Positions 1 through 64,000 of a stretch of DNA of 64,000 bases are shown one piece after another. Below the pieces are notes generated by a model. It searched no databases and had not been told where the DNA came from. It worked only from the letters and a program-made list of their open reading frames with translations. Origin of the DNA: an uncultured Caldilineaceae bacterium (GTDB lineage: Bacteria; Chloroflexota; Anaerolineae; Caldilineales; Caldilineaceae); the NCBI GenBank assembly GCA_951813625.1, contig CATOTS010000009.1:1-64000 (forward strand), written 5' to 3'. Made by a program: the position numbers and the translations under genes. Position 1 is the first letter of the stretch. The number at the start of each line of letters is the position of its first letter.

Positions 1-711
1 ATCCTACTCCTTTTCCTGCTGGTGGACCCGCTTTGGGGGAATATCTGGGGCGGGTTAGCTACGTCCGAGGCTCTGCCGCGTATACGGCAGACAATATCGC
101 GGCGAAGGGCCTGGATGCCCTATTTGGAATCGGGCTCGCCCGCCGCACGCTTATTCGGTCAGCAAGGCGCAGGGGTCCATTCGATTCTTGCGCGGGCGTG
201 GCTGCCGGGCGTTGCCCTCGCGTTTGTGGTTGCATTTGCGATTGGCGCCCCAGCAGTGTGGATGACCCTCGCTGTGTTCGGTGTCTCCGTCGGCGGCTGG
301 ATCCAGCGCCACGTACCGATGTTCCCTACTTCGGTGCTCCACAGCCTTGTCGTTGTAGCAGGGCCATGGATCCTGGGTCTGACGCTATTCGGACTCGACC
401 CGTGGAGCGGCTATAGCTGGGCGATGGTTCTCCTCTGGACGGTGCATGCGTGGGGCGGAAACCGCTGCCTGGAGGAGCCTGAGGCGCGCGGAGGTCTGTG
501 GAGCGCATACTGGGCCATGGGGCTGGCGCAGCTAGGGGTGACGCTCCTACTAATAGTCGGCCAAGTTCCGCTGCCGCTGACAGCGCTGGGCGTTCTGTGG
601 CTGGCCACATGGCTGACCATATATCGTGGTCAACCGCTTGTCAGCATCCAATTCTCGTGGACGGCGGGCATGCTGATCAGCGCGGCGGCGATGGCGCAGA
701 CGGCTTTCTGA
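1..711 (+). CDS. Polytopic membrane protein, 5' end outside window
   Basis: The reading frame is open from the first base of the window, so the gene starts upstream. A GTG at 22 is the first possible start inside but is unlikely to be the real one, because the preceding codons read as hydrophobic residues (ILLLFLLV). The visible 236 residues contain about six hydrophobic segments separated by short charged loops, for example around residues 70-90, 95-105, 115-130, 140-155, 170-190 and 195-215. No catalytic motif is recognisable. It is an integral membrane protein of unknown function. The next gene, argF, follows after about 215 bp and is probably transcribed separately. Confidence 0.6.
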   Translation: MLLLFLLVDPLWGNIWGGLATSEALPRIRQTISRRRAWMPYLESGSPAARLFGQQGAGVHSILARAWLPGVALAFVVAFAIGAPAVWMTLAVFGVSVGGWIQRHVPMFPTSVLHSLVVVAGPWILGLTLFGLDPWSGYSWAMVLLWTVHAWGGNRCLEEPEARGGLWSAYWAMGLAQLGVTLLLIVGQVPLPLTALGVLWLATWLTIYRGQPLVSIQFSWTAGMLISAAAMAQTAF

Positions 712-926
712 TCCAGTAACAGTTCAGCAAGGAATGGCATGGCACAAGACTGCGTGGAAGACAGCAGAGCTTTTTGGCTAAGAGTGGAACTTTCGAGTCT
801 TCTCTGTCGTCTTTATTGTAGTTGATTCAAGCTGGATCTTACACATACCGGCGCTGTTTTCTGTATTCCAGCCTCATTCTTTTTTCGGTCCGGTCGCCGG
901 AAAATCCAAGTCTTCAGGAGTTAGTC

Positions 927-1859
927 GTGAGCGTACCAGCCCTCTCCCATTTCACTGGAATCAACGATCTTAGCAGTGAACAGTTCTGGGGGTTGCTGAA
1001 ACTGGCCAGGCAGCTGAAGGACGAGTGGACGCAGGGCCGCGGCAATGAACCCATCCTTGCGGGAAAATCCCTGGCGATGCTCTTTGAGAAACCGTCGCTG
1101 CGCACGCGTGTCAGCTTCGAAATGGGCATGCAGCATCTCGGCGGATACGCCTTCTATCTCAGTCCGGCAGAGGTTGGCCTGGGCACGCGTGAAAGCGCGG
1201 CGGACGTGATACGGGTTTTGAGCGGATACGTGGACGGGGTCATGGCGCGTGTTTTCGAGCACCGCCACATCGAAGAGATGGTAGCGTGGGGCAGCGTGCC
1301 GGTTATCAACGGGCTGAGCGACTACAGTCATCCCTGCCAGGCGCTGGCAGATCTGTTTACGATTTGGGAAGAGTTGGGCGCAATTGAGGATAGGACGCTG
1401 GTGTATGTGGGGGACGGCGCCAATAACGTCGCTACCAGCCTGTTGATGGCGGCGGGAAAGGTCGGACTGAATGTCAGGGTGGTAGCGCCTTTGGGCTACG
1501 TTCCAGCCGCGGATGTCTTAAGCGCTGCGGAGGCAGAAGTCGACGTAACTGACGATTTGGACGGTGTACGCGGCGCGGATGTGCTTTACACCGATGTCTG
1601 GGTGAGCATGGGAGATGAAGATGAACAGGAGGAAAGGATGGCAGTCTTTCCTGCATATCAACTCAATTCAGAGCTGGTGGGACGAACGGAAAATAAAGAC
1701 GTACTGGTGATGCACTGCTTACCGGCCCACCGCGGAGAAGAGATCACCGACGCGGTAGCGGACGGGAACCGCAGCGTGCTCTTTCCACAGGCCCACAATC
1801 GGCTGCATGCGCAGAAGGCGGTTCTGGCCCATCTGTTGGGGGGCGTAGAGCTTCCGTAG
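927..1859 (+). CDS. argF: Ornithine carbamoyltransferase
   Basis: Transfers the carbamoyl group of carbamoyl phosphate to ornithine to give citrulline, in cytoplasmic arginine synthesis. The carbamoyl-phosphate loop reads FEKPSLRTR (about residues 53-61). The ornithine-site motif HPCQALAD and the catalytic-cysteine motif [10 protein letters not shown] are both present. Start chosen: GTG at 927, because AGGAG lies at 916-920 with 6-nt spacing and the resulting 310 aa matches the family length. An upstream in-frame start at 822 would add about 35 residues with no homology-like content. No other arginine genes are adjacent, so the gene stands alone. Confidence 0.93.
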
Positions 1860-2013
1860 AAGTATCATTGACTCTATCTCCGCAACTGCCGCCTATTCGG
1901 AGGGTTTTAGCCAGATACGTTGATTGCAAATTGATTCGCTACGGGTTGTTGTCCCGTTCACACCCAGGTAGTCTCGTCGACGACTGGCAGGCCCAACCAC
2001 GAAACGGTGTATC

Positions 2014-2826
2014 ATGACTGATTTCCTGGCAATTCTGAGTCGTTTATCGGATTGGCAAAACCTTGTCGACCTCTTTCTGGTCACACTGATCTTTTACGCG
2101 CTGCTGCATCTTCTGCGAGGGACGCAGGCAGCGCAGCTTGTGCTCGGCGTCCTGATTGTCGGCTTCCTGGTTTTTGTACTCATCCGCACGGTCGAGTTGA
2201 CCGCGTTCAGCTGGCTGTTACGTACCAGTTCTCTGGTGGTATTTGTGGCCATTCCGGTCATCTTTCAGCCGGAGATCCGGCGTGTGCTTGAGCAGGTTGG
2301 GCGGAGGACGCCGCTCTTTCTGCGCCGAACCAATGGCGGGACCGAGCCATTGATCAATGAAATTGTGCGCGCCTGCGAGCAGTTGTCGGCGCGCAGGCAT
2401 GGGACGCTGCTGGTCCTGGAAGGTAGCGGCGGCTTGAGGGAGTATATCGACAGGGGCGTTGAGATCGACGGCGAGGTCTCGGTCGAGTTGCTGCTGACCA
2501 TTTTCTTTCCTGGAACGCCTCTACACGATGGCGCAGTCGTCATCCAGAGCGGGAAGGTTGTCGCCGCGTCTTGCATTTTGCCGCTAACGAACCGCAATAT
2601 AGCAGACCGACAGCTGGGCACCCGCCACCGGGCCGCCATCGGCATCACCGAGATTACTGACGCAATGACTGTGGTTGTGTCCGAGGAGACCGGAGCGATT
2701 TCGATATCAATGAGTGGCCTGATGGATAGTCGGCTGGATGCCAACGAGTTGCGCCGTAGGCTGACCGAATTCTATCACCCGCGGCCGATCATGGGCACCG
2801 CCGAGACCGAGGAATTCCTTGCTTAA
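2014..2826 (+). CDS. cdaA: Diadenylate cyclase CdaA
   Basis: Makes the second messenger c-di-AMP from two ATP at the membrane. The N-terminal roughly 95 residues hold about three hydrophobic helices, followed by a DAC (DisA_N) domain with the signature LHDGAVVI (DGA motif) and GTRHRAAIGI (RHR motif). The length of 270 aa is normal for CdaA. It overlaps the next gene by 8 nt, which suggests translational coupling to the YbbR-domain regulator, the usual cdaA-cdaR arrangement. No strong Shine-Dalgarno is seen before the ATG at 2014. Confidence 0.94.
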   Translation: MTDFLAILSRLSDWQNLVDLFLVTLIFYALLHLLRGTQAAQLVLGVLIVGFLVFVLIRTVELTAFSWLLRTSSLVVFVAIPVIFQPEIRRVLEQVGRRTPLFLRRTNGGTEPLINEIVRACEQLSARRHGTLLVLEGSGGLREYIDRGVEIDGEVSVELLLTIFFPGTPLHDGAVVIQSGKVVAASCILPLTNRNIADRQLGTRHRAAIGITEITDAMTVVVSEETGAISISMSGLMDSRLDANELRRRLTEFYHPRPIMGTAETEEFLA

Positions 2827-4246
2827 GTTTAACGACATCCGCCGATACGGCCGCACAATGAAGACGATGAGGCCGACGACGACGTTGCTCTTATCGGTCC
2901 TCTTGGCGTTTGCCGTCTGGTTTGTCGCAATCGATCAGGAAAACCCGATGATACGGGAGGAGTATGCAGAACCGATCCTGATCGAAGTACGAAATTTGGG
3001 AGAAGGTTTGCAAAGCCTGCAAGATCTGACCAACCGCACGGCAGTGTTGACCCTGCGGGCGCCGCAGCGCACATTGGAAATGCAGCAGGCTGACGATTTC
3101 AGTGCGGTAATCGACCTGGCCGGCCTTTCGGCTGGCAGCCATGAAGTTCCTGTCGATGTAACGGCACTGAACCCGGACGTGGAAGTCATCGCACTGGAAC
3201 CGCGTCAACTGCTCGTACAGTTGGAACCGGTCATCTCCAAGGATGTGCCGGTGGTGGTCGAGGTGATGGACAGCGCGGCGTTTGGGTACGACTGGCGGGA
3301 TCCCCTGGCAGAACCTTCGGTTGTAACCATTACCGGTCCGCAGACCCATGTGGAGCAGGTGCGCTCTGCGGTCGCTTCTGTCTTCTTGCGCAATGCCAAG
3401 AGCCAGGTGGAAAGCGTTCGCCCGCTCAGCCCGCGCAACGCGCAGAATCTGGAAGTGGATAGAGTCAGAACTGATCCCGGTTCGGCGCGTATTGTCGTGC
3501 CTGTAGTCCAGCCGCCGGGCCGCAAAGAGGTGGTCGTACGCGCCGACGTGCAGGGTGCGCCGTCGCCCAACTACCGCTTGACGGGCGTTAAGGTGGACCC
3601 ACCTACGGTTGTGCTTCTGGGCAGCCCCGATGCGTTGCGCGACCTTCCCGGATTTGTGGAGACGAAGCCGCTGCTCATCGAGGGCTCGGTCGGAGAGGTA
3701 CGTGAACGGTTGTCCTTGATCCTGCCGGAAAACATCTCGACGGTGGAAGACAGTGTCATTGTCACGGTGGGCGTGGCCGCGCTGGAAAGCAGCCTGACCG
3801 TCACACGTCGCCCTCTCGTGCAGGGAGCGGGCGACGACGTTCGCATTACGGTTTCGCTGGAAGAGGTGGAGGTAATCGTAAGCGGTCCTCTACCGCGTCT
3901 GGAACTGCTGGGGCCGGAAGAGGTGCAGGTTATGCTTGATGTTACGGGACTACTGCCCGGCAGCCACGTAGTTCAACCAACCGTTGTCGTTCCGGAAGGG
4001 ATCGTTGAAGAAGGTGTGATCCCTGAGGCGATCGAGGTGTTGATCGAGTCGTTGATCACGCCGACGCCGACACCGACACCTGAACCGGTCGAAACGCCAT
4101 CCGCACCGGTCCCTGAGACGGCTGAACCGGCATACACGCCGGAGGATGGGGAGGAGGACTCGCCGACGGCGGAAACAGTCGAACCCGCTCCCGCGCCGGA
4201 TTCATCCGAACCTCCTCCCACCGAAACGCCCGCGCCCTCAAACTGA
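2819..4246 (+). CDS. cdaR: YbbR-domain protein, CdaR-like regulator of CdaA
   Basis: One N-terminal membrane helix (about residues 20-37) is followed by roughly four extracellular YbbR repeats and a low-complexity Pro/Thr/Glu tail (about the last 70 residues, TPTPTPTPEP onward). CdaR proteins bind CdaA and modulate c-di-AMP output. Start chosen: TTG at 2819, because GAGGA at 2809-2813 lies 5 nt upstream and the 8-nt overlap with cdaA implies coupling. An ATG at 2858 would also leave the membrane helix intact. The long Pro/Thr tail is unusual compared with Firmicute CdaR and may span or contact the cell envelope (inference). Confidence 0.85.
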   Translation: MLKFNDIRRYGRTMKTMRPTTTLLLSVLLAFAVWFVAIDQENPMIREEYAEPILIEVRNLGEGLQSLQDLTNRTAVLTLRAPQRTLEMQQADDFSAVIDLAGLSAGSHEVPVDVTALNPDVEVIALEPRQLLVQLEPVISKDVPVVVEVMDSAAFGYDWRDPLAEPSVVTITGPQTHVEQVRSAVASVFLRNAKSQVESVRPLSPRNAQNLEVDRVRTDPGSARIVVPVVQPPGRKEVVVRADVQGAPSPNYRLTGVKVDPPTVVLLGSPDALRDLPGFVETKPLLIEGSVGEVRERLSLILPENISTVEDSVIVTVGVAALESSLTVTRRPLVQGAGDDVRITVSLEEVEVIVSGPLPRLELLGPEEVQVMLDVTGLLPGSHVVQPTVVVPEGIVEEGVIPEAIEVLIESLITPTPTPTPEPVETPSAPVPETAEPAYTPEDGEEDSPTAETVEPAPAPDSSEPPPTETPAPSN

Positions 4247-4252
4247 ACTGAA

Positions 4253-5632
4253 ATGAGACAACGAAAAGCAGTGGTTGCGCTGGTGGGACGTCCAAATGTG
4301 GGCAAGTCGACCCTGTTCAACCGGCTTATCGGCGCGAGGACGGCAATTGTGGAGGACTTGCCCGGCACGACCCGCGACCGGCTCTACGGTGAGGCAGAAT
4401 GGAGCGGGGTCTCCTTAACTGTTATCGACACCGGGGGCCTCGAAGCTCAGAAGACGGCCGAATCCCGGGCTGCCCGGCCGGGTGTCGCGCCGCTGGCGCG
4501 CGATTCGGCCCGCTACGTTACGGAGGTAACGAATCAGGCCCGGATCGCGGTGGAAGAAGCGGATGTGATCGTTTTCGTAGTGGACGGTAAAGACGGCCTG
4601 ACGGCAGCCGACGAAGACCTTGCAGAGTATCTGCAGCAGACGACAAAGCCAATCCTGCTGGCGGTAAACAAGGCGGAAAGCGAAGAGCGGCAGCTCAACG
4701 CGGCGGAGTTCTGGTCGCTGGGACTCGGTGAACCGTTCGCGATCAGCGCCTTTCACGGCATCGGCGTCGGCGACCTGCTTGACGAGATTGCGGCCGCGAT
4801 AGCTTATAGCCCCGTCAGCGATGATGAGGATAGCGAAGGGGTTGCGATCGCGATCGTGGGGAGACCGAATGTCGGCAAGAGCAGCCTGCTCAACACCCTG
4901 ATTGGGCACGACCGGGCCATTGTTAGCCAGATAGCCGGCACAACGCGCGACCCGATCGACACAAAGATGGTCTACAATAGAGAAGAGATCACGTTGATCG
5001 ATACTGCCGGTATCCGACGACGCGGTCGGGTGGAGCCGGGCATCGAGAAGTACAGCGTGTTGCGAAGCATGCGCAGCATCGATCGTGCCGACGTGGCCCT
5101 GCTGCTGCTTGACGGAGTCGAGGGCGTTACCGCGCAGGATGCGCACATCGCCGGCTACGTTCTTGAAGCACATAAGAGCGTGATCGTACTTGTAAACAAG
5201 TGGGACATCGTCGAAAAGAACACGCAGACGATGGTTGAATATACGCGCGAGGTACGCGCGGATTTGCAATTTCTTGACTACGTTCCGGTGCTCTTTATCA
5301 GCGCGCTGACTAAGCAGCGCGTGCAGAAGGTTCTGCCGACTGCTCTCGAGGTGGCGGCTGAACGGCGCTATCGTATCCCCACTTCAGAGTTGAACGGGGT
5401 CATTCAGGATGCCTACCACCGTTCTCCGCCGGCCACGAAGCAGTTGCGCCCTTTTCGCATCTATTACGCTACCCAGGCCAGCGTCGAGCCGCCCACCTTT
5501 GTGCTCTTTGTCAATGACCCGGAGTTAGCGCACTTCAGTTATTTGCGCTACATTGAAAATCAGTTGCGCCGGCACTACCCGTTTGTGGGAACGCCGATCC
5601 GAATCCGGCTGCGGCCCCGCTCCTCGCGCTGA
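4253..5632 (+). CDS. der: Ribosome-assembly GTPase Der (EngA)
   Basis: Essential tandem-domain GTPase that acts in 50S subunit maturation. Two G domains are visible. The first has [13 protein letters not shown] and NKAE; the second has [18 protein letters not shown] and NKWD. A C-terminal KH-like domain ends in a basic tail. The first G4 motif is NKAE rather than the more common NK.D. There is a loop extension of about 20 residues after the first DTGG ([15 protein letters not shown] region). The ATG at 4253 lies 6 nt after the cdaR stop, so the gene is probably cotranscribed with cdaA-cdaR. Confidence 0.95.
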
Positions 5633-5683
5633 GACTAGACCGGGGCTGCAAGTTCTTCCCTGCTCTCGCTGAATCGACCAGGT

Positions 5684-6640
5684 ATGTCATCATTCAGGCG
5701 CTTTATGGAAACAACAAAGAACTACCGGGTCGAGTTTACTCTTCTCGTGGCGCTGGCGGCATCGGCCGGGTTTTTCGGCTATCTGGGCTACGGCCTGCTG
5801 GATTTGCCGGTCGAGGGCGTCTCCTTTTCGGCGGATCAGGCGATGGTCTATGTGGAAAAACAAATGTCCTACGGGCCGCGCATAACAGGCACGAGCGCGC
5901 ACCGCGAGATGGGCGATTGGATGGTGCAGGAGTTGAACCAGAATGGTTGGGATGTCCTGATCCAGCCGTTCCGCCCGCTGCCAGAGGTGGAAGCGCGCAA
6001 TTTCATTGCTTTCAGAGGGTCCGGCCCGGTGATCATTCTGGGCGCGCATTACGACACACGCATGGTCTCGGATTCGGACCCGAACCCCGCCAACAGGGAC
6101 AAACCAGTACCTGGCGCCAACGACGGCGCGTCAGGAGTGGCCGTCCTCCTGGAATTGGCGCGCACGCTGGACGTAGAAAGCACTGACCATACGATCTGCC
6201 TCGCCTTCTTTGACGCCGAGGACAACGGGCGCATTCCCGGGTGGGACTGGATTCTGGGCAGCAGCCACTTTGTCGACCATCTCGCCAGTGTAGAACCGTG
6301 CATGTCACCGCGCTACACAGTCATCGTCGACATGATCGGTGACGCCGATCAGCAGATTTTGTGGGAACCCAACTCTGACAGGGGCCTGACCGAGGCGATT
6401 TGGGCGGTTGCGAGGCAGTTGGGCTACGGTGAATGGTTCAGTCTCGCACGGGGCACGGCCTTGATCGACGATCACACACCTTTCCTTGAGGCCGGATTCA
6501 CAGCAATCGACATCATCGACTTCACATATCCTTACTGGCACACAGTTGAGGATACGATGGACAAGCTGGGGGCGGAGAGTTTCGAGCGCGTTGGCGCAAC
6601 GCTGGAGGTCTGGCTGGAAAGCGGCGCGCCCGGACCGTAG
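5684..6640 (+). CDS. M28-family zinc peptidase or glutaminyl cyclase-like, membrane anchored
   Basis: An N-terminal hydrophobic helix (about residues 18-36) anchors an extracellular catalytic domain. Likely zinc ligands are in GAHYD (His), GANDGASG (Asp), FFDAED (Glu) and YWHTVEDT (His). The DAED..G and HTVEDTMDKL motifs resemble glutaminyl-peptide cyclotransferases as well as M28 aminopeptidases, so the chemistry (N-terminal pyroglutamate formation or aminopeptidase) is not settled. The length of 318 aa fits. It lies 51 bp downstream of der and 132 bp upstream of lgt. The start at 5684 lacks a strong Shine-Dalgarno; an ATG at 5705 is an alternative. Confidence 0.8.
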   Translation: MSSFRRFMETTKNYRVEFTLLVALAASAGFFGYLGYGLLDLPVEGVSFSADQAMVYVEKQMSYGPRITGTSAHREMGDWMVQELNQNGWDVLIQPFRPLPEVEARNFIAFRGSGPVIILGAHYDTRMVSDSDPNPANRDKPVPGANDGASGVAVLLELARTLDVESTDHTICLAFFDAEDNGRIPGWDWILGSSHFVDHLASVEPCMSPRYTVIVDMIGDADQQILWEPNSDRGLTEAIWAVARQLGYGEWFSLARGTALIDDHTPFLEAGFTAIDIIDFTYPYWHTVEDTMDKLGAESFERVGATLEVWLESGAPGP

Positions 6641-6772
6641 CGGGCCAACCCGTCAGAATTCGCGAGAGAGCCCAACCTCGGCGCGCGATTCTTTGCGAAT
6701 GTACGGGCTTCTCCTATACTGTTGCTTTGGTCATACCGGAGCTCAACTCAGCACACAGGCGGCGGGAACCAC

Positions 6773-7702
6773 ATGAATCCCACAATAATTGATTTCGGGC
6801 CGTTCGCATTGCAGTGGTACGGCGTGTGTATCGTTGGGGGAGCCGCGGTTGCGGCTTGGCTGTCCGCCCGTCAGGCGTCCCGCGCCGGTGAAAATCCGGA
6901 CCACATCTGGAATCTGCTCGCTTGGACTCTCCTATTGGGAATCATCGGCGGCCGGTTGTATCACGTATTCAGCTCGCCGGCCGATGCGGCTGGATGGGAA
7001 CACTATCGTGAAAATCCCCTGGACATCATCAACTTCTGGGAGGGCGGATTTCGAGGGCTAGGCATTTACGGCGGGCTGATCGGAGGGATGGTCGCCGTCG
7101 TCCTATATGCATGGCGCAACAAGCTGAACGTCCTGAACTACCTGGACTACATAGGCCTTAACGTACTGGTTGCGCAGGCGATTGGACGTATGGGAAACTT
7201 TATCAACCAGGAACTCTACGGCCCGCCCACCAGTCAGCCGTGGGCCTTTCACATCAATCCGACCTATCCCTGTCAACGACCGCTTGAAGCGACCCCTGAC
7301 ATTGGTTATTGCGGTGCCGGCAATCTGTCGCAGGCGACGCTCGATTGGTACGCCACCAACGGCTATCACCCCACCTTCTTTTATGAAGCTATCTGGAATC
7401 TGCTGATGTTTGGGCTGCTGTTCCTGGTCTACCGGCAGTTCGGTCATAAGCTGCGCCAGGGCGACGGGGCATTGCTCTACTTTATCGCCTACCCGCTGGG
7501 GCGCTTCTGGGTGGAAATGTTCCGCCCGGACGCGTGGGTGATGGGGCGACTGGCGACCGCACAGTGGATTGCGATCGTCAGTGTTGTCGTCTGCGTTGTG
7601 CTCCTCATTGTGCGACACAGAGGGTGGTCGGCTCAGGACAACCAGGATGAATCGCTGGTTGCCCTGAGCAACTACGGTACTTCCCCGGGTGTTCGCCAAT
7701 AG
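6773..7702 (+). CDS. lgt: Prolipoprotein diacylglyceryl transferase
   Basis: Transfers diacylglycerol from phosphatidylglycerol to the lipobox cysteine of prelipoproteins, the first step of lipoprotein maturation in the membrane. The family signature GRMGNFINQELYG is present, together with the early QWYG region and several membrane helices. Start chosen: ATG at 6773, giving 309 aa beginning MNPTIIDFGP, the normal N-terminus. Between the signature and the FFYE segment there is an inserted loop with two cysteines (YPCQRP and GYCGAG). Lipoproteins that need it are encoded nearby (the solute-binding proteins, the DUF4349 protein and the hydrolase at 10-11 kb). Confidence 0.94.
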   Translation: MNPTIIDFGPFALQWYGVCIVGGAAVAAWLSARQASRAGENPDHIWNLLAWTLLLGIIGGRLYHVFSSPADAAGWEHYRENPLDIINFWEGGFRGLGIYGGLIGGMVAVVLYAWRNKLNVLNYLDYIGLNVLVAQAIGRMGNFINQELYGPPTSQPWAFHINPTYPCQRPLEATPDIGYCGAGNLSQATLDWYATNGYHPTFFYEAIWNLLMFGLLFLVYRQFGHKLRQGDGALLYFIAYPLGRFWVEMFRPDAWVMGRLATAQWIAIVSVVVCVVLLIVRHRGWSAQDNQDESLVALSNYGTSPGVRQ

Positions 7703-7758
7703 GTCTGCCGTTCGGGGGCCTACCTCGCATGTACCTGAACACGCCGGCAACTGGCGTT

Positions 7759-8046
7759 TCAGGCAACCATTTCAATAAAGTAGTCGATCAGCTCGGCGTC
7801 TAGGCGCCAATTCTCGACGCGCATGGCGATCTTCTCGAGCTGTCGGTAAGCCAGCGCGCCATTCTGACTCACGCAAACCACCTCCAGTACGGCACGGCTT
7901 AGAACGTCCTGACCGTCCGCTTCGCAGACCGATACGTTGTAGTCGCGGCGCAAACGGGCGATAAGTGGCTTGACAATGCCGCGTTTTTCTTTGAGCGAAG
8001 CGGTGAGGGGCAGATAGAGCTCGAGGGTGAGATGTCCTATGGCCAC
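7759..8046 (-). CDS. DUF503 (YlxP-like) protein
   Basis: This 95-aa protein has the DUF503 pattern: an N-terminal strand ([13 protein letters not shown]), the [16 protein letters not shown] helix, and [11 protein letters not shown]. In many bacteria the homologue ylxP sits in the nusA-infB-rbfA operon and is linked to ribosome maturation; here it lies outside that context. The start is GTG at 8046. The stop of the upstream lipM gene is only 6 nt before it, so the two are probably cotranscribed. It is convergent with lgt. Confidence 0.8.
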
Positions 8047-8052
8047 GTAGCG

Positions 8053-8892
8053 CTACCGTTGACGAGTCCAGGCCGGGTCGGCGAAACGTATGCGAATCAG
8101 TTCGGCGCTGCGGCGCAGTTCCCCCGCTGAAAGTGTTCCCGGCTGCAGGTCAAGCTCCAGCGCCGAAGCGAAGCCTTCGGCCATGGCCGAGGCCACTCGC
8201 GGGAACGCGAGGCTATCTGAGTCGGCCGGCACGTCCAGCGCATCGGCCAAAGTGATGGCCAGCCGGGGCAGCTGCTGCCGCAGGCGCTCCTTTTCCGCCC
8301 CGGAGACGGCAAGCACGTCCACCAGGCGGGTGATATCGCCCCACAGCGGCAGGCTGCCATGCTGCAGGACATAGCCCTTACGTCTGCTCTGCGCGCTGCC
8401 CATTAGCTTGAGCCCCCCCGCCGTGATCTCGTAGGCGCTGGGCGCTTCAAAGCAAACTGCCGAAAGGTCGCGAGAAGCGCGCGTGCGCGCGCCGGCCTTG
8501 TTTGCGACAAGCCCCAAGACTTCCAGGCCGGAAAGCAGGCCGTTGCTGAAGCGCATGTAGGCGTCCATTACACCGCCTGCCATGAGTGGTTCTGTGATTG
8601 CCCCGGCGACGGAGTAGGTAAGCTCGTCGGTATGCAGGATTGCGCGGCCACCCGTCGTTCGCCGCACCAGGTCGTAGCCGCGGGCGGCCAGCTGCGCCTC
8701 GTCGACGTCGGCCGCCTTCTGATGTCGCCCGAGACTGACGGTGGGGAGATGCCAGCGGTAAAAGCGCAAAGAGGGCGGCGCCGCTCCATCGGCTGTGGCT
8801 TCGGCAATCGCCTCGTCAATCGCCATGTTGGCTGCGCCGGAGCGTGGAGACTCTTCGATGATCAAGCGCCAGTGCGGACTCGGCATTGCCAT
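8053..8892 (-). CDS. lipM: Octanoyl transferase LipM-type (lipoate protein ligase fold)
   Basis: Transfers octanoate from acyl-ACP to carrier domains for lipoyl cofactor synthesis. Visible motifs are [11 protein letters not shown], the cysteine motif [11 protein letters not shown] (the acyl-enzyme Cys typical of LipM and LipL) and [14 protein letters not shown] followed by LQHGSLPL. The cysteine argues for LipM rather than an ATP-dependent lipoate ligase. The ATG at 8892 is chosen; a TTG at 8898 and another ATG at 8886 are close alternatives, none with a clear Shine-Dalgarno. The gene precedes the DUF503 gene by 6 nt. A glycine-cleavage-T-like folate protein is encoded just upstream. Confidence 0.85.
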
Positions 8893-8941
8893 TTGCAAGC
8901 AAGTTTATCGAAGACGCTTCTCGACACAACGACCACTTTAC

Positions 8942-9913
8942 TCAAAGACCCGTTGGTGGAATCCGTTCCACGTACGCGGGGGTGCCGTCCACCGAGACAG
9001 AGGCGCCTTCGTCGTTGTGAGGCTGCTTGATGATTGCCAGCGCCAGCGGTCCGCGTGTTGGACTAAGTCCACTGCTGGTGACGGATCCTACTCTCCGACC
9101 ATCAACGCTGACGTCGTCGCCTGCGGTCAGGGGCAGATCGCTGCGCAGTCGAACGAGCGAACGCGTCACCTTGTCGTAGGTAATCTGGCGGGCAATGATC
9201 TCCTGGCCCGTGTAGCAACCTTTGTTCTCAGCGCAGACCCATGCCAGTCCGGCTTCGAGCGGATTGAAGGCGTCAGTCAGCTCACTTGCCGGTTGGGGCC
9301 GGCCCAATTCGACGCGACGAATCTCGTATGCGGGGCTGTCGGAGAGTGTCAGTGCACCTGCTTCCGTCAGCCGCCCCATGAGCGCACACAATTCGTCGGC
9401 CGGGCAGATAAGCTCGTAGCCGGGCAGGTCGAAGAGTTCTTGACGTAGCACGATGACGCCTGCCTCTTCGCTGAAACTGTCATCATCGGCTGGCCGGGGC
9501 AGTCCCGCGGCCGGCAGTAGATTCCCCGCGTCCGGACCCAACAGGCGAAGGCGGCGCAGCACAGTGCTCTCATCAGCAACGCTCACCTTGTCCATAAAGA
9601 AAATCTGGCCCTGCAGGCGCTGGCGCAGGTTCTCCGCCTCGCCTTTTGATGCCAGCAGAAGAAGGTCATCCTGGCGGCATAGGACCGTGAACACGGCTTC
9701 GATACGGGCGACGGGACTGGTAAGCACGGTCAGCGCGGCCTGACCCGGTTGCAGGCGGGCGATGTCGTTGGTGGTCATCCGCTGAAGGAAATCGACCCGG
9801 TCTTTATCTGTTAGGCATAGAGTGCCGAAGTGCGGTCGCACCTGAACGGCTGCGCCGGAGACCAGGGCCTGGTACTCAAGTTCGTAAATAGAGACAGCAG
9901 GTATTGTACTCAT
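8942..9913 (-). CDS. ygfZ: YgfZ/GcvT-family folate-binding protein
   Basis: It belongs to the folate-dependent aminomethyltransferase-like family used in Fe-S cluster assembly. The diagnostic YgfZ motif KGCYTGQEIIAR is present with its conserved cysteine. The protein is 323 aa. Start chosen: ATG at 9913 (MSTIPAVSIYEL), with GAGG a few bases upstream; a longer frame begins at 9979 without support. It is on the same strand as lipM and DUF503. Several Fe-S proteins in the window (LutB, ferredoxin, Rieske) are possible clients, but this is only inference. Confidence 0.85.
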   Translation of the reverse strand: MSTIPAVSIYELEYQALVSGAAVQVRPHFGTLCLTDKDRVDFLQRMTTNDIARLQPGQAALTVLTSPVARIEAVFTVLCRQDDLLLLASKGEAENLRQRLQGQIFFMDKVSVADESTVLRRLRLLGPDAGNLLPAAGLPRPADDDSFSEEAGVIVLRQELFDLPGYELICPADELCALMGRLTEAGALTLSDSPAYEIRRVELGRPQPASELTDAFNPLEAGLAWVCAENKGCYTGQEIIARQITYDKVTRSLVRLRSDLPLTAGDDVSVDGRRVGSVTSSGLSPTRGPLALAIIKQPHNDEGASVSVDGTPAYVERIPPTGL

Positions 9914-10037
9914 CTGAACCTCGCGTTTTGTGCAACACGTTGCCGGTTGTCGGTGCCTTGAACGGAGTGCCGCCCGCAATCGATCATAATGAGCCTGCAG
10001 AGGTCCGTCAAGACAGGGGGAGCTGTATTTCGACCAC

Positions 10038-11372
10038 TCACTCAGTACTTGCCTTCGTATGTTTTTCCAAAAAGGCCAACGTCTTCCAGAACATCTCTTC
10101 GCCAGATTCGGTCATGTCCTCGCCTATCTGCAGATAGTGACTCTCATCCTCGTAGTACAAGACCTCAAGGGGGACTCCTGCCGCGCGCAGCGCCGCTGCC
10201 ATTTCGTAGGCTTGACTAATCGGGATGATGCGGTCGACCTCGGTGTGAATGATCATCGTCGGCGGCAGGTGAGAGGCGGTGTAGACTGGTGAAAAGTAGA
10301 GGAATGTCAGGGGAAAAAGGTTGGCCGGGCCGAGCGCGGGAATAACATACTCAAAGCGTTCGGGCAAGGACAGGCGGCGGGCGTAGAAGTCAGCGCTGCC
10401 GCTAAAGGCGTTGCTGATGCCACCCAAGGTAAGCCAGGCGGCGAACTGGTCACGTTCGTCTCGCAGCAAACGGTTTACGATGGCGCTTGTGAAGCTGCCG
10501 CCCATGGCGACGGCGGGCACATCTGCCAGGTCCACGCCGAGATGGCCGCCGCGGGCCAATGCCAGAGCCAGGCGCGCGTCCTCGGCATGGGCGGTGACGT
10601 CGATCTTCCAGTGGACGGAAGGAGAAAGGGCGACAACGGTGTAACCGGCATCGGCCAGGGCAACGATCACGGGCACCCAGTCGTCAACGTCGCCGGGGAA
10701 TAGAACAAAGAGCAGGGGCAGCTTCTCGCCGACATCAGGGAAGGGACGATAGAGCCGCAAGGACCCATTCACTGCGCCCTCGCGAGCGAAGGAATAGGGG
10801 CGCGCCCAGGCAGTTGCACCGGCGGGAAAGGTGGCTGTCAGCGTGATCGGTTCGCCAGACTCAAGCGAGGCCGCGTCCGGCAGAGGAGCGGGTAAAGGGC
10901 GGGGCTGATGCGGACGCAGCGCTAGCGCCGGGGCTTGCGCAATCTCTCCAGGGCGAACGGTGATCGGATAGGGAAAGCCGAACGCGCCAGTGAGCGCGGT
11001 CTCCTCGAATTGATGGGCCACGGCCGCGGGCACATACTGCCCGGGCGGGATATTGTCAATGCGGTATTGGCCGCCGGCATCGGTACGCGCGGAGAAGGGC
11101 GTTCCGGTGCGCGTGGCTACGATGACGGAGGCGCCCGCCACCGGCTTGCCTGCAGACAGCACTTGCCCCGCAAGGCTGCCGCGCGCGACCGACGGCGCAA
11201 ACTCAACTGGACCGCCCAGCCTCTGCTCGATTAGGTAGCCGAACACGTTCGCTTCGGACGATGGCGTACAGGCTGCGAACAGCAGTGCGGTCAGCCAGAA
11301 CAGCCGGGAAACGGACCATGCAAGGCGGCTGGCGAAGCGATTCCCATTGATCACAACATACTCGCTATACAA
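10038..11372 (-). CDS. Lipoprotein with carboxypeptidase-regulatory-like domain and alpha/beta hydrolase domain
   Basis: The N-terminus has a hydrophobic stretch ending in the lipobox LFAAC, so the protein is probably a surface lipoprotein. Residues of about 65-120 form a carboxypeptidase-D-regulatory-like beta sandwich (GSLAGQVLSAGKPVAGA, then DAGGQYRIDNIPPGQY). The C-terminal half is an alpha/beta hydrolase with nucleophile elbow MGGSFTS, an acid near HTEVDRIIP and a histidine in DESHYL, resembling dienelactone hydrolases and prolyl oligopeptidases. The substrate is unknown. The first possible start is TTG at 11372; GTG at 11354 also leaves the signal peptide intact. Confidence 0.75.
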   Translation of the reverse strand: MYSEYVVINGNRFASRLAWSVSRLFWLTALLFAACTPSSEANVFGYLIEQRLGGPVEFAPSVARGSLAGQVLSAGKPVAGASVIVATRTGTPFSARTDAGGQYRIDNIPPGQYVPAAVAHQFEETALTGAFGFPYPITVRPGEIAQAPALALRPHQPRPLPAPLPDAASLESGEPITLTATFPAGATAWARPYSFAREGAVNGSLRLYRPFPDVGEKLPLLFVLFPGDVDDWVPVIVALADAGYTVVALSPSVHWKIDVTAHAEDARLALALARGGHLGVDLADVPAVAMGGSFTSAIVNRLLRDERDQFAAWLTLGGISNAFSGSADFYARRLSLPERFEYVIPALGPANLFPLTFLYFSPVYTASHLPPTMIIHTEVDRIIPISQAYEMAAALRAAGVPLEVLYYEDESHYLQIGEDMTESGEEMFWKTLAFLEKHTKASTE

Positions 11373-11665
11373 AAGGATTGGACATTAGGCAGCACCACGG
11401 GCGCAGTATAACACGCTCCGAATTGCACGATCAAAGGACTCTGGGCATCCAAAAAGTAAGTCAAGTCTTTTGGCCGCATCGCCCACGAAGTGCTGTCGCA
11501 GATTGGGCGGGCAGTTGCCTTGTAGTTGCGACCGCAGATTGGCAAAGCTATACTTGCAAACACAGTTCTACAGTTTTACCGCTGGTACCATTCCTCGGGC
11601 AAGTAACGCCAGCAGGATGGCAGCGGACGACTGACTCTCTGACGACTCACACACAGGAGCCAACG

Positions 11666-12607
11666 ATGCCTTCAGTTGACTTTGGCTGGCACGCGCCTTC
11701 CTTCCCAGTGGATGGCAGCAGTCCCAACTCCTTCCTGGAACAGGTTGATAAGCATCTTCAACTGATTGACGGTCACATGACATCGGTGTGGGTGGACGAT
11801 CACGTGCACCCATGGGGACCCTTTGTGCCGCGCGAAACGCCGGCGACAGAGGTGATGACGACGCTGGCCCACTTTGCCGCCCGCTACCCGAATTTTGACT
11901 GGGGGAGCCTTGTACTGTGCCAGTCCTACCGCAACCCGGCGCTGACGGCAAAGATGGCCGCCTCGCTGCAGTGGCTGAGCGGCGGGCGCTACATCTTTGG
12001 CATTGGCGCCGGCTGGCTGCAAGAGGAGTACGAGGCGTACAATTGGCCGTTTCCGCGACCGGCCGCCCGCATTCGTCAGTTGGAGGAGGCAGTCGAGATC
12101 ACCAAGCTGTTGTGGACGGATTCACCGGTCAGTTACGAGGGACGCTACTATCGGGTTGAGAACGCCCACTGTCATCCGCAGCCCGATCCGTTGCCGCCGG
12201 TGATGATTGGCGGGGGCGGCGAACAGTTGACACTGCGAGTTGTCGCCAAACACGCGGACTGGTGGAATATGCCCGGCGGCACACCGGAGCTCTTCGCCCA
12301 CAAACTGGACGTGTTGCGGGAACATTGCTCGGCGGTGGGGCGCGATTTCAACGAGATTCGCAAGACGATTTCGCTTTCGGTCATTGCAATTCACGAATCG
12401 GAGGCAGAGGCCCAGCGGCAGGCACTGGAATCGCCATACACCAAGAACAGAATCGCTCTGGTTGGCACGCCGGACCAAGTGGCTGCGAGCTTGCAGGAGT
12501 ATGTCGACCTCGGAGCCGATCTGATCCAGGTCCGCATGGCCGACTTTCCGCATACCGCCGGATCAGAACTGTTCATCCGGGAAGTCATGCCGCGATTCAC
12601 GGGCTGA
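11666..12607 (+). CDS. LLM-class (luciferase-like) F420-dependent oxidoreductase
   Basis: A TIM-barrel flavin or F420 oxidoreductase of the bacterial luciferase superfamily, 313 aa. Characteristic segments are FGIGAGWLQEEYEAYNWPFP, MIGGGGEQLTLRVVAKHADWWN and the late LVGTPDQVA. The cofactor (F420 or FMN) cannot be decided by eye. Start chosen: ATG at 11666 with AGGAG at 11655-11659; a longer frame from 11378 is not supported. It lies 31 bp upstream of a Gfo/Idh dehydrogenase on the same strand, followed by an SMP-30 lactonase. This suggests a small oxidation pathway. Confidence 0.87.
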   Translation: MPSVDFGWHAPSFPVDGSSPNSFLEQVDKHLQLIDGHMTSVWVDDHVHPWGPFVPRETPATEVMTTLAHFAARYPNFDWGSLVLCQSYRNPALTAKMAASLQWLSGGRYIFGIGAGWLQEEYEAYNWPFPRPAARIRQLEEAVEITKLLWTDSPVSYEGRYYRVENAHCHPQPDPLPPVMIGGGGEQLTLRVVAKHADWWNMPGGTPELFAHKLDVLREHCSAVGRDFNEIRKTISLSVIAIHESEAEAQRQALESPYTKNRIALVGTPDQVAASLQEYVDLGADLIQVRMADFPHTAGSELFIREVMPRFTG

Positions 12608-12638
12608 CACCGAATTCGGTTCTCTGGAGAGAAGACAT

Positions 12639-13850
12639 ATGGACGGAGAGATCTCTGTTGGGATTGTGGGCTTGGGGCTAGCCGCGACCGCGCACATCCG
12701 CGGGTACCGCAGCCACCCAGCGGCGCGCGTGCTGGCGGTGTGCGACAGTGACGGCGAGCGGGCGGCGGCCTTTGCTGAAGAGTACAGCATAGATCGGAAC
12801 TATTCTTCCTACAAGGAGCTTCTGGCGGATGCCGACCTGGACGTAATCGACATTGCAACGCCTACCTTCCTGCACGCGGAGATGGCTACGCAGGCCGCGC
12901 AGGCAGGCAAACATGTACACTGTGAGAAACCCTTTTGCCGCAGCGTGGCCGAAGGGATGGCCGCGGTGCAGGCGTCGGAGCGAACGGGCGTCAAGCTGCT
13001 GGTGGGCGAGACCTACGTGTTTCTCTCCTCGCACTTGAAGGCCCGATTGTTAATCGAAGACGGCGCAATAGGACGGCCTTTGCAGATACGCCAACGGCAC
13101 GGCGCGTGGCACCGCCGGCCGGAGCATGAACTGCATATCGACGCTGTCTCACGCGGGTGGCGGCTGGACGGGGCGAAGTCTGGTGGAGGGCGCTATCCGT
13201 GGATTTTCGATCATGCAGTGCACTTCTTCGCTACGGCTGAGTATCTGATGGGCGACGAACGAATTGATGAGATCTACGCGGTTGCTGCGAGCGCTGGCGA
13301 CAGTCGCCGCCGCGGCGGGGCAGAGCACGACCCGTATCGCACGGCTGAGGTGGACATTCCGATAATCACCTGGCGTTACGCGGATCCGGCGCGGCAGGGT
13401 GTGTGGATGCGGGCGGAGCGGCTCAACGGCAAGTATGACTTCATGCAGGGGTTCAGTACGACGGTTGTGGGCGAGACGGGCATGATCGAAGTACTTGGCG
13501 AGGGTGGCAATAATCTGTTGTGGCAAGGCGAGCAGCAGCATCTTGTTCTGCATCGCGAAGGCCGCGAGACGACGTGCTTCCGCTTCGATGAGGGCGGCGA
13601 CCGGGTGTGGGCGTCTGAGATCAGCTACTACGGGCAGGGCCACATCAATCAGGTCCATCACCTGATCGATGCGATTCGCGAAGACCTTCCGGTGCGCTAC
13701 AACGGCGCGGACGGCGCGCGCGCGGTACGCTGCACTTTGGCGGCGATCCGTTCGGCACAGGTAGGCAGGCCGGTCAAAGTAGCCGAGGTGGACGAGACGT
13801 TTACAGCATACGATCAGGATGGCTCTCAGCGCAGTCCGGACGCAGTCTGA
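12639..13850 (+). CDS. Gfo/Idh/MocA-family oxidoreductase
   Basis: An NAD(P)-dependent sugar dehydrogenase-like protein of 403 aa. The Rossmann motif VGIVGLGLAATAHIRGY starts at about residue 6. The catalytic-lysine motif HCEKPF lies near residue 95, followed by the C-terminal alpha/beta domain. The Shine-Dalgarno GGAGAGAAG precedes the ATG. The next gene downstream is an SMP-30 lactonase, so oxidation of a cyclic sugar to a lactone and then hydrolysis is a reasonable inferred pathway. The substrate is unknown. Confidence 0.88.
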   Translation: MDGEISVGIVGLGLAATAHIRGYRSHPAARVLAVCDSDGERAAAFAEEYSIDRNYSSYKELLADADLDVIDIATPTFLHAEMATQAAQAGKHVHCEKPFCRSVAEGMAAVQASERTGVKLLVGETYVFLSSHLKARLLIEDGAIGRPLQIRQRHGAWHRRPEHELHIDAVSRGWRLDGAKSGGGRYPWIFDHAVHFFATAEYLMGDERIDEIYAVAASAGDSRRRGGAEHDPYRTAEVDIPIITWRYADPARQGVWMRAERLNGKYDFMQGFSTTVVGETGMIEVLGEGGNNLLWQGEQQHLVLHREGRETTCFRFDEGGDRVWASEISYYGQGHINQVHHLIDAIREDLPVRYNGADGARAVRCTLAAIRSAQVGRPVKVAEVDETFTAYDQDGSQRSPDAV

Positions 13851-13940
13851 ACCGAATGTAATGGTATGTGATCAGCCCATTGCAATACCGCAAGAGAGTC
13901 CATTTCTACGAATCTTCTCTATGACAAACGGGGGAACTGC

Positions 13941-14819
13941 ATGTCTTTGAAAGCTGAGCTTCTTATTGACTCGCGCTCGCTCGTGGGCGAAGGTCCCATT
14001 TGGGACGCGGACGCAGGCGTGCTGTGGTGGGTGGACATCATGGCCAGCGAGCTTTACGCTTACGACCCGGCAACGGGCGAGAACCGGAAGTGGGACGTGG
14101 GGCAGCACGTGGGTACGGTGGTGCAGCGGGCGTCAGGCGGGCTGATGCTGGCGTTGCAAGACGGCTTCGCCTCGTTTGACCCGGCCAGCGGCGCGCTGGA
14201 AATGATCGCGGATCCGGAAGCACATTTGCCGGGCAACCGCTTCAACGATGGCAAGTGCGATCCCGGCGGACGTTTCTGGGCCGGCTCGATGGCCTACGAA
14301 GATCAGTCGGACCAGGGCAGCGTCTACCGCCTCGACACGGACCACGGTGTCCACAAAATGATCGAAAACATTGGCATTTCAAACGGCATCATTTGGAGCT
14401 TAGACGCCAAGACCATGTACTATACCGACTCGCTCGATTTCGCGATTCGCGCCTACGACTACGACGTGGAGACTGGCGGCATCAGCAATGAACGAATCGC
14501 TATAAGCATACCCAATGAGATGGGCTTTGCCGACGGCTTCACCATCGACGAGGAGGGGATGCTGTGGGTGGCGCACTACGGGGGCAGCCGCGTGCGGCGC
14601 TGGAATCCTGACACGGCGAAAGTGATGGCGGAGATCGAATTGCCGGCGGAGGGTGTCACGGCTTGCGCGTTCGGCGGACCGGATATTGACCAGCTCTATA
14701 TCACCAGCGCTTCGTTTCGTCTGAGCGAGGCGGAAAAGGCTCAGCAGCCGCACGCGGGCGGGTTGTTTGTGGCTGAGCCGGGTGTACGGGGCGTTGCCGC
14801 GAGCAAGTACGAGGGATGA
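13941..14819 (+). CDS. SMP-30/gluconolactonase-family lactonase
   Basis: A six-bladed beta-propeller of 292 aa of the SMP-30/LRE family. Supporting motifs are LVGEGPIWD at the N-terminus (metal-binding Glu), GNRFNDGKCDPGGRFW, SNGIIWS and GFADGFTIDEEGMLWVA (metal-binding Asp). It hydrolyses sugar lactones, probably in the cytoplasm as no signal peptide is seen. GGGGGA lies 6 nt before the ATG. It follows the Gfo/Idh gene by 90 bp and probably acts on the lactone that enzyme makes (inference from order). Confidence 0.9.
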   Translation: MSLKAELLIDSRSLVGEGPIWDADAGVLWWVDIMASELYAYDPATGENRKWDVGQHVGTVVQRASGGLMLALQDGFASFDPASGALEMIADPEAHLPGNRFNDGKCDPGGRFWAGSMAYEDQSDQGSVYRLDTDHGVHKMIENIGISNGIIWSLDAKTMYYTDSLDFAIRAYDYDVETGGISNERIAISIPNEMGFADGFTIDEEGMLWVAHYGGSRVRRWNPDTAKVMAEIELPAEGVTACAFGGPDIDQLYITSASFRLSEAEKAQQPHAGGLFVAEPGVRGVAASKYEG

Positions 14820-14928
14820 GTCCGGGCAGATTCGCCCAGATGGATGGGATGCGGTACATTTCTCGGCTGCCCGCTTCGCTCCGATTTCACAGTGGCCCGG
14901 AGAGAGCCTACCGTCGGGAGGAATTGCT

Positions 14929-15837
14929 TTGCAAATGCGAAATCTGAACTTCCTTGGCGTATTGACTCTGGCTGGAATCATCTGCGCGGCCTGCGCTTCG
15001 CAGGCGATGCCTTCGGCCGAATATGCTCAAGAGTCAGCCGCGGCGGCAGCGGAAAATGTCGCGGCGATGGAGATGGCGGACGGCGCGGCCGATGATTCGA
15101 CCCGCAGCCTGGCTGACACACGCAAGATCGTCGCCAACGCCAACATCTCACTGGTCGTGGCGCACACGGAGGCGGCGGTTGAAGGCATCGAGATAATCGC
15201 GTCCGACGCGGGCGGTTATGTGGCCGATGTCAATCTTTCCACAGACAGTCACGGGGAAGGGGAGGTGCTGCGCGGCTCGATGACGATGCGCGTGCCGACT
15301 GCCAACCTCGACGAAACGCTGACGCGATTACAGTCCCTTGCCACAAGTGTGAGCTATCTGAACGTCAGCCGCCAAGATGTGACCGACCAGTACAGCGATC
15401 TCGATGCGCGGCTGCGCAATCTGCGCGCCACTGAGACGGAGTTACTGGCCCTGCTGACCGAGGTGCGCCAGAAGCCGAACGCCAAGGTTGAAGACATTCT
15501 GGAGGTGCACCGCAGCCTGATGGCGATCCGGGAAGAGATCGAGACGCTGCAGGGGCGCAAGAATCTACTGGACAATCAGATCAGCCTTTCGACGATCTGG
15601 GTTGAGGTGATTCCCGATAGCGTCAACCGACCAATCGTGGAGGAGACGTGGCGCGCGAGCGGCCCGGCGCGTGACGCGTTGCGGGCTCTGGTACAGACGC
15701 TTCAAGGGCTGATGACCGCTCTGATCTGGGCGATTCTGTATCTGGCACCGGTGCTGCTCGTGCTGCTGATTCCAGTGGTGGCGCTGATCTGGATGATTCG
15801 CTATCTGCTGGGGCGGCGGAGACGCGTGGACGAGTAG
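14929..15837 (+). CDS. DUF4349 lipoprotein
   Basis: A secreted lipoprotein with lipobox IICAAC near residue 22, then a DUF4349 domain (ARKIV-like TRKIVANANISLVV, later YLNVSRQDVTDQYSDLDARLRN). A coiled-coil segment (residues about 160-240) and a C-terminal membrane helix near residues 262-290 end in a basic tail (RRRRVDE). Start: TTG at 14929, 6 nt after GGAGGA (14917-14922); ATG at 14935 is the alternative. DUF4349 proteins have no assigned enzyme activity. It is convergent with the ABC permease gene, 31 bp apart. Confidence 0.85.
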   Translation: MQMRNLNFLGVLTLAGIICAACASQAMPSAEYAQESAAAAAENVAAMEMADGAADDSTRSLADTRKIVANANISLVVAHTEAAVEGIEIIASDAGGYVADVNLSTDSHGEGEVLRGSMTMRVPTANLDETLTRLQSLATSVSYLNVSRQDVTDQYSDLDARLRNLRATETELLALLTEVRQKPNAKVEDILEVHRSLMAIREEIETLQGRKNLLDNQISLSTIWVEVIPDSVNRPIVEETWRASGPARDALRALVQTLQGLMTALIWAILYLAPVLLVLLIPVVALIWMIRYLLGRRRRVDE

Positions 15838-15868
15838 GGCAGGCGTGGACTATGCGGGCGTGGCTGAT

Positions 15869-16723
15869 TCAGCCTTTGAGCGCGCCGAAGGTGAGGCCGC
15901 CGGTGATGTATTTCTCCAGCGCCATGCCGGCTGCAACGACGGGGATGACGCTAACCAGCGAAATGGCGCTCATGTTCCACCACTCGGTGTAGCCGGTCTG
16001 GCTGACCTGCATCGTCATGAAAAGCGGAATGGTGATCGCTTCGCGGAAGGTCAACGTAAGGGCGACCAGGTACTCATTCCAGGCGCCGATAAGGGAGAGG
16101 ACGAAGACCGCCACAAGGCCGGGCGCGGCCAAGGGCATGGCAATGCGGAAGAGGACGCCGAGGCGGTTGGCGCCGTCGATCATGGCGCTCTCCTCGATCT
16201 CGATTGGCAGACCCTCGAAGAAGTCTCGCATCACCCAGACGATGAATGGAATGGCGCCGCTGCTGTAGACAATGATCAGCGAGAGGCGCGTGTCAAGCAG
16301 GCCGAGTTCGCGGAACATCACGAGGAACGCGAGGATGAAGAGCGCGCCGGGGAACATACGTTGGGACATGAAGCCGAGGACGATCGAATTATTGCGGCCG
16401 CCGTAGTCGAAGCGTGCCAGGGCATAGCCGGCGCAGGAGCCGATTGCAAGGGCGACAGCTGACGAGATGAAGGCGACCAGTACGCTGTTCATAAACGGGT
16501 CGAGGAACCAGGTTAGCCGCTCGACGAACAGATAGTTCCAGGCGTGCAGTCCCGGTTGAAAGTCGATAAAGGGAAGATAGGTCGCCTTGATCGACATGTC
16601 GATCCGGTTCTTGAAGGAGGTAATGGTCACCCAGTACATGGGGAAGAGGAGGACGAAGGACCAGATTCCCAGGACGATGTAGGAGATGGTCGAGCGAAGA
16701 CGTTTCTGTGCGGCGAGTCCCAT
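15869..16723 (-). CDS. Sugar ABC transporter permease (MalG-like)
   Basis: The second membrane subunit of a carbohydrate ABC importer, 284 aa with about six helices. The EAA loop reads EESAMIDGANRLGVLFRIAMPL. The start is ATG at 16723. Its first A is shared with the TGA stop of the upstream permease (TGATG), so the two are translationally coupled. A long in-frame extension upstream of this ATG is only the other permease read in the wrong frame. No ATPase gene is nearby, so a shared MsmK/UgpC-type ATPase elsewhere must drive it (inference). Confidence 0.92.
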   Translation of the reverse strand: MGLAAQKRLRSTISYIVLGIWSFVLLFPMYWVTITSFKNRIDMSIKATYLPFIDFQPGLHAWNYLFVERLTWFLDPFMNSVLVAFISSAVALAIGSCAGYALARFDYGGRNNSIVLGFMSQRMFPGALFILAFLVMFRELGLLDTRLSLIIVYSSGAIPFIVWVMRDFFEGLPIEIEESAMIDGANRLGVLFRIAMPLAAPGLVAVFVLSLIGAWNEYLVALTLTFREAITIPLFMTMQVSQTGYTEWWNMSAISLVSVIPVVAAGMALEKYITGGLTFGALKG

Positions 16724-17649
16724 CAGTCTTTCCCCATCGCTCGTCTTGTCAAAACCAGGTAGGCCCCGCCGAAGATCATCAATACAATCAGCAAGAAGTA
16801 GGCCTGGCTGCTGCCGAAGGCAAGGTCGCCGCCTTTGACACCTGTGCGATAAATGGCGAGCGTTACAGATTCGGTGGCCTGCCCCGGACCTCCGCCGGTC
16901 AGCACCATAATGATTTCCACCACTTTGAAGGCGTCGATGATGCGGATGAGAAGCGCCGTCATGGTGATCGGCATGATGAGGGGAACGGTTATCTTCCAGA
17001 AGGCCTGCAACTGGTTTGCGCCGTCTACACGGGCGGCCTCGTGCAGGTCTGGCGGGACGCCTTGCAGCGCGGCGAGCAGCATCAGGATCATGAAGGAGCT
17101 CCACTGCCACACGTCGATAACCATGAGAGCGACCATAGCCCAAACGGGGCTGGTCAACCAAGGCACGCCTTCGAAACCGAGGTTGCGCAGGATGTCGTTT
17201 ATGGGGCCGATGTCCTCCTGAAACAGCATGCGGCCGACGACGAAGGAGACGACGACCGGGCTGACCATCAGGGGCATCAGGAACCAGGTGCGGAAGAGCT
17301 TCTGTCCGCGGGTGATGTTGTTGAGAGAGAGGGCAACGGTCAGGCCGATGATCAACTGAGCCGGCACAACGCCGAGCATAAAGACAACCGTGTTCTGAGC
17401 GGTACGCCAGAAGGAGCGGTTGCTGAGCAGCTTTTCGAAGTTGGCCAGGCCAACGAACTTCGTTTCGATATCACCGATGCGGTAGAGGTGCAGGTCGGTG
17501 AATGCGGCATAGAGCGTCCACAGCACGGGGACCGCCAGCAAAATGACGATGATAGCGACCGCCGGCAGCAGGAAAATCCACTTCCAGAGGTTATCCCGGA
17601 TTTCGAAGCGAGAGCGGCGGCGGGGATAGGTTCGTGTTTCAGTAGCCAT
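16723..17649 (-). CDS. Sugar ABC transporter permease (MalF-like)
   Basis: The first membrane subunit of the same importer, 308 aa. After a short basic N-terminus (YPRRRSRFEIRDN) there are about six membrane helices and the EAA motif HEAARVDGANQLQAFWKITV. It follows the solute-binding protein gene on the same strand. A 117-nt spacer holding a long stem-loop separates the two. The Shine-Dalgarno is weak, consistent with lower expression of the permeases than the binding protein. Confidence 0.92.
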   Translation of the reverse strand: MATETRTYPRRRSRFEIRDNLWKWIFLLPAVAIIVILLAVPVLWTLYAAFTDLHLYRIGDIETKFVGLANFEKLLSNRSFWRTAQNTVVFMLGVVPAQLIIGLTVALSLNNITRGQKLFRTWFLMPLMVSPVVVSFVVGRMLFQEDIGPINDILRNLGFEGVPWLTSPVWAMVALMVIDVWQWSSFMILMLLAALQGVPPDLHEAARVDGANQLQAFWKITVPLIMPITMTALLIRIIDAFKVVEIIMVLTGGGPGQATESVTLAIYRTGVKGGDLAFGSSQAYFLLIVLMIFGGAYLVLTRRAMGKD

Positions 17650-17670
17650 GACAGGCAGGTCCCGTTATGG

Positions 17671-17763
17671 CGAGGCGAGAATGCAAAGAGCAGTGGCTAG
17701 TGGGAGAGGAGTCGCGGATGGCAATCCTCATTCCACTAACCACTGCAAGATTCTCACGCCTCG
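17671..17763 (-). terminator. Long imperfect stem-loop between binding protein and permease genes
   Basis: The spacer folds on itself: 17671-17677 pairs with 17757-17763 (CGAGGCG/CGCCTCG), AGAAT with ATTCT, GCAGTGG (17690-17696) with CCACTGC, TAGTGG with CCACTA and GAGGA with TCCTC. No uridine tract follows, so it is more likely an mRNA-stabilising or partially terminating element than a full terminator. It would leave more binding-protein mRNA than permease mRNA. Confidence 0.6.
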
Positions 17764-17766
17764 TTA

Positions 17767-19287
17767 CTACCTGCCCAAGGTACGGGCATACAGTTCGGCC
17801 TGGTGCTGCAGGCCGCCCATGCGCTCGCTGATCTCGTTAAAGGCAGCGGCGACCTCGTCGAGGGCATCCTGGGGCGAAAGCTCATTGGCCAGCGCCTTAG
17901 AGACGCCCAGTTCGAGCGCATCGCGATACTGGACCCAGCCGCCGAAGGCCTGGTCGGTAACTGCATTGGGGTGGTCCAGGGTCTCGCGGGCCGCGTCGAG
18001 GTAGTCCTTCGCGACTTCCTCGCCCAGCTGCAAGGGGCCGGTAGCAAACTCTTCGACCGCGTCCATCTGGCTGAAGCGGTAGGGGCTGGCCCCGGTGAGG
18101 TCGGTGACGAATGCAAGGCCGCTTTCCGGCTTGGTCAGATGGGTTACGAAGCCCCAAACGGCATCGTAGGCCAGCTCGTCGACCTGTGCGGACACGGCGA
18201 TGACCCAGCCGCCGAAGGCGTGGAAGGGCGCGTGACTGGGCACGTCGAAGTAGTCCCATTCACCCGATTTGGAGTTGTACACTTCGTGGGAGCCGGGCAG
18301 GATGTCGTAGCCTTGCAGCCCCTTGACGACGGAGGCTTCCGGATCGGTGGCGCTGGTCACGGCATCCCAGTTATAGGTCTGAGCTATGCGGCCGCCGTTC
18401 ATGGCGTTGAGGGAGTCGCCATAGGTGAAGTTGGTGCCGCCCGGAGGCGCCCAGTTCTGCATCTCCTCGGCCCACTCGGTCAGCGCGCGCACGAAGCCGG
18501 GGTTGTTGAGACGGGCTTCGCCGGTGTCGAGGTCGATGAAGTAGGCGTCGTCGTCGGGATGCTTGGCGTAGGCGGTGGCGCGGGAGTTGAAGCCCCACCA
18601 GAGCGTGTCGCCGCGCTTGGTCATGCAGCCGGCGCCGAAGTCGTCTTCCTCGCCGTTGCCGTTCCAGTCCCAGCCGGTGAAGAATTCGCAGATGTTGCGC
18701 CACTGGTCCCAAGTCTCGGCGCCGTTTTCGGGGGAGAGATCGTAGCCGTAGGCGTCACTGAAGCGGCTGTTGATGTCCGGGTCCGCGAACAAGTCTTTGC
18801 GGAAGGAGTAGTAGTGGATATCACCGTCGTAGGGAAGGGCGTAGATTTTGCCTTCCCAGGAGAGCGTATTGACGATGCCGGGCAGCACATCGTCGAAATC
18901 GATGGCATCGAGAACTTCCTGCGGGATCTCCTGCAATGCGTTGGCGCTGATGACATCGGCGCGTGCGTTGCTGGGGAACTGGAAGATGTCGGCCAGGTAG
19001 GTGTCGGTGGCGACCGACTGCATGATCTTGTCGGTCAGTTCCTGCTGACCGAAGGCGCCGCGTTCCAAGGTGTAGCCGTTGTCCTCGACCCAGGAGGTCA
19101 TAAACGCCTCAACGCGTGCGCCCATCCCATCAAGCCCGGCGTAGCGGATGACGATCGGCTCCTCGGACATGCTGGTCTCGCCTCCGCCGGCGGGCGCTGC
19201 CGCGGGAGCACAGGCGGCCAGAGCAACGACGCCGGCCGCACCACCGGCCAGGCGCAGGAATTGTCGACGACTTACTTGCCTTTCCAT
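17767..19287 (-). CDS. Extracellular solute-binding protein, sugar ABC importer
   Basis: A carbohydrate-type (family 1) binding protein of 506 aa. The N-terminus MERQVSRRQFLRLAGG has a twin-arginine motif, followed by a hydrophobic region and lipobox VALAAC. It is therefore probably exported folded by Tat and lipid anchored. The body has the usual two-lobe features (PYDGDIHYYSFRKDLF, FGGWVIAVSAQ). A strong Shine-Dalgarno (AAGGAGA) precedes the ATG at 19287. It is the first gene of the importer operon. The substrate is unknown. Confidence 0.92.
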   Translation of the reverse strand: MERQVSRRQFLRLAGGAAGVVALAACAPAAAPAGGGETSMSEEPIVIRYAGLDGMGARVEAFMTSWVEDNGYTLERGAFGQQELTDKIMQSVATDTYLADIFQFPSNARADVISANALQEIPQEVLDAIDFDDVLPGIVNTLSWEGKIYALPYDGDIHYYSFRKDLFADPDINSRFSDAYGYDLSPENGAETWDQWRNICEFFTGWDWNGNGEEDDFGAGCMTKRGDTLWWGFNSRATAYAKHPDDDAYFIDLDTGEARLNNPGFVRALTEWAEEMQNWAPPGGTNFTYGDSLNAMNGGRIAQTYNWDAVTSATDPEASVVKGLQGYDILPGSHEVYNSKSGEWDYFDVPSHAPFHAFGGWVIAVSAQVDELAYDAVWGFVTHLTKPESGLAFVTDLTGASPYRFSQMDAVEEFATGPLQLGEEVAKDYLDAARETLDHPNAVTDQAFGGWVQYRDALELGVSKALANELSPQDALDEVAAAFNEISERMGGLQHQAELYARTLGR

Positions 19288-19329
19288 TCTTTTTGTCTCC
19301 TTGAGAAATGCGATGTGGTTTACCGAGAA

Positions 19330-19345
19330 CGCTCCCTTGGGAGCG
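19330..19345. promoter_or_regulatory. 16-bp palindrome upstream of the solute-binding protein gene
   Basis: CGCTCCCTTGGGAGCG is a perfect inverted repeat 43-58 bp upstream of the binding-protein start, in the 290-bp divergent region shared with the aldo/keto reductase gene. It could be an operator for a sugar-responsive repressor or a 5' UTR hairpin. No regulator gene is adjacent. The rest of 19288-19577 shows no gene. Confidence 0.4.
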
Positions 19346-19577
19346 AAATCAAACGATTTGTGAGCAGGTTGCGAAGCGAACCCAGATTGAATATCAAGCA
19401 GGAAGTCTATCGGAAATGGTCTGGACTGTCAAAAAATAGGCTGTCTTATTTTCAACGGCTGTCAGTTGAATCTTCGGTAGCGAACCGGTATACTGCGGCA
19501 GACGGCGCAGCGAAGGCCTGAAAAGAGAAATTCCTACGCGAAAGCGATGATTGGCTTCGCACGGCGAGGAGAAGGCG

Positions 19578-20579
19578 ATGCAGTATGTGAATTTCGGCAG
19601 CGCGGGGGTGAAGGTTTCGCGCGTGGCCCTGGGGATGGGACTTCGCGGGCAGAGCGACGAGAAGGCGGCGCGCGAGCTGGTCGCGGCCGCGCTAGATCTG
19701 GGTGTGAACCTATTGGACTGCGCCAATATCTACGGTCTGGGTGATGACCGGCGCCTGCGCGGCACGTCGGAGATGCTGCTGGCAAAGGCGCTTCAAGGCC
19801 GTCGCGACGAAGTTGTGATCACGTCGAAGGTTCGAGGGGCGGTCGGTGACGCCGCCAACGACGTGGGCCTCTCCCGTTACCACATTCTGCGCGAGGCGGA
19901 GCGCACATTGCAACGGTTGAATACCGACCGTATCGATGTCTATCTGATTCACGGGCCGGACGAGACGACACCTTTGGAGGAGACGTTGCGGGCGCTGGAC
20001 AGCCTGGTGCAGCAGGGGAAGGTACGCTATGTCGGCGTCTGCAATCATCAGGCGTGGCAGGTTGTGCAGACGCTGCGCGTGCAGGACCGGCTCAACGCAG
20101 CGCCGTTGATCACGCTGCAAAATCCCTACAATCTGCTCAACCGCGACCTGGAGCAGGAGGTTTTCCCGATGGTCGCAGAGATGGGACTGGGCGTGATGGT
20201 ATACAGTCCGCTGGCGGTCGGGCTGCTGAGCGGCGTTTACAAACCGGACGCGCTACCCGAGGAGGACAGTCTGTGGGGCGGGCGGCGGAGGCACGCATTC
20301 CAGAACGTGGTGCGCGACCGGGTCGCTGACGTGGTGGCGGAGGTGATTGCCGTGGCCGAGCGAGTAGGGGCGACACCGGGTCAGGTCTCGCAGGCGTGGA
20401 TTCTCTCACATCCTGAGGTAACGTGCATCATATCCGGCGCTGACGTGCCCGCGCACATCGAGGACACTGTGGGCGCGGTCGGCCTTGAACTACCGGCGGA
20501 GGAGATCAGGCGGCTGGACGACGTATCAAAGGGATTGCAGACGGTGCTGGACGGGTCGGTGTTCGAGCCGGACCGGTGA
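19578..20579 (+). CDS. Aldo/keto reductase
   Basis: An NADPH-dependent TIM-barrel oxidoreductase of 333 aa. The catalytic tetrad can be read as Asp and Tyr in LDCANIYG, Lys in ITSKVRG and His in LIHGPDE. The C-terminal cofactor region has IISGADVPAHIEDTVGA. Start chosen: ATG at 19578 with GGAG at 19568-19571; an earlier in-frame ATG at 19551 lacks support. It is divergent from the sugar importer, so it may act on an imported sugar (inference). Confidence 0.88.
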   Translation: MQYVNFGSAGVKVSRVALGMGLRGQSDEKAARELVAAALDLGVNLLDCANIYGLGDDRRLRGTSEMLLAKALQGRRDEVVITSKVRGAVGDAANDVGLSRYHILREAERTLQRLNTDRIDVYLIHGPDETTPLEETLRALDSLVQQGKVRYVGVCNHQAWQVVQTLRVQDRLNAAPLITLQNPYNLLNRDLEQEVFPMVAEMGLGVMVYSPLAVGLLSGVYKPDALPEEDSLWGGRRRHAFQNVVRDRVADVVAEVIAVAERVGATPGQVSQAWILSHPEVTCIISGADVPAHIEDTVGAVGLELPAEEIRRLDDVSKGLQTVLDGSVFEPDR

Positions 20580-20641
20580 GAGTTGGGGCGAGTTTCCGGT
20601 AGCCGGCAGACACGGCAGCGCAGTGTGGGCTCGCCGGTATC

Positions 20642-21100
20642 TCAGTCGGGGTCTTGGGGCTGGAGATGCTCGATTCCTATTTCGATCCCATCCCATCGCT
20701 CCCGCAGGTATTCGGCGACGAGACGGCGGTGGCAATGGTGGGGCTTGTGCTCGCTGCACAATAGGCAAGCGTCTTCGAAGAGTTCTGGATTGAAAACTTC
20801 CTCGATCTTGCGGGAGATCATAAGGGCGCGAAATGAGTGCTCATAGGCATCCCAAGTCCCCTTCTTCTTCTTGAATGCGTCGAGGATCTCCTGAGTGGGT
20901 GCGAGCAGAGGCAGATGGAGGTAGTCGATATTGCCGATTTCGCGCAAGAAGTAGCGGAGATCGTTCTGCTTGGCAAAACCGGCAAGTTGAGACCGGTTGT
21001 TGAGGCGGGTATCGATCAGCGTACGAACGCCCGACGCTTTGAGTTGCGAAAAGAAAGTCTCGGCGCTCTTGCGGGTGAATCCTATGGTAAATAGTTTCAT
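20642..21100 (-). CDS. DUF488-family protein, divergent paralogue A
   Basis: A 152-aa protein of the DUF488 superfamily. The N-terminus MKLFTIGFTRKSAETFF matches the usual YTIGHS-type start, with Asp-Thr-Arg at 30-32 where relatives have D-x-R. The conserved C-terminal cysteine motif is LLCSEHKPHHCHRRLV (Cys115, Cys123-His124-Arg125). Biochemical function is unknown; the Cys/His/Arg set suggests a small catalytic or metal site. Start: ATG at 21100, with GGAG 7 nt upstream inside the end of the preceding gene, one base after its TGA. It is the last gene of a three-gene cassette with a dual-OB protein. Confidence 0.85.
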   Translation of the reverse strand: MKLFTIGFTRKSAETFFSQLKASGVRTLIDTRLNNRSQLAGFAKQNDLRYFLREIGNIDYLHLPLLAPTQEILDAFKKKKGTWDAYEHSFRALMISRKIEEVFNPELFEDACLLCSEHKPHHCHRRLVAEYLRERWDGIEIGIEHLQPQDPD

Positions 21101-21101
21101 A

Positions 21102-21737
21102 TCAGACTCCGTCCGCCGCGTCATCGCGCCCATCCCCGTTAGTTCTTGCTGACTGCACCCGGTAGGCAATACGCCGCTCCTGATGCTCATATGCCTCCTC
21201 AATTTGCTCCTCCTTTTCCTTGAATAGGTCTGCTTGCTCCATGCGAGCGAGCCTCAATAGCCTTCTCTCACTCTCTTCATGAGGTTCGGTCTGACCATCG
21301 TCCAGGATGTGCAAAATTGAAAGGTCTTTGTCGTTGCGCAAGTGACGGCAGATTAGGACAGCGCGGTGGCAGGTAAGGGGATCTTTTTCCGCGCACATAA
21401 GGGCGATTCGGTGTGTCTCTATGCCTTCCCTGACCCGAACCAGCCCATGTTGGAAAGCGTCTGATTCCGCAAGTCGACCATACTTTACTCTGCCATCGGC
21501 GTCGTAGCAGGACGGATCGGAAGACCGTCCTCCAAGTTCCTCGCCCAAAAATACATAGGCGATCTTGTGACGTTTGAGTTCCTCGCGGAGCGCTTCACGG
21601 TTGAAGTGTGGATGTATCCGGCTGTACGGCGTAGAACGCACATCGCAGACCGCTGAGATCCGATGTCTCTTGAGAAGATCGATAAATCGCGGAAGCGTAT
21701 GTACTGAATGCCCAACCGTGTATAGTTTCCGGCTCAT
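21102..21737 (-). CDS. DUF488-family protein, paralogue B
   Basis: A 211-aa DUF488 protein closer to the family consensus than its neighbour: YTVGHSVHTLPRFIDLL at the N-terminus, DVRSTPYSRIHPHFN at 32-46, and LMCAEKDPLTCHRAVL with Cys115 and Cys123-His124-Arg125. The C-terminal 60 residues form a charged helical tail (ESERRLLRLARMEQ, then KEKEEQIEEAYEH) absent from the shorter paralogue. GAGGA lies 7 nt before the ATG. The gene starts 22 nt after the dual-OB gene. Base composition is visibly lower in GC than the flanking catabolic genes, consistent with horizontal transfer. Confidence 0.87.
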   Translation of the reverse strand: MSRKLYTVGHSVHTLPRFIDLLKRHRISAVCDVRSTPYSRIHPHFNREALREELKRHKIAYVFLGEELGGRSSDPSCYDADGRVKYGRLAESDAFQHGLVRVREGIETHRIALMCAEKDPLTCHRAVLICRHLRNDKDLSILHILDDGQTEPHEESERRLLRLARMEQADLFKEKEEQIEEAYEHQERRIAYRVQSARTNGDGRDDAADGV

Positions 21738-21759
21738 GCTGGATCCTCGGGACTGCCGC

Positions 21760-22425
21760 TTACAAGGGAATTATCGAAGCCACGATCTTGTAACAGTAGC
21801 CATTGAATGGTTCACCGATGGAAATACAGGCCACTGCACGTTTCTTGTAGGCGTGAAGACCTTCAGGACGCGAAAAACTATGTCCCTCAACGGCCGGATC
21901 AGTAACGCCTAGCTTGTACTTCTGACCCTCCAGGCAAAACTCCGCTCTGACCCTCAGCTTTGCCGCCTCCAGCCTGATTTCAATGCGAAGCTGTTGCGGC
22001 TCTACCAGGACCAAGGAGCTCGGCAACGTCTCAACCTGCTCTTCGGGAATCCGGTCATTGAGACCGCGCGTGCTGCTATATCCGTTTATCCAAAGTGGAT
22101 TGGGCGATTTACAGTAACGGAGAAGCTGCTGCCTTGGGAACTGTCCCACCCTAGCCCAGGTTCCATTGTGATCGATCAGATGATTTTCGGTCTGGCAGCC
22201 CAGAGGACGGGGTTCAAGCATCGGGACTTCGAGAATGTCGAGCAGCGCAGGGTCGGAGTTATCCTCCAATTTCCGCTCGGAGAGGCCGAGTTCTCCCAAA
22301 GGGAGACTGCTGACCGGGCGTACCCAGTTACTCAGCTGCGTTCCCTCGACTTCAAGGCCGGCGACGCAACGCTCCGAATATTTGCGGGAGTTCGCCAGAC
22401 AGACGATGCGTTTCAGGTAGCTCAT
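21760..22425 (-). CDS. Dual-OB-fold domain protein, first gene of DUF488 cassette
   Basis: A 221-aa protein I recognise as the dual OB-containing family by its N-terminus (LKRIVCLANSRKYSERCVAG), the NWVRPVS and DPALLDILEVP segments, the QTENHLID motif and the C-terminal GEPFNGYCYKIVASII. OB folds bind nucleic acids or nucleotides, but no activity is established for this family. The ATG at 22425 has AGGAG about 9 nt upstream. It is on the same strand as, and 22 nt upstream of, two DUF488 genes. The low GC content suggests the cassette was acquired as a unit. Confidence 0.75.
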   Translation of the reverse strand: MSYLKRIVCLANSRKYSERCVAGLEVEGTQLSNWVRPVSSLPLGELGLSERKLEDNSDPALLDILEVPMLEPRPLGCQTENHLIDHNGTWARVGQFPRQQLLRYCKSPNPLWINGYSSTRGLNDRIPEEQVETLPSSLVLVEPQQLRIEIRLEAAKLRVRAEFCLEGQKYKLGVTDPAVEGHSFSRPEGLHAYKKRAVACISIGEPFNGYCYKIVASIIPL

Positions 22426-22551
22426 GGGGGATTGCTCCTGGTTTTGGCTAGCTATAGGAATGGATCAGTCGTTAACTCACCGCCATCCACAACCGAGAGA
22501 TTCACGCGATTTGCATATGTCCACTTGGTAGGAACACAACGAACAAAGGTC

Positions 22552-22728
22552 TCACGCGGCCTCCGCGGCAAGCTTTTCTCGACCCTGGACATATTGTAGC
22601 GCAAGGTGACTTGCCAGCTCCAAAGTAAAGGCTAGGTGACCGTGTTCGCGGATGGTTTCTCCCTGCAATGCATGCTCTTCAATCTTACAGTTGGCTTTGG
22701 GCTTAAGGGCAGTTTCCAAACGCTTCAA
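22552..22728 (-). CDS. Possible small protein upstream of the dual-OB gene
   Basis: A 58-codon frame from TTG at 22728 reads as a helical, protein-like sequence (EEHALQGETIREHGHLAF, then LELASHLALQYVQGREK). It shares the lower-GC codon use of the dual-OB/DUF488 genes. An overlapping second frame (22452-22571, 39 codons, containing VPTKWTYANRVNLSVVDG) fills most of the space to the dual-OB start. Neither has a clear Shine-Dalgarno. They could be real small cassette genes or fragments of one decayed gene. Apart from these, 22426-22751 shows only the dual-OB ribosome-binding site. Confidence 0.3.
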   Translation of the reverse strand: MKRLETALKPKANCKIEEHALQGETIREHGHLAFTLELASHLALQYVQGREKLAAEAA

Positions 22729-22751
22729 GAGAGTCTACACGCCGGATGAAA

Positions 22752-24386
22752 TCATACCACCGCGGCCATGCCCTCGTTGCCCGTATCCGCCGCGCCGGAG
22801 AGCGCGCCGGTCTGCGGATCGACGTGTAGTGCATGGACCAGGGCGAGCCCGCCGTGGCTGTAGGGGATGTGGATTGCCGGATAACGTTTGTTTACTTCGT
22901 CGAGCACCCAGATCGGGATGCGCCGCTGGCAACTGATGGCGTCCAGCTGGCAGTCGAAGCGGGGTGCATGCACCGCCTTCTCGATATCCATGCCGAATTC
23001 GACGACGTTGAGGATCACCTGCAGGACCGAGGTGATGATGCGGGTCGCGCCGGGTGCGCCGAGGACGAGCAACGGCGCCTGCGCGTTGGGATCGCCGTCC
23101 CCAGACGCCTTCTGATAGACGATGGTCGGGGTCATGCCGGTGGTACGTCCTTTGCCGGGCGCGATCGAGTTGGGGTGACCGGGCAGCGGGTTGAAGTTGA
23201 CCATCGAGTTGTTATACATGAAACCCAGCCCCGGCGTGATGACGCCCGAAGACGCGCCGAGCGAATGTGTCAGCGAGACGCTGTTTCCCTGCGCGTCGAT
23301 CACGGAGAGGTGGGTCGTGTGAGGGGACTCGGCCGGCGGCGGCGTCGGTTCGATGGGCTGGCCTGCGTCGATGCGCTCGCGCCAGAAGGCGGCCCGCTCC
23401 TTGGATATCATCCAGTCGAGCGGGACTTCCTCAAAATCGGTGTCGGCCAGGTGCGGGTTGCGGTCGGCGAAGGCGGCCTTCATGGCCAGGCCGACCGTGT
23501 AGATATATTCGGGCGAGTTGTGGCCCATGCCCGCCAGGTCGTACCCCTCCAGGATATTGAGAATGGCGATCAGCGTTGGGCCGCCGTGGGGAGCCGCCGA
23601 ACTGGTAACAGCGTGGCCGCGGTAGCTGCCCCGCACCGAGGCGTCTTCGCGCAGACGGTACTCTTCGAAGTCCTGCCGAGTGACGTAGCTGCCGTTGGCC
23701 TCCAGGTCGCTCGCCATGCGCTCCATCAGTTCGCCGTGGTAGAAGTCTTCGCTGCCGTGTTCGATGATATGGCGGAGGGACGCGGCGTAGTCCGGATTGC
23801 GCAAGGTCTCGCCGGTATCATAGGTCTCACCGTCGTCGCGCAGGTAGATGCGGCGGGCCTCGGCATTGCTGTGGATGTAGTCACGCAGGCTCAGGCCCTC
23901 CCAATACTGGTTGGAGCGCTTCCAGGCAACGGCCAGAGCATCGGACACGGCGAATCCGTCGCGGGCGATGCGGATGGCGGGCTCGGCGGCCTGACCAAAG
24001 TCGATCGTGCCCCAGCGGTCGAGCAACGCGGCGTATAGCATAACGGCGCCGGGCGTGCAGACTGAACTGTAGCCGGCCTCGTTGACATTGCCCTCGAGAA
24101 AGTAGCCCCAGCCGCCCGGATTGGGGCGAATCAGCTTGTCTACCCACATATCGTCGCGCACCAACGCGCCGGCCAAGGCAGGGGCGTCTACGGCTACGGA
24201 AGCCGTCTCGGCCGCCAGGTAAAGATTGATCACCCCGTAACCGCCAACGCCGCACATCTGGGGGTTGACGATCGACTGCACGAGCGCGGCGGTGACCGCG
24301 GCATCAATTGCATTGCCGCCAGCCATGAGGACCTTGGCGCCGGCTTCGACGGCGAGCGGCTGCGGAGCAGAGATTGCTGCGGGCAT
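22752..24386 (-). CDS. ggt: Gamma-glutamyltransferase family protein
   Basis: A 544-aa Ntn-hydrolase. The large-subunit start (LAVEAGAKVLMAGGNAIDAAVTAA) is followed by the autoprocessing site SPHTTHLSVID, where the second Thr would become the N-terminal nucleophile of the small subunit. NNSMVNF and the glycine-rich LGAPGATRIITSVLQ follow. No signal peptide is visible, so a cytoplasmic form acting on glutathione-like or gamma-glutamyl substrates is likely. The ATG at 24386 has AGGAG about 11 nt upstream. A second family member starts at 63867. Confidence 0.88.
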   Translation of the reverse strand: MPAAISAPQPLAVEAGAKVLMAGGNAIDAAVTAALVQSIVNPQMCGVGGYGVINLYLAAETASVAVDAPALAGALVRDDMWVDKLIRPNPGGWGYFLEGNVNEAGYSSVCTPGAVMLYAALLDRWGTIDFGQAAEPAIRIARDGFAVSDALAVAWKRSNQYWEGLSLRDYIHSNAEARRIYLRDDGETYDTGETLRNPDYAASLRHIIEHGSEDFYHGELMERMASDLEANGSYVTRQDFEEYRLREDASVRGSYRGHAVTSSAAPHGGPTLIAILNILEGYDLAGMGHNSPEYIYTVGLAMKAAFADRNPHLADTDFEEVPLDWMISKERAAFWRERIDAGQPIEPTPPPAESPHTTHLSVIDAQGNSVSLTHSLGASSGVITPGLGFMYNNSMVNFNPLPGHPNSIAPGKGRTTGMTPTIVYQKASGDGDPNAQAPLLVLGAPGATRIITSVLQVILNVVEFGMDIEKAVHAPRFDCQLDAISCQRRIPIWVLDEVNKRYPAIHIPYSHGGLALVHALHVDPQTGALSGAADTGNEGMAAVV

Positions 24387-24446
24387 GTTGTTCAGGCTCC
24401 TATCAAGACGGATTGCTGTTGCGTGGCGTCAATTTAGGTTCGGCAG

Positions 24447-25283
24447 CTAAAGCGAGCAAACGATGCGGATATTGGTTGCAGTCAGTTCATTCTGGTCCCG
24501 TTCCGAGGGAATGAGTCGGAATTCGAAGATGTGATCGCGGCTGGGGAGGTGGTCCTTGACCGAATCATCCTGCATCATCGAGAAATGGAAGAAGGCGCTT
24601 TCGTAGGGTGAATCGGGGCTTTTGCGCTTGTCGACCAGCCAAAGATGGGGCGAAACTTTGGTCAGAAAGCGCATGTAACCGAAACCCTTCTCCTCGTTGT
24701 AGTAGTAGCACCAGCCGCGCACAATGGAATCTGGCAGTCCCCAATCGGCGACGTCGTTGTGGGCGGGAAGAAGGTTGGGAATGAGATAGCCGGACATGAA
24801 CATGTCCACTTCCTGGCGCAAGTTGCTCGACACATTGTCGAAAGCGACGACTTCGACGCGGCAGCCTTTGTTCTGGAGCGCGCGCACCACCTGGACGAAG
24901 TCGCCGTCGCCGGTTGCGATCAACACTCTGTCGAGATTTTCGGACTGGAGCAGGGCATCTACCGCCAGGTCCAGATCGGAGTTGGCTTTGGCGTAGCGGT
25001 TGCCGGCCTCGTCATCGTACCAGCGCACGCGCTTGATGATCACCTTATATCCGAGGTCGCGCAAGGCGGAATGGAATCGCAGCGCACCGACACGGTAGTC
25101 CATATCCCATTGGGCGCGTTCAACGTCGTGGGTTACATAGGCATTCAGCCGCACCGGTTCACCCATATCCCGGCAGGCAAATTCGCGCAAGACATCATAC
25201 TGCATACGGGAGCCGCCGTTGCGATAGATATTGGCGGCGTCGACATATACGCCTACTTTTACCAATGACTGGTACCAATCCAT
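24447..25283 (-). CDS. NYN-domain (LabA-like PIN) ribonuclease with C-terminal cold-shock-like domain
   Basis: Residues 1-175 form an NYN/PIN nuclease. The acidic residues sit at YVDAANIY (Asp15), NSDLDLAVDAL (Asp103, Asp105) and TGDGDF (Asp126, Asp128), the usual metal-binding set. Residues about 188-278 resemble a cold-shock domain, with KGFGYMRF and SAFFHFS as RNP1- and RNP2-like strands, so the protein probably cuts or binds single-stranded RNA. Start chosen: ATG at 25283 with AAGGA 6 nt upstream. It is divergent from the TRAP operon and likely monocistronic. Confidence 0.82.
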   Translation of the reverse strand: MDWYQSLVKVGVYVDAANIYRNGGSRMQYDVLREFACRDMGEPVRLNAYVTHDVERAQWDMDYRVGALRFHSALRDLGYKVIIKRVRWYDDEAGNRYAKANSDLDLAVDALLQSENLDRVLIATGDGDFVQVVRALQNKGCRVEVVAFDNVSSNLRQEVDMFMSGYLIPNLLPAHNDVADWGLPDSIVRGWCYYYNEEKGFGYMRFLTKVSPHLWLVDKRKSPDSPYESAFFHFSMMQDDSVKDHLPSRDHIFEFRLIPSERDQNELTATNIRIVCSL

Positions 25284-25418
25284 GGTTAGTCCTTTACGTC
25301 TGTTCGTACAACTCAATGGAAGAAAAGCAGTCTGCGTTCAAGAGTAGACTTTGAGCGGCCAGTTCATGCCCCCTTTCGCGAGACTTTCCGAATTCCGGTC
25401 AGTTGGACGGTTGCGCCA

Positions 25419-25467
25419 TCAAGAAATGACTAGCAGTTCTTGAAAAACAGTCTCTTTGGGGTAAGAT
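25419..25467 (+). promoter_or_regulatory. Candidate regulated promoter of the TRAP operon
   Basis: TTGAAA (25440-25445), a 16-bp spacer and TAAGAT (25462-25467) make a plausible sigma70-type promoter about 85 bp upstream of dctQ. A perfect inverted repeat (TCAAGAA at 25419-25425, TTCTTGA at 25437-25443, 11-bp spacer) overlaps the -35 element, as an operator would. No regulator is encoded next to it. Confidence 0.45.
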
Positions 25468-25553
25468 AGAACAATCCCGCTCAAAGAACAAGAACCGGCA
25501 AGAGTAAGAAGGGACCGGACAGACGCCGCACGCAGCCGCCTGAGAGGAACAGT

Positions 25554-26126
25554 ATGTTGCGGATACTCCTGAAGATTTCCAGCCTGATCGACAGCCTTTC
25601 GGAGTGGGTCGGTGGCGTGTCGGTGTGGCTCGTGATCATCACGGTTCTTGCCGGGTTCTATAATGTAGTGGTCCGCTATATGGGGCAGTATATTGGCGTG
25701 CAGTTGACTTCCAACCTGTTAATCGAGATGCAATGGTATCTCTATTCGCTCGTTTTCTTCCTGGGTTTCGCCTATATCCTCAAGAACGGCATCAATGTAC
25801 GCGTGGACTTCATCTACGCCAATTGGAGCAGGAAACGCAAGGCAATGCTGGACTTCTGGGGGCATTTGCTCCTGCTCGTACCCTACTGCGTTATTGGCAT
25901 CTGGGTTACAGTCAATCCGGTGTTGACCTCCTGGCGGCAGTGGGAGATGTCTCCCGATCCGGACGGCCTGCCGCGCGCGCCGCTAAAGACGATGATAATC
26001 GTCGCGTTTTCGCTCCTACTCCTGCAGGCGATCTCGGAACTGATAAAAGAGTTTGCAGTCCTGCGCGGGGCCGAGGAGGAAATCGCAGATTTGACGGAGC
26101 ACCAGGAGGCCCTGCGGATCGAGTAG
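25554..26126 (+). CDS. dctQ: TRAP transporter small permease (DctQ)
   Basis: The small four-helix membrane subunit of a tripartite ATP-independent periplasmic transporter, 190 aa. The family pattern is visible: an N-terminal helix ending VVVRYMGQYIG, then MQWYLYSLVFFLGFAYILK and VRVDFIY. An acidic C-terminal tail follows. A Shine-Dalgarno (AGAGGA) precedes the ATG. dctM follows after 98 bp. The transporter would import an organic acid with a sodium or proton gradient. Confidence 0.9.
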   Translation: MLRILLKISSLIDSLSEWVGGVSVWLVIITVLAGFYNVVVRYMGQYIGVQLTSNLLIEMQWYLYSLVFFLGFAYILKNGINVRVDFIYANWSRKRKAMLDFWGHLLLLVPYCVIGIWVTVNPVLTSWRQWEMSPDPDGLPRAPLKTMIIVAFSLLLLQAISELIKEFAVLRGAEEEIADLTEHQEALRIE

Positions 26127-26224
26127 GCCCGAACCACTTTGCAGCGGGCCGTCTCGCTTCGTTGCCGGTCCGGCGCAGGTAGAACTGATTCCAAACCGTC
26201 CACTGCTCACAAAAGGGAAAGATT

Positions 26225-27565
26225 ATGGGGCTGGAATGGCTCGCAATCGTGATGTTCGTACTCTTCTTTGTTCTGATTTTGTATGGATATCCGGTTGCGT
26301 TTTCGTTTGCCGGAACCGCCTTCGTCTTCATGTTAATCGGTTTGGCGTTGGGCGAATTCAATCTGAACTGGATCAAGTTGCTGCCCAATCGCTGGTTCGG
26401 CACGATGTCGGATTTCACCCTGCTGGCGATCATATTTTTTGTCTTCATGGGAGCAGTGTTTGAAAAGTCGGGACTGGCGGAGCGGCTGCTGACAACGGTG
26501 GGCATTATGCTCGGCTCGATGCGGGGCGGATTGGCGCTGGCCGTCGTGCTGGTAGGCACGCTGCTGGCTGCGGCTACGGGCGTTGTGGCGGCGACGGTCA
26601 TCGTTATGGGGCTGCTGTCTCTGCCGATCATGGTGCGCTACGGATACAACCACAAACTGGCGACCGGCATCATCACCGCGTCGGGAACGATGGCGCAGCT
26701 CCTGCCGCCGAGCCTGGTCCTGGTGGTACTGAGCGACCAGATCGGGGTGGGGGTGGGCGATTTATTCGTGGGCGCATTGATTCCGGGGTTGATTCTCTCC
26801 GGTCTCTACGCCCTGTACGTGATTGGAATCGCGATCGTTCGTCCGCAGGATGCACCGGCGCTTCCGCCAGAGGCCCGCACTGTTCAGGGCATGGCGTTGT
26901 TGCGCCAGGCGCTGATCGCCGTCGTTCCGCCGGTGCTCCTGATATTTGCTGTGCTTGGCAGTATCTTCCAGGGAATCGCGACGCCGACGGAGGCTGGCGC
27001 GGTCGGGGCCATCGGCGCCTGTGTTCTCACGGCGCTCAACCGCAACCTGAATTGGAAGCTGATCAAGGATGCGGCCCGCGCGACAGCAAACATCACCGCT
27101 CTGGTCATCATGATCCTCTTCTGTTCGACCTACTTCGGGCTGGTCTTCGACCGGCTGGGCGGCCAGAATTATGTGCAGAGTCTGCTGACGAGTCTGCCGG
27201 GCGGATTCTGGGGATTCGTGATTGTTGCCAACATTGCCATCTTTCTCCTGGGAATCAATCTGGAGTTCATCGAAATCAGCTTCATCGCTATGCCATTGTT
27301 CGTGCCCGCCGCGCTGGAGCTGGGCTTCACCAATGCACAGATGGTCTGGTTCGGGGTTATGATGGCGATCAACCTGAATATGGCTTTCATTTCGCCGCCG
27401 GTAGGGTTCTCGCTGTTCTACTTACAGAGCGTGGCGCCGCCGGAGGTGAAGACTGTAGATATTCACAAAGGCGCGTTGCCATTCATGGTGCTGCAGGGCA
27501 TCGCGCTCATCATCGTGATCCTCGTACCGGAAACGGTGACCTGGCTGATCGAAGCGACGTCGTAG
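26225..27565 (+). CDS. dctM: TRAP transporter large permease (DctM)
   Basis: The transport-catalysing subunit, 446 aa with about twelve helices. Typical segments are [20 protein letters not shown] and [16 protein letters not shown], then an [11 protein letters not shown] region and [26 protein letters not shown] precedes the ATG. A strong intrinsic terminator follows the stop. The two binding-protein genes for this system lie immediately beyond, on the opposite strand. Confidence 0.93.
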
Positions 27566-27584
27566 CATTTCGGAGACGAGCAGA

Positions 27585-27617
27585 AGGGCGGGAGCCTCGT
27601 GCTCTCGCCCTTTTTTT
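27585..27617 (+). terminator. Intrinsic terminator after dctM
   Basis: AGGGCGGGAG (27585-27594) pairs fully with CTCTCGCCCT (27602-27611), allowing one G-U pair, around a 7-nt loop. Seven T residues follow (27611-27617). It ends the dctQM transcript before the convergent dctP gene. Confidence 0.85.
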
Positions 27618-27657
27618 GCTACAAGAATACCAGGGAAACGGCTTCAGCTCAGCGACA

Positions 27658-28788
27658 TCAGCGACTCTGCCCGACGTATTGAAGGTAGGCGCGCTCGGCC
27701 AGACCGTGCCAGGACTGGATCGCGGCGCGGAAAGCCGACCATTCCCCGAAGATTGAAGCGAATTCGGCGTCCTTGGAGGCGATCTCGCCGTACAGCTCGA
27801 ACGCAGCCTCCTCCGCAGCCTTCATCACGTCATCCGGGAAAGGCTGCAACGTGACGCCGGCATCGTTGACCAGACGGGTGAGCGCCGCCGGGTTTCTGGC
27901 ATCGTAGCGGGCCATGACCCTGAGATTTGCCTCGGCTGCAGCAGCCTTAAACACCTCTCTGTACTGCTCCGGCAGCCCATTCCACTTGTCAAGATTGACG
28001 AAAATCTCAACGGAAGAGCCGGGATCCCACCAGCCGGGATAGTAGTAAAGAGCGGCAGCCTCATGCAGCTTTAGCCTTTCGTCTTCGTAGGGGCCAACCC
28101 ACTCTGCTGCGTCAATGGCGCCGGACTTCAGGCCCTCAAAGATCTCGCCGACCGGCAGCATCTGGGGGATAACGCCCAGCCGTTCCAAGACCTGGCCGGC
28201 GAAGCCGGGAACACGCATCTTCAACCCGGCCAGGTCGGCGACGGAGTTGATCTCTTTGTTGAACCAGCCGCCCATCTGCACGCCGGAGTTCCCGGCTGGG
28301 AACTGGATAATGTTGAACCGGGCCGCGTACGCCTCTTGCAGCATGTTCAGACCGCCGCCTTCGTACAGCCAGGCGTTCTGCTGACGCGCCGTCAGACCGA
28401 AAGGCAGTCCCGCGCCGAATGCGGTGACTGCGCCTCTTTGGGCATAGTAGTGGGAAACCGTGTGGCCGATGGGGACAGTGCCCGCTTCGACCACGTCTAA
28501 TACCTCCAGGCCGGGCGCCAGCTCGCCCGCGGCGCGGGGCTGGATCACGAATTTGCCGTCCGTCATGGCTGCGACGCGTGCGGCAACCAGTTGAGCGCTC
28601 CAGAAGATCGAGTTGGGATCGGGGGGCCAGCTGGTGGCCATCTCCCACTCGATTGTCGGAAGGCCGGCCCCATCCGCCACCGCACTCTCAACCTGGACTG
28701 GCGACATGAGGGCGGCTTGCTCGCACCCGGCTACACCAAGCGCGGCAGCGCTCGTCGCGGCAAGCCCCAGGAAACGTCTCCGATCCAT
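27658..28788 (-). CDS. dctP: TRAP transporter substrate-binding protein (DctP), copy 1
   Basis: A 376-aa TRAP binding protein of the TakP/monocarboxylate type. MDRRRFLGLAATSAAA has a twin-arginine motif, followed by lipobox GVAGC, so it is probably Tat-exported and lipid anchored. Motifs include [28 protein letters not shown], the GLKMRVPG segment and [11 protein letters not shown], with the aromatic YYYPGWWDPG ligand loop. AAAGGAG lies upstream. It is closely similar by eye over its whole length to the next upstream gene. Confidence 0.92.
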   Translation of the reverse strand: MDRRRFLGLAATSAAALGVAGCEQAALMSPVQVESAVADGAGLPTIEWEMATSWPPDPNSIFWSAQLVAARVAAMTDGKFVIQPRAAGELAPGLEVLDVVEAGTVPIGHTVSHYYAQRGAVTAFGAGLPFGLTARQQNAWLYEGGGLNMLQEAYAARFNIIQFPAGNSGVQMGGWFNKEINSVADLAGLKMRVPGFAGQVLERLGVIPQMLPVGEIFEGLKSGAIDAAEWVGPYEDERLKLHEAAALYYYPGWWDPGSSVEIFVNLDKWNGLPEQYREVFKAAAAEANLRVMARYDARNPAALTRLVNDAGVTLQPFPDDVMKAAEEAAFELYGEIASKDAEFASIFGEWSAFRAAIQSWHGLAERAYLQYVGQSR

Positions 28789-28865
28789 TACAAGGTTCTC
28801 CTTTCGTGCGCACCCGCAAGAAAACCCAGGGGGATCGTTGTCATCAACGGCCTGCTTGATCGAAG

Positions 28866-28893
28866 CGGGAGAGCGTCACGCGACGCTCTCCCG
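28866..28893 (-). terminator. 12-bp perfect hairpin between the two dctP genes
   Basis: CGGGAGAGCGTC (28866-28877) and GACGCTCTCCCG (28882-28893) pair completely around a 4-nt loop. No clear uridine tract follows on the minus strand. It may partly terminate the copy-2 transcript or protect its 3' end. Confidence 0.55.
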
Positions 28894-28937
28894 TCATTCC
28901 AACTTAACCTTATGCAATTGCGCGCTGCAGGCGCCTG

Positions 28938-30077
28938 TTAGCGGCTCTGCCCGACATATTGCAGGTAGCCGCGTTCGGCCAGGCCGTGCCAAGACTGAAT
29001 CGCCGTGCGGAATGCGGACCATTCCTTGAAGATCGAGGCGAAGTCGGCATCTCCGGCGGCCCTTTCATCGAACAGCTCAAAGGCGGACTCCTCAGCGGCT
29101 TTCATGACGTCGTCCGGGAAGGGCAGCATGGTGATGTCGGCGTCGTTGATCAGGCGGCTGAGCGCTGCAGGGTTCTTGGCATCGTAGCGCGCCATCATTG
29201 TTGCATTTGCTGCGTAGGCCGCGGTCTTGAGTACCTCCTGATACTGCTCCGGCAGCTTGTTCCACTCATCCAGATTGATCTGGATCTCGAGCGACGGGCC
29301 CGGCTCCCACCACCCTGGGAAGTAATAGAAGCTGGCGGCTTTGTGAAAGCTCAGCTTTTCGTCATCGTAGGGGCCGACCCATTCGGCGGCATCGATGGCG
29401 CCTGTCTGCAGGGCTTGGAAGATCTCGCCGCCGGGCAGCACCTGCACGGTTACACCCAGCCGGTCCATCACTTGACCGCCGAGGCCGGGAATGCGCATCT
29501 TCAGCCCTTCCATATCGGCGACGGAGTTGATCTCCTTGTTGAACCAGCCACCCATTTGGACGCCGGTGTTGCCGGCGGGGAACTGAATCGTGTTGAATTT
29601 CTCGGCATAGACCTCTTGCAGCATCTCAAGGCCTCCGCCTTCGTAGAGCCAGGAGTCCTGCTGGCGGGAGGTGAGGCCGAAGGGCATTGCGGTGCCAAAG
29701 GCTGTGATCGGACTCTTGCCCACGTAGTAGTAGGAGGCCGTGTGGCCGATCGGAACTGCGCCTTCTTCGACAACGTTCAATACTTCCAGACCGGGCGCGA
29801 GCTCGCCGGCGGCGCGGGCCTCGATCTTGAACCTGCCCTGCGTCATGGCCTCGACGCGCTTGGCGACCGTCTGCGCGCCGCCAAAGATTGTGTCGAGAGC
29901 CGGCGGCCAGCTGGTGGCCATCTGCCATTCGATCGCGGGCAGGCTTGAGTCCTCGGAAACGGCGCCCTCGACTTGGCCCGGGGGCATGACGCCGGCCTGC
30001 TCACAGCCGGCAACACTCAGTGCAGCCGCGCCGACCGCTCCCGTAGCGGCAACTTTCAGGAATCGTCTTCGGTCCAT
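28938..30077 (-). CDS. dctP: TRAP transporter substrate-binding protein (DctP), copy 2
   Basis: A 379-aa paralogue of copy 1 with the same layout: [13 protein letters not shown] (twin arginine), lipobox [15 protein letters not shown], the [13 protein letters not shown] segment and [12 protein letters not shown]. The matching ligand loop reads [11 protein letters not shown]. Start chosen: ATG at 30077, preceded by AGGAAGGAGA; the longer open frame upstream is not supported. Both copies end in the same [14 protein letters not shown] tail, so this is a tandem duplication. Differences in the ligand-loop surroundings may give different substrate preferences (inference). Confidence 0.92.
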
Positions 30078-30281
30078 TTTGGTTTTCTCCTTCCTCTGCT
30101 TTTTGTCCAATAATGAATAAGCGCGATTTGCAGAGTAATTGTACTCAGAGCATTGGATTCGTACAAGATCGGGCACTGCCAGCGTCAGGCGGCAAAGGCA
30201 GAGTCAGGACCCTCCTACTAAATTGTCCTTGACGGAGGTCAGTCCCGGCAGATATCAGCGGCTTGCGTGCTGGTGACCGTT

Positions 30282-31097
30282 CTACTCTGCGGCAGGCAGC
30301 GCCTGGCCGTCGAGATGCGCGACGAAGGACATTTGGGCGGTTGTGCCGCCGTCGACGTAAATGGTCTGGCCGGTGATAAACTCGGCGGCGTCGGAAGCGA
30401 GAAAGGCGGCCACCGGCCCGATGTCGCGCGGTTCGCCAAGGCGTCCCCAGGGAACGGTTGCGGCGAAGACAGCGGGATTGTAGTCGGGAATTGTCTCGCG
30501 GTAGCGGGGCACTTCGATCAGACCGGGCGCGACGGCGTTGACGCGCACCTTTTGCTGAGCTAACTCGACGGCCAGATGGCGGGTAAGCGCGGCGATGGCC
30601 CCCTTTGTGGCCGCGTATACGGCGTAATCAGAAACGCCGGCGTGGGCGTGTACCGACGCCAGGTTGATTACGGAGCCGCCGCCAGCTTCCTGCATGTAGA
30701 GGAGCGCCTGCTGGATGGAAAAGATTTGGCTGCGCACGTTGATGGCGAAAAGTTTGTCAAAGTGCTCGGGCGTGACCTCGGCCAGTGGAAAAGTCTCGGT
30801 CAGGCCGGCGTTGTTGACAAGCACGTCCAGCCCGCCAAGGAAATCGGCGGCGAAGTCAACGACTTCGCCGCAAACGGAGGCCGACTGCGTGAAATCTCCC
30901 TGGACGGCTGCGGCAGTTCCTCCGTCCGCCTGAATCTTGGCGACAGCTGCGGCCGCGCCCTCATCGCTGTAGGGATAGTGGCAGACGACGGCCGCGCCCT
31001 GCCGGGCCATCTCCAAGGCGATGGCCTGACCGATGCCGCCGCGATCGACACCGGTGATGAGCGCGCGTTTTCCCTCAAGGGCACTATGGCGGCTCAT
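30282..31097 (-). CDS. Short-chain dehydrogenase/reductase (FabG-like)
   Basis: A 271-aa classical SDR. The cofactor motif is TGVDRGGIGQAIA, an unusual spacing compared with TGxxxGIG. VNNAG follows, and the catalytic residues are Ser in INLASVHAHAG and Tyr/Lys in DYAVYAATKGA. The C-terminus reads FITGQTIYVDGG. Start chosen: ATG at 31097 with GGAGAGG just upstream. It is the last gene of a minus-strand run with an isomerase, a ferredoxin, glycerate kinase, an NHL protein and a zinc dehydrogenase. Confidence 0.9.
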   Translation of the reverse strand: MSRHSALEGKRALITGVDRGGIGQAIALEMARQGAAVVCHYPYSDEGAAAAVAKIQADGGTAAAVQGDFTQSASVCGEVVDFAADFLGGLDVLVNNAGLTETFPLAEVTPEHFDKLFAINVRSQIFSIQQALLYMQEAGGGSVINLASVHAHAGVSDYAVYAATKGAIAALTRHLAVELAQQKVRVNAVAPGLIEVPRYRETIPDYNPAVFAATVPWGRLGEPRDIGPVAAFLASDAAEFITGQTIYVDGGTTAQMSFVAHLDGQALPAAE

Positions 31098-31197
31098 GTC
31101 ACCTCTCCATACCGTCTGGACGGGACGATAAATTCCGGCGCTGGCAGCGGGCCGCGCCGCCAAACGATTTATGCGGACCCATAATCGCGCGTTCCTT

Positions 31198-31998
31198 CTA
31201 TCTCCGTTGCAGGTAGGCCAGGCTGCGCTCGATTCGCCCGACCGGGTCGTTTCCGCCGCGAAACTCGAAGATGTAGTAGATACGCTGGGGCAGCTGATCG
31301 AGCGCGTCGAGAATTTCGGCCAGCGGCAGCACGCCGGCACCGAGAACGGTTGGTGGATCGGACGGGTTGGCGGTCTTGTCCTTGAGGTGGGCGGCTATGA
31401 TCCGATCGGCCAGACACTCGATGGCGGCCACGACTTCCTGGCCATGATTCGAATAGTTGCCCATGTCCAGGTTGGTGCGTAGAGCAGGGGAAGTCAGCCG
31501 GTCCAGCGCGGTTTGAATTTCCACCAGGGTGCCGCCGGGCGTGCGTGCATAGTTTTCGAGCGCGATGACGATATCTTGCGCGGCGGCGTAGTCGACGATC
31601 TGCTGCGCGCGCGTCCAGGCAGCGACATCGTCTAGCTGCGGTGACTGGCCGGTGAAGAAACGCACAAGGGGGGCGTCGAGCGCGGAGGCTGCGTCAATGT
31701 CTTGACGCAACTGCCTTTGGCCTTGCGCGGAGTCGTCAAATAGCGTGGCCTGAGTCGCGTAGGTGACGTGCAGACCTGTATCGGCGATGCGGCGGGCAGC
31801 CTGCGCTAATTCAGCCTCGAGGCGCGGCCAGGTTTCCCGCCGCAGTTCCAGGCCGTCGGCGCCGGCGCGGGCGGCGATGTCGATGAGCTCCCAAACCGAA
31901 CGTTCGCCGCTCTTCAGTTCGTCTTCAAACTGCATTGCGGAGACCAGGACCGGCCTGTCGGGCGATCCTGGTCCGCGCGCAGCGGGAGCGGTAGTCAT
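31198..31998 (-). CDS. Sugar phosphate isomerase/epimerase (xylose isomerase-like TIM barrel)
   Basis: A 266-aa AP-endonuclease-2-type TIM barrel. Metal-binding positions fit GLELRRE (Glu), IALENYA (Glu), RTNLDMGNY (Asp), IIAAHLKDK (His) and YYIFEFRGG (Glu). Such proteins isomerise or epimerise sugars and related acids. It lies 22 nt downstream of the ferredoxin gene and 100 nt upstream of the SDR gene, which suggests cotranscription. The substrate is unknown. Confidence 0.82.
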   Translation of the reverse strand: MTTAPAARGPGSPDRPVLVSAMQFEDELKSGERSVWELIDIAARAGADGLELRRETWPRLEAELAQAARRIADTGLHVTYATQATLFDDSAQGQRQLRQDIDAASALDAPLVRFFTGQSPQLDDVAAWTRAQQIVDYAAAQDIVIALENYARTPGGTLVEIQTALDRLTSPALRTNLDMGNYSNHGQEVVAAIECLADRIIAAHLKDKTANPSDPPTVLGAGVLPLAEILDALDQLPQRIYYIFEFRGGNDPVGRIERSLAYLQRR

Positions 31999-32020
31999 TG
32001 GCCGCAGCCTTCGCCGGAAT

Positions 32021-32380
32021 CTATGCCTTCGCGGTCCACTCCGGTTCCGGCTGGATCGACGGATCCGGCGGCGGGCCGGAATCGGGGCGCCCGCTGCCCT
32101 CGAGGCGGCTGATGATCTGCACCGACATATCCTGCTCGACGAGGCACTGGCAGGAGAGCCTTACGCCGCTCAGCCCCTTTTCGGCCAGTTTCTCCTTTTC
32201 GGCCACGGTCATCTGCGCGGGTTCGCCGTCAACGAATTCGACGCGGCAGGTGGTGCATGCGCAGTTGCCGCCGCAGGCGTGCAATTGGTCCACACCGGCG
32301 TCTTCGACCAGCGCGAGGACGAGCCTTTTGCCGGCATTCACTTCAAATGTGCCGACGTTTTCAACGGTCAGCTTTGGCAT
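32021..32380 (-). CDS. 2Fe-2S ferredoxin (plant type)
   Basis: A 119-aa adrenodoxin/plant-type ferredoxin. The cluster cysteines are in HACGGNCACTTCRVEF (spacing C-x5-C-x2-C, counting from the first) with the fourth in RLSCQCLV. A proline-rich tail of about 25 residues (DSGPPPDPSIQPEPEW) follows. It probably carries electrons for an oxygenase or dehydrogenase; none is adjacent except the sugar-type enzymes. The Rieske protein at 60 kb is a possible but distant partner. Confidence 0.9.
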   Translation of the reverse strand: MPKLTVENVGTFEVNAGKRLVLALVEDAGVDQLHACGGNCACTTCRVEFVDGEPAQMTVAEKEKLAEKGLSGVRLSCQCLVEQDMSVQIISRLEGSGRPDSGPPPDPSIQPEPEWTAKA

Positions 32381-32485
32381 GAGATCGTTCTCCTCTGCAC
32401 GTGTATGAATCCAGAATTGTTCGCTGTTTGTCTGCCGGTGTAGGCGCTATTGCGACGGCTCCGGACAGATGGTCTGTCCATTCTC

Positions 32486-33922
32486 TCACAGTTCGTGCAC
32501 GAACACGAAGTGCAGGTCATTGACGTTAGTCTGGGTCGGGCCGGTCAGGAGCAGGTCGGCGGCAGCGCGCAGGAAGGGGTAGGCGTCGTGGCGGCGCAGG
32601 TTGTCGGCGGCGATCAGACCGGCATCGTGGCCGCGGGTGGCGGTGCCGCTGTCGGCGAAGCCGCCTGCGCTGTCGGTGGGGCCGTCGGTGCCGTCAGTGG
32701 CGAGCGAAACGACGGTCATCCGCGGCAGATCTTGCAGAGCGAGTGCGGCGGCCAGGGCGATCTCCTGGTTGCGGCCGCCCTGGCCCGGACTTTGGCCCAG
32801 AGTGACAGTGGTCTCACCGCCGAGGACGAGGCAGGCGGGTGCGGGCACGGGTTGACCGCTGGCCAGCACCTCGCGGCCCAGCCCGACGAGCAGTTTCGCC
32901 ACTTCGGCCGCTTCGCCTTCGACGAACGTAGAGAGCAGGAGCGGGTTATAGCCAAGCTCCCGTGCCTTGGCAAGGGCCGCGTTGGCAGCGGTGCGATTGT
33001 CTGCGACGACGAGTGTGCGGCTGTTGGTGAAGGCCGGATCGTGCGCTTTGGGCGTATCGGGGATCTCCCCGGACTGCCCGGCCTGCAGGCGCGTACGCAC
33101 TGGGGCGGGCAACGCGGCGGCCAGGTCGTACTTTTGGACAGTCGCCCAGGCGTCGGCCCAGGTGCTGTCGTCGGGGACGGTCGGACCGCTGGCGATAACA
33201 TCGAGAGGGCTGCCGATGACGTCGCTGAGAGCGAGCGTCAGGAGCGCGGCGGGCTGGGCGGCGCGGGCAAGCTGGCCGCCTTTGACGGCGCTGGTGTGTT
33301 TCCGCAGGCAGTTGATCTCGTTGATGGTGGCGCCGCAGGCGAGCAACGCGTCGGTCATTCCCTGCAGGTCGGCCAGTGTGAGCCGTGGCCCGCCGGCGCC
33401 GGTGGATTGGCCCGCGGGCGCGACCAGCAGGGCTGAGCCGCCGCCGGAAAGGAGCGCGATCAGCAGATCGTCTTCGCCGGCCTGCTCGACCAGCGCCAGC
33501 ATTTCGTTGCCGGCGCGGACACCGGCCTCGTCGGGCATGGGATGGCCGGCCTCGACGATGCGGATGGGGGAGGAGGCCGAGGGCGCCTGCCCGGGCGGCA
33601 GGGCGTGCCCGTATTTGGTCACGGCAAGCCCCTGGCTTATGCGGTCGCCCAGCAGGTCCTCGACGGCGCGTGACATGGGCGAGGCGGCCTTCCCTGCGGC
33701 GACAACGAAGATACGGCGGTAGCGGCGCAGGTCGTAGGTGACCGCGTTCGCCGGTCCGCGGTTGGAGGGGTCGCTGACAAATAAGGTATCGCCGTCGCGA
33801 CGGAGGACGTTCTGGACCGCGGCGTTAGGATCCACAGCATCAAGCGCGGCGTCCAGCACCTCCAGGATAGGACCCCGGCGAGCGGGGTCTGGTTGGAGGA
33901 CGGAGCGGTCAAAGCGGGTCAT
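32486..33922 (-). CDS. Glycerate 2-kinase (GckA/TtuD type, MOFRL)
   Basis: Phosphorylates D-glycerate to 2-phosphoglycerate, feeding lower glycolysis. The 478 aa hold the N-terminal DUF4147 domain (VVAAGKAASPMSRA, GHPMPDEAGV, LLSGGGSALL, then NCLRKHTSAVKGG) and a C-terminal MOFRL domain (GGETTVTLG, GGRNQEIALAAALAL, LATDGTDGPTDSAGG). The ATG at 33922 has only a weak Shine-Dalgarno. An NHL-repeat gene precedes it by 33 nt. Its presence suggests that the surrounding cluster degrades a sugar acid to glycerate. Confidence 0.93.
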   Translation of the reverse strand: MTRFDRSVLQPDPARRGPILEVLDAALDAVDPNAAVQNVLRRDGDTLFVSDPSNRGPANAVTYDLRRYRRIFVVAAGKAASPMSRAVEDLLGDRISQGLAVTKYGHALPPGQAPSASSPIRIVEAGHPMPDEAGVRAGNEMLALVEQAGEDDLLIALLSGGGSALLVAPAGQSTGAGGPRLTLADLQGMTDALLACGATINEINCLRKHTSAVKGGQLARAAQPAALLTLALSDVIGSPLDVIASGPTVPDDSTWADAWATVQKYDLAAALPAPVRTRLQAGQSGEIPDTPKAHDPAFTNSRTLVVADNRTAANAALAKARELGYNPLLLSTFVEGEAAEVAKLLVGLGREVLASGQPVPAPACLVLGGETTVTLGQSPGQGGRNQEIALAAALALQDLPRMTVVSLATDGTDGPTDSAGGFADSGTATRGHDAGLIAADNLRRHDAYPFLRAAADLLLTGPTQTNVNDLHFVFVHEL

Positions 33923-33955
33923 GCGTCTGCGGCCCTGATATGGCTGCCCGCCGTC

Positions 33956-34816
33956 TCATAGGCGGCGGAACTTCTGGAGGCCGTCGTCGACCTGGACCTG
34001 ACCGACGTAGAGGTCGCCGTGCGAGTCGGCCCAGATGCCGTGGGGGCAGCCGTTGAACTCGCCCGGCTTTTCGCTGCGCTGGGCGCCCCCCCAGTGGCTC
34101 AGGAGCTGGCCGTCGAGGCTCCAGACGCTGGCGCGCTGGTCGAGCTCGGCGGCGTAGAAGACTTCGTCGTTGGGATCGAAGTAGATCGTATCGGGCTTGA
34201 GCAGGCCGGTGCGCTCTTCAAGGTAGTTGCCGTCGGTATCGAAGATTTGGACGCGGTCGTTTGTACGGTCGCAGACCCAGACGCGATCGTCCTTGTCGAG
34301 GCGGACGGAGTGGGAAAGCTCGAATTGGCCGGGGCCGGTGCCCCAATCGCCCCAGGAGAGGATATGTTCGCCGGCGGCGGAATACTTGTGGACGCGCGCG
34401 TTGTCGTAGCCGTCGGAGATGAAGAGGTCGCCGTTGGAGGCGACGGCCAAGTCGGTGGGTAGGCGGAACGGTTCTCCCGGTGCGCCCTCTTGCCCTGGCA
34501 CGCCGATCGTCAAGACCAGCTCGGCCTGGGGATTGAACTTGAAGACGCAGTGGGTCTCGCGCTCGGTGCACCAGACGTTGTCCTCGCTGTCGATGAAAAT
34601 GCCGTGCGCGTCTTTGATGACGTCCTCCCCCCAGGAGGAGAGGAAGTTGCCTTCACGGTCGAAGACGACAAGTGGATGCTCGCTGCGCGAATAGACGAAG
34701 ACGCGGTCCTGCGAGTCGCAGGCGACGGCGGCTACCCAGCCGAACTGCCAGCCGGCGGGCAGTGTGCCCCAGTTTTCGACCAACTCGTACTGATAGTTCC
34801 CGGATCCGAACGGCAT
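33956..34816 (-). CDS. NHL-repeat beta-propeller protein
   Basis: A 286-aa six-bladed propeller of the NHL type, with repeats such as DREGNFLSSWG, IDSEDNVWCTE, ASNGDLFISDGYDNARVHKY and RTNDRVQIFD. It is similar to the lyase domain of peptidylglycine alpha-amidating enzymes, but no signal peptide is seen and the activity is uncertain. AAAGGAG lies 7 nt before the ATG. It sits between the zinc dehydrogenase and glycerate kinase genes, where a lactonase would fit (inference). Confidence 0.82.
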   Translation of the reverse strand: MPFGSGNYQYELVENWGTLPAGWQFGWVAAVACDSQDRVFVYSRSEHPLVVFDREGNFLSSWGEDVIKDAHGIFIDSEDNVWCTERETHCVFKFNPQAELVLTIGVPGQEGAPGEPFRLPTDLAVASNGDLFISDGYDNARVHKYSAAGEHILSWGDWGTGPGQFELSHSVRLDKDDRVWVCDRTNDRVQIFDTDGNYLEERTGLLKPDTIYFDPNDEVFYAAELDQRASVWSLDGQLLSHWGGAQRSEKPGEFNGCPHGIWADSHGDLYVGQVQVDDGLQKFRRL

Positions 34817-34909
34817 CGTGTTCTCCTTTGGCTGGTTAGGTGGCGCCGCCTTTGCAGAGCGACTTCAAGGCGATCGTCAGAGATGTACTGACGCCTGCGA
34901 CCGTTGTTA

Positions 34910-35968
34910 CTAATTGTCCCACGCTTTGACCGCGATCTTGATCACTTCCTCACCGCCAAGGCGGTAGGTGCCGTTGAGGGCATGGAAGCCGTCCTCGACG
35001 CGCTCAAGGGGCAGCGTGTGGCTGACCATATCGCCGTAGGGATATTCGTTTTTCTCCAGAATGCGGAGCCCGCGCACGAAGTGGTCGTAGGTGCTGGCCC
35101 AGACCGCCTCGAAACGCAGGTTCTTGCGCATGAGCAGCTGATTGATATTGAAATCGATGGATCCCATGTCGACGAAGTGGCCGACTTCGACGAAGGTGCC
35201 GCTCTGGCGGACGTAGCCGAGCCCTTCGGGCGTGGCGGCTAGAAAGCCGGAGCATTCGAAGACGACGTCTGCGCCTTGCTTCATGGGGGTATGCCAGAGT
35301 ACCTGTTCGGTGCGCTCTTCGGGAGAATTGATTTCCTCGATATTGATGGTTACGTCGGCGCCGTAGCGCTTGGCCAGCTCGAGACGTGCGGCGGGGCCGC
35401 CGACCATGATGATCTGGGCTGCGCCCATCTGCTTGGCGCAGAGGAGGGTGACGAGGCCGATTGCGCCGCTACCCTGGACGACGACGGTATCGCCCAGCTG
35501 CGCCTGGCCGCGCATCGCGGCGTGGACGCCGATGGTGAAGGGTTCGGTCAGGACCGCGGCTTCGGGCGAGCAGTCGGTCTTGAGCATCAGTGTGTTGTGG
35601 AGGCCGAGGTAGATGTAGTCGGCGAAGCCGCCGTAGAAGTGGGGCGGGACGTCGGGCGTATCGTAGAAGCCGTAGGCGCCATAGCCCATTGTGCCGGGGG
35701 AGAATATGACGCGGTCGCCTTCCTCAACTGGCCGGCCGATGTAGTCGACCGCGCCGCCCGTGCCGATGGCCTCGATAATGCCGACGTTTTCGTGGCCGAG
35801 GACCATCTCGCCCTCTATGCCGTTCTGCCAGTTGTGCAGGTCGGTGCCGCAAATGCCGGCCAGCTCCTGGCGGAGCAGCACTTTTCCTGGCTCCGGATCG
35901 GGAACGGGGTATTCGCGGATTTCAAAGTCCTGTCCGTGGGCGATGACCGCCCGTCCTGTTTTTGCCAT
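34910..35968 (-). CDS. Zinc-dependent alcohol/polyol dehydrogenase (MDR family)
   Basis: A 352-aa medium-chain dehydrogenase. The catalytic zinc ligands are in GICGTDLHNW (Cys) and LGHENVG (His-Glu). The cofactor domain has VVQGSGAIGLVTLLCA. The four-cysteine structural-zinc loop seems absent. Start chosen: ATG at 35968 (MAKTGRAVIAHG) with AGGAG about 8 nt upstream; an in-frame extension to 36130 is low-complexity. It is the first gene of the minus-strand catabolic run, so its upstream repeats may be regulatory. Confidence 0.88.
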   Translation of the reverse strand: MAKTGRAVIAHGQDFEIREYPVPDPEPGKVLLRQELAGICGTDLHNWQNGIEGEMVLGHENVGIIEAIGTGGAVDYIGRPVEEGDRVIFSPGTMGYGAYGFYDTPDVPPHFYGGFADYIYLGLHNTLMLKTDCSPEAAVLTEPFTIGVHAAMRGQAQLGDTVVVQGSGAIGLVTLLCAKQMGAAQIIMVGGPAARLELAKRYGADVTINIEEINSPEERTEQVLWHTPMKQGADVVFECSGFLAATPEGLGYVRQSGTFVEVGHFVDMGSIDFNINQLLMRKNLRFEAVWASTYDHFVRGLRILEKNEYPYGDMVSHTLPLERVEDGFHALNGTYRLGGEEVIKIAVKAWDN

Positions 35969-36064
35969 TCGATATCTCCTGCTGCCGGCTGCGTGTGCTT
36001 TGATCGAGTTGCGGGTGCTTTCGGCTGCGGCTCCCGTCATCCGCTTTGGCGTTCGGTCACGAGC

Positions 36065-36164
36065 GTGTTGTGTCACAGAGTCTTGTGTTGTGTCGCAAGA
36101 TATTTCTATTACCGACTTTTGTCCGGTCAAGTACGGCCAAGTACGGTCAAGTACGGTCAGGTCG
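36065..36164. repeat. Short direct repeats upstream of the zinc dehydrogenase
   Basis: Two kinds of direct repeat lie here. GTGTTGTGTC occurs at 36065-36074 and 36085-36094, exactly 20 bp apart. A 10-bp unit, GGTCAAGTAC, occurs at 36125-36134, as GGCCAAGTAC at 36135-36144, again perfect at 36145-36154, and decays at 36155-36164. The 10 and 20 bp spacings put repeats on one face of the helix, as for a multimeric regulator. They are 97-197 bp upstream of the dehydrogenase start. Confidence 0.6.
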
Positions 36165-36993
36165 GGTGGGATCGATTTTTCTGAACGCCATGGGCGTGTG
36201 CGGTCCCGGCGGAAAGGCGCCTTCTCGCGATAGAGTGTGGGAGTCGTTCAGGCGGTTTCGGGCGGTCCTTTCGGGACGTTTTCTGGCAGGGGGGCAACGA
36301 CAAACTGCGTTATTGATTTGACGCGACGGGCGCCCTGCTCAAACTCCCATGTTTCCTATCCTGGTACCGGCTGTCGAATAGAATTGGTCGATTCGCTTGG
36401 CCTCGATGCAACTGCGCGTGATCCACGATTTTGCTTGCGCGCATTTCCGAACTATTGTACTAGACATTTGCGTTTCTTGCAATTGTGGAAATCTCAGAGG
36501 GTGCATCCCATCATTGGGGTGGGAATCGTCTGGAGGGGAATCCATGCCAGCGGTGGCTGAGACTGTTTAGCGGGTCTGGGAGAGGTACAGGGCTGGCGCT
36601 GGGCTTGCCCCAACGGTGGCCGCGGCGTTCGTTGATTTGGGGGCGGCGCGTTGGGCCGCAGGCGGTACAGGGTCGCATCGACCCCACACGCGGCGCTGGG
36701 CGAACATCAGGGGGGCGTTGCGGGGGGAGTCCCCCCGCACAAGGGAGGGCCGCAGGCCCGACCGTCCAGAACTGTAGTTGCCAGTTGCCAGGAACTGTTT
36801 GGAGTGGTGGACAGTGGACTGGCCATGACTCCGTGGCTGCCCGAGGAATAGGAACTTGTACACCAGTTTTGGACTGCACCCAATCTCAGCCCGACATCTC
36901 TAATGACAGTATTAGGATACGGATGAGCTTTGTAGATGATGGTAGAATCGAGTCCAGCAGGTGGAAGGGTGGTTGACAGAATGGGGAGGGGAT
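36165..36993. other. Non-coding stretch with one copy of the 60-bp repeat
   Basis: No convincing gene is visible on either strand. Several short open frames here carry the peptide echo of the GC-rich repeat and lack ribosome-binding sites. The stretch from 36300 to 36500 is less GC-rich and may hold promoters. The only clear structured element is the repeat copy at 36709-36768. Confidence 0.6.
36709..36768 (+). repeat. 60-bp dispersed intergenic repeat, copy 1
   Basis: Identical over 60 bp to 40825-40884. It contains a perfect 9-bp stem, TGCGGGGGG/CCCCCCGCA with loop AGT, and a second hairpin GGGCC-GCA-GGCCC. The layout resembles bacterial REP/BIME elements. Confidence 0.85.
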
Positions 36994-37200
36994 ATGAGCG
37001 GGCGGGCGGGTAAAGTTGCGCCGGAGGACGCGGAAAGGCGGGGGCTTCGTGAGCAGCTGCTGGTGGAAAGGGCATGCATCCAGAAGGAGATCAGCTGCTA
37101 TCCCACGCCGATTGCGGGCTGTGACGAACAGTTCAACTACTTGCAGGAGCGGCTCTCGCAGATCCGCCGCGAGCTGGCGAGAATCCCGGAGCGGCAATAG
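36994..37200 (+). CDS. Small hypothetical coiled-coil protein
   Basis: A 68-aa, strongly charged protein (PEDAERRGLREQLLVERA, then LQERLSQIRRELARI) predicted to be mostly helical. A purine-rich GGGGAGGGG sits just before the ATG at 36994. It contains two cysteines (ISCYPTPIAGCDE). No family is recognised. It is downstream of a non-coding region and convergent with lexA. Its ribosome-binding site and codon use support a real gene. Confidence 0.55.
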   Translation: MSGRAGKVAPEDAERRGLREQLLVERACIQKEISCYPTPIAGCDEQFNYLQERLSQIRRELARIPERQ

Positions 37201-37335
37201 AGCCGCGGCCGCCGCGAATTGAGCTCAATCGGTAGGCAGGACAAGAAACTCGGCGGCGGCCTAACGCTAGACTTTGTCGTTGTCACTCAGATTTGTGAAT
37301 GTGGGGGCACAGGCGCCTTGCTGAGTTCGTCGCAA

Positions 37336-38034
37336 CTATTCCAACTGACGGATGACGGACACGACTTTGCCCTTGACGCTCACAGCGGCGGCCGGTAGGA
37401 AAATCTCCGGGTAGCTGGCGTTGGCCGGGCGCAAGCGGACCTGGTCGCCTTCGAGATAGAAGTGTTTGAGGGTGGTCTCATTCTGGTTGTCGATCCAAGC
37501 GGCGACCATTTCCCCGTTTTCGGCCTGTTCCTGGTGGCGGAGGATGACGATGTCGCCATCGAGGACGCTGGCGTCGATCATCGAGTCACCCTGGACGCGC
37601 AGTGCATAGAGCTCGGTGGGATTGCGGAAGAGAGACTCGTTGAGTTCGAGCCACTCGTCGGCGTTGAAATGATCGGCGGGCTCGACCTGGATCGGCTGAC
37701 CTGCGGCGATGAAACCGAGCACGGGAACCTGGAAGAAACCCTGGAGCGGACTGCCACTGCCAGCGGGGTCTGCGTCGGACGGCGCACCGGTCAGATCAGT
37801 GGCAAGCCCCAATTCCTGAAGTCGCTCCCAGGCCAGACTCAGGCCGCGGCTCACCTCTTTGTCGCGGCGGATCAACTCATGGCGTTCCAGTTTGGTCAGG
37901 TTGTACTTTACAACGGAAGTGCTCGAGATGCCGCAGGCGCGGCCGATTTCGCGAATCGTGGGAGGGTAGTTGTTGCTCCCGACAAAGTCGGCGATGAAGG
38001 AGAGCATGTTCTTTTGGCGTTCCGACAGTTTCAT
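37336..38034 (-). CDS. lexA: SOS repressor LexA
   Basis: A 232-aa LexA. The winged helix-turn-helix at residues 1-65 includes YPPTIREIGRACGISS. The self-cleavage site is Ala111-Gly112 in FIAAGQP, the catalytic serine is Ser151 in QGDSMIDA, and the lysine is Lys190 in ETTLKHFYL. It controls DNA-damage genes and is inactivated by RecA-assisted cleavage. A candidate LexA box lies about 145 bp upstream at 38177-38189. Three 12-bp repeats lie in the leader. Confidence 0.95.
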   Translation of the reverse strand: MKLSERQKNMLSFIADFVGSNNYPPTIREIGRACGISSTSVVKYNLTKLERHELIRRDKEVSRGLSLAWERLQELGLATDLTGAPSDADPAGSGSPLQGFFQVPVLGFIAAGQPIQVEPADHFNADEWLELNESLFRNPTELYALRVQGDSMIDASVLDGDIVILRHQEQAENGEMVAAWIDNQNETTLKHFYLEGDQVRLRPANASYPEIFLPAAAVSVKGKVVSVIRQLE

Positions 38035-38070
38035 GGCTATGCTCCTGGCATGTGGATGGATGCGCCTTTG

Positions 38071-38106
38071 CTTGATACTTGGCTTGATACTTGGCTTGAT
38101 ACTTGG
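38071..38106. repeat. Three perfect 12-bp tandem repeats in the lexA leader
   Basis: CTTGATACTTGG occurs three times without gaps, 37-72 bp upstream of the lexA start codon. A related sequence in the opposite orientation (CCAAGTATACAAG) lies at 38167-38179, next to the LexA box. Such repeats could bind a regulator or vary in number by slippage. Confidence 0.75.
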
Positions 38107-38176
38107 GGCTCAGCTTGTTACCATTGGTTAATCCCAAGCATTTCAAGCATTTCCCAAACGTTATCCCAAGTATACA

Positions 38177-38189
38177 AGAACATCTGTGC
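38177..38189. promoter_or_regulatory. Candidate LexA box upstream of lexA
   Basis: AGAACATCTGTGC matches the Gram-positive SOS box core GAAC-N4-GTTC at seven of eight positions. It shares AGAACAT.TGT.C with a site upstream of the first ssb gene. Its position between lexA and the divergent nuclease gene fits autoregulation. Confidence 0.5.
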
Positions 38190-38210
38190 GGTGTCAAGTC
38201 CCTTCCCGCA

Positions 38211-38251
38211 CGAATGTTCCAGGATTGAGGAAGGCTGAGGAGGAACATTCG
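38211..38251. promoter_or_regulatory. 10-bp inverted repeat before the beta-CASP gene
   Basis: CGAATGTTCC (38211-38220) is repeated in inverse as GGAACATTCG (38242-38251), with a 21-bp spacer. The right arm touches the start codon and includes part of the ribosome-binding site. It could be an operator or an mRNA hairpin that hides the start. Confidence 0.5.
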
Positions 38252-39658
38252 ATGCGGCTTACATTTCACGGTGCGGCGCAGGAAGTTACTGGGTCGATGC
38301 ACCTGTTGGAGGTGAACGGGCAGCGAATTCTGCTGGATTGCGGACTATACCAAGGGCGGCGGAGAGATACTTACGCGCGAAATCTGAACTTTCCGTGGGA
38401 GGCGGAGTCGATCGATTGCGTCGTGCTGAGCCACGCGCATATCGATCACACGGGCAAGCTGCCCAATCTGGTCAAACAGGGTTTTGACGGCAATGTCTGG
38501 TGTACGCCGGCGACGCGCAATCTTTCGGCCTATATGCTGATGGACAGCGGCTACATCCAGGAGAAGGATGTTGAGTATCTCAACCGCAGGCGGAGCCGGA
38601 AGGGGGAGCCACCGGTCGAGCCGATCTACACTCGGGCGGACGCCCGGGAGACGCTGCCGCTTTTTGTCAGTGTCGGCGAAGGGCGGCCGGCGCCGATCGC
38701 CAATGGCGTCAAGCTGACGTTTCACAACGCCGGACATATTCTGGGTTCGGCGATTGTGGAGCTGGAGATCGAGGAGTTTGCCAGCGGCAAGAGCTGGCGG
38801 GTTGTGTTCAGCGGCGATCTGGGCCGGGATGAGATTGCGTTGCTACAGAGCCCGGCTATCGTCTCGCAGGCTGATCTGCTGATTATGGAGAGTACCTACG
38901 GCGCGCGCCGGCACGGGCATTACGAAGCGGCGCAGAGGCGGTTGCGGGAGGTTGTGTGCAGGACGGCGCGGCGGCAGGGGAAGGTGATCATCCCCTCGTT
39001 TGCGGTGGGGCGCACGCAGGAGATCGTCTACGCCCTGAATCAGCTGGACGCGCGAGGCGACATCCCGGAGATTCCTGTTTTTGTGGACAGCCCCCTGGCG
39101 GTGAATGCGACGGATGTGTTCCGCATGCACCCGGAGTCGTGGGACACGAACGTGCGGACGTTTCTGGAGGACGGGCGGCGGCGGAGCCCGTTCGACTATC
39201 CGCGCATCGAGTATGTGCGGGAGGTGCGGCGCAGCAAGCAGCTCAACCACATGACGGAGCCGGCGATTATCATCAGTGCCAGCGGCATGGCGGAGAGCGG
39301 GCGGGTGCTGCACCACCTGAAGAACAATGTAGGTCAAGCGGAGAACACAGTGCTGTTCGTCAGCTTCCAGGCGCAGCACACGCTTGGGCGGCGTATCCTG
39401 GAGGGGAGCGGTACGGTGCGGATCTTCGGCGAGGCGTACGACGTGCTGGCCGAGGTCGCGCGCATCAACGGTTACAGCGCGCACGCCGACCAGGCAGAGC
39501 TGCTGACGTGGGCGTCGCAGTTCGACCGAGGGAAGCTGCAACAGGTCTTTCTTGTCCACGGCGAGGCCGAGGGGACTGGCGCGCTGGCGGAAGAGTTACG
39601 GGGACAAGGTCACAGCGATGTGGTCGCGCCTACCTTGCATGAGTCGTTCGAGTTTTGA
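38252..39658 (+). CDS. MBL-fold beta-CASP RNA-processing exonuclease
   Basis: A 468-aa metallo-beta-lactamase-fold nuclease of the CPSF/YSH1-like group. It has DCGLYQGRR, the zinc motif [12 protein letters not shown], a histidine in [11 protein letters not shown] and FSGDLGRD. The beta-CASP part shows [11 protein letters not shown], then [12 protein letters not shown] and a final NGYSAHADQ. It most likely acts on RNA ends. Start chosen: ATG at 38252 with GAGGAGG 9 nt upstream; an in-frame start at 38186 is unsupported. It is divergent from lexA and shares its upstream region. Confidence 0.92.
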
Positions 39659-39688
39659 ACGGCTGCGCAGCCGGGCCGCCGCTCCTGA

Positions 39689-40558
39689 TCAGCAGCCGGC
39701 CAGGAAGCGGGCTCCGTGGAGAATGCCCTGTCTTTCGGTTTCCTCGGAGCCATTGAAGTTGGAATCTTCCAACTCGATGGAGATGCATCCGCTGTAACCG
39801 TTCTGCGCGAGGATGCGAAGGCCCTCACCCCAGCGGAAGAGCCCGTGCCCGGGAATTGTATAGCGCCAGCTGTGGGCGCCGAACGCGATGCTGTCGGCGA
39901 ATGTGGCCGGCTGTTCGTGGCCGTACTCGTAGAGACTCTCTTCGAGGATTTCGGTGTCCTTGCCGTGTACGTGGTGGACGCGATCGACGAACTCTTCGAG
40001 GAAGCGCAGCGGTTCGATGCCCATGCGGATCAGATGGGAGGGGTCGTAGTTGACGCTCATGGAGGGTGAGGGGACATCGCGGAGAAAGGCGCGAAGGGTC
40101 TCGGGCGTGCAGCAGAGGGCACCTGGGCCGGGCCAGCCTTCGATGACGTAGTGGGAGCCGCTTTCTTCGAGGACGCTGGCCAGCGCGGTAAAACTCTCGA
40201 CCATGTAGCCGTAGTTATCGGCCCGCGGGAGCTCCGGATTATCAGGCAACATGACTTCGAAAAAGTTCTGGGGGCCGTCAGCGGTGCAGGCGCGGATGCA
40301 TTCGCTGTTACGGGCGAGCGCGTCGGCGCGACGGACGGGATCGGCGGCGATCATGCCTTTGTGGTCGGGCAGATCGATGGAGCCGATGCGCAGACCGGCT
40401 GCGGCGACTTCCCTTGCGGATTCGGCAGAGCTGTGGTTGAGGTCGATCACCTCCAATTCGTTCCGGACGGCCCATTCCAGCACGGATGGGAGGTCGCGCT
40501 GCCACGGGGATTTGACCTGGCGGAAGCCGATGGGGAAGTTGCCTGTTCGCGTTTTCAT
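39689..40558 (-). CDS. Sugar phosphate isomerase/epimerase (TIM barrel)
   Basis: A 289-aa xylose isomerase-like TIM barrel. Likely metal ligands are Glu in YVIEGWPG, Asp and His in VNYDPSHLIR, His in HHVHGKDTEI and Glu in CISIELEDSN. It begins MKTRTGNFPIGFRQ; AAGGA lies 9 nt before the ATG. It is convergent with the nuclease gene. The upstream region (40559-40986) holds repeat copy 2. Its role is probably inositol- or sugar-acid-type isomerisation (inference from family). Confidence 0.85.
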   Translation of the reverse strand: MKTRTGNFPIGFRQVKSPWQRDLPSVLEWAVRNELEVIDLNHSSAESAREVAAAGLRIGSIDLPDHKGMIAADPVRRADALARNSECIRACTADGPQNFFEVMLPDNPELPRADNYGYMVESFTALASVLEESGSHYVIEGWPGPGALCCTPETLRAFLRDVPSPSMSVNYDPSHLIRMGIEPLRFLEEFVDRVHHVHGKDTEILEESLYEYGHEQPATFADSIAFGAHSWRYTIPGHGLFRWGEGLRILAQNGYSGCISIELEDSNFNGSEETERQGILHGARFLAGC

Positions 40559-40986
40559 TGGGAAGATCCTTTGGAATCGGTTGAACTACGGGTCGCGGTA
40601 TTATGACACAGACCTGGTGGATAGGCTCATCCTGGGGAAGACATCATTCGCATGGAATTCTATGACGGCGGTAACTACTAAGCCACATACGGCAACTGTA
40701 TCGACCGGTCTTCCATCCCCGCCGCCATTCAGATTATCTGATTGCGTATTCGGTTGGCCGCCACCACGTTGGATAAGCCGCACTGCAGGAATGACGACGT
40801 ACCGTCGGTGAGCGCTGGTTTTGGAGGGGGGCGTTGCGGGGGGAGTCCCCCCGCACAAGGGAGGGCCGCAGGCCCGACCGTCCAAAAAGCTAAGGAGAGA
40901 GAAAACACCTTCGCTCGCCCCATTCATGGTCGCAGACTGATAGCGGCTGAGTAGTTACTGACGACGAAAAAAATGTTGAAGCATAC
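40559..40986. other. Non-coding stretch with repeat copy 2 and remnant start of methyltransferase
   Basis: No complete gene is visible. It contains the 60-bp repeat at 40825-40884. From 40951 to 40986 the frame of the downstream methyltransferase is open and protein-like (VVTDDEKNVEAY) but has no start codon. The rest shows nothing recognisable. Confidence 0.6.
40825..40884 (+). repeat. 60-bp dispersed intergenic repeat, copy 2
   Basis: Identical to 36709-36768, same orientation, with the same GC-rich hairpin pair. It lies about 4.1 kb from copy 1, again between genes. Confidence 0.85.
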
Positions 40987-41538
40987 GTGCAGATGGCGGA
41001 GGGGTACGACGGAGGAGAACTGGTAGATGTCTTGAAGAAGTACTTGCCGCCTGGCTCGACGATCCTGGAGTTGGGCATGGGGCCTGGAAAGGATTTGGCC
41101 TTGCTCGCTGAGGCGTTCGACGCGACCGGCTCAGACCGGTCGGATGTGTTTTTGCGTCGCTATCGCCGGAACCATCCGGATGCCAATGTATTGCTGCTGG
41201 ATGCAATGACGCTGGAGACGGAACAACGATTCGACGCCATCTATTCCAACAAAGTGCTGCATCACCTGAATGTGGATGAACTGCGAAAATCTCTACAACT
41301 GCAGGCGGCGAGACTGAATGGAAACGGCCTGGTATTGCACTCCTTCTGGTACGGCAAGGGTACGGAAGAAAATCAAGGGATGCGGTTCACGTATTACACA
41401 GACGCGTCGCTTACAGCGGTCGCAGGCCCGGAATTCGACAAGGTTGCGTGTCTTCGGTATACAGAAATAGACAAAGGTGATTCGCTGTATCTTCTCTTGC
41501 GTAAGTCCTCCGAAGCTCTGTCTACCCCTGTGCGGTAG
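40987..41538 (+). CDS. Class I SAM-dependent methyltransferase, N-terminus probably lost
   Basis: A 183-aa Rossmann methyltransferase. Motif I is ILELGMGPGKDL, the acidic motif is TGSDRSD, LLLDAMTLE follows, and motif IV-like IYSNKVLHHL is present. The first usable start is GTG at 40987, with ATG at 40993 next; neither has a good ribosome-binding site. The frame is open and protein-like for 12 more codons upstream to a stop at 40948-40950. This suggests a mutated original start. It overlaps the rhodanese gene by 17 nt at the 3' ends, convergently. The substrate is unknown. Confidence 0.75.
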   Translation: MQMAEGYDGGELVDVLKKYLPPGSTILELGMGPGKDLALLAEAFDATGSDRSDVFLRRYRRNHPDANVLLLDAMTLETEQRFDAIYSNKVLHHLNVDELRKSLQLQAARLNGNGLVLHSFWYGKGTEENQGMRFTYYTDASLTAVAGPEFDKVACLRYTEIDKGDSLYLLLRKSSEALSTPVR

Positions 41539-42403
41539 GCCGGGTGGGATCTGTGATCCAGTCGCTCCAGGAGCCGGGGTAAAGGCGGGCTTCGCCGATG
41601 CCGGCGTGTTCGAGGGCGAGGGCGTTGTGGCAGGCTGATACGCCGGAGCCGCAGTAGAAGATCACTTCGGAAGGGGGCCTGTTGCCCATGAGCTCGCTGA
41701 AGCGGGCGGCCAGCTCGGCGGGCTGGCGGAAGAGGCCGTCGCGCAGATTGCCGGCGTGGGGCAGGTTGGAGGCGCCGGGGATGTGGCCGCCGATGGGGTC
41801 GTGAGTTTCATTTTCGCCGCGGAAGCGGTCTGCGGCGCGGGCGTCGATGACGAGTGCGCCGCCGCTGGCGGTTTTAGCGAGCATCTCGGCGGCGTCGACG
41901 ACGAGCTCGGGGCGTGGGCTGGCTGTAAAGCTGACGAGTTGTACGGTTTCATGGCCGCCGCGGGCGGGAAGACCGGCGGCGGTCCAGGCGGCCCAGCCGC
42001 CGTCGAGCACGGCGACGGCTTCGTGGCCGAGCCAGCGCATCATCCACCACATGCGGGCGGCCATTGAGCCGCTGCCGTCGTCGTAGACGATGACTTGGGC
42101 GCTGTTGCCGATGCCAAGGCGGGCGAGTGTACGGGCGAAGTCGTCGGCCTCGGGCAGGGGATGCCGCCCGGTGCGGTCGGAAACGATCGGCCCCGACAGG
42201 TCCTCATCCAGATGTGCATACTGTGCGCCGGGAATATGACTCTGGGCGTAAGCGCAGCGACCGGCCTCGGTGTCTCCCAGGTCGAAGCGGCAGTCGACGA
42301 TGCGGAAGGGGCTTGCGGCGGGGTCGTCTGCAGCTGCGAGCGCGTGCGAAAGTTGCGCGCAGTTGATGAGTGTGCGGAGCTGTTGCCCCTGTAGGTTGTC
42401 CAT
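41522..42403 (-). CDS. sseA: Thiosulfate/3-mercaptopyruvate sulfurtransferase (rhodanese)
   Basis: A 293-aa two-domain rhodanese. The N-terminal inactive domain has FRIVDCRFDLGD and SHIPGAQYAHLDEDL. The C-terminal domain has the active cysteine in FYCGSGVSACHNALAL; the CGSGVSA loop fits mercaptopyruvate sulfurtransferases. Start chosen: ATG at 42403 (MDNLQGQQLR) with AAAGGA upstream; TTG at 42421 is less likely. It lies downstream of lutCBA on the same strand, separated by a strong hairpin. Confidence 0.9.
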   Translation of the reverse strand: MDNLQGQQLRTLINCAQLSHALAAADDPAASPFRIVDCRFDLGDTEAGRCAYAQSHIPGAQYAHLDEDLSGPIVSDRTGRHPLPEADDFARTLARLGIGNSAQVIVYDDGSGSMAARMWWMMRWLGHEAVAVLDGGWAAWTAAGLPARGGHETVQLVSFTASPRPELVVDAAEMLAKTASGGALVIDARAADRFRGENETHDPIGGHIPGASNLPHAGNLRDGLFRQPAELAARFSELMGNRPPSEVIFYCGSGVSACHNALALEHAGIGEARLYPGSWSDWITDPTRPTAQG

Positions 42404-42426
42404 CTTTTCGGGTCCTTTCAAGAAAG

Positions 42427-42454
42427 GGGCCCCGCGCGGCGGCGCGCGGGGCCC
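42427..42454 (-). terminator. GC-only 12-bp hairpin between lutC and sseA
   Basis: GGGCCCCGCGCG (42427-42438) and CGCGCGGGGCCC (42443-42454) pair perfectly around a 4-nt loop. On the minus strand it is followed by CCTTTCTT, a weak uridine tract. It probably terminates most lut transcripts before sseA. Confidence 0.6.
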
Positions 42455-42468
42455 TGGCGCGGCGGACT

Positions 42469-43233
42469 CTATTCCTGCACGTCGTCGAAGAGGATGGCAT
42501 GCACGACCTTGGGGCCGTGAACGCCCAGGGTCAGATTGCCTTCAAGGTCGGCTGATTTGCTGGGGCCGGTGACAATTGAGATGTTGCGGCTGCGGCGGAT
42601 GTAGGCGTCGAGGCCGCCGGCGTAGCGCATTTCGGCAAGCCAGTCCTCGGCGGTGGCAAAGAGCCGGCTGAAGGGGACTACCACCAGGTGGCGGAAGGGC
42701 GTCAGGCTGGCGGCGCGAGCGTTGGCGCCGCCAGCGCCGACTACGAATGAGCCGGTGCTGGCAAAGGCTGCCTCAACGGAAGTGACTCCGGCCCGAACCG
42801 GGCGGATACGCTCACGCTGTTCCGGGTCATGCAGATCGGTCGGTTCGATCAGCTTGAAACCCGTTTCTTTCAGGATATGTGTCAGGCCCTCGACGTGCAG
42901 CTGCGCCGGCGGCCAGCAGAGCACGTCCCAGTCTTCGGCGCGTTCGGCGTCGGCAGTTTTGCGAGCCGCCTGCTCTTCTTCTACCCAAATTTGCAAGCGA
43001 GAGACGATTGCGAGGCGGGCCTCGGTTTCGGTTTCCAACAGTTCACAGGTCCCCTTGACCGCGGCGATCTCCTGCGCGAAGCGTTCGGCCTGGGCCCAGA
43101 GGCCGCCCGAGGCGCTGGTGACTGTCATCCGCTCGGCCTGGGTCAGGGGGGGACTATCGAGCAGGGGAAAGGGCAGGTCCGGCTGGCGCAGCGTTTCGCG
43201 CAGGCTTGCGAGGATATTGTCGCGTGTGCTCAT
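42469..43233 (-). CDS. lutC: Lactate utilisation protein LutC
   Basis: A 254-aa LUD-domain protein (DUF162/YkgG), the third subunit of the L-lactate oxidising LutABC complex. Visible LUD features are VTSVEAAFASTGSFVVGAG and SLTPFRHLVVVPFSRLF, with ISIVTGPSKSADLEG near the C-terminus. The ATG at 43233 has a weak GGAA upstream. It follows lutB by 40 nt. Confidence 0.9.
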   Translation of the reverse strand: MSTRDNILASLRETLRQPDLPFPLLDSPPLTQAERMTVTSASGGLWAQAERFAQEIAAVKGTCELLETETEARLAIVSRLQIWVEEEQAARKTADAERAEDWDVLCWPPAQLHVEGLTHILKETGFKLIEPTDLHDPEQRERIRPVRAGVTSVEAAFASTGSFVVGAGGANARAASLTPFRHLVVVPFSRLFATAEDWLAEMRYAGGLDAYIRRSRNISIVTGPSKSADLEGNLTLGVHGPKVVHAILFDDVQE

Positions 43234-43273
43234 GGGTCGTATTTCCGTTTGAATCGGTCTGACTGGGCGCTTC

Positions 43274-44701
43274 TCAGGCTCGCTGGCGTTTTTTGCTGCG
43301 CTCTTTCCACCAGTCGCGAAAGCTCTTGCGGGCAAAGGGGGCGAAGTCGCGGTAGGCGGTCCAGCCATTCAGCGGCGGCGGCATGAACTTGATGTTGCCC
43401 CCACTCATGCCGGCGTAGACATTCGAGCCGATGCTGGCGAGTTTGCCAAGGCTCTCGTACATGCGGCGGCTGCTCATCAGCGCGCTGTAGCTCTTGATGC
43501 CGAGGGCCTCGGTGGTCGGGCTGGCGCCCTGCTGCACGAGATCGGAGCGGAGGTCGAGCAGCAGGCGGGGCAGGTCGATCTTGACCGGGCAGGCCTCGCG
43601 ACATGCGCCGCAGAGCGAGGTGGCGTGCGGCAGCTCCTTGAACTGGGTGATCTCGGGGGCCAGGGCCGGCGTGATGACGGCGCCGATTGGTCCGTTGTAG
43701 GTGCTGCCATAGGCGTGGCCGCCGATCTCCTGATAGACAGGGCAGGCGTTGAGACAGGCGCCGCAGCGGATGCACATGAGCGCCTCGCCGTAGCCGCGGG
43801 CAAACATGCGGGTGCGGCCGTTGTCGAGAAGAACGACGTGGACCTGTTCGGGGCCGTCGACATCGCCTTTGCGGCGCGGCCCGCTGGTCATCGAACAGTA
43901 GACTGTGAACTGCTGCCCGGTTGCGCTGCGACAGAGGGCCTGCAGCTGCAGGAATGCGTCCTCAACTGTGGGGACGAGCTTTTCGATGCCCATCACGGCC
44001 ACGTAGACGCGCGGCATGCTACTGACCATGCGCCCGTTGCCTTCGTTTGTGACGATGCAGATAGTCCCGGTTTCGGCGATGGCGAAGTTACAGCCGCTGA
44101 TGCCGATGTCGGCGGCGAAGAACTCTTTGCGCAGCCGGGCGCGCGCCAGCGACGTCATCTTCGTCGGGTCGCGCGTAACCGGCATATCGAGCTTTTCCTG
44201 GAAGACTTCGGCGATCTCTTCCATCCGCTTGTGGATCACCGGGGCGACGATGTGGCTGGGCGGTTCATCGGCCAATTGGATGATGTACTCGCCCAAGTCG
44301 GTCTCGACGACGCGCAGCCCTGCCTCTTCCATGGCGTGATTGAGGTGAATCTCTTCGGTGGCCATCGATTTGGCTTTGACGACCAGCTTGGCGCTGTTCT
44401 GCAGCGCGATGTCCTTGACGATTGCCTGCGCATCTTCGATGCCTTCAGCCCAGTGGACGACGCAGCCGTTCTGACGCAGGTTTGTCTCCAATTCCTGTAG
44501 ATAATCGGGCCAGTTGCGCAGCACATTTTGCTTCATTTGGCGCAACTGTGAGCGCAGCCTCTCGCCTTCGATTTCGTCCATGGAGGCGTTGCGGGCGTTG
44601 TCCATGCGGTCGGTGGCCTTGCTGACAGCGACGCGAAGATTGGGGTCGCCCAGCGCCTGTCGGATGCGGTCCTTGTAGGGGGCGTGGATATCTACTTGCA
44701 T
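43274..44701 (-). CDS. lutB: Lactate utilisation iron-sulfur protein LutB
   Basis: A 475-aa protein with an N-terminal LUD domain (ISGCNFAIAETGTICIVTN) and a C-terminal double 4Fe-4S ferredoxin domain: CIRCGACLNACPVY and CGACREACPVKID. It transfers electrons from L-lactate to the chain. Start chosen: ATG at 44701 (MQVDIHAPYKDR) with AGGA 9 nt upstream. The gene lies between lutA and lutC in the standard lut order. Confidence 0.93.
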   Translation of the reverse strand: MQVDIHAPYKDRIRQALGDPNLRVAVSKATDRMDNARNASMDEIEGERLRSQLRQMKQNVLRNWPDYLQELETNLRQNGCVVHWAEGIEDAQAIVKDIALQNSAKLVVKAKSMATEEIHLNHAMEEAGLRVVETDLGEYIIQLADEPPSHIVAPVIHKRMEEIAEVFQEKLDMPVTRDPTKMTSLARARLRKEFFAADIGISGCNFAIAETGTICIVTNEGNGRMVSSMPRVYVAVMGIEKLVPTVEDAFLQLQALCRSATGQQFTVYCSMTSGPRRKGDVDGPEQVHVVLLDNGRTRMFARGYGEALMCIRCGACLNACPVYQEIGGHAYGSTYNGPIGAVITPALAPEITQFKELPHATSLCGACREACPVKIDLPRLLLDLRSDLVQQGASPTTEALGIKSYSALMSSRRMYESLGKLASIGSNVYAGMSGGNIKFMPPPLNGWTAYRDFAPFARKSFRDWWKERSKKRQRA

Positions 44702-44788
44702 CGTAATCGTTCCTGTTGGCCGGTCGTGTGCATTGGTCGGACCGGGCAGCAACACTGGCAGACCGGTGTCGGGCGCTGCGTCTGCAGG

Positions 44789-45640
44789 TCAGGCGACATC
44801 GCCCCAGCGTCGCGGATGGTCGGCGGGTGTTGGGGTAGGATCGGTCGGCGGGCGCAGGTTACTGCCGCACTGGTCGTTGAGGATCTCGGCAATATGTTGG
44901 GCGCGGCAGTCGACGCCTTCGCGGCTGAGTATGCCGTTGATGTGGGTCATACAGCTGACGTCACAGAGGACGACGGCGTCGGCGCCGCTTTGTTGGGCGT
45001 AGCGGGCCTTTGCCCTTCCCATTGCTGCGCTGATGCCACTGTTTTTGATGGCGAAGAGCCCGCCGAACCCGCAGCAGTCGTCGGCGTGGGGCAACTCGAC
45101 GAGTTCGAGGCCCTCTACACCGGCCAGCAGTTTGCGCGGCTGCTCGTCAACGCCCAGCTCGCGGTACAAATGGCAGCAGGGGTGGTAGGCTGCCTTGCCC
45201 TGGAGTTGGGCGCCGGTGCTCACCAGGCCAAGAACGTCGACCAGGAATTCAGTCAGCTCGAACGTTACCGCTGCCAGCCGCTGGGCCTGAATGGTCAGGT
45301 CCGGCTCGTTCGACTCCTGGAAGATCACTTCGTAGAAGTGGCTTGTCATGGTGGCGCAGCTGCCGGAGGGCGCGACGATGGCGTCGATTTCGCCGCTGTC
45401 GACGAGCGGCCCGAAGATCGAAATGAAGCGCCGCGCCAGTTTGCGCGCCTCGTTGCGGTAACCGGCGTTGAAGGCCGGCTGCCCGCAGCAGGTCTGCTCC
45501 TCAGGGAAAGAGACCTGGATGCCGTTTTTTTCCAACAGCTCGCAGGCAGCGATGCCTACGTTTGGGTAAAGCATGTCCACCATGCAGGTAACAAAGAGAG
45601 CGACGCGCTCGGGTCTTCTTTCAAAGGTGGCTTTGTGCAT
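44789..45640 (-). CDS. lutA: Lactate utilisation protein LutA (CCG-domain)
   Basis: A 283-aa protein with two cysteine-rich CCG domains: FVTCMVDMLYP with EEQTCCGQPAF, and HPCCHLYREL with DDCCGFGGLF. These bind Fe-S or heterodisulfide-type cofactors in the lactate-oxidising complex. Start chosen: ATG at 45640 (MHKATFERRP); a GTG at 45661 is possible. lutB follows after 87 nt. The C-terminal tail PPTDPTPTPADHP is extra to the family core. Confidence 0.92.
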   Translation of the reverse strand: MHKATFERRPERVALFVTCMVDMLYPNVGIAACELLEKNGIQVSFPEEQTCCGQPAFNAGYRNEARKLARRFISIFGPLVDSGEIDAIVAPSGSCATMTSHFYEVIFQESNEPDLTIQAQRLAAVTFELTEFLVDVLGLVSTGAQLQGKAAYHPCCHLYRELGVDEQPRKLLAGVEGLELVELPHADDCCGFGGLFAIKNSGISAAMGRAKARYAQQSGADAVVLCDVSCMTHINGILSREGVDCRAQHIAEILNDQCGSNLRPPTDPTPTPADHPRRWGDVA

Positions 45641-45748
45641 GGGATGGTCCGCTCTTGTCACTGCGTTGCGTAGTTGGAACCAGGCAAATGATGGCTCGAT
45701 GGTCTCTTGAAGGTCAATTGCGGCAAAAGCGACGGTCCGGAAACCAGT

Positions 45749-46978
45749 TCAGCTGCCCAGAAGCGCAAGTTCATTCTGCAAGGGCAGCGTCGTCAATTCC
45801 AGGCCGTCTTCGTGGACAATGCAGTTGACTTCGCTGCGGATGCCGAGCCCTTTTGGCTGACCGCTACCGTCGAAGTCGAGCCGGGGCAGGTAGATGCCGG
45901 GTTCGATCGTGAACATGACGCCGGGGATGAGGCTGCGACGGTCCTGCGTCTCAACGTTGTCGATGTTGACGCCGTTCCAATGGGTGGTCGGGCCCAGGCT
46001 GTGGCCGGTGCGGTGCAGGATGCCGTGGCCGAAGCCTGCTCCTTCGATGACGCGGCGAGCGGCGTCGTCTATTTCGTAGCCATGAACAGTCTGCCCGTTG
46101 TCAAGCCCCTGCCTGATGGCGGCGACGGCGGTGTCGCGCGCCTGCGCGACCACGTCAAAGACGCGCGGCAGCGCCGGCGGCGGCTCCTGGGCGCAGTAGG
46201 CGGTCCAGGTGATGTCGGCGTAGCAGTCGTCGGGGCGGTTGCGTTCCCTGGCCCAGAGGTCGATCAGCAGGGCATCGCCGCGGCGGATTGGGCTGTGCTG
46301 CTGGGCGCTGGGCGCGTAATGGGGCAGGGCGGCGTTGCCGTTGACGGCCACAATCGGGTCGTGGTCCCATTCCAGATCGGTGTCGCGGAAGCTGTCGACG
46401 ATCAGCTGCTGCACGCCGTACTCGGTGATCTCCTGCCCGGCGCGCAGGGCGGCGTCGACGAAGGCGAAGGCGGCGTCCTTGGCCGCCAGCATGTGGGCGG
46501 CGGCGCGCCGGTGGCTGTCAATCTGCTCTGAGGTGAGCACAGCCTGAACGAGCTGCACGAGGTCGGCGCTGCTGACGACGGTTGCGCCGCTGGCGGCGCG
46601 CACCAGCTCAAGCGTGCCGGCATCGACGTTGCTGACGTAGGGAATGGCGCAATTGGGGCTGTATTCCATGGCGATCCGGCTGGAGGAGCCGTGCGGCAGC
46701 AGGCGGCGCAGCTTTGCCTCAATCTCCTGCCAGCCGACGTAGAGGTGAACCGGCCCGGCCAGTTCGGGCGGCACCGTGCTGAATGCCGCCTGCTCGATGG
46801 CATGGACCAGCCATTGCGGCTCGCCCTCGGCAGGAATCCAAAGAAACCAGCGTCTTGTTCCGGTGTTTTCGATCCCTGCGACAGACGCGGCGATCGGATT
46901 CTGGCCGCGAAAGTCGTAGAGCAGCCATCCGGCCATGGCATGATCGCGCAGATAGTTGCGGACTTGTTCCAGTCTCAC
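45749..46978 (-). CDS. M24 metallopeptidase (Xaa-Pro aminopeptidase-like)
   Basis: A 409-aa peptidase with an N-terminal creatinase-type domain and a C-terminal pita-bread domain. The metal ligands are visible: Asp in LLIDLWARE, Asp in CYADITWT, His in HRTGHSLGP, Glu in FTIEPGIYL and Glu in GIRSEVNC. It probably removes an N-terminal residue before proline, or cleaves a dipeptide. The start is GTG at 46978; no Shine-Dalgarno is evident. It is on the same strand as lutA, about 100 nt upstream. Confidence 0.88.
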   Translation of the reverse strand: MRLEQVRNYLRDHAMAGWLLYDFRGQNPIAASVAGIENTGTRRWFLWIPAEGEPQWLVHAIEQAAFSTVPPELAGPVHLYVGWQEIEAKLRRLLPHGSSSRIAMEYSPNCAIPYVSNVDAGTLELVRAASGATVVSSADLVQLVQAVLTSEQIDSHRRAAAHMLAAKDAAFAFVDAALRAGQEITEYGVQQLIVDSFRDTDLEWDHDPIVAVNGNAALPHYAPSAQQHSPIRRGDALLIDLWARERNRPDDCYADITWTAYCAQEPPPALPRVFDVVAQARDTAVAAIRQGLDNGQTVHGYEIDDAARRVIEGAGFGHGILHRTGHSLGPTTHWNGVNIDNVETQDRRSLIPGVMFTIEPGIYLPRLDFDGSGQPKGLGIRSEVNCIVHEDGLELTTLPLQNELALLGS

Positions 46979-47313
46979 AGGAGGCCACGTTCCTGTGCCA
47001 GCGCGAACGCGCTCTTGGGCGGCGCACCGGCATCTAAAGGGTAAGCTACGGGGCTGAGCACGCAGTCATTATTCCATGAAGTGGCGAAACGGTCTAATTC
47101 ATGGCGGTCTTCAGGAAAGCCAAATCGGCTGATGGCGCAGACCAAATACAGGAAAGAAAGTTTCGTCTTTGAACGCTTACGCGCGGGAGGCATCCGTTTT
47201 TGCGTTCTGCTAGAACATATGTACAATAGAACCTGGATGGTTTGGTGCGCCTTTTTGAGCCTGCCGGACCGATTGATCATTTCGATTGCGAATTCCCCCA
47301 AGGAGGCTGTACA
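46979..47313. other. Divergent intergenic region between M24 peptidase and ssb
   Basis: No gene is supported. The right part holds the ssb promoter with its LexA-box-like site and the ribosome-binding site AGGAGG at 47301-47306. The left part would hold the M24 peptidase promoter on the minus strand; none is obvious. Confidence 0.55.
47200..47227 (+). promoter_or_regulatory. ssb promoter with LexA-box-like operator
   Basis: TTGCGT (47200-47205), a 16-bp spacer and TACAAT (47222-47227) form a plausible promoter. AGAACATATGTAC (47212-47224) covers the spacer and the -10. It matches GAAC-N4-GTTC at seven of eight positions and shares its core with the site upstream of lexA, so ssb is probably SOS-controlled. 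Confidence 0.55.
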
Positions 47314-47739
47314 ATGTACCAGCAGATCACATTAATAGGGAACCTGGGCCGCGACCCGGAGATGCGTTATGCGCCAAGCGGCGACCCCGTTACGAATTTC
47401 AGCGTCGCTACAAGCCGCGGATGGACAGGAGAGGACGGTCAGAGGCAGGAAAAGACCGTCTGGTTCAGGGTAACGGCGTGGCGACGGCTTGCGGAAACCT
47501 GTAATCAGTATCTGTCGAAAGGGAGACGGGTGCTTGTTGTGGGGGAGTTGGAGGAGCCCTATGTGTGGACGGACGAGAGCGGCACCTCACGCGCCTCGCT
47601 ACAAGTGACGGCGCGCACCGTGCAGTTCCTCAGTTCGCGCGCCGAGTCTGATGAGCAATCCGGCGGACAGCCTGTCTACTCCGATGGCGAGAGTGCTCCC
47701 AGTCCGGATGCCGGTAGCGATGTGGACGTTCGCTTTTGA
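47314..47739 (+). CDS. ssb: Single-stranded DNA-binding protein, copy 1
   Basis: A 141-aa SSB. The OB fold starts MYQQITLIGNLGRDPEMRY, then TNFSVATSRGW, VWFRVTAWRRLAETCNQYL and RVLVVGELEE. The C-terminal tail is Ser/Asp-rich and ends SDVDVRF, which lacks the conserved DDIPF tip used to recruit partner proteins. A strong AGGAGG precedes the ATG at 47314. It lies 123 bp upstream of a second ssb. Confidence 0.92.
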   Translation: MYQQITLIGNLGRDPEMRYAPSGDPVTNFSVATSRGWTGEDGQRQEKTVWFRVTAWRRLAETCNQYLSKGRRVLVVGELEEPYVWTDESGTSRASLQVTARTVQFLSSRAESDEQSGGQPVYSDGESAPSPDAGSDVDVRF

Positions 47740-47862
47740 TTGAGTATCCACGAGGTACCAGGTAGGCGCAGGCAAGGCACGGGTCGACGGGGCAATTCCT
47801 GACGCCGCCCGTTTCGCCAGCGCCGGTTCATCGAACATGAATTGAGGGAAGGAAGAGGCACA

Positions 47863-48297
47863 ATGTATCAACAGATTACACTAATCGGGAACCTGGGCCG
47901 TGATCCGGAGATGCGCTACACGCCCAGCGGCACGGCTGTCACAAACTTCAGCGTTGCCACCAGTCGATCGTGGACGGGCCAGGACGGACAGCGCCAGGAC
48001 AGGACCGTTTGGTTCCGCGTGGCTGCATGGGAACGACTGGCCGAAACCTGTAACCAGTACTTGACAAAAGGACAGCGGGTGCTGGTGGTTGGCGAAATGG
48101 AAGAGCCGAGCACATGGACCGACCGGGAGGGCAACACACGCGCCTCGCTGGAAGTCCGGGCGCGGACGGTCCGCTTCCTCAACACGCGCGCCGAGGGTGA
48201 AGCACTGGCACAGGCCGCGGGCCAGGGAGAGTCTTATGGCGGCGGCGCTTCTGCCGAGGGATCGGAACCTGGCGGCGAGGACGACATTCCGTTCTAG
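47863..48297 (+). CDS. ssb: Single-stranded DNA-binding protein, copy 2
   Basis: A 144-aa SSB closely similar to copy 1 (MYQQITLIGNLGRDPEMRY, VWFRVAAWERLAETCNQYL). It has a Gly-rich tail and the canonical acidic tip EDDIPF, so it is the version able to recruit repair and replication partners. The purine-rich GGAAGGAAGAGG precedes the ATG at 47863. The tandem arrangement suggests a local duplication with divergence of the tails. Confidence 0.93.
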   Translation: MYQQITLIGNLGRDPEMRYTPSGTAVTNFSVATSRSWTGQDGQRQDRTVWFRVAAWERLAETCNQYLTKGQRVLVVGEMEEPSTWTDREGNTRASLEVRARTVRFLNTRAEGEALAQAAGQGESYGGGASAEGSEPGGEDDIPF

Positions 48298-48438
48298 AGG
48301 TCTCTTGCCGCAAAACGCTGGCGCAAAGTGTGCGGCGCGTTCACCCCTCAACCGAATCGGCCGGGTTGTCAGGCGATAGACTCTGACAGGTCGGCCGTTC
48401 TTGCTTTTTGGCCTTCCGGCAGGTCAGGCTCGCGCCGC

Positions 48439-49494
48439 TCAAACAGTCACGGCCTGACCCTCGCGGGCGGACTGTTGCGCCGCGAGGAGGAAGCGCAGGA
48501 TGTCTCGGCCTTCGGCGCCAGTCAAGCGAGGTGGGTCCCCATTTTCAAGTGCGTCGATGAGATGGCGGGTGGCGTGGACGAAGCTCAACTCCCAGGCGAC
48601 CGGTAAATCGTCGAAGATTCGGGTCTTGCCGTCGCGGTATAGGATGAGGGGCGGCGCGTCAGCCAGCCGGCCATGCCCGCCGTTTATCCAGAGCACGCCC
48701 CTGGTTCCCGTGATTTCGACGCGGTCATCCTGCGCGTAGTGCCGGGTTTCGATCTCCAGCTGCGGCGAGTACACGACTTCCATCGAGCCGAGCCTGTTGT
48801 CGGGGAATTTCCACGATACGATTGCGGGCGTATCCAGAATGCGGCCCGGCATCAATTCCATCTTGCCGATCCAGGCATGCACCTCTTCCGCCAACCCCAT
48901 AAAGTGCCAGGCCAGCGCGAACTTGTGATGGCCGTCATCGAAAACCAACGGCCCGCCGCCGCACGTTTCAGGGTCGAAGCGCCAGGCCCAGGACGCGAGC
49001 GGCACGTGCCAGGCGTTGGGGCTGAATCCGGCATTGCTCTTGATGCGGATGGTCAAAGGATCGCCGATTTCGCCGGCGTCGATCAGTTCCTGCGCGCGCG
49101 TCACCGGCGGGTAGAAGAGGAAGTTTTCGTAGACGCGCAGGACTTTGCTGGCGGCCGCGGCGGCCGCCAGCATTTCATTGGCCTGTGCAAGGCTGAGCGC
49201 CATCGGCTTCTGGACGGAGACGTGTTTGCCGGCGGCGAATGCGTCGAGGGAAACGGGGTGGTGGAGGTGATGGGGCAACAGAATTTCGACCAGGTCGAGG
49301 TCGGGCAGAGCAAGAAGCTCGTGATGATGGCTGAAGATGCCGGAGGATGGTACGCCCCACGCGGCGGCGCGACTTTCGGCTCGATCTCTGTCGGTATCGC
49401 AGACGGCGACGATCTGCGCGCGCTTGTTCTGAAGGTATTCGATGGCATGCAGGTCGCTGATGCGGCCGGTTCCGACTATTCCGACGCGTAGCAT
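48439..49494 (-). CDS. Gfo/Idh/MocA-family oxidoreductase
   Basis: A 351-aa sugar dehydrogenase-like protein. The Rossmann motif VGIVGTGRISDLHAIEYL starts at residue 4. The catalytic lysine is in VSVQKPMALS, a variant of the usual EKP. The C-terminal domain has the expected HHKFALAWHFMG histidine region. It lies 45 nt downstream of a nucleotidyltransferase-like gene on the same strand. The substrate is unknown. Confidence 0.88.
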   Translation of the reverse strand: MLRVGIVGTGRISDLHAIEYLQNKRAQIVAVCDTDRDRAESRAAAWGVPSSGIFSHHHELLALPDLDLVEILLPHHLHHPVSLDAFAAGKHVSVQKPMALSLAQANEMLAAAAAASKVLRVYENFLFYPPVTRAQELIDAGEIGDPLTIRIKSNAGFSPNAWHVPLASWAWRFDPETCGGGPLVFDDGHHKFALAWHFMGLAEEVHAWIGKMELMPGRILDTPAIVSWKFPDNRLGSMEVVYSPQLEIETRHYAQDDRVEITGTRGVLWINGGHGRLADAPPLILYRDGKTRIFDDLPVAWELSFVHATRHLIDALENGDPPRLTGAEGRDILRFLLAAQQSAREGQAVTV

Positions 49495-49539
49495 AGCCTG
49501 GCAGTTGCCCCCAGTGGCGCGGGCTTGAGCGGGAACGGC

Positions 49540-50241
49540 TTACACGTCCTTCATTTCCAGACGGCCCAGGTAGATCAGGGACTCCAGGTCTTGCGCGGCT
49601 TCCGGCATGTAGCGGGCAACGCACTCCCGTGTCCGAGCCAGATCTTCATCGGCAGCGAGGCCGAGCATTTTCGAGAGGTCTGCGAGATCCTGCGCGCGCG
49701 AAGTCTCCAACTTCATGAGAACGAGATAGGGCAGGTCCAGGACCGGGAAGCCGGCCGCGTCGCGGCGCTTCTGTTGAAATGCATCGTCTATCCAGTTGAA
49801 TGGGATCAGGAGCAGGTCGATCTCAGTGCCGTCGGGAGCGTTCAACGTGAAGCCGGGGATCGACAGTTCAGAAGCCGGTTGAAAGCCTGCTCCTTGCAGC
49901 CGCGCCAGCGCCTCGTCTCCATCCTCGAAATGGACAAGGATGTCGAAATCTCTTGTCATGCGTTCTGGCATGTAGGCGCGTGTCGCCACTGCGCCGGCGA
50001 CCGCCCAACGGATCCCTTTCAGCAGGTCTCGAAGGTCGGGCCAGGCGTATCTCGCAGTTCGTTCGCGCAGAAACTGGGGTGCGCTGCCGGTGCCGGGCCC
50101 TTGGCGTCGCAGAGAGAGCGATAGGAGGAAGCGTCGTTTCTGTGCCGGGGTGAGTTGTCCATCAGCCGCGATTGCGGCGATGGCAGGCGGTACGTCTCCG
50201 GACTTGCGCTCGATGTCAATACACCTCCGTGCTTGTCGCAT
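49540..50241 (-). CDS. Nucleotidyltransferase-fold protein (AbiEii-like)
   Basis: A 233-aa protein with a minimal nucleotidyltransferase pattern: AVAGAVATRAYMPERMTRDFDILV (the Gly-rich helix and DFD acidic pair) and later GTEIDLLLI (third acid). Similar domains occur in AbiEii/MNT-type toxins and in unrelated enzymes. No antitoxin-like partner lies beside it. The first possible start, ATG at 50241, overlaps the preceding SDR gene by 26 nt and has no clear Shine-Dalgarno; a later internal start is possible. Confidence 0.65.
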   Translation of the reverse strand: MRQARRCIDIERKSGDVPPAIAAIAADGQLTPAQKRRFLLSLSLRRQGPGTGSAPQFLRERTARYAWPDLRDLLKGIRWAVAGAVATRAYMPERMTRDFDILVHFEDGDEALARLQGAGFQPASELSIPGFTLNAPDGTEIDLLLIPFNWIDDAFQQKRRDAAGFPVLDLPYLVLMKLETSRAQDLADLSKMLGLAADEDLARTRECVARYMPEAAQDLESLIYLGRLEMKDV

Positions 50242-50953
50242 AGAGATCGATGCGGTCGGCGTTGGCGCGCAGGGGCAGGCTGGCGGCGTAAAGGACGGTA
50301 GCTGCGATATCCTCGGCCTGCATCATCAGTTCGCGCGTCTCCTGCGGGGGCGGAACGGGGCGGCGGTCCAGCAATGGGGTGGCGGCGACGCCGGGATTGA
50401 TAACGCAGGCGCGCACGCCGTGGGGGTTGCCTTCCTCGTTGGTGATCTGGTTGAGGGCCTGCATCCCCATTTTGGCGCTGCTGTAGGCGATTCCGGCCAG
50501 CAGGCTGGGGAAGTTGGCGGCGCGCGAGGCGATATTGATGACGGTGCCGGCGCCGCGCGCCTTCATCTGTGGCAAAAGCAGGCTGGTGAAAAGGAAGGCG
50601 CTGACCAGGTTGACATCGACGACGACCTGAAAGTCAGCGGTGGTTGTGTCGACGATGGTGCGGTTGGGGACATTCGTACCGGCGTTGTTTACCAGCACGT
50701 CAATCGGACCGAATTCGGCGTCAACCTTGTCAACGGTGGCGCGGACCTGCGATTCGTCGCCCACATCGCAGGGGCAGACGAGGGTCCGGACACCGGATGG
50801 CTCGATGCGTTCCGCCAGGGCGCGCAGCATCGCCTCGCGGCGGGCAACCAGGGCCACATGCGCGCCCGCCTGTGCGAACTGCAGGGCTATCGCCTCGCCG
50901 AAGCCGCTGCTGGCGCCGGTGACCAGTACATTCTGACCGGACAGGCTGTTCAA
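50216..50953 (-). CDS. Short-chain dehydrogenase/reductase
   Basis: A 245-aa classical SDR: TGASSGFGEAIALQF, VNNAGTNVPN, and the catalytic Ser and Tyr-Lys in INIASRAANF and AYSSAKMGMQA. The start is TTG at 50953, supported by AAGGAGA 7 nt upstream. The IS701 element begins just beyond this ribosome-binding site. It cuts the gene from the Gfo/Idh gene with which it was probably in one operon. Confidence 0.9.
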   Translation of the reverse strand: MNSLSGQNVLVTGASSGFGEAIALQFAQAGAHVALVARREAMLRALAERIEPSGVRTLVCPCDVGDESQVRATVDKVDAEFGPIDVLVNNAGTNVPNRTIVDTTTADFQVVVDVNLVSAFLFTSLLLPQMKARGAGTVINIASRAANFPSLLAGIAYSSAKMGMQALNQITNEEGNPHGVRACVINPGVAATPLLDRRPVPPPQETRELMMQAEDIAATVLYAASLPLRANADRIDLYATSTEVY

Positions 50954-50965
50954 TTGCGTGTCTCC

Positions 50966-50969
50966 TTAG
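50966..50969. repeat. Target-site duplication TTAG, left
   Basis: TTAG borders the left end of the IS and is repeated at 52461-52464. The 4-bp duplication is typical of IS701-family insertions. Confidence 0.85.
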
Positions 50970-52460
50970 TACTACAACCGCATTTAAGGGGGTTGCAATA
51001 GGGAAGGAATGACAGAGAGTTGAGCGAGGCGTCTGCAGTGACATTGACGAGCTTGATGGCGTCTGGCGCGGCGCCAGAGGGACCAAGCCAGCCGTAAGGG
51101 GGGCGAACGAGGTGGCAAGGGCAAGGCGATTTCGAGCAGACGCCTGATTTCAGGCACGCTTAACTCGGCCAGAAAGGATTCAAGCCCCCCTTTTTCTGGT
51201 TGCGTCTGAGACGGAGCCAGGCGAGCCATACATGTGCCATCATCGAGAGTGTAATGTGTCGATACCAACTGGGCCAATAGCGCACCTGATAGTGGTCGAG
51301 GCCGGTTTCGCCTTTGGCCTCTTCGAAACACTGTTCAATGGTATAGCGGGTCGAGGCGACCTGGGCCAGAGTCAGCAGGGCAGTGTCAGGCGGCGCATTG
51401 GAGAGAAAGTAGGCGCATTCGTGCGGCTTGGTCAGCGAACGTCGCACCAGGAGCCAGCTGTCCCGTCCCGGCATCTGGTCTTGATTTTCCACGACCCGTT
51501 GGCAGGCCCAGTCGTAGATGCGAGCTCCTTTTTCCCCTGCTGCGACCTCCAGCCGTTGCCAACGGCTGTCAGGCCAGGATGCCACCACCGCGGGGATCCG
51601 TACCGGTCGTGCGCTTTCATCAAGAACGCGCGCTTTGAAAGGTTTGCGACCGTTTCCCTTCCAGGCAGGGACGCCTACCTCTGGACGCACCAGCCATACG
51701 CTGTTCTGGACCCCCACAGCAAACACATACCAACGACCACTTTCGGCCACCGCATATCGCAGCGCACGCGCCTCACCGTAGACCTCGTCTGCCGTCACCC
51801 AGCGCATCGGCACACCCAGCCGCCACGCATGGCGCAACATCGCAGCCGCCAGTTCAGACTTGGTGGCAAATCCGACGTCGGCAGGCACTTGCGCTTCTTT
51901 ACAGCGCTCTCTGTCCGCACACCAGTCCGCAGGCAGATAGAGCCGTCGGTCCAGAAAGGTATGTCCCTGCGTCGTCGCATAGGTCAGGAACACGCCCAAC
52001 TGACAGTTCTCCACCTTGCCTGCCGTTCCACTATACTGACGCTGTACGCCCGCCGATTTTACCCCCTTCTTGAGAAATCCCGTCTCGTCGACCACCCCGA
52101 TGCCTTCCGCATCGCCGAACCCCTCTATCACAAATCGCTGCAACGCATCTCGCACCGCTTCTGCATCCCACTTCGTCTTGTACAGCAATCGTTGCGTCGC
52201 ATCCGGCCTCTTGTCGCCCACCGCTTCTGCCAACTGCCAGCCATTCTTCCGTTCCACCGGCGACACCAACCCTTGCACATACTTCAACGCCTGCTGTTGT
52301 ACCTCTCTACGTCCAAACAACGAGGAAAACCGACTTTGAAACGCTTCAAATTCGTCCGCCCATTTGTCCAATTCGCTCAGTTCCATAGCTCCTCCGGCTC
52401 AGCTTGCTTGCTCTCATTATCGCCGAAGGAACCCTATCTTATCAATGTGCGGTTGTAGTA
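50970..52460 (-). mobile_element. Complete IS701-family insertion sequence
   Basis: A 1491-bp element with perfect 13-bp terminal inverted repeats (TACTACAACCGCA at 50970-50982 and its complement at 52448-52460) and a TTAG duplication on both sides. It carries one transposase gene. About 180 bp without a gene lie between the left end and the transposase stop. The intact ends, duplication and open transposase frame suggest a recent insertion. Confidence 0.92.
51160..52386 (-). CDS. IS701-family transposase
   Basis: A 408-aa DDE transposase of the IS701 (DDE_5) type. The likely catalytic acids are in IGVVDETGFLKKG, WVTADEVYGE and YTIEQCFEEAKGETGLDHYQVR (first part). The C-terminus is basic. 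GGAGGAG lies just before the ATG at 52386. The frame is intact, so the element may still be active. It is in the same orientation as the flanking genes. Confidence 0.93.
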   Translation of the reverse strand: MELSELDKWADEFEAFQSRFSSLFGRREVQQQALKYVQGLVSPVERKNGWQLAEAVGDKRPDATQRLLYKTKWDAEAVRDALQRFVIEGFGDAEGIGVVDETGFLKKGVKSAGVQRQYSGTAGKVENCQLGVFLTYATTQGHTFLDRRLYLPADWCADRERCKEAQVPADVGFATKSELAAAMLRHAWRLGVPMRWVTADEVYGEARALRYAVAESGRWYVFAVGVQNSVWLVRPEVGVPAWKGNGRKPFKARVLDESARPVRIPAVVASWPDSRWQRLEVAAGEKGARIYDWACQRVVENQDQMPGRDSWLLVRRSLTKPHECAYFLSNAPPDTALLTLAQVASTRYTIEQCFEEAKGETGLDHYQVRYWPSWYRHITLSMMAHVWLAWLRLRRNQKKGGLNPFWPS

Positions 52461-52464
52461 TTAG
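52461..52464. repeat. Target-site duplication TTAG, right
   Basis: The copy at the right end contains the stop codon of the flanking Gfo/Idh gene (TTA on the plus strand, TAA on the coding strand). Confidence 0.85.
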
Positions 52465-53786
52465 GCGTGGTTGAGTTTCAGAAGTTGATCGACTTCGACG
52501 GGCCGGCCGGAAGCGATGGAGTGGTTGGCCGCTATGCCCAGAAGAATTGATGCGGCGCCGTCAATGTGCGAGGCGGCGCGCGCAAATGGGTCTTCGGGCG
52601 GATCGGGATGGAAGATCTGCTCCAGCATAATTCGGTCACCTCCCCCATGTCCTCCAACGCCTTCGGGCACTTCCACGCTGTAGGGTGCAGCGTGCATGGG
52701 AAAAACCCAGATGTGTTTGCCACCGAAATCTGGCAGTGGGCTGCCGGCAGCGGGCAGGCTCTCCTCCTCTGCGGCCACGATGGTACGCCCAACGGCCTCG
52801 ATGGCCTCCACTTCGATGCGTCCGCGGTCGCCGGTGACGGCGGCGCGGTAGCCCTCCCAGGGACAGTAGGCGAGCAACGAATAGCTGAGAATGATGCCGT
52901 TGCGATAGCGGGCTGTGACGCTCATTGTGTCCTCGGCGGTGATGTTGTCGCCGAAAACGTTGCGGTCGCGCAGGTAACCGCTGTCGGCCTCGGCATTCAA
53001 GTAGAGGCCGCGCAGCGTGTCGTCGGATTCGAGGCTGATGGCGAACGGGTCGGCGGCGGCGGCCTCCTCGCCGGTATAGCGGTCGTAGCTGTAGCTTTCG
53101 CCACGCGCGGCCGCGTTTTCTCGTCCGTAGAAAAGCAGGTCGCCCTGGGCGTAGACAGTCTGCGGTATCGAGTCGATCCACCAGTTAATCAGGTCGAAGT
53201 GATGCGTGGACTTGTGCACGAGCAGGCCGCCGGACTTGTCCTTTTCGCGGTGCCAGCGACGAAAGTAGTCGGCGCCGTGGCGGGTATCCAGCACCCAGGA
53301 GAAGTCGACGTGGCGCGGGCGCCCGACCACGCCCTGCATGATCAGTTCGCGCACGGTCGTCGCGAGCGGAGCGTAGCGGTAGTTGAATGTGACGCGCAGC
53401 GAGCGGCCGGTCTGCTCGATCGTGTCGAAGATCTGGCGGGCCTTGGCGTCATCGGTGGTCATGGGTTTTTCGGTGATGGCGTCGCAACCCAGCTCCATGG
53501 CGCGGCAGATGTAGTGGTGATGTGTGGCATCCATCGTGGTGACGATGACGACGTCAGGCCTGGTTTCGGCGATCATGCGGTCGAAGTCGCGGGCGTGGTA
53601 GGTGGGCAAAGTCTCCGCGCCGCGTTGCCGGACCTGACTGTTGTACCAGTCCATGCGCGTCTGACTCAGGTCGCAGAGCGCGACCAGCTCGTTCCACTTT
53701 GCGAAGTCGCCCAGAATGGCGTGAATGTACATCCGGGCGCGCCCGCCGGCGCCGACGAGCGCGTAGCGGCGTTTGGGTGATGACAC
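52461..53786 (-). CDS. Gfo/Idh/MocA-family oxidoreductase with bacterial-type C-terminal domain
   Basis: A 441-aa dehydrogenase-like protein. The Rossmann motif is [16 protein letters not shown], the lysine motif is [10 protein letters not shown], and [18 protein letters not shown] forms the active-site histidine region. It is longer than classical Gfo/Idh proteins, like the sugar-degrading or glycosidase-type members. Start chosen: GTG at 53786 with AAGGA about 9 nt upstream; TTG at 53816 is the longer option. The stop codon abuts the IS. Confidence 0.85.
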
Positions 53787-53866
53787 GGGAGCGATCCTTT
53801 TCGATGGTGGGCACAATTCCCTTGTGTGTCTACCAAATCCATGCTAGATTTCTGATACAAATGTAC

Positions 53867-53872
53867 TATAAT
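53867..53872 (+). promoter_or_regulatory. Candidate -10 element of hicAB
   Basis: A perfect TATAAT in an AT-rich stretch about 100 bp upstream of hicA. No good -35 is seen at standard spacing. The surrounding 53817-53967 has no gene. Confidence 0.4.
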
Positions 53873-53967
53873 GTTAACGCTATTCTATGTAAACCTGCCG
53901 TTGTGAAGGGGCAAAGTACCAATACCAACCACCGCGTCTTGATTTTGCGATTGCTCCTATTGAAACT

Positions 53968-54234
53968 ATGGGGCTAAATCGCAAACAGCGGAAAACGCTG
54001 AAGGATGTTTTTGACCGACCAACTCGCGCAAACATTCGCTGTTCCGATGTGGAAAACCTCTTTATCGCTGTCGGCGCCAGAACTACCGAAGGTAGGGGTT
54101 CTCGCGTTCGCATCGACTTGAATGATCATATTCGGAAATTTCATCGCCCTCGCCCCGGCGAAGAAGCAAAACGCTATGCCGTAGAAGCTGTTTGAGCTTT
54201 CCTGCAAGAACTCGGAATAGAACCTGAACAATGA
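53968..54234 (+). pseudogene. hicA: HicA-family toxin gene with in-frame nonsense codon
   Basis: The first 75 codons give a HicA-like protein (RKQRKTLKDVFDRPTRANIR, then ARTTEGRGSRVRIDL and KFHRPRPGEEAKRYAVEAV). A TGA at 54193-54195 interrupts it. The next 12 codons in the same frame read AFLQELGIEPEQ, exactly the expected HicA C-terminus, and end in a TGA at 54232-54234 that overlaps the hicB ATG (ATGA). A CGA to TGA transition would explain this. HicA is an mRNA-cleaving toxin; the 75-residue product may be inactive. Confidence 0.75.
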
Positions 54235-54572
54235 ACTACAGAGGGTTCACAGCCGACATACGTTTTGACGAACGGGACCGGATCCTTTGGGGTCATCTTC
54301 TGGGCACGTACGACGACGTTTACTTTGAAGGAACCTCGGTCGAGGAGCTGGAAACGGCCTTTCACGAGGCTGTTGACGATTATCTGACCCATTGCGAAGA
54401 GACAGGTAGGGAACCGGCAAGAGCCGAAAGCGGCCTAACTCCCAGCGAGATTTCCGTCCGGGTAACCAAGGAATTGCAATACCGGACTTTCATCGCCGCG
54501 CAACAGAGCGGCGTTAGCCTCGACGATTTTGTCGAGGACGCGCTCTATCGGGCCCTCCAAGAATCCACTTAG
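54231..54572 (+). CDS. hicB: HicB-family antitoxin
   Basis: A 113-aa antitoxin. The N-terminal HicB domain (MNYRGFTADIRFDERDRILW, then VYFEGTSVEELETAFHEAVD) is followed by a C-terminal ribbon-helix-helix-like DNA-binding segment (SVRVTKELQYRTF, then SGVSLDDFVEDALYRAL). It neutralises HicA and represses the operon. The start overlaps the ancestral hicA stop, so translation was coupled; the nonsense codon now ends hicA translation 36 nt earlier. Confidence 0.9.
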   Translation: MNYRGFTADIRFDERDRILWGHLLGTYDDVYFEGTSVEELETAFHEAVDDYLTHCEETGREPARAESGLTPSEISVRVTKELQYRTFIAAQQSGVSLDDFVEDALYRALQEST

Positions 54573-54602
54573 CCGGCGATTTCGCCGTTTCGAATCTAGC
54601 CC

Positions 54603-56114
54603 CTACTTTTGCCCTGGCATCCCGACCTGTCTGCCGGACAGGTCCAATGGCGGCGGCGGCCAGTGCAGCCCGCGCTGGCCTGAGAGTTCACGGTTTAGGG
54701 CCGGGCGCCACTCGCGTTGGGGCAGGCCGACCAGTTCGCCGTCTTGCAGCCACTCCTCATCGCTGCGGTAAGGCTCATCCAGCAAATGCGCGGTCAAAGT
54801 TTGGCTCAGTTGCGCGTGCTCCTGCGACGCGCTCAGGTCATGCATCTCCAGGGGATCGGCGTCCAGGTCGAAGAGCTGGAAGCGGTTGCCAGTGGCATAG
54901 TAGATCAGCTTGTACTGGTCCTTCCGGACCATGCGCGTCGCCATCGGCCCTTCTCCCACTTCGCCGTAGAGATAGGGACGCCGCTCGGGGGCGACCATCG
55001 ACTTGCCCTCGACGCTGTCAGGGACAGGGATGCCTGCCAGTTCGAGCAGGGTGGGCATGACATCCTGCCAGCCGACGAGGCGGTCATCCTCAGTGCCTGC
55101 CGGCGTGCGTTCGTCGCCGGCGGGCCCGAGTAGAAGCATCGGGATGTTGGCTGCCTGCTCGTAGTATAGCCGCTTGGCCCACAGGCCGTGGTGGCCCAGC
55201 ATATCGCCGTGGTCGCTGGTGAAGCAGATAATCGTATTGTCGAGCAGATTCTCCTCGCGCAAAGTGCCAATGACGCGGCGCAGCTGGTGATCGATGTGGG
55301 TGCAGAGCGCGTAGAAGGCACGGAGGATGTCCTGAAGAGCGCCGTCGTTGAATGCGTCGCCGTAGCGGGTCTGTATCACTTGAAGCGGATAAGGCAAGTC
55401 CCCGAAATCGGCCGACCACGCGGCCCGATAAGGAAGCGGTATGTCGATTTCACGGTAGAGATTATAGTACCATTCCAGCGGCACGAGCGGCGGGTGGGGA
55501 TGGCAGTACGAGAGGAACCAGAGTCCGGGACGCGTCGGGTCGCGCCGTCGGATCATCCGGCACATCTGGTCGGTAGCCCAATTTGTTACGTGCGTGTGTT
55601 CGGGCAGATGCCAGGGACGGAAGCTGTACTCATTGTTGCTCATGCCGTGCGCGTAAGAGCGCCCGGGATAGCCCTCATCACCCATCCAGATCTCGTAATC
55701 GTCGATTGCCCCGAGTATGGGGCGGCCCTCTTCGGCGAGAATCACATCGTCGAATCCGATGCGGTCGCGCTGGGGGAAGACGTGCAACTTGCCCACGGCG
55801 TAGGCCTGATAGCCGGCGTCGCGGAAGGTCTGGGCAAGGGTTGGAAAGGGCGGCATCGGCTCCTGCACCATGAAGTTGCGGTCACCATGCGTGCGGGGGG
55901 TGGTGCCGGTCATCAGCGTGCGGCGCGCGGGTATACAGACCGGGCACTCGGCGTAGGCGTTTGTATAGCGCACGCCCGCATCGGCCAGGCTGTCCAAGGT
56001 TGGCGTGCGGATGGCCCCGTGTCCGGCCCCGCCCATCAGGTATGCGGGCCAGTGATCGGTCGAAATCAGTAGAACGGACGGCGCGTCGGCCGCGCCGTTG
56101 GGTTGCGGTGACAT
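54603..56114 (-). CDS. Sulfatase (formylglycine type)
   Basis: A 503-aa alkaline-phosphatase-superfamily sulfatase. The N-terminal metal motif is LLISTDHWPA. The formylglycine signature is CPVCIPARRTLMTG (C-x-P-x-R with Cys to be oxidised by an FGE enzyme). The second metal site is FTSDHGDMLGHHGLW. No signal peptide is visible, so a cytoplasmic role is likely. It lies 16 nt after a DapA-family gene on the same strand; the substrate may be a sulfated sugar or choline-type ester. Confidence 0.9.
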   Translation of the reverse strand: MSPQPNGAADAPSVLLISTDHWPAYLMGGAGHGAIRTPTLDSLADAGVRYTNAYAECPVCIPARRTLMTGTTPRTHGDRNFMVQEPMPPFPTLAQTFRDAGYQAYAVGKLHVFPQRDRIGFDDVILAEEGRPILGAIDDYEIWMGDEGYPGRSYAHGMSNNEYSFRPWHLPEHTHVTNWATDQMCRMIRRRDPTRPGLWFLSYCHPHPPLVPLEWYYNLYREIDIPLPYRAAWSADFGDLPYPLQVIQTRYGDAFNDGALQDILRAFYALCTHIDHQLRRVIGTLREENLLDNTIICFTSDHGDMLGHHGLWAKRLYYEQAANIPMLLLGPAGDERTPAGTEDDRLVGWQDVMPTLLELAGIPVPDSVEGKSMVAPERRPYLYGEVGEGPMATRMVRKDQYKLIYYATGNRFQLFDLDADPLEMHDLSASQEHAQLSQTLTAHLLDEPYRSDEEWLQDGELVGLPQREWRPALNRELSGQRGLHWPPPPLDLSGRQVGMPGQK

Positions 56115-56130
56115 CGTCGGACTCCAGGAA

Positions 56131-57087
56131 TCAGTGATATTGCGCCAAGTCGGCGATTGCGGCCTTCACTTCGCGGGCGATTTCGGCGGGGACAAGCGGA
56201 TTGAACGGCGCGCCGTTGCCGCCGTCGATGTCGTCGAAGCCGGACTGGGCCATGGCCGAAATGACCACCCCGTAGTTGTAGCGGCGCCCGCCGCGGAAGC
56301 GGAGCTCCTCGAGCGCGAAGATCGCATCCTCCACCCGTTGGGACTCGGCAAAGTCACCGACGCGCTGTGCGTTGTTGATCGCATCGGAGGCACCGGCGTA
56401 GGCGATGGCGATGCCGGAGGTGTGTCCCTTGGAGCCAAGTTGGGCGGCGCGAGTGCTGCGGTCGCCGATGCCCCAGATGACGAGACCATTGTCGCCGAGC
56501 GCGCGCTTGAGCGGCTCGACGTCGTCCTCGCTCGTGCCTACCTTCACGCCAACAAAAGCTTCCGAGTCGCGGAAGAGGTTTTCCATCTGGGCAATGTCGC
56601 GGCCGTCCTTGAAGTAGTAGATGAGCCGGGCGCCGAAGCGGTCATTCATCTCCTCGCCGAAGGCCATGAACTCGTTGTACATGCTGTCCGGGTCGTAGAC
56701 GCCGGCCAGCGGCATGATGAGATAAGCATCAGGAGGGCGTTCGAGCGCGGCGAGTTCGCTGATGGTCTCCCTTGCTTCGGCGAGTGGATTGGGCAGCACG
56801 CCGGCAATGTAGACGCCCTCATGCCCCATCGCCCGCGTCGTGATGTCGACCAGGCCGACGTGCTCGGAGCGGGTCATCTGGTGGATGGGGCTGGTGCCGG
56901 CGATGGAGAGTACGCGCGGGCGGTTTTCGCTTTGCCTGTTGTTCTGCATCAGGTAGCGCACATTCTTCAGGTGCGCTTCGTTATCGACACTCCCGTCGCG
57001 GTATGGCACAACGGGGATTGCGGTTACACCCTCCAAAGCGGCCAGTAGCTCAGCCGTCGAGAGTTGGGCCTGTGTGGCGAAAGTCAT
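56131..57087 (-). CDS. Dihydrodipicolinate synthase-family (DapA-like) aldolase
   Basis: A 318-aa class I aldolase or lyase-type TIM barrel. The Schiff-base lysine is probably in FVGVKVGTS, the conserved tyrosine in IYYFKDG, and SIAGTSPIHQMTRSEH replaces the usual GTTGE loop. The family includes dehydratases and aldolases of keto-deoxy sugar acids. AGGAGG lies 7 nt before the ATG. It sits between an enolase-superfamily dehydratase and a sulfatase, so keto-deoxy-sugar-acid cleavage is the leading inference. Confidence 0.85.
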   Translation of the reverse strand: MTFATQAQLSTAELLAALEGVTAIPVVPYRDGSVDNEAHLKNVRYLMQNNRQSENRPRVLSIAGTSPIHQMTRSEHVGLVDITTRAMGHEGVYIAGVLPNPLAEARETISELAALERPPDAYLIMPLAGVYDPDSMYNEFMAFGEEMNDRFGARLIYYFKDGRDIAQMENLFRDSEAFVGVKVGTSEDDVEPLKRALGDNGLVIWGIGDRSTRAAQLGSKGHTSGIAIAYAGASDAINNAQRVGDFAESQRVEDAIFALEELRFRGGRRYNYGVVISAMAQSGFDDIDGGNGAPFNPLVPAEIAREVKAAIADLAQYH

Positions 57088-57210
57088 AGAGGATCCTCCT
57101 GGGGTCGCGGGCGAATTGCCTGCGCCGATTCTGAAGGTGGGATATAGGCTATAAGAAATGAATGTTGGGCTGCGTCAGCTGTGTGCCGGCCTGACCACAG
57201 TGCCGCGCAC

Positions 57211-58371
57211 TCACCATTCTACCACCGAGACGCGATTTCGCTCCACCCAATCCCAGTTGATTTCCACGCCGAGCCCCGGCCCCTGCGGGATCGGCACATG
57301 GCCTTCGGCGTCGATAGCGTCCAATTCGTCACGGTAATCGAGATAGAGTTCAGGCTCGTGGCTGGGAGGCGCCTTCGGATGCAGCAGGCCCATCTCATAG
57401 TAGTTCGTGTTGCGAATTGCGGCCATACACTGGCGCTGGGCCGGGCCGGGACCGTGGAATTCGAGGTCAATGCCGAGCGCCTCGCAGGCGTAGGCCAGTT
57501 TGATCACCCCGGTGATGCCGTCATAGCCGACGTCGCCGCGCACGTAGTCGGTTGCATCAGCGAGCGCGAAGTCGATATGGGGCTCCAGCGAGCGCACGTG
57601 CTCGGTCTGCAGGATGGGCGTCGTTATCAACTGGCGCAGCTTGCGATGGGCGAACTGGGAGATGCCGCCGTCGCGGTAAGGGTCTTCGTACCAGAAGAAG
57701 CGGTTCTCGTCGCAGGCCCAGCCTACTTTGACCGCGTCGCCGAAGGTGATCAGCTCGCAGGCAGGGTCCAGCATCAGGTCCATCTTGTCGCCGACGCGCT
57801 TGCCCACAGCGTGGACGTTGGCGACCTCCTGGCTGACGGGCGCGCGGCCCCATCCGTGAATTTTGAAGGCCGGATAGCCCATTTCCAGGCACTGTTCGGC
57901 GAAGTCGGCGAAGGCCTCGGGTGATGAGAGGCCGTCGGGCTGGTGGTCGCCGTGGTAGGTGCTTGCGTAGCAGGGAACACTCTCTTTGTAGCCGCCTAGC
58001 AGCTTGTAGATGGGCTGGTCGTAGAGCTTGCCGGCGATGTCCCACAGCGCGATGTCAATAGGCGCCAGACCGATGCGGGCCACTTGCCGCAGCGCGCGCT
58101 TGACCTCGGTGTAGATCAGCTCTCGTTGCAGCGCGCTGCGGCCAATCAGGAAATGGGCAAAGATGGGAATGGTGGAGAACTCGGCGTCCCGGCCGCCGGC
58201 GAACTCGCCGGTGATGCCCTGGTCGGTCTCTACACGAAGGACATTTCCCTGATGCTTGATGCGGTTGCCAGGCTCGTAGACGATATTGAAGCCGTTGTAG
58301 TCGGTGCCCAGATTCTCCCTCTCGAAGGTATAGGTATGCAACTCGATTTTGGTGATGATCGGATCGGCCAT
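57211..58371 (-). CDS. Enolase-superfamily sugar-acid dehydratase (mandelate racemase type)
   Basis: A 386-aa member of the mandelate racemase/muconate lactonising group. Likely catalytic Lys is in AFKIHGWG, metal ligands in LMLDPACE, FWYEDPY and LQTEHVR. The third group of acids and DYVRGDVGYDGIT are typical of acid-sugar dehydratases. Start chosen: ATG at 58371 (MADPIITKIEL). It is upstream of the DapA-family gene by 123 nt; together they form a dehydration-then-aldol or dehydration step pair. Confidence 0.88.
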   Translation of the reverse strand: MADPIITKIELHTYTFERENLGTDYNGFNIVYEPGNRIKHQGNVLRVETDQGITGEFAGGRDAEFSTIPIFAHFLIGRSALQRELIYTEVKRALRQVARIGLAPIDIALWDIAGKLYDQPIYKLLGGYKESVPCYASTYHGDHQPDGLSSPEAFADFAEQCLEMGYPAFKIHGWGRAPVSQEVANVHAVGKRVGDKMDLMLDPACELITFGDAVKVGWACDENRFFWYEDPYRDGGISQFAHRKLRQLITTPILQTEHVRSLEPHIDFALADATDYVRGDVGYDGITGVIKLAYACEALGIDLEFHGPGPAQRQCMAAIRNTNYYEMGLLHPKAPPSHEPELYLDYRDELDAIDAEGHVPIPQGPGLGVEINWDWVERNRVSVVEW

Positions 58372-58619
58372 GGTTTGCCCCGCCTGTGGGATGGTTGGTT
58401 GACTGTCGTGGGAAAGAAGCTGCGCGACGAACTCTGCCAGCGCTGCAGCGCCGTACGCCCGGCATATTTTACACTGACTCGTTGGAGTCCGCATCCTGTC
58501 CGTTGGACCGTTATGCAGAAAGGGCGCCGCGGTTAAGGCAGTTTTCTCACCGGCGGGAAGGGCGTACAGGTGAATTTCGCGCCCGCATGGGGGAGCAGAG
58601 AAGACGTCTGGCTAAGAGA

Positions 58620-58997
58620 TTAAGTCTTGCGCGTCACTCTCTGGACGAGAGCTTCGACGCGCCCTGCGGCAAACATTCCGACCAATGGGGGAAGAAGACT
58701 GAGATAGGAGTCGTCGGTGGAAAAAGCGAGAGATATCCATATCCCTAAGCCGAAAAGGACATTTTCGATAGCCAGCGAGAGCAGCGCGCCACCCAGACTC
58801 TTTCGTTTGTAGACGACATCATGCACAAACCAGTTTGTGGAGAGCGCAAAATACAACAGTGCGAGTTGAAACCGAGAGTCGGTCCCCAGATAGACATCGC
58901 CGAGAAAATACGCGCCTGCAGCGGCAAGACCCGTCCAAACGGCTAGAGAGAGTCTGTAAGGTACCATTGTCCATCGCGCCAGTATATCAGTCGCCAT
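58620..58997 (-). CDS. Small integral membrane protein
   Basis: A 125-aa protein with about four hydrophobic helices (residues about 15-30, 44-60, 70-90 and 95-112) and basic ends (RVTRKT). No family is recognised. A purine-rich AGGAAGGGGAGG lies upstream of the ATG at 58997. The next upstream gene encodes a protein of similar length and layout, so the two may be related or form a pair. The 248 nt between it and the dehydratase hold nothing clear. Confidence 0.6.
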   Translation of the reverse strand: MATDILARWTMVPYRLSLAVWTGLAAAGAYFLGDVYLGTDSRFQLALLYFALSTNWFVHDVVYKRKSLGGALLSLAIENVLFGLGIWISLAFSTDDSYLSLLPPLVGMFAAGRVEALVQRVTRKT

Positions 58998-59153
58998 CTG
59001 AAATGCCTCCCCTTCCTCTTACGCCGCGTTGGCGGCGCTTTCCACATGTCCTCCTCCGGCAAATCGGAAATTCCTTCCTGGCCGAGGGGCTTTCGTCCTG
59101 GAATCGAACCGCGCCAGCAGTTGGCAGCGTTGCCCCAGGGTGCTGGAGGGCGG

Positions 59154-59591
59154 CTATGGCTGGCGAAGTATTTTGCGTATCAGGGCGAAGGCCTTAGACC
59201 CGATGAAGGGTCCGGTTACGATGACCAGGACGCCGGGAAATGAAGGGAAACCGAGGTAGGAATTGGCAACCCACCAGCAGACCCCCAGCCCCGCAAAACG
59301 AAAACCCAGCCCAAGGAGAAGACCGGAAAGACGCTCACGCTTACACAAAAGAATGTGTGCGGCTTCCCCTGAGAAGACTGCCGCTACAAAAAGATACAGG
59401 GGGAGGTAAGAATCGAAATAGCTATGGGCGGTCAGGGCGACCATCAGAGCCGCGAACAAAGCCAAAAGCCCAACGGAATATCCGCCGACTTTCACATCCG
59501 CCAAAAAACCTACGGCGTTACAGAATGACGACTTGCGCCTCACGTCCGGCCCGTCTCGTCGCTCAGCAGAGTCGTGCATCGTGAAGAACAT
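59154..59591 (-). CDS. Small integral membrane protein
   Basis: A 145-aa protein with about four helices, similar in layout to the downstream 125-aa protein: both have an internal basic loop between helices two and three (ILLCKRERLSGLL here, VYKRKSLGGALLSL there). No family is recognised. The ATG at 59591 is used; an ATG at 59579 is an alternative. 58998-59153 between the two genes shows no gene. Confidence 0.55.
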   Translation of the reverse strand: MFFTMHDSAERRDGPDVRRKSSFCNAVGFLADVKVGGYSVGLLALFAALMVALTAHSYFDSYLPLYLFVAAVFSGEAAHILLCKRERLSGLLLGLGFRFAGLGVCWWVANSYLGFPSFPGVLVIVTGPFIGSKAFALIRKILRQP

Positions 59592-60029
59592 TCCTAGTGT
59601 ACTGCGCGTGCAAGGCCGCCCGCGATGGCGCGACTTTCACGTCGAGGCGCTTTCCAGTTGCCGTGTGCTTCCTCTTTGGCCACAAGACCCGATTAGAAAA
59701 AAGAGAACCCTAAAAGTTTCCAATAAATAGAATAACGGGCGCGGGCGGCGTCTTGAAGGTTGAAATGTCCCAGTTTCAGGAGGAGGAATTGCCGGTTTTG
59801 GCGTGCCTGGCACGGGAAAGCGGAGTAAGAAGGTAAGAATTAGTGCCAAGTGAGGCGTCAAAACGTGAATTGCAACAACCTGGAGGAAGGTGACAGCGGG
59901 TGCGCGCAGGCGTTCAGGCGTGCAGCCACCCCGGGGCAATACAGAAGGATGAAGGGGAACTGGCGATCAAGACGGGAGATCGTCCTTCAGGCTCATGGTC
60001 GATCGGAGGTATCAAGCAGTTCCGAAGCG
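59592..60029. other. Non-coding stretch upstream of the small membrane gene
   Basis: No convincing gene is visible. Between about 59697 and 59740 it is AT-rich (AAAAAAGAGAACCC and nearby), which may be promoter sequence for the minus-strand gene. A purine-rich TCAGGAGGAGGAATTG near 59780 resembles a ribosome-binding site but is followed by no gene-like frame. Confidence 0.5.
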
Positions 60030-60482
60030 CTACGCATGCAGTACGACCCAGCCGTCCTCGACCGTGACGTCGAAACTCTCGACAGAGGGATCTTCTTCCT
60101 CGGCGCGCTGCTCGACCGTCACGTCGTAGGTTCGTACGCGCAGGCGGTGTGGATTGAAGACCGAACGCCCACTTGTGATGTCGAATTCCCAGCCGTGCCA
60201 TGGGCAGCGCAGGACCTGGCCTTCACGCTCCCAGATGAACTCACCGGGTTGGCTGGCGCGGGCGGTGCCGGTGATCGTTCCACGGCAGAGAGGCGCGCCC
60301 TGGTGCGGGCAGAGGCTGCGGAGCGCGTAGAAGTCGCCGTGGACGTTGAAAACGCCGATCGAGCGGTTGCCCACCTCTACGATCTTGCGCTCGCCGGGCG
60401 GCAGCTCGCTGACACTGCAGACGGCGTGGGGCCGCGTGCCGGCGCGGCGAGGGGAAGCACGTTCCGGGCCGTTGCCGGCCAT
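60030..60482 (-). CDS. Rieske 2Fe-2S ferredoxin-like protein
   Basis: A 150-aa Rieske protein. The cluster ligands are CPHQGAPLC (first Cys-x-His) and CPWHGWEFD (second Cys-x2-His). It resembles the soluble Rieske components of oxygenases and nitrite reductase small subunits. Start chosen: ATG at 60482 (MAGNGPERASPRR) with GGGAG 6 nt upstream. The sulfatase gene stops 22 nt upstream on the same strand. No oxygenase alpha subunit is seen in the window. Confidence 0.9.
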   Translation of the reverse strand: MAGNGPERASPRRAGTRPHAVCSVSELPPGERKIVEVGNRSIGVFNVHGDFYALRSLCPHQGAPLCRGTITGTARASQPGEFIWEREGQVLRCPWHGWEFDITSGRSVFNPHRLRVRTYDVTVEQRAEEEDPSVESFDVTVEDGWVVLHA

Positions 60483-60504
60483 TCGCTCTCCCTTCACAGT
60501 CTTT

Positions 60505-61905
60505 TCAGTAGGGCCACGCGCGCGCCAGCGGCCTCTCCGCGGCCAGCAGCTTGTGGCTGAGCCGATGGCGAATTTCGGCCAGTTCGGAGACGTATGCTGG
60601 CTCGGAAGCAACGTCGCGGTAGTCGCCCCAATCGACGGACAGATCGTAGAGACATTCTGAACCGTCGGCGTGGAGGACGTATCGGAAGCGCTCGGTACGC
60701 AGCGATTTCCAGCCAGTGTGCTCGGTCAAGGCGGAATCGCCGCACTGTCCGTCGCCGTACAGTCGCGGCAGTAGCGAGCAGCCCTGCAGGTGGGGCTGAG
60801 TCTGAATTGCGGCCAGATCCAGGATGGTCGGCAGCACGTCGAGCGCCTCGGTCAGCCCGGAATCGGTACGGGCGTGGGCCGTATTGCCCGGCAGGCGCAT
60901 CAGCAGGGGGACGCGACTGCACTGGTCATGGGCAGGATAGCCCTTGCCGTAGCGCAGGTGTTCGCCGAGCCACTCGCCGTGATCGGAGGTAAAGATGACA
61001 ACGGTTTCGTCAGCCAGGCCCAGCTCTTCGAGCGAAGCCAGCATCCGACCGACGTGATGGTCCACCTCGCTGACCTGTCCGTAATATCCCTGCCGCGCCA
61101 GGCGCAGCTCTTCGTCGGGGAAATTGCCCGCGTCGCGCTGCGCGTCCACTTCGGGTGGGAAAGTCGGCAGGGGCAGGGACGCGGGATCGTAGAGATCGAA
61201 ATATTGTTGCGGCGCCACCCATGGTGAGTGGGGCGAATAGATGCCGGCGATGCAGAGAAAATGCTGGCCAGATTGGGCCTGCTGACGCATAAATTCGATC
61301 GACTGTTCGGCAACAAATGCGGTGTGCGTCATGTCATCGCGGCAGCGGGCGGGCAGTGGACGCTTGGGGAAGCGCTCGGTTGGATGGTCGATCCCATCCT
61401 CCACGCCCATCGTCTGTTGCCAGACCTCTGTCATCGGCGCCAGACCCCAACTGATGTACGGCAGTTGGTCGGGCGCGCGGCGCCGTACCCAGGCTCGATA
61501 GGCATCCTCGTACGATCCGGGTTCGTCGGAGATTTCCAGGTGGTCGAAGCCGTACGGGGGATGATGCGTGCGGTGGTCGCGATTGGCGTGGGGCTGGAAG
61601 TGCAGCTTGCCGATGTTGGCCGAGCGGTAGCCGTAGGGGGCCAGCAGGCGGGGTAGCGTGACGGTATCTTCGGGCACGGGCGCGCCCATGTGGGTGACGC
61701 CGAGTGTGGAAGGATACTGCCCTGTAAGAAAACTCAGACGGCTGGGCATGCAGACGGGATTCTGCACGAAACAGTGATCGAAGTTGACGCTTGCGCGCGC
61801 CAGACTGTCCAGATGGGGCGTACGAATTTGGAGATTGCCGCTGGCGCCGAGGGCATCCCAGCGCTGCTGATCGGTGTAGATAATCAGGAAGTTCGGGCGG
61901 CGCAT
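60505..61905 (-). CDS. Sulfatase (formylglycine type)
   Basis: A 466-aa sulfatase. The N-terminal metal motif is IIYTDQQRWDALG. The formylglycine signature is NPVCMPSRLSFLTGQYPS (C-x-P-S-R). A second metal motif, FTSDHGEWLGEHLRYGKGY, follows. No signal peptide is visible. It is paired with a Rieske gene, which is unusual. The start is ATG at 61905 without a clear Shine-Dalgarno. A palindromic stretch TAGTATACTA lies upstream at 61944-61953, between this gene and the divergent dehydrogenase. Confidence 0.92.
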   Translation of the reverse strand: MRRPNFLIIYTDQQRWDALGASGNLQIRTPHLDSLARASVNFDHCFVQNPVCMPSRLSFLTGQYPSTLGVTHMGAPVPEDTVTLPRLLAPYGYRSANIGKLHFQPHANRDHRTHHPPYGFDHLEISDEPGSYEDAYRAWVRRRAPDQLPYISWGLAPMTEVWQQTMGVEDGIDHPTERFPKRPLPARCRDDMTHTAFVAEQSIEFMRQQAQSGQHFLCIAGIYSPHSPWVAPQQYFDLYDPASLPLPTFPPEVDAQRDAGNFPDEELRLARQGYYGQVSEVDHHVGRMLASLEELGLADETVVIFTSDHGEWLGEHLRYGKGYPAHDQCSRVPLLMRLPGNTAHARTDSGLTEALDVLPTILDLAAIQTQPHLQGCSLLPRLYGDGQCGDSALTEHTGWKSLRTERFRYVLHADGSECLYDLSVDWGDYRDVASEPAYVSELAEIRHRLSHKLLAAERPLARAWPY

Positions 61906-61943
61906 GACGTCAAGAAATCGCGGCTAGTGGAAAACGGCCAGTG

Positions 61944-61953
61944 TAGTATACTA
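61944..61953. promoter_or_regulatory. Palindrome TAGTATACTA in the divergent promoter region
   Basis: A perfect 10-bp palindrome containing TATACT on both strands. It is midway between the sulfatase and the zinc dehydrogenase starts and could serve as back-to-back -10 elements or as an operator. Confidence 0.35.
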
Positions 61954-62004
61954 TCCCCTATCCACTATTCACGAACAACTGCATGTCATAGCGAGGTACT
62001 AGCC

Positions 62005-62976
62005 ATGCTGCGCGTAGCCAAGCCCGAAGGATTCGGCAATATCGTCCTGGAAGAGGTACCCATACCGCCGATCGGGCCGCAGGAGGTCAGGGTGCGGAGC
62101 AAGGTCAGCCTGATTAGCAGGGGATCGGAGATTCTGCGCCGCTACATGAGGGAGGAGGCGATCGATCCGGCCATCATGGGCTATTCGGTTGCCGGTGTGG
62201 TTGACGCGGTGGGCAGCGAAGTCGCGCCCCGCATTCAGCCCGGAGATCGTGTCATGATCGTCGCGCCGCATGCGCAGTACGCGGTGCAGCCTGTTGCGGG
62301 GTATGACGGGCCGCGCGTGTGGCCGATTCCGGACGACATCTCCTTTGAAGAGGCGACCTTCCTGCCTCTGTCCAAGAGCGGCGTCATCTGGGCGCAGTCG
62401 CCGGGCATCCGGCCGCGGCATACGGTTGTTATCATGGGGCAGGGGCTGGTCGGCAACCTGGTGCTGCAGGCGGCGCGCCAGCATCTGTGCGAGCGGATCA
62501 TCGTCGTCGACGCGATCGCGAAACGCTGTCAGCAGGGGCTCGATTACGGCGCGGACCACGCCATCGACGTGAACGAAACCGACCCGGTCGAACGGGTGAT
62601 GGAGCTGACCGGGGGTGAGGGCGCGGATATCGTATTCGAATGTGTCGGCGGCAAACCGGGCGTGAGCTCCTTCGCGCAGGCACAGCAGATGGTCCGCGTC
62701 GGCGGCACGCTGCACCTGATCGGGCTCTATCACGGGCAGCCGCTGCCGCTCGACGCCTCAAAGATGCAGCGGCGGCGAATGCTGGGCGGCTATTTCGAGG
62801 AGGATTCCGGCGAAATCATGATGGCGCGGACTGTCGAACTGATGCAGGCGGGAAAGATCCGAGTCGAGCCGCTGATCAGCCATCGCTTCCCCTACCAGCA
62901 GGCCAAAGAGGCCTTCGACCTGCTCTACGAACGGCTGTCCGAGGCGATGGGGGTGCTGCTGATCTGGGAAGAATGA
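62005..62976 (+). CDS. MDR-family dehydrogenase
   Basis: A 323-aa medium-chain dehydrogenase. It starts MLRVAKPEGFGNIVLEEVP. It has no Cys-x-x-Asp zinc motif at the usual place; KVSLISRGSEILRRYM occupies that region, as in the L-threonine/bi-domain-type relatives without catalytic zinc. The cofactor fold is VVIMGQGLVGNLVLQAA, then FECVGGKPGV. Start chosen: ATG at 62005 with GAGG about 9 nt upstream; a longer in-frame start at 61690 is antisense to the sulfatase. Confidence 0.86.
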   Translation: MLRVAKPEGFGNIVLEEVPIPPIGPQEVRVRSKVSLISRGSEILRRYMREEAIDPAIMGYSVAGVVDAVGSEVAPRIQPGDRVMIVAPHAQYAVQPVAGYDGPRVWPIPDDISFEEATFLPLSKSGVIWAQSPGIRPRHTVVIMGQGLVGNLVLQAARQHLCERIIVVDAIAKRCQQGLDYGADHAIDVNETDPVERVMELTGGEGADIVFECVGGKPGVSSFAQAQQMVRVGGTLHLIGLYHGQPLPLDASKMQRRRMLGGYFEEDSGEIMMARTVELMQAGKIRVEPLISHRFPYQQAKEAFDLLYERLSEAMGVLLIWEE

Positions 62977-63076
62977 ACCGTGTCGCTGGATAGGGGAAGA
63001 CTGGTTGCATTCGTCGCTGAAGGCGGGTCCAAGCGAAGCGCATTCGCTGGGAATGGCAAGGCGGTAAGGGACGGCG

Positions 63077-63656
63077 ATGGACACTCATCGACGTTTGGAA
63101 CTCTTGCGAAGCACCTTTCCGGAGGTTTTTGGGGGAATATCCGCTTGTCGGCGCGACCGAAAAGGATCTGCGGGCGTTCATGGAACTAACGACACTGGTT
63201 CTACCGCCAGAGATACAAGCTTTCTGCAAGATTACTAAAGGGCTGGCTGTGCGTTCACTGTTTCTGTTCAGAATCAAGACCGTCAATCACAACGGCACAG
63301 AACCAACGAACGACCGAAATGACGGTGATTTCATATACGCTTTCATGCCCGAATTCCAGGAATCAGGGTGGCTTCCTATCGGCACCGACGGCTGCGGAAA
63401 CTAGGACATAGTCCCCTTGCGAGGCGCCTTCGGGCCGGGTTATCCGGTCGTGTTTCATGATGATGAAGACGGCTACAACCCTTCTTATATCATGGCTTCG
63501 GACCTGGAGCACTTCATCAAGTTTTCGGTCGAAATGGATGTGAAGTTTGCCGCATCGGCTCCTTACTGCGAATCGAATCGTTGGCCCTTCGATATGGAGG
63601 GTGGGGCAAGAAGGGACCCTGCGAAGCTTGAATTCACCGGAGTGCCGCTGCCCTGA
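63077..63656 (+). pseudogene. SUKH (SMI1/KNR4) family gene, frameshifted and with an amber codon
   Basis: Starting at ATG 63077 (AAGGGA upstream) the frame reads MDTHRRLELLRSTFPEVFG. At the TTTTTGGGGG run near 63126-63135 the family sequence moves to another frame and continues EYPLVGATEKDLRAF, then LPPEIQAFCKITKGL and WLPIGTDGCGN. A TAG follows at 63402-63404, where relatives usually have an aromatic residue. After it, the same frame goes on with GAFGPGYPVVFHDDEDGY and ASDLEHFIKF to a TGA at 63654-63656. SUKH proteins include immunity proteins for toxins. No toxin gene is nearby. Confidence 0.7.
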
Positions 63657-63866
63657 GAAACATAGAGAACGCTACTGCCACTCGTCAGCTCCCTACCTAA
63701 CCACAGTTGCCCAGGAGCGCGAATATCCGGACTAAGGGCAGACTGGTGCAACGCCAACCGAATCTCCTAGACCCCGGCGGCGACAAAATCATCCCCGCCT
63801 GGATAGCAAACGTTCAGTCGCAATCCGTCAGTTCCCAACACTCTGTTTCGCCCTAGGAGACGCAAG

Positions 63867-64000
63867 ATGTCCTTTTCTGCCAGGGGAATCGTTCACCGAT
63901 CGACTGTAACCGGAAAGCGGGGCATGATCGCATCGGCGCACCCGCTGGCTTCGGTCGCCGGGTTGCGCATCCTGATCGACGGTGGCAACGCTATCGACGC
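63867..64000 (+). CDS. Gamma-glutamyltransferase family protein, 3' end outside window
   Basis: Only the first 44 codons are in the window. They read MSFSARGIVHRSTVTGKRG and then MIASAHPLASVAGLRILI, ending DGGNAIDA, the standard N-terminus of the gamma-glutamyltransferase large subunit. AGGAG at 63855-63859 lies 7 nt before the ATG. It is a second family member; the other is complete at 22752-24386. The region 63657-63866 shows no gene. Confidence 0.85.
   Translation, partial: MSFSARGIVHRSTVTGKRGMIASAHPLASVAGLRILIDGGNAID

Follow-up and report, generated by a model that had tools for sequence, protein, structure and literature searches.

The operon at positions 20642-22425 of the minus strand of the analysed stretch of DNA (hereafter the window, 64 kb from an uncultured Caldilineaceae bacterium) is, judging by profile matches, an intact member of PDC-M45, a catalogued, unvalidated candidate anti-phage system, and its kind is not new. 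What our comparison adds is that this trio of genes, encoding a dual-OB protein (DuOB) and two DUF488 proteins (B and C), is old in Caldilineaceae, that DuOB and B have been lost jointly in this family, and that C is separable from both and kept by selection, the last of which is a new and testable point.

The operon and its catalogued counterpart

Three closely packed genes on the minus strand, spaced by 22 nt and 1 nt, make up the operon just as the initial annotation had described it, and their content of one dual-OB and two divergent DUF488 proteins likewise holds up in Pfam, where DuOB matches PF22557 with 214 bits (cut-off 27) while B and C match PF04343 (DUF488) with 95.5 and 88.1 bits, respectively (cut-off 22.2). 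C additionally matches the DUF488-N3a model with 45.8 bits. The features, in the order of the operon, are the following:

21760-22425, minus strand: DuOB (PDC-M45A), 221 aa, first gene of the operon; matches PF22557 and PDC-M45A
DuOB residues from about 1 to 105 and from 105 to 221: two OB folds according to the AlphaFold2 model, Foldseek and VIA
21102-21737, minus strand: DUF488-B (PDC-M45B), 211 aa; matches PF04343 and PDC-M45B
20642-21100, minus strand: DUF488-C (PDC-M45C), 152 aa, ATG at 21100; matches PF04343, DUF488-N3a and PDC-M45C

A longer open reading frame listed for DUF488-C starts at an upstream TTG, and we took the ATG at 21100 as the start of the gene; a plausible ribosome-binding sequence precedes each of the three starts. 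No promoter-like sites were found in the operon region, and Rfam gave no match within the 64-kb window. The source genome has no DUF488 genes besides B and C, and C is the best conserved of the three components as well as the sole one kept in some relatives.

In PADLOC-DB 2.0.0, all three components of the candidate PDC-M45 are matched at full length, adjacent and in order: DuOB matches PDC-M45A (PDLC04653) with 252 bits over residues 1-219, B matches PDC-M45B (PDLC04657) with 271 bits over residues 2-200, and C matches PDC-M45C (PDLC04658) with 230 bits over residues 1-140, the corresponding PDC-M45 component being the top-scoring PADLOC model for each of the three proteins. To call the trio a cassette of unknown function, as had been done, was therefore too strong, since it is already listed as PDC-M45 in PADLOC and every one of its domains has a Pfam family; DUF488 itself is a common family for which, to our knowledge, no function has been described. 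Most PADLOC candidates of the PDC type await experimental validation (PMC12988326). Our literature search found no paper naming PDC-M45 and no experiments on any of its members.

The GC content of the operon, which had been noted as lower than that of the flanking genes, indeed ranks lowest among the window's open reading frames (0.540 for C, 0.539 for B and 0.547 for DuOB, compared to a mean of 0.617 with a standard deviation of 0.032 over the 50 others). The neighbours in the window are metabolic genes (transporters, a gamma-glutamyltransferase and an aldo-keto reductase) and form no defence island. The operon is preceded, two genes upstream and at 24447-25283, by the gene of an NYN-domain protein (a predicted nuclease) that has the same place in all seven Caldilineaceae relatives introduced below, with 90-97% identity.

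Trio and solitary C at one Caldilineaceae site

Among the best 80 loci of a genome scan with C (see below), the nearest relatives come from Caldilineaceae genomes, and all seven share with the window the position of C, flanked by the genes of the gamma-glutamyltransferase and the aldo-keto reductase. The complete trio is found at this site in two of these relatives (L040 and L041), and C alone in the other five (L042-L046, at about 9998-10456), whose genomes contain no DuOB and no second DUF488. The low GC is no sign of recent acquisition, since the C genes at the corresponding site of all seven relatives have a similar GC (0.536-0.569), and we therefore rejected a recent horizontal gain as its cause. 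Such a gain is also contradicted by phylogeny, as the three trio-bearing genomes (those of the window, L040 and L041) are united in a single clade in the tree of DuOB (support 0.99) and again in that of B (0.955).

The C proteins of all eight genomes form a single clade as well, in which L041 is nested among the C-only genomes (support 0.65-0.72). The simplest reading of these trees is that the Caldilineaceae trio is old and that DuOB and B were lost jointly, probably on two or more occasions provided that L041 is placed correctly despite its weak support. Purifying selection on C persists where it is alone, with dN/dS values of 0.05-0.15 in the C-only lineages (those of the aldo-keto reductase were left unused, some pairs being distorted by the alignment). 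C must therefore have a function without its partners. As to the heterodimer or two successive steps that the initial annotation had suggested for B and C, the joint loss of DuOB and B with C left in place is an argument that C can do without B.

Solitary C genes are also found outside of this family: in four unrelated genomes without any DuOB, in three Pseudomonadota of a sample of 398 genomes, and on large enterobacterial plasmids (IncHI2 and IncX5), where C has uvrA on one side and frmR on the other, within a formaldehyde-detoxification cluster that also comprises genes of a formaldehyde dehydrogenase and an S-formylglutathione hydrolase (fghA). The C proteins of these plasmids (L156, NZ_KX810825; L157, NZ_CP086392; L158, NZ_CP018017) share about 60% identity with the one in the window, and uvrA is directly upstream of C in two of the three annotations. 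This cluster is one context and no rule, because a formaldehyde or uvrA context of C was not found in the other genome loci tested. In a single case (L206:9571-13601), a lone C lies beside glmS-like and glmU-like genes; RapZ, whose C domain is related to DUF488, acts in glucosamine-6-phosphate control.

These occurrences bear on the main rival to an immune function, namely that the trio is a cellular module for the repair or clean-up of nucleic-acid or nucleotide damage, in which C would mend damaged ends or nucleotides (e.g., those with aldehyde or other adducts) while DuOB and B would widen its range. Such a module would fit the conserved solitary C of many genomes, its position between uvrA and frmR on the plasmids, its vertical inheritance at a fixed site in Caldilineaceae with low dN/dS, and the Chloroflexota neighbourhoods without clear enrichment of defence genes, but it sits poorly with a full trio that is sporadic, often mobile and in places adjoins CRISPR or CBASS genes (see below), and the formaldehyde context belongs to one plasmid lineage. 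We regard this explanation as a serious contender, albeit an unlikely one. Should C turn out to be a repair enzyme, its substrate could be sought by comparing close relatives that carry or lack DuOB and B at one chromosomal site, a clean contrast provided by nature. Rather tentatively, C might be an ancient stand-alone enzyme of nucleic-acid or nucleotide repair that was repeatedly armed as a conflict system by the addition of DuOB along with either B or an mSLOG-DUF4326 protein. The Caldilineaceae site would then show this arming step in reverse, with DuOB and B coming off and C staying, and the stand-alone role (e.g., aldehyde-damage repair beside uvrA) could be compared with the armed role in close relatives.

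Recurrence, neighbours and mobile forms of the trio

Bacterial genomes were scanned with an alignment of C because that of DuOB is too variable for scanning the collection. At least 580 relatives of C were found, and the best 80 loci, which stem from many phyla, were examined. In these best 80 of at least 580, picked by similarity of C alone, DuOB adjoins C in 65 and B does so in 71, with some of the misses being contig ends, and DuOB is present in 40 of the 42 genomes behind non-cyanobacterial C loci. A sample of 398 Pseudomonadota genomes contains C in nine (including one that had been chosen as centre of the sample) and DuOB in five, all of which are among those nine and have DuOB adjoining C. 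Over a set of 148 loci, biased in that several were fetched by DuOB, the gene order is DuOB-B-C in 59, B-C-DuOB in 29 (mainly cyanobacteria), DuOB-C without B in 28 and B-C in 13, while 18 have C alone (three of these, L141, L145 and L205, with a divergent or weakly matching DuOB) and one lies at a contig edge.

The divergences of DuOB, B and C co-vary (Mantel r of 0.41, 0.29 and 0.69, values reached by at most 1 of 2,000 permutations), and DuOB and B form a single open reading frame in Candidatus Thiomargarita nelsonii (L092:8734-10002), a fusion that supports a predicted contact of DuOB with B. The initial annotation had made its idea of a system depend on the co-occurrence of the three families in unrelated genomes and on a GC and codon use unlike those of the neighbours. 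The GC does differ from theirs, and the families are indeed adjacent, in conserved order, across unrelated phyla; the trio is a real association. That three unrelated small genes merely happen to be neighbours, a view which has nothing in its favour beyond the lack of functional data, is refuted by this recurrent fixed-order adjacency, the fusion and the co-divergence, and we assign it practically no probability.

Several variations around the trio were observed along the way. Two Chloroflexota genomes of one genus carry a tandem pair of DuOB genes (G117:C5:114519-115998 and G221:C5:39737-41229), and four other Chloroflexota loci (L016, L018, L019 and L021) carry a divergent class of DuOB with 15-19% identity to that of the window, which adjoins two DUF488 genes in three of the four. 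In L034, L125, L132 and L135, the trio is immediately preceded on its upstream side by genes of an HTH regulator and an ImmA/IrrE-type peptidase. At L200:9706-11615, B is apparently truncated and an IstB-like transposition ATPase is encoded upstream in the expected place of DuOB, in a genome without any DuOB.

A clustering with known defence genes, which had been raised as a possible sign of immune function, is seen in single cases and weakly in a wider set of loci, but not in matched Chloroflexota stretches. The trio is surrounded by type III CRISPR genes on the Allochromatium plasmid pAt1 and lies near CBASS genes on pAt1D1108a. Across the wider set, the neighbours of the trio (from simple longest-ORF calling) match 182 PADLOC families compared to 56 in control stretches of the same genomes, counted as families and not as proteins. 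Families matched by at least two proteins number at least 25 near the trio, including Schlafen-type RmrA, capP and Csx1, and zero in the controls, and we take the wider set as weak support for an association with defence. The matched Chloroflexota comparison gave 53 PADLOC families over 141 neighbours of the trio and 16 over 115 controls, all of them families of one or two members with many families per protein, and no clear PADLOC enrichment around the trio was seen in these stretches.

The distribution of the full trio is sporadic and extends to plasmids and viral contigs. In the plasmids of Acinetobacter, Citrobacter and others as well as in most of the viral contigs, DuOB and C occur without B and are followed by an mSLOG-DUF4326 protein; neither DuOB nor C was found in the annotated phage collection. 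DUF4326 has been described as a clade of rhodanese-phosphatases and a proposed processor of terminal ribose phosphates on ADP-ribose or its products (PMC9503650), and also as a bridge between NAD signalling and DNA modification (PMC7824862). The alternation of B and DUF4326 beside the same C and DuOB suggests that the two share related chemistry. Together with the proposals made for SLOG and DUF4326 in these papers, the replacement of B in the mobile variant would agree with a role in nucleotide signalling, where DuOB and the enzymes would make, sense or destroy a signal of the ADP-ribose type or another nucleotide. However, neither Pfam nor PADLOC shows a SLOG, TIR or sirtuin domain in the trio of the window, or any other domain known to cleave NAD. 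OB folds, moreover, bind nucleic acid more often than nucleotide signals, and we consider a signalling role quite improbable.

Predicted folds, proposed function and known relatives

The two OB folds that had been read from the DuOB sequence are supported by an AlphaFold2 model (pLDDT 96.9), for which the top Foldseek matches are HIN-200 domains (E of 2e-4 to 1e-3), followed by other ssDNA-binding OB proteins. The model of DUF488-C (pLDDT 91.4) suggests a phosphatase-like fold, with a best Foldseek E of 8e-3. In comparisons with VIA, where a Z below 8 may reflect merely a common arrangement and the values for both proteins are suggestive rather than proof, the first half of DuOB matches the OB folds of telomere proteins, RPA and CST (Z of about 7), its second half matches the OB fold of BrxL (Z 6.7), and C matches CobF, laforin, SsoPTP, PRL phosphatases and diphthine synthase (Z from 7.7 to 6). 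At the sequence level, a profile of 17 DuOB sequences matched no chain in the PDB at E up to 5, HIN-200 included, and the search for solved homologues gave none for DuOB or B and one chance-level match for C.

Cys115, Cys123, His124 and Arg125, which had been singled out in both DUF488 proteins of the window, have the same numbering in the two and are invariant within each family. The invariant positions are C112, C115, S116, E117, C123, H124, R125 and R126 over 67 sequences of C and C115, E117, C123, H124 and R125 over 53 sequences of B. The model of C places C115 at the end of a strand (111-115), followed by a loop (116-123) and a helix (124-135) with R125 and R126 at its start, a layout that resembles the site of a cysteine phosphatase except for its longer loop.

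We give an even chance to a function in the conflict with mobile DNA, in which DuOB would recruit cysteine enzymes of the phosphatase-like type to nucleotides or to the ends of nucleic acids. The two OB folds of DuOB would bind a nucleic-acid end or a nucleotide signal and present it to B and C, the putative cysteine-dependent enzymes of rhodanese-phosphatase fold, which would then remove or transfer a phosphate-linked or ribose-phosphate group. An mSLOG-DUF4326 protein in the place of B would fit a chemistry of ribose phosphates and base-ribose bonds, and the resulting conflict system against phages or other mobile DNA would be built around a C that also has a function of its own. In its favour we counted the PDC-M45 matches, the conserved trio with its co-divergence and fusion, the mSLOG-DUF4326 variant, the HIN-200 domains as best fold matches of the DuOB model, the phosphatase-like C model and the sporadic, mobile distribution; against it we counted the lack of clear enrichment in Chloroflexota, the metabolic neighbours in the window, the low VIA Z values and the absence from the phage collection. 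A defence role is plausible, if weakly supported, and if the trio does serve immunity, immune systems would gain a pair of phosphatase-like enzymes with a dual-OB protein as their guide.

Compared to PDC-M45 as catalogued, the window copy shows no essential difference, while the five sister Caldilineaceae genomes carry component C alone at the corresponding site. The mobile variant has the same DuOB and the same C-type DUF488 as the window trio but lacks B, whose place is taken by the mSLOG-DUF4326 protein after C. Outside of bacterial operons, the HIN-200 proteins (IFI16, p204 and p202) are animal dual-OB DNA sensors that have two OB folds per chain like the DuOB model, but TM-scores between them are about 0.3-0.4 and the arrangement of the OB folds differs, and we do not claim DuOB as a member of this group. 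The DUF488 family presumably belongs to the RapZ-C/DUF488/DUF4326 clade of the rhodanese-phosphatase superfamily, a clade that Burroughs and Aravind reportedly described in 2023 with a predicted role in nucleic-acid end processing in conflict systems. With this superfamily, C shares a cysteine that closes a core strand ahead of the active-site loop and an arginine-bearing helix, and its model resembles phosphatases and the N-domains of diphthine synthases, whereas the loop from C115 to R125 is longer than that of a classical CX5R phosphatase.
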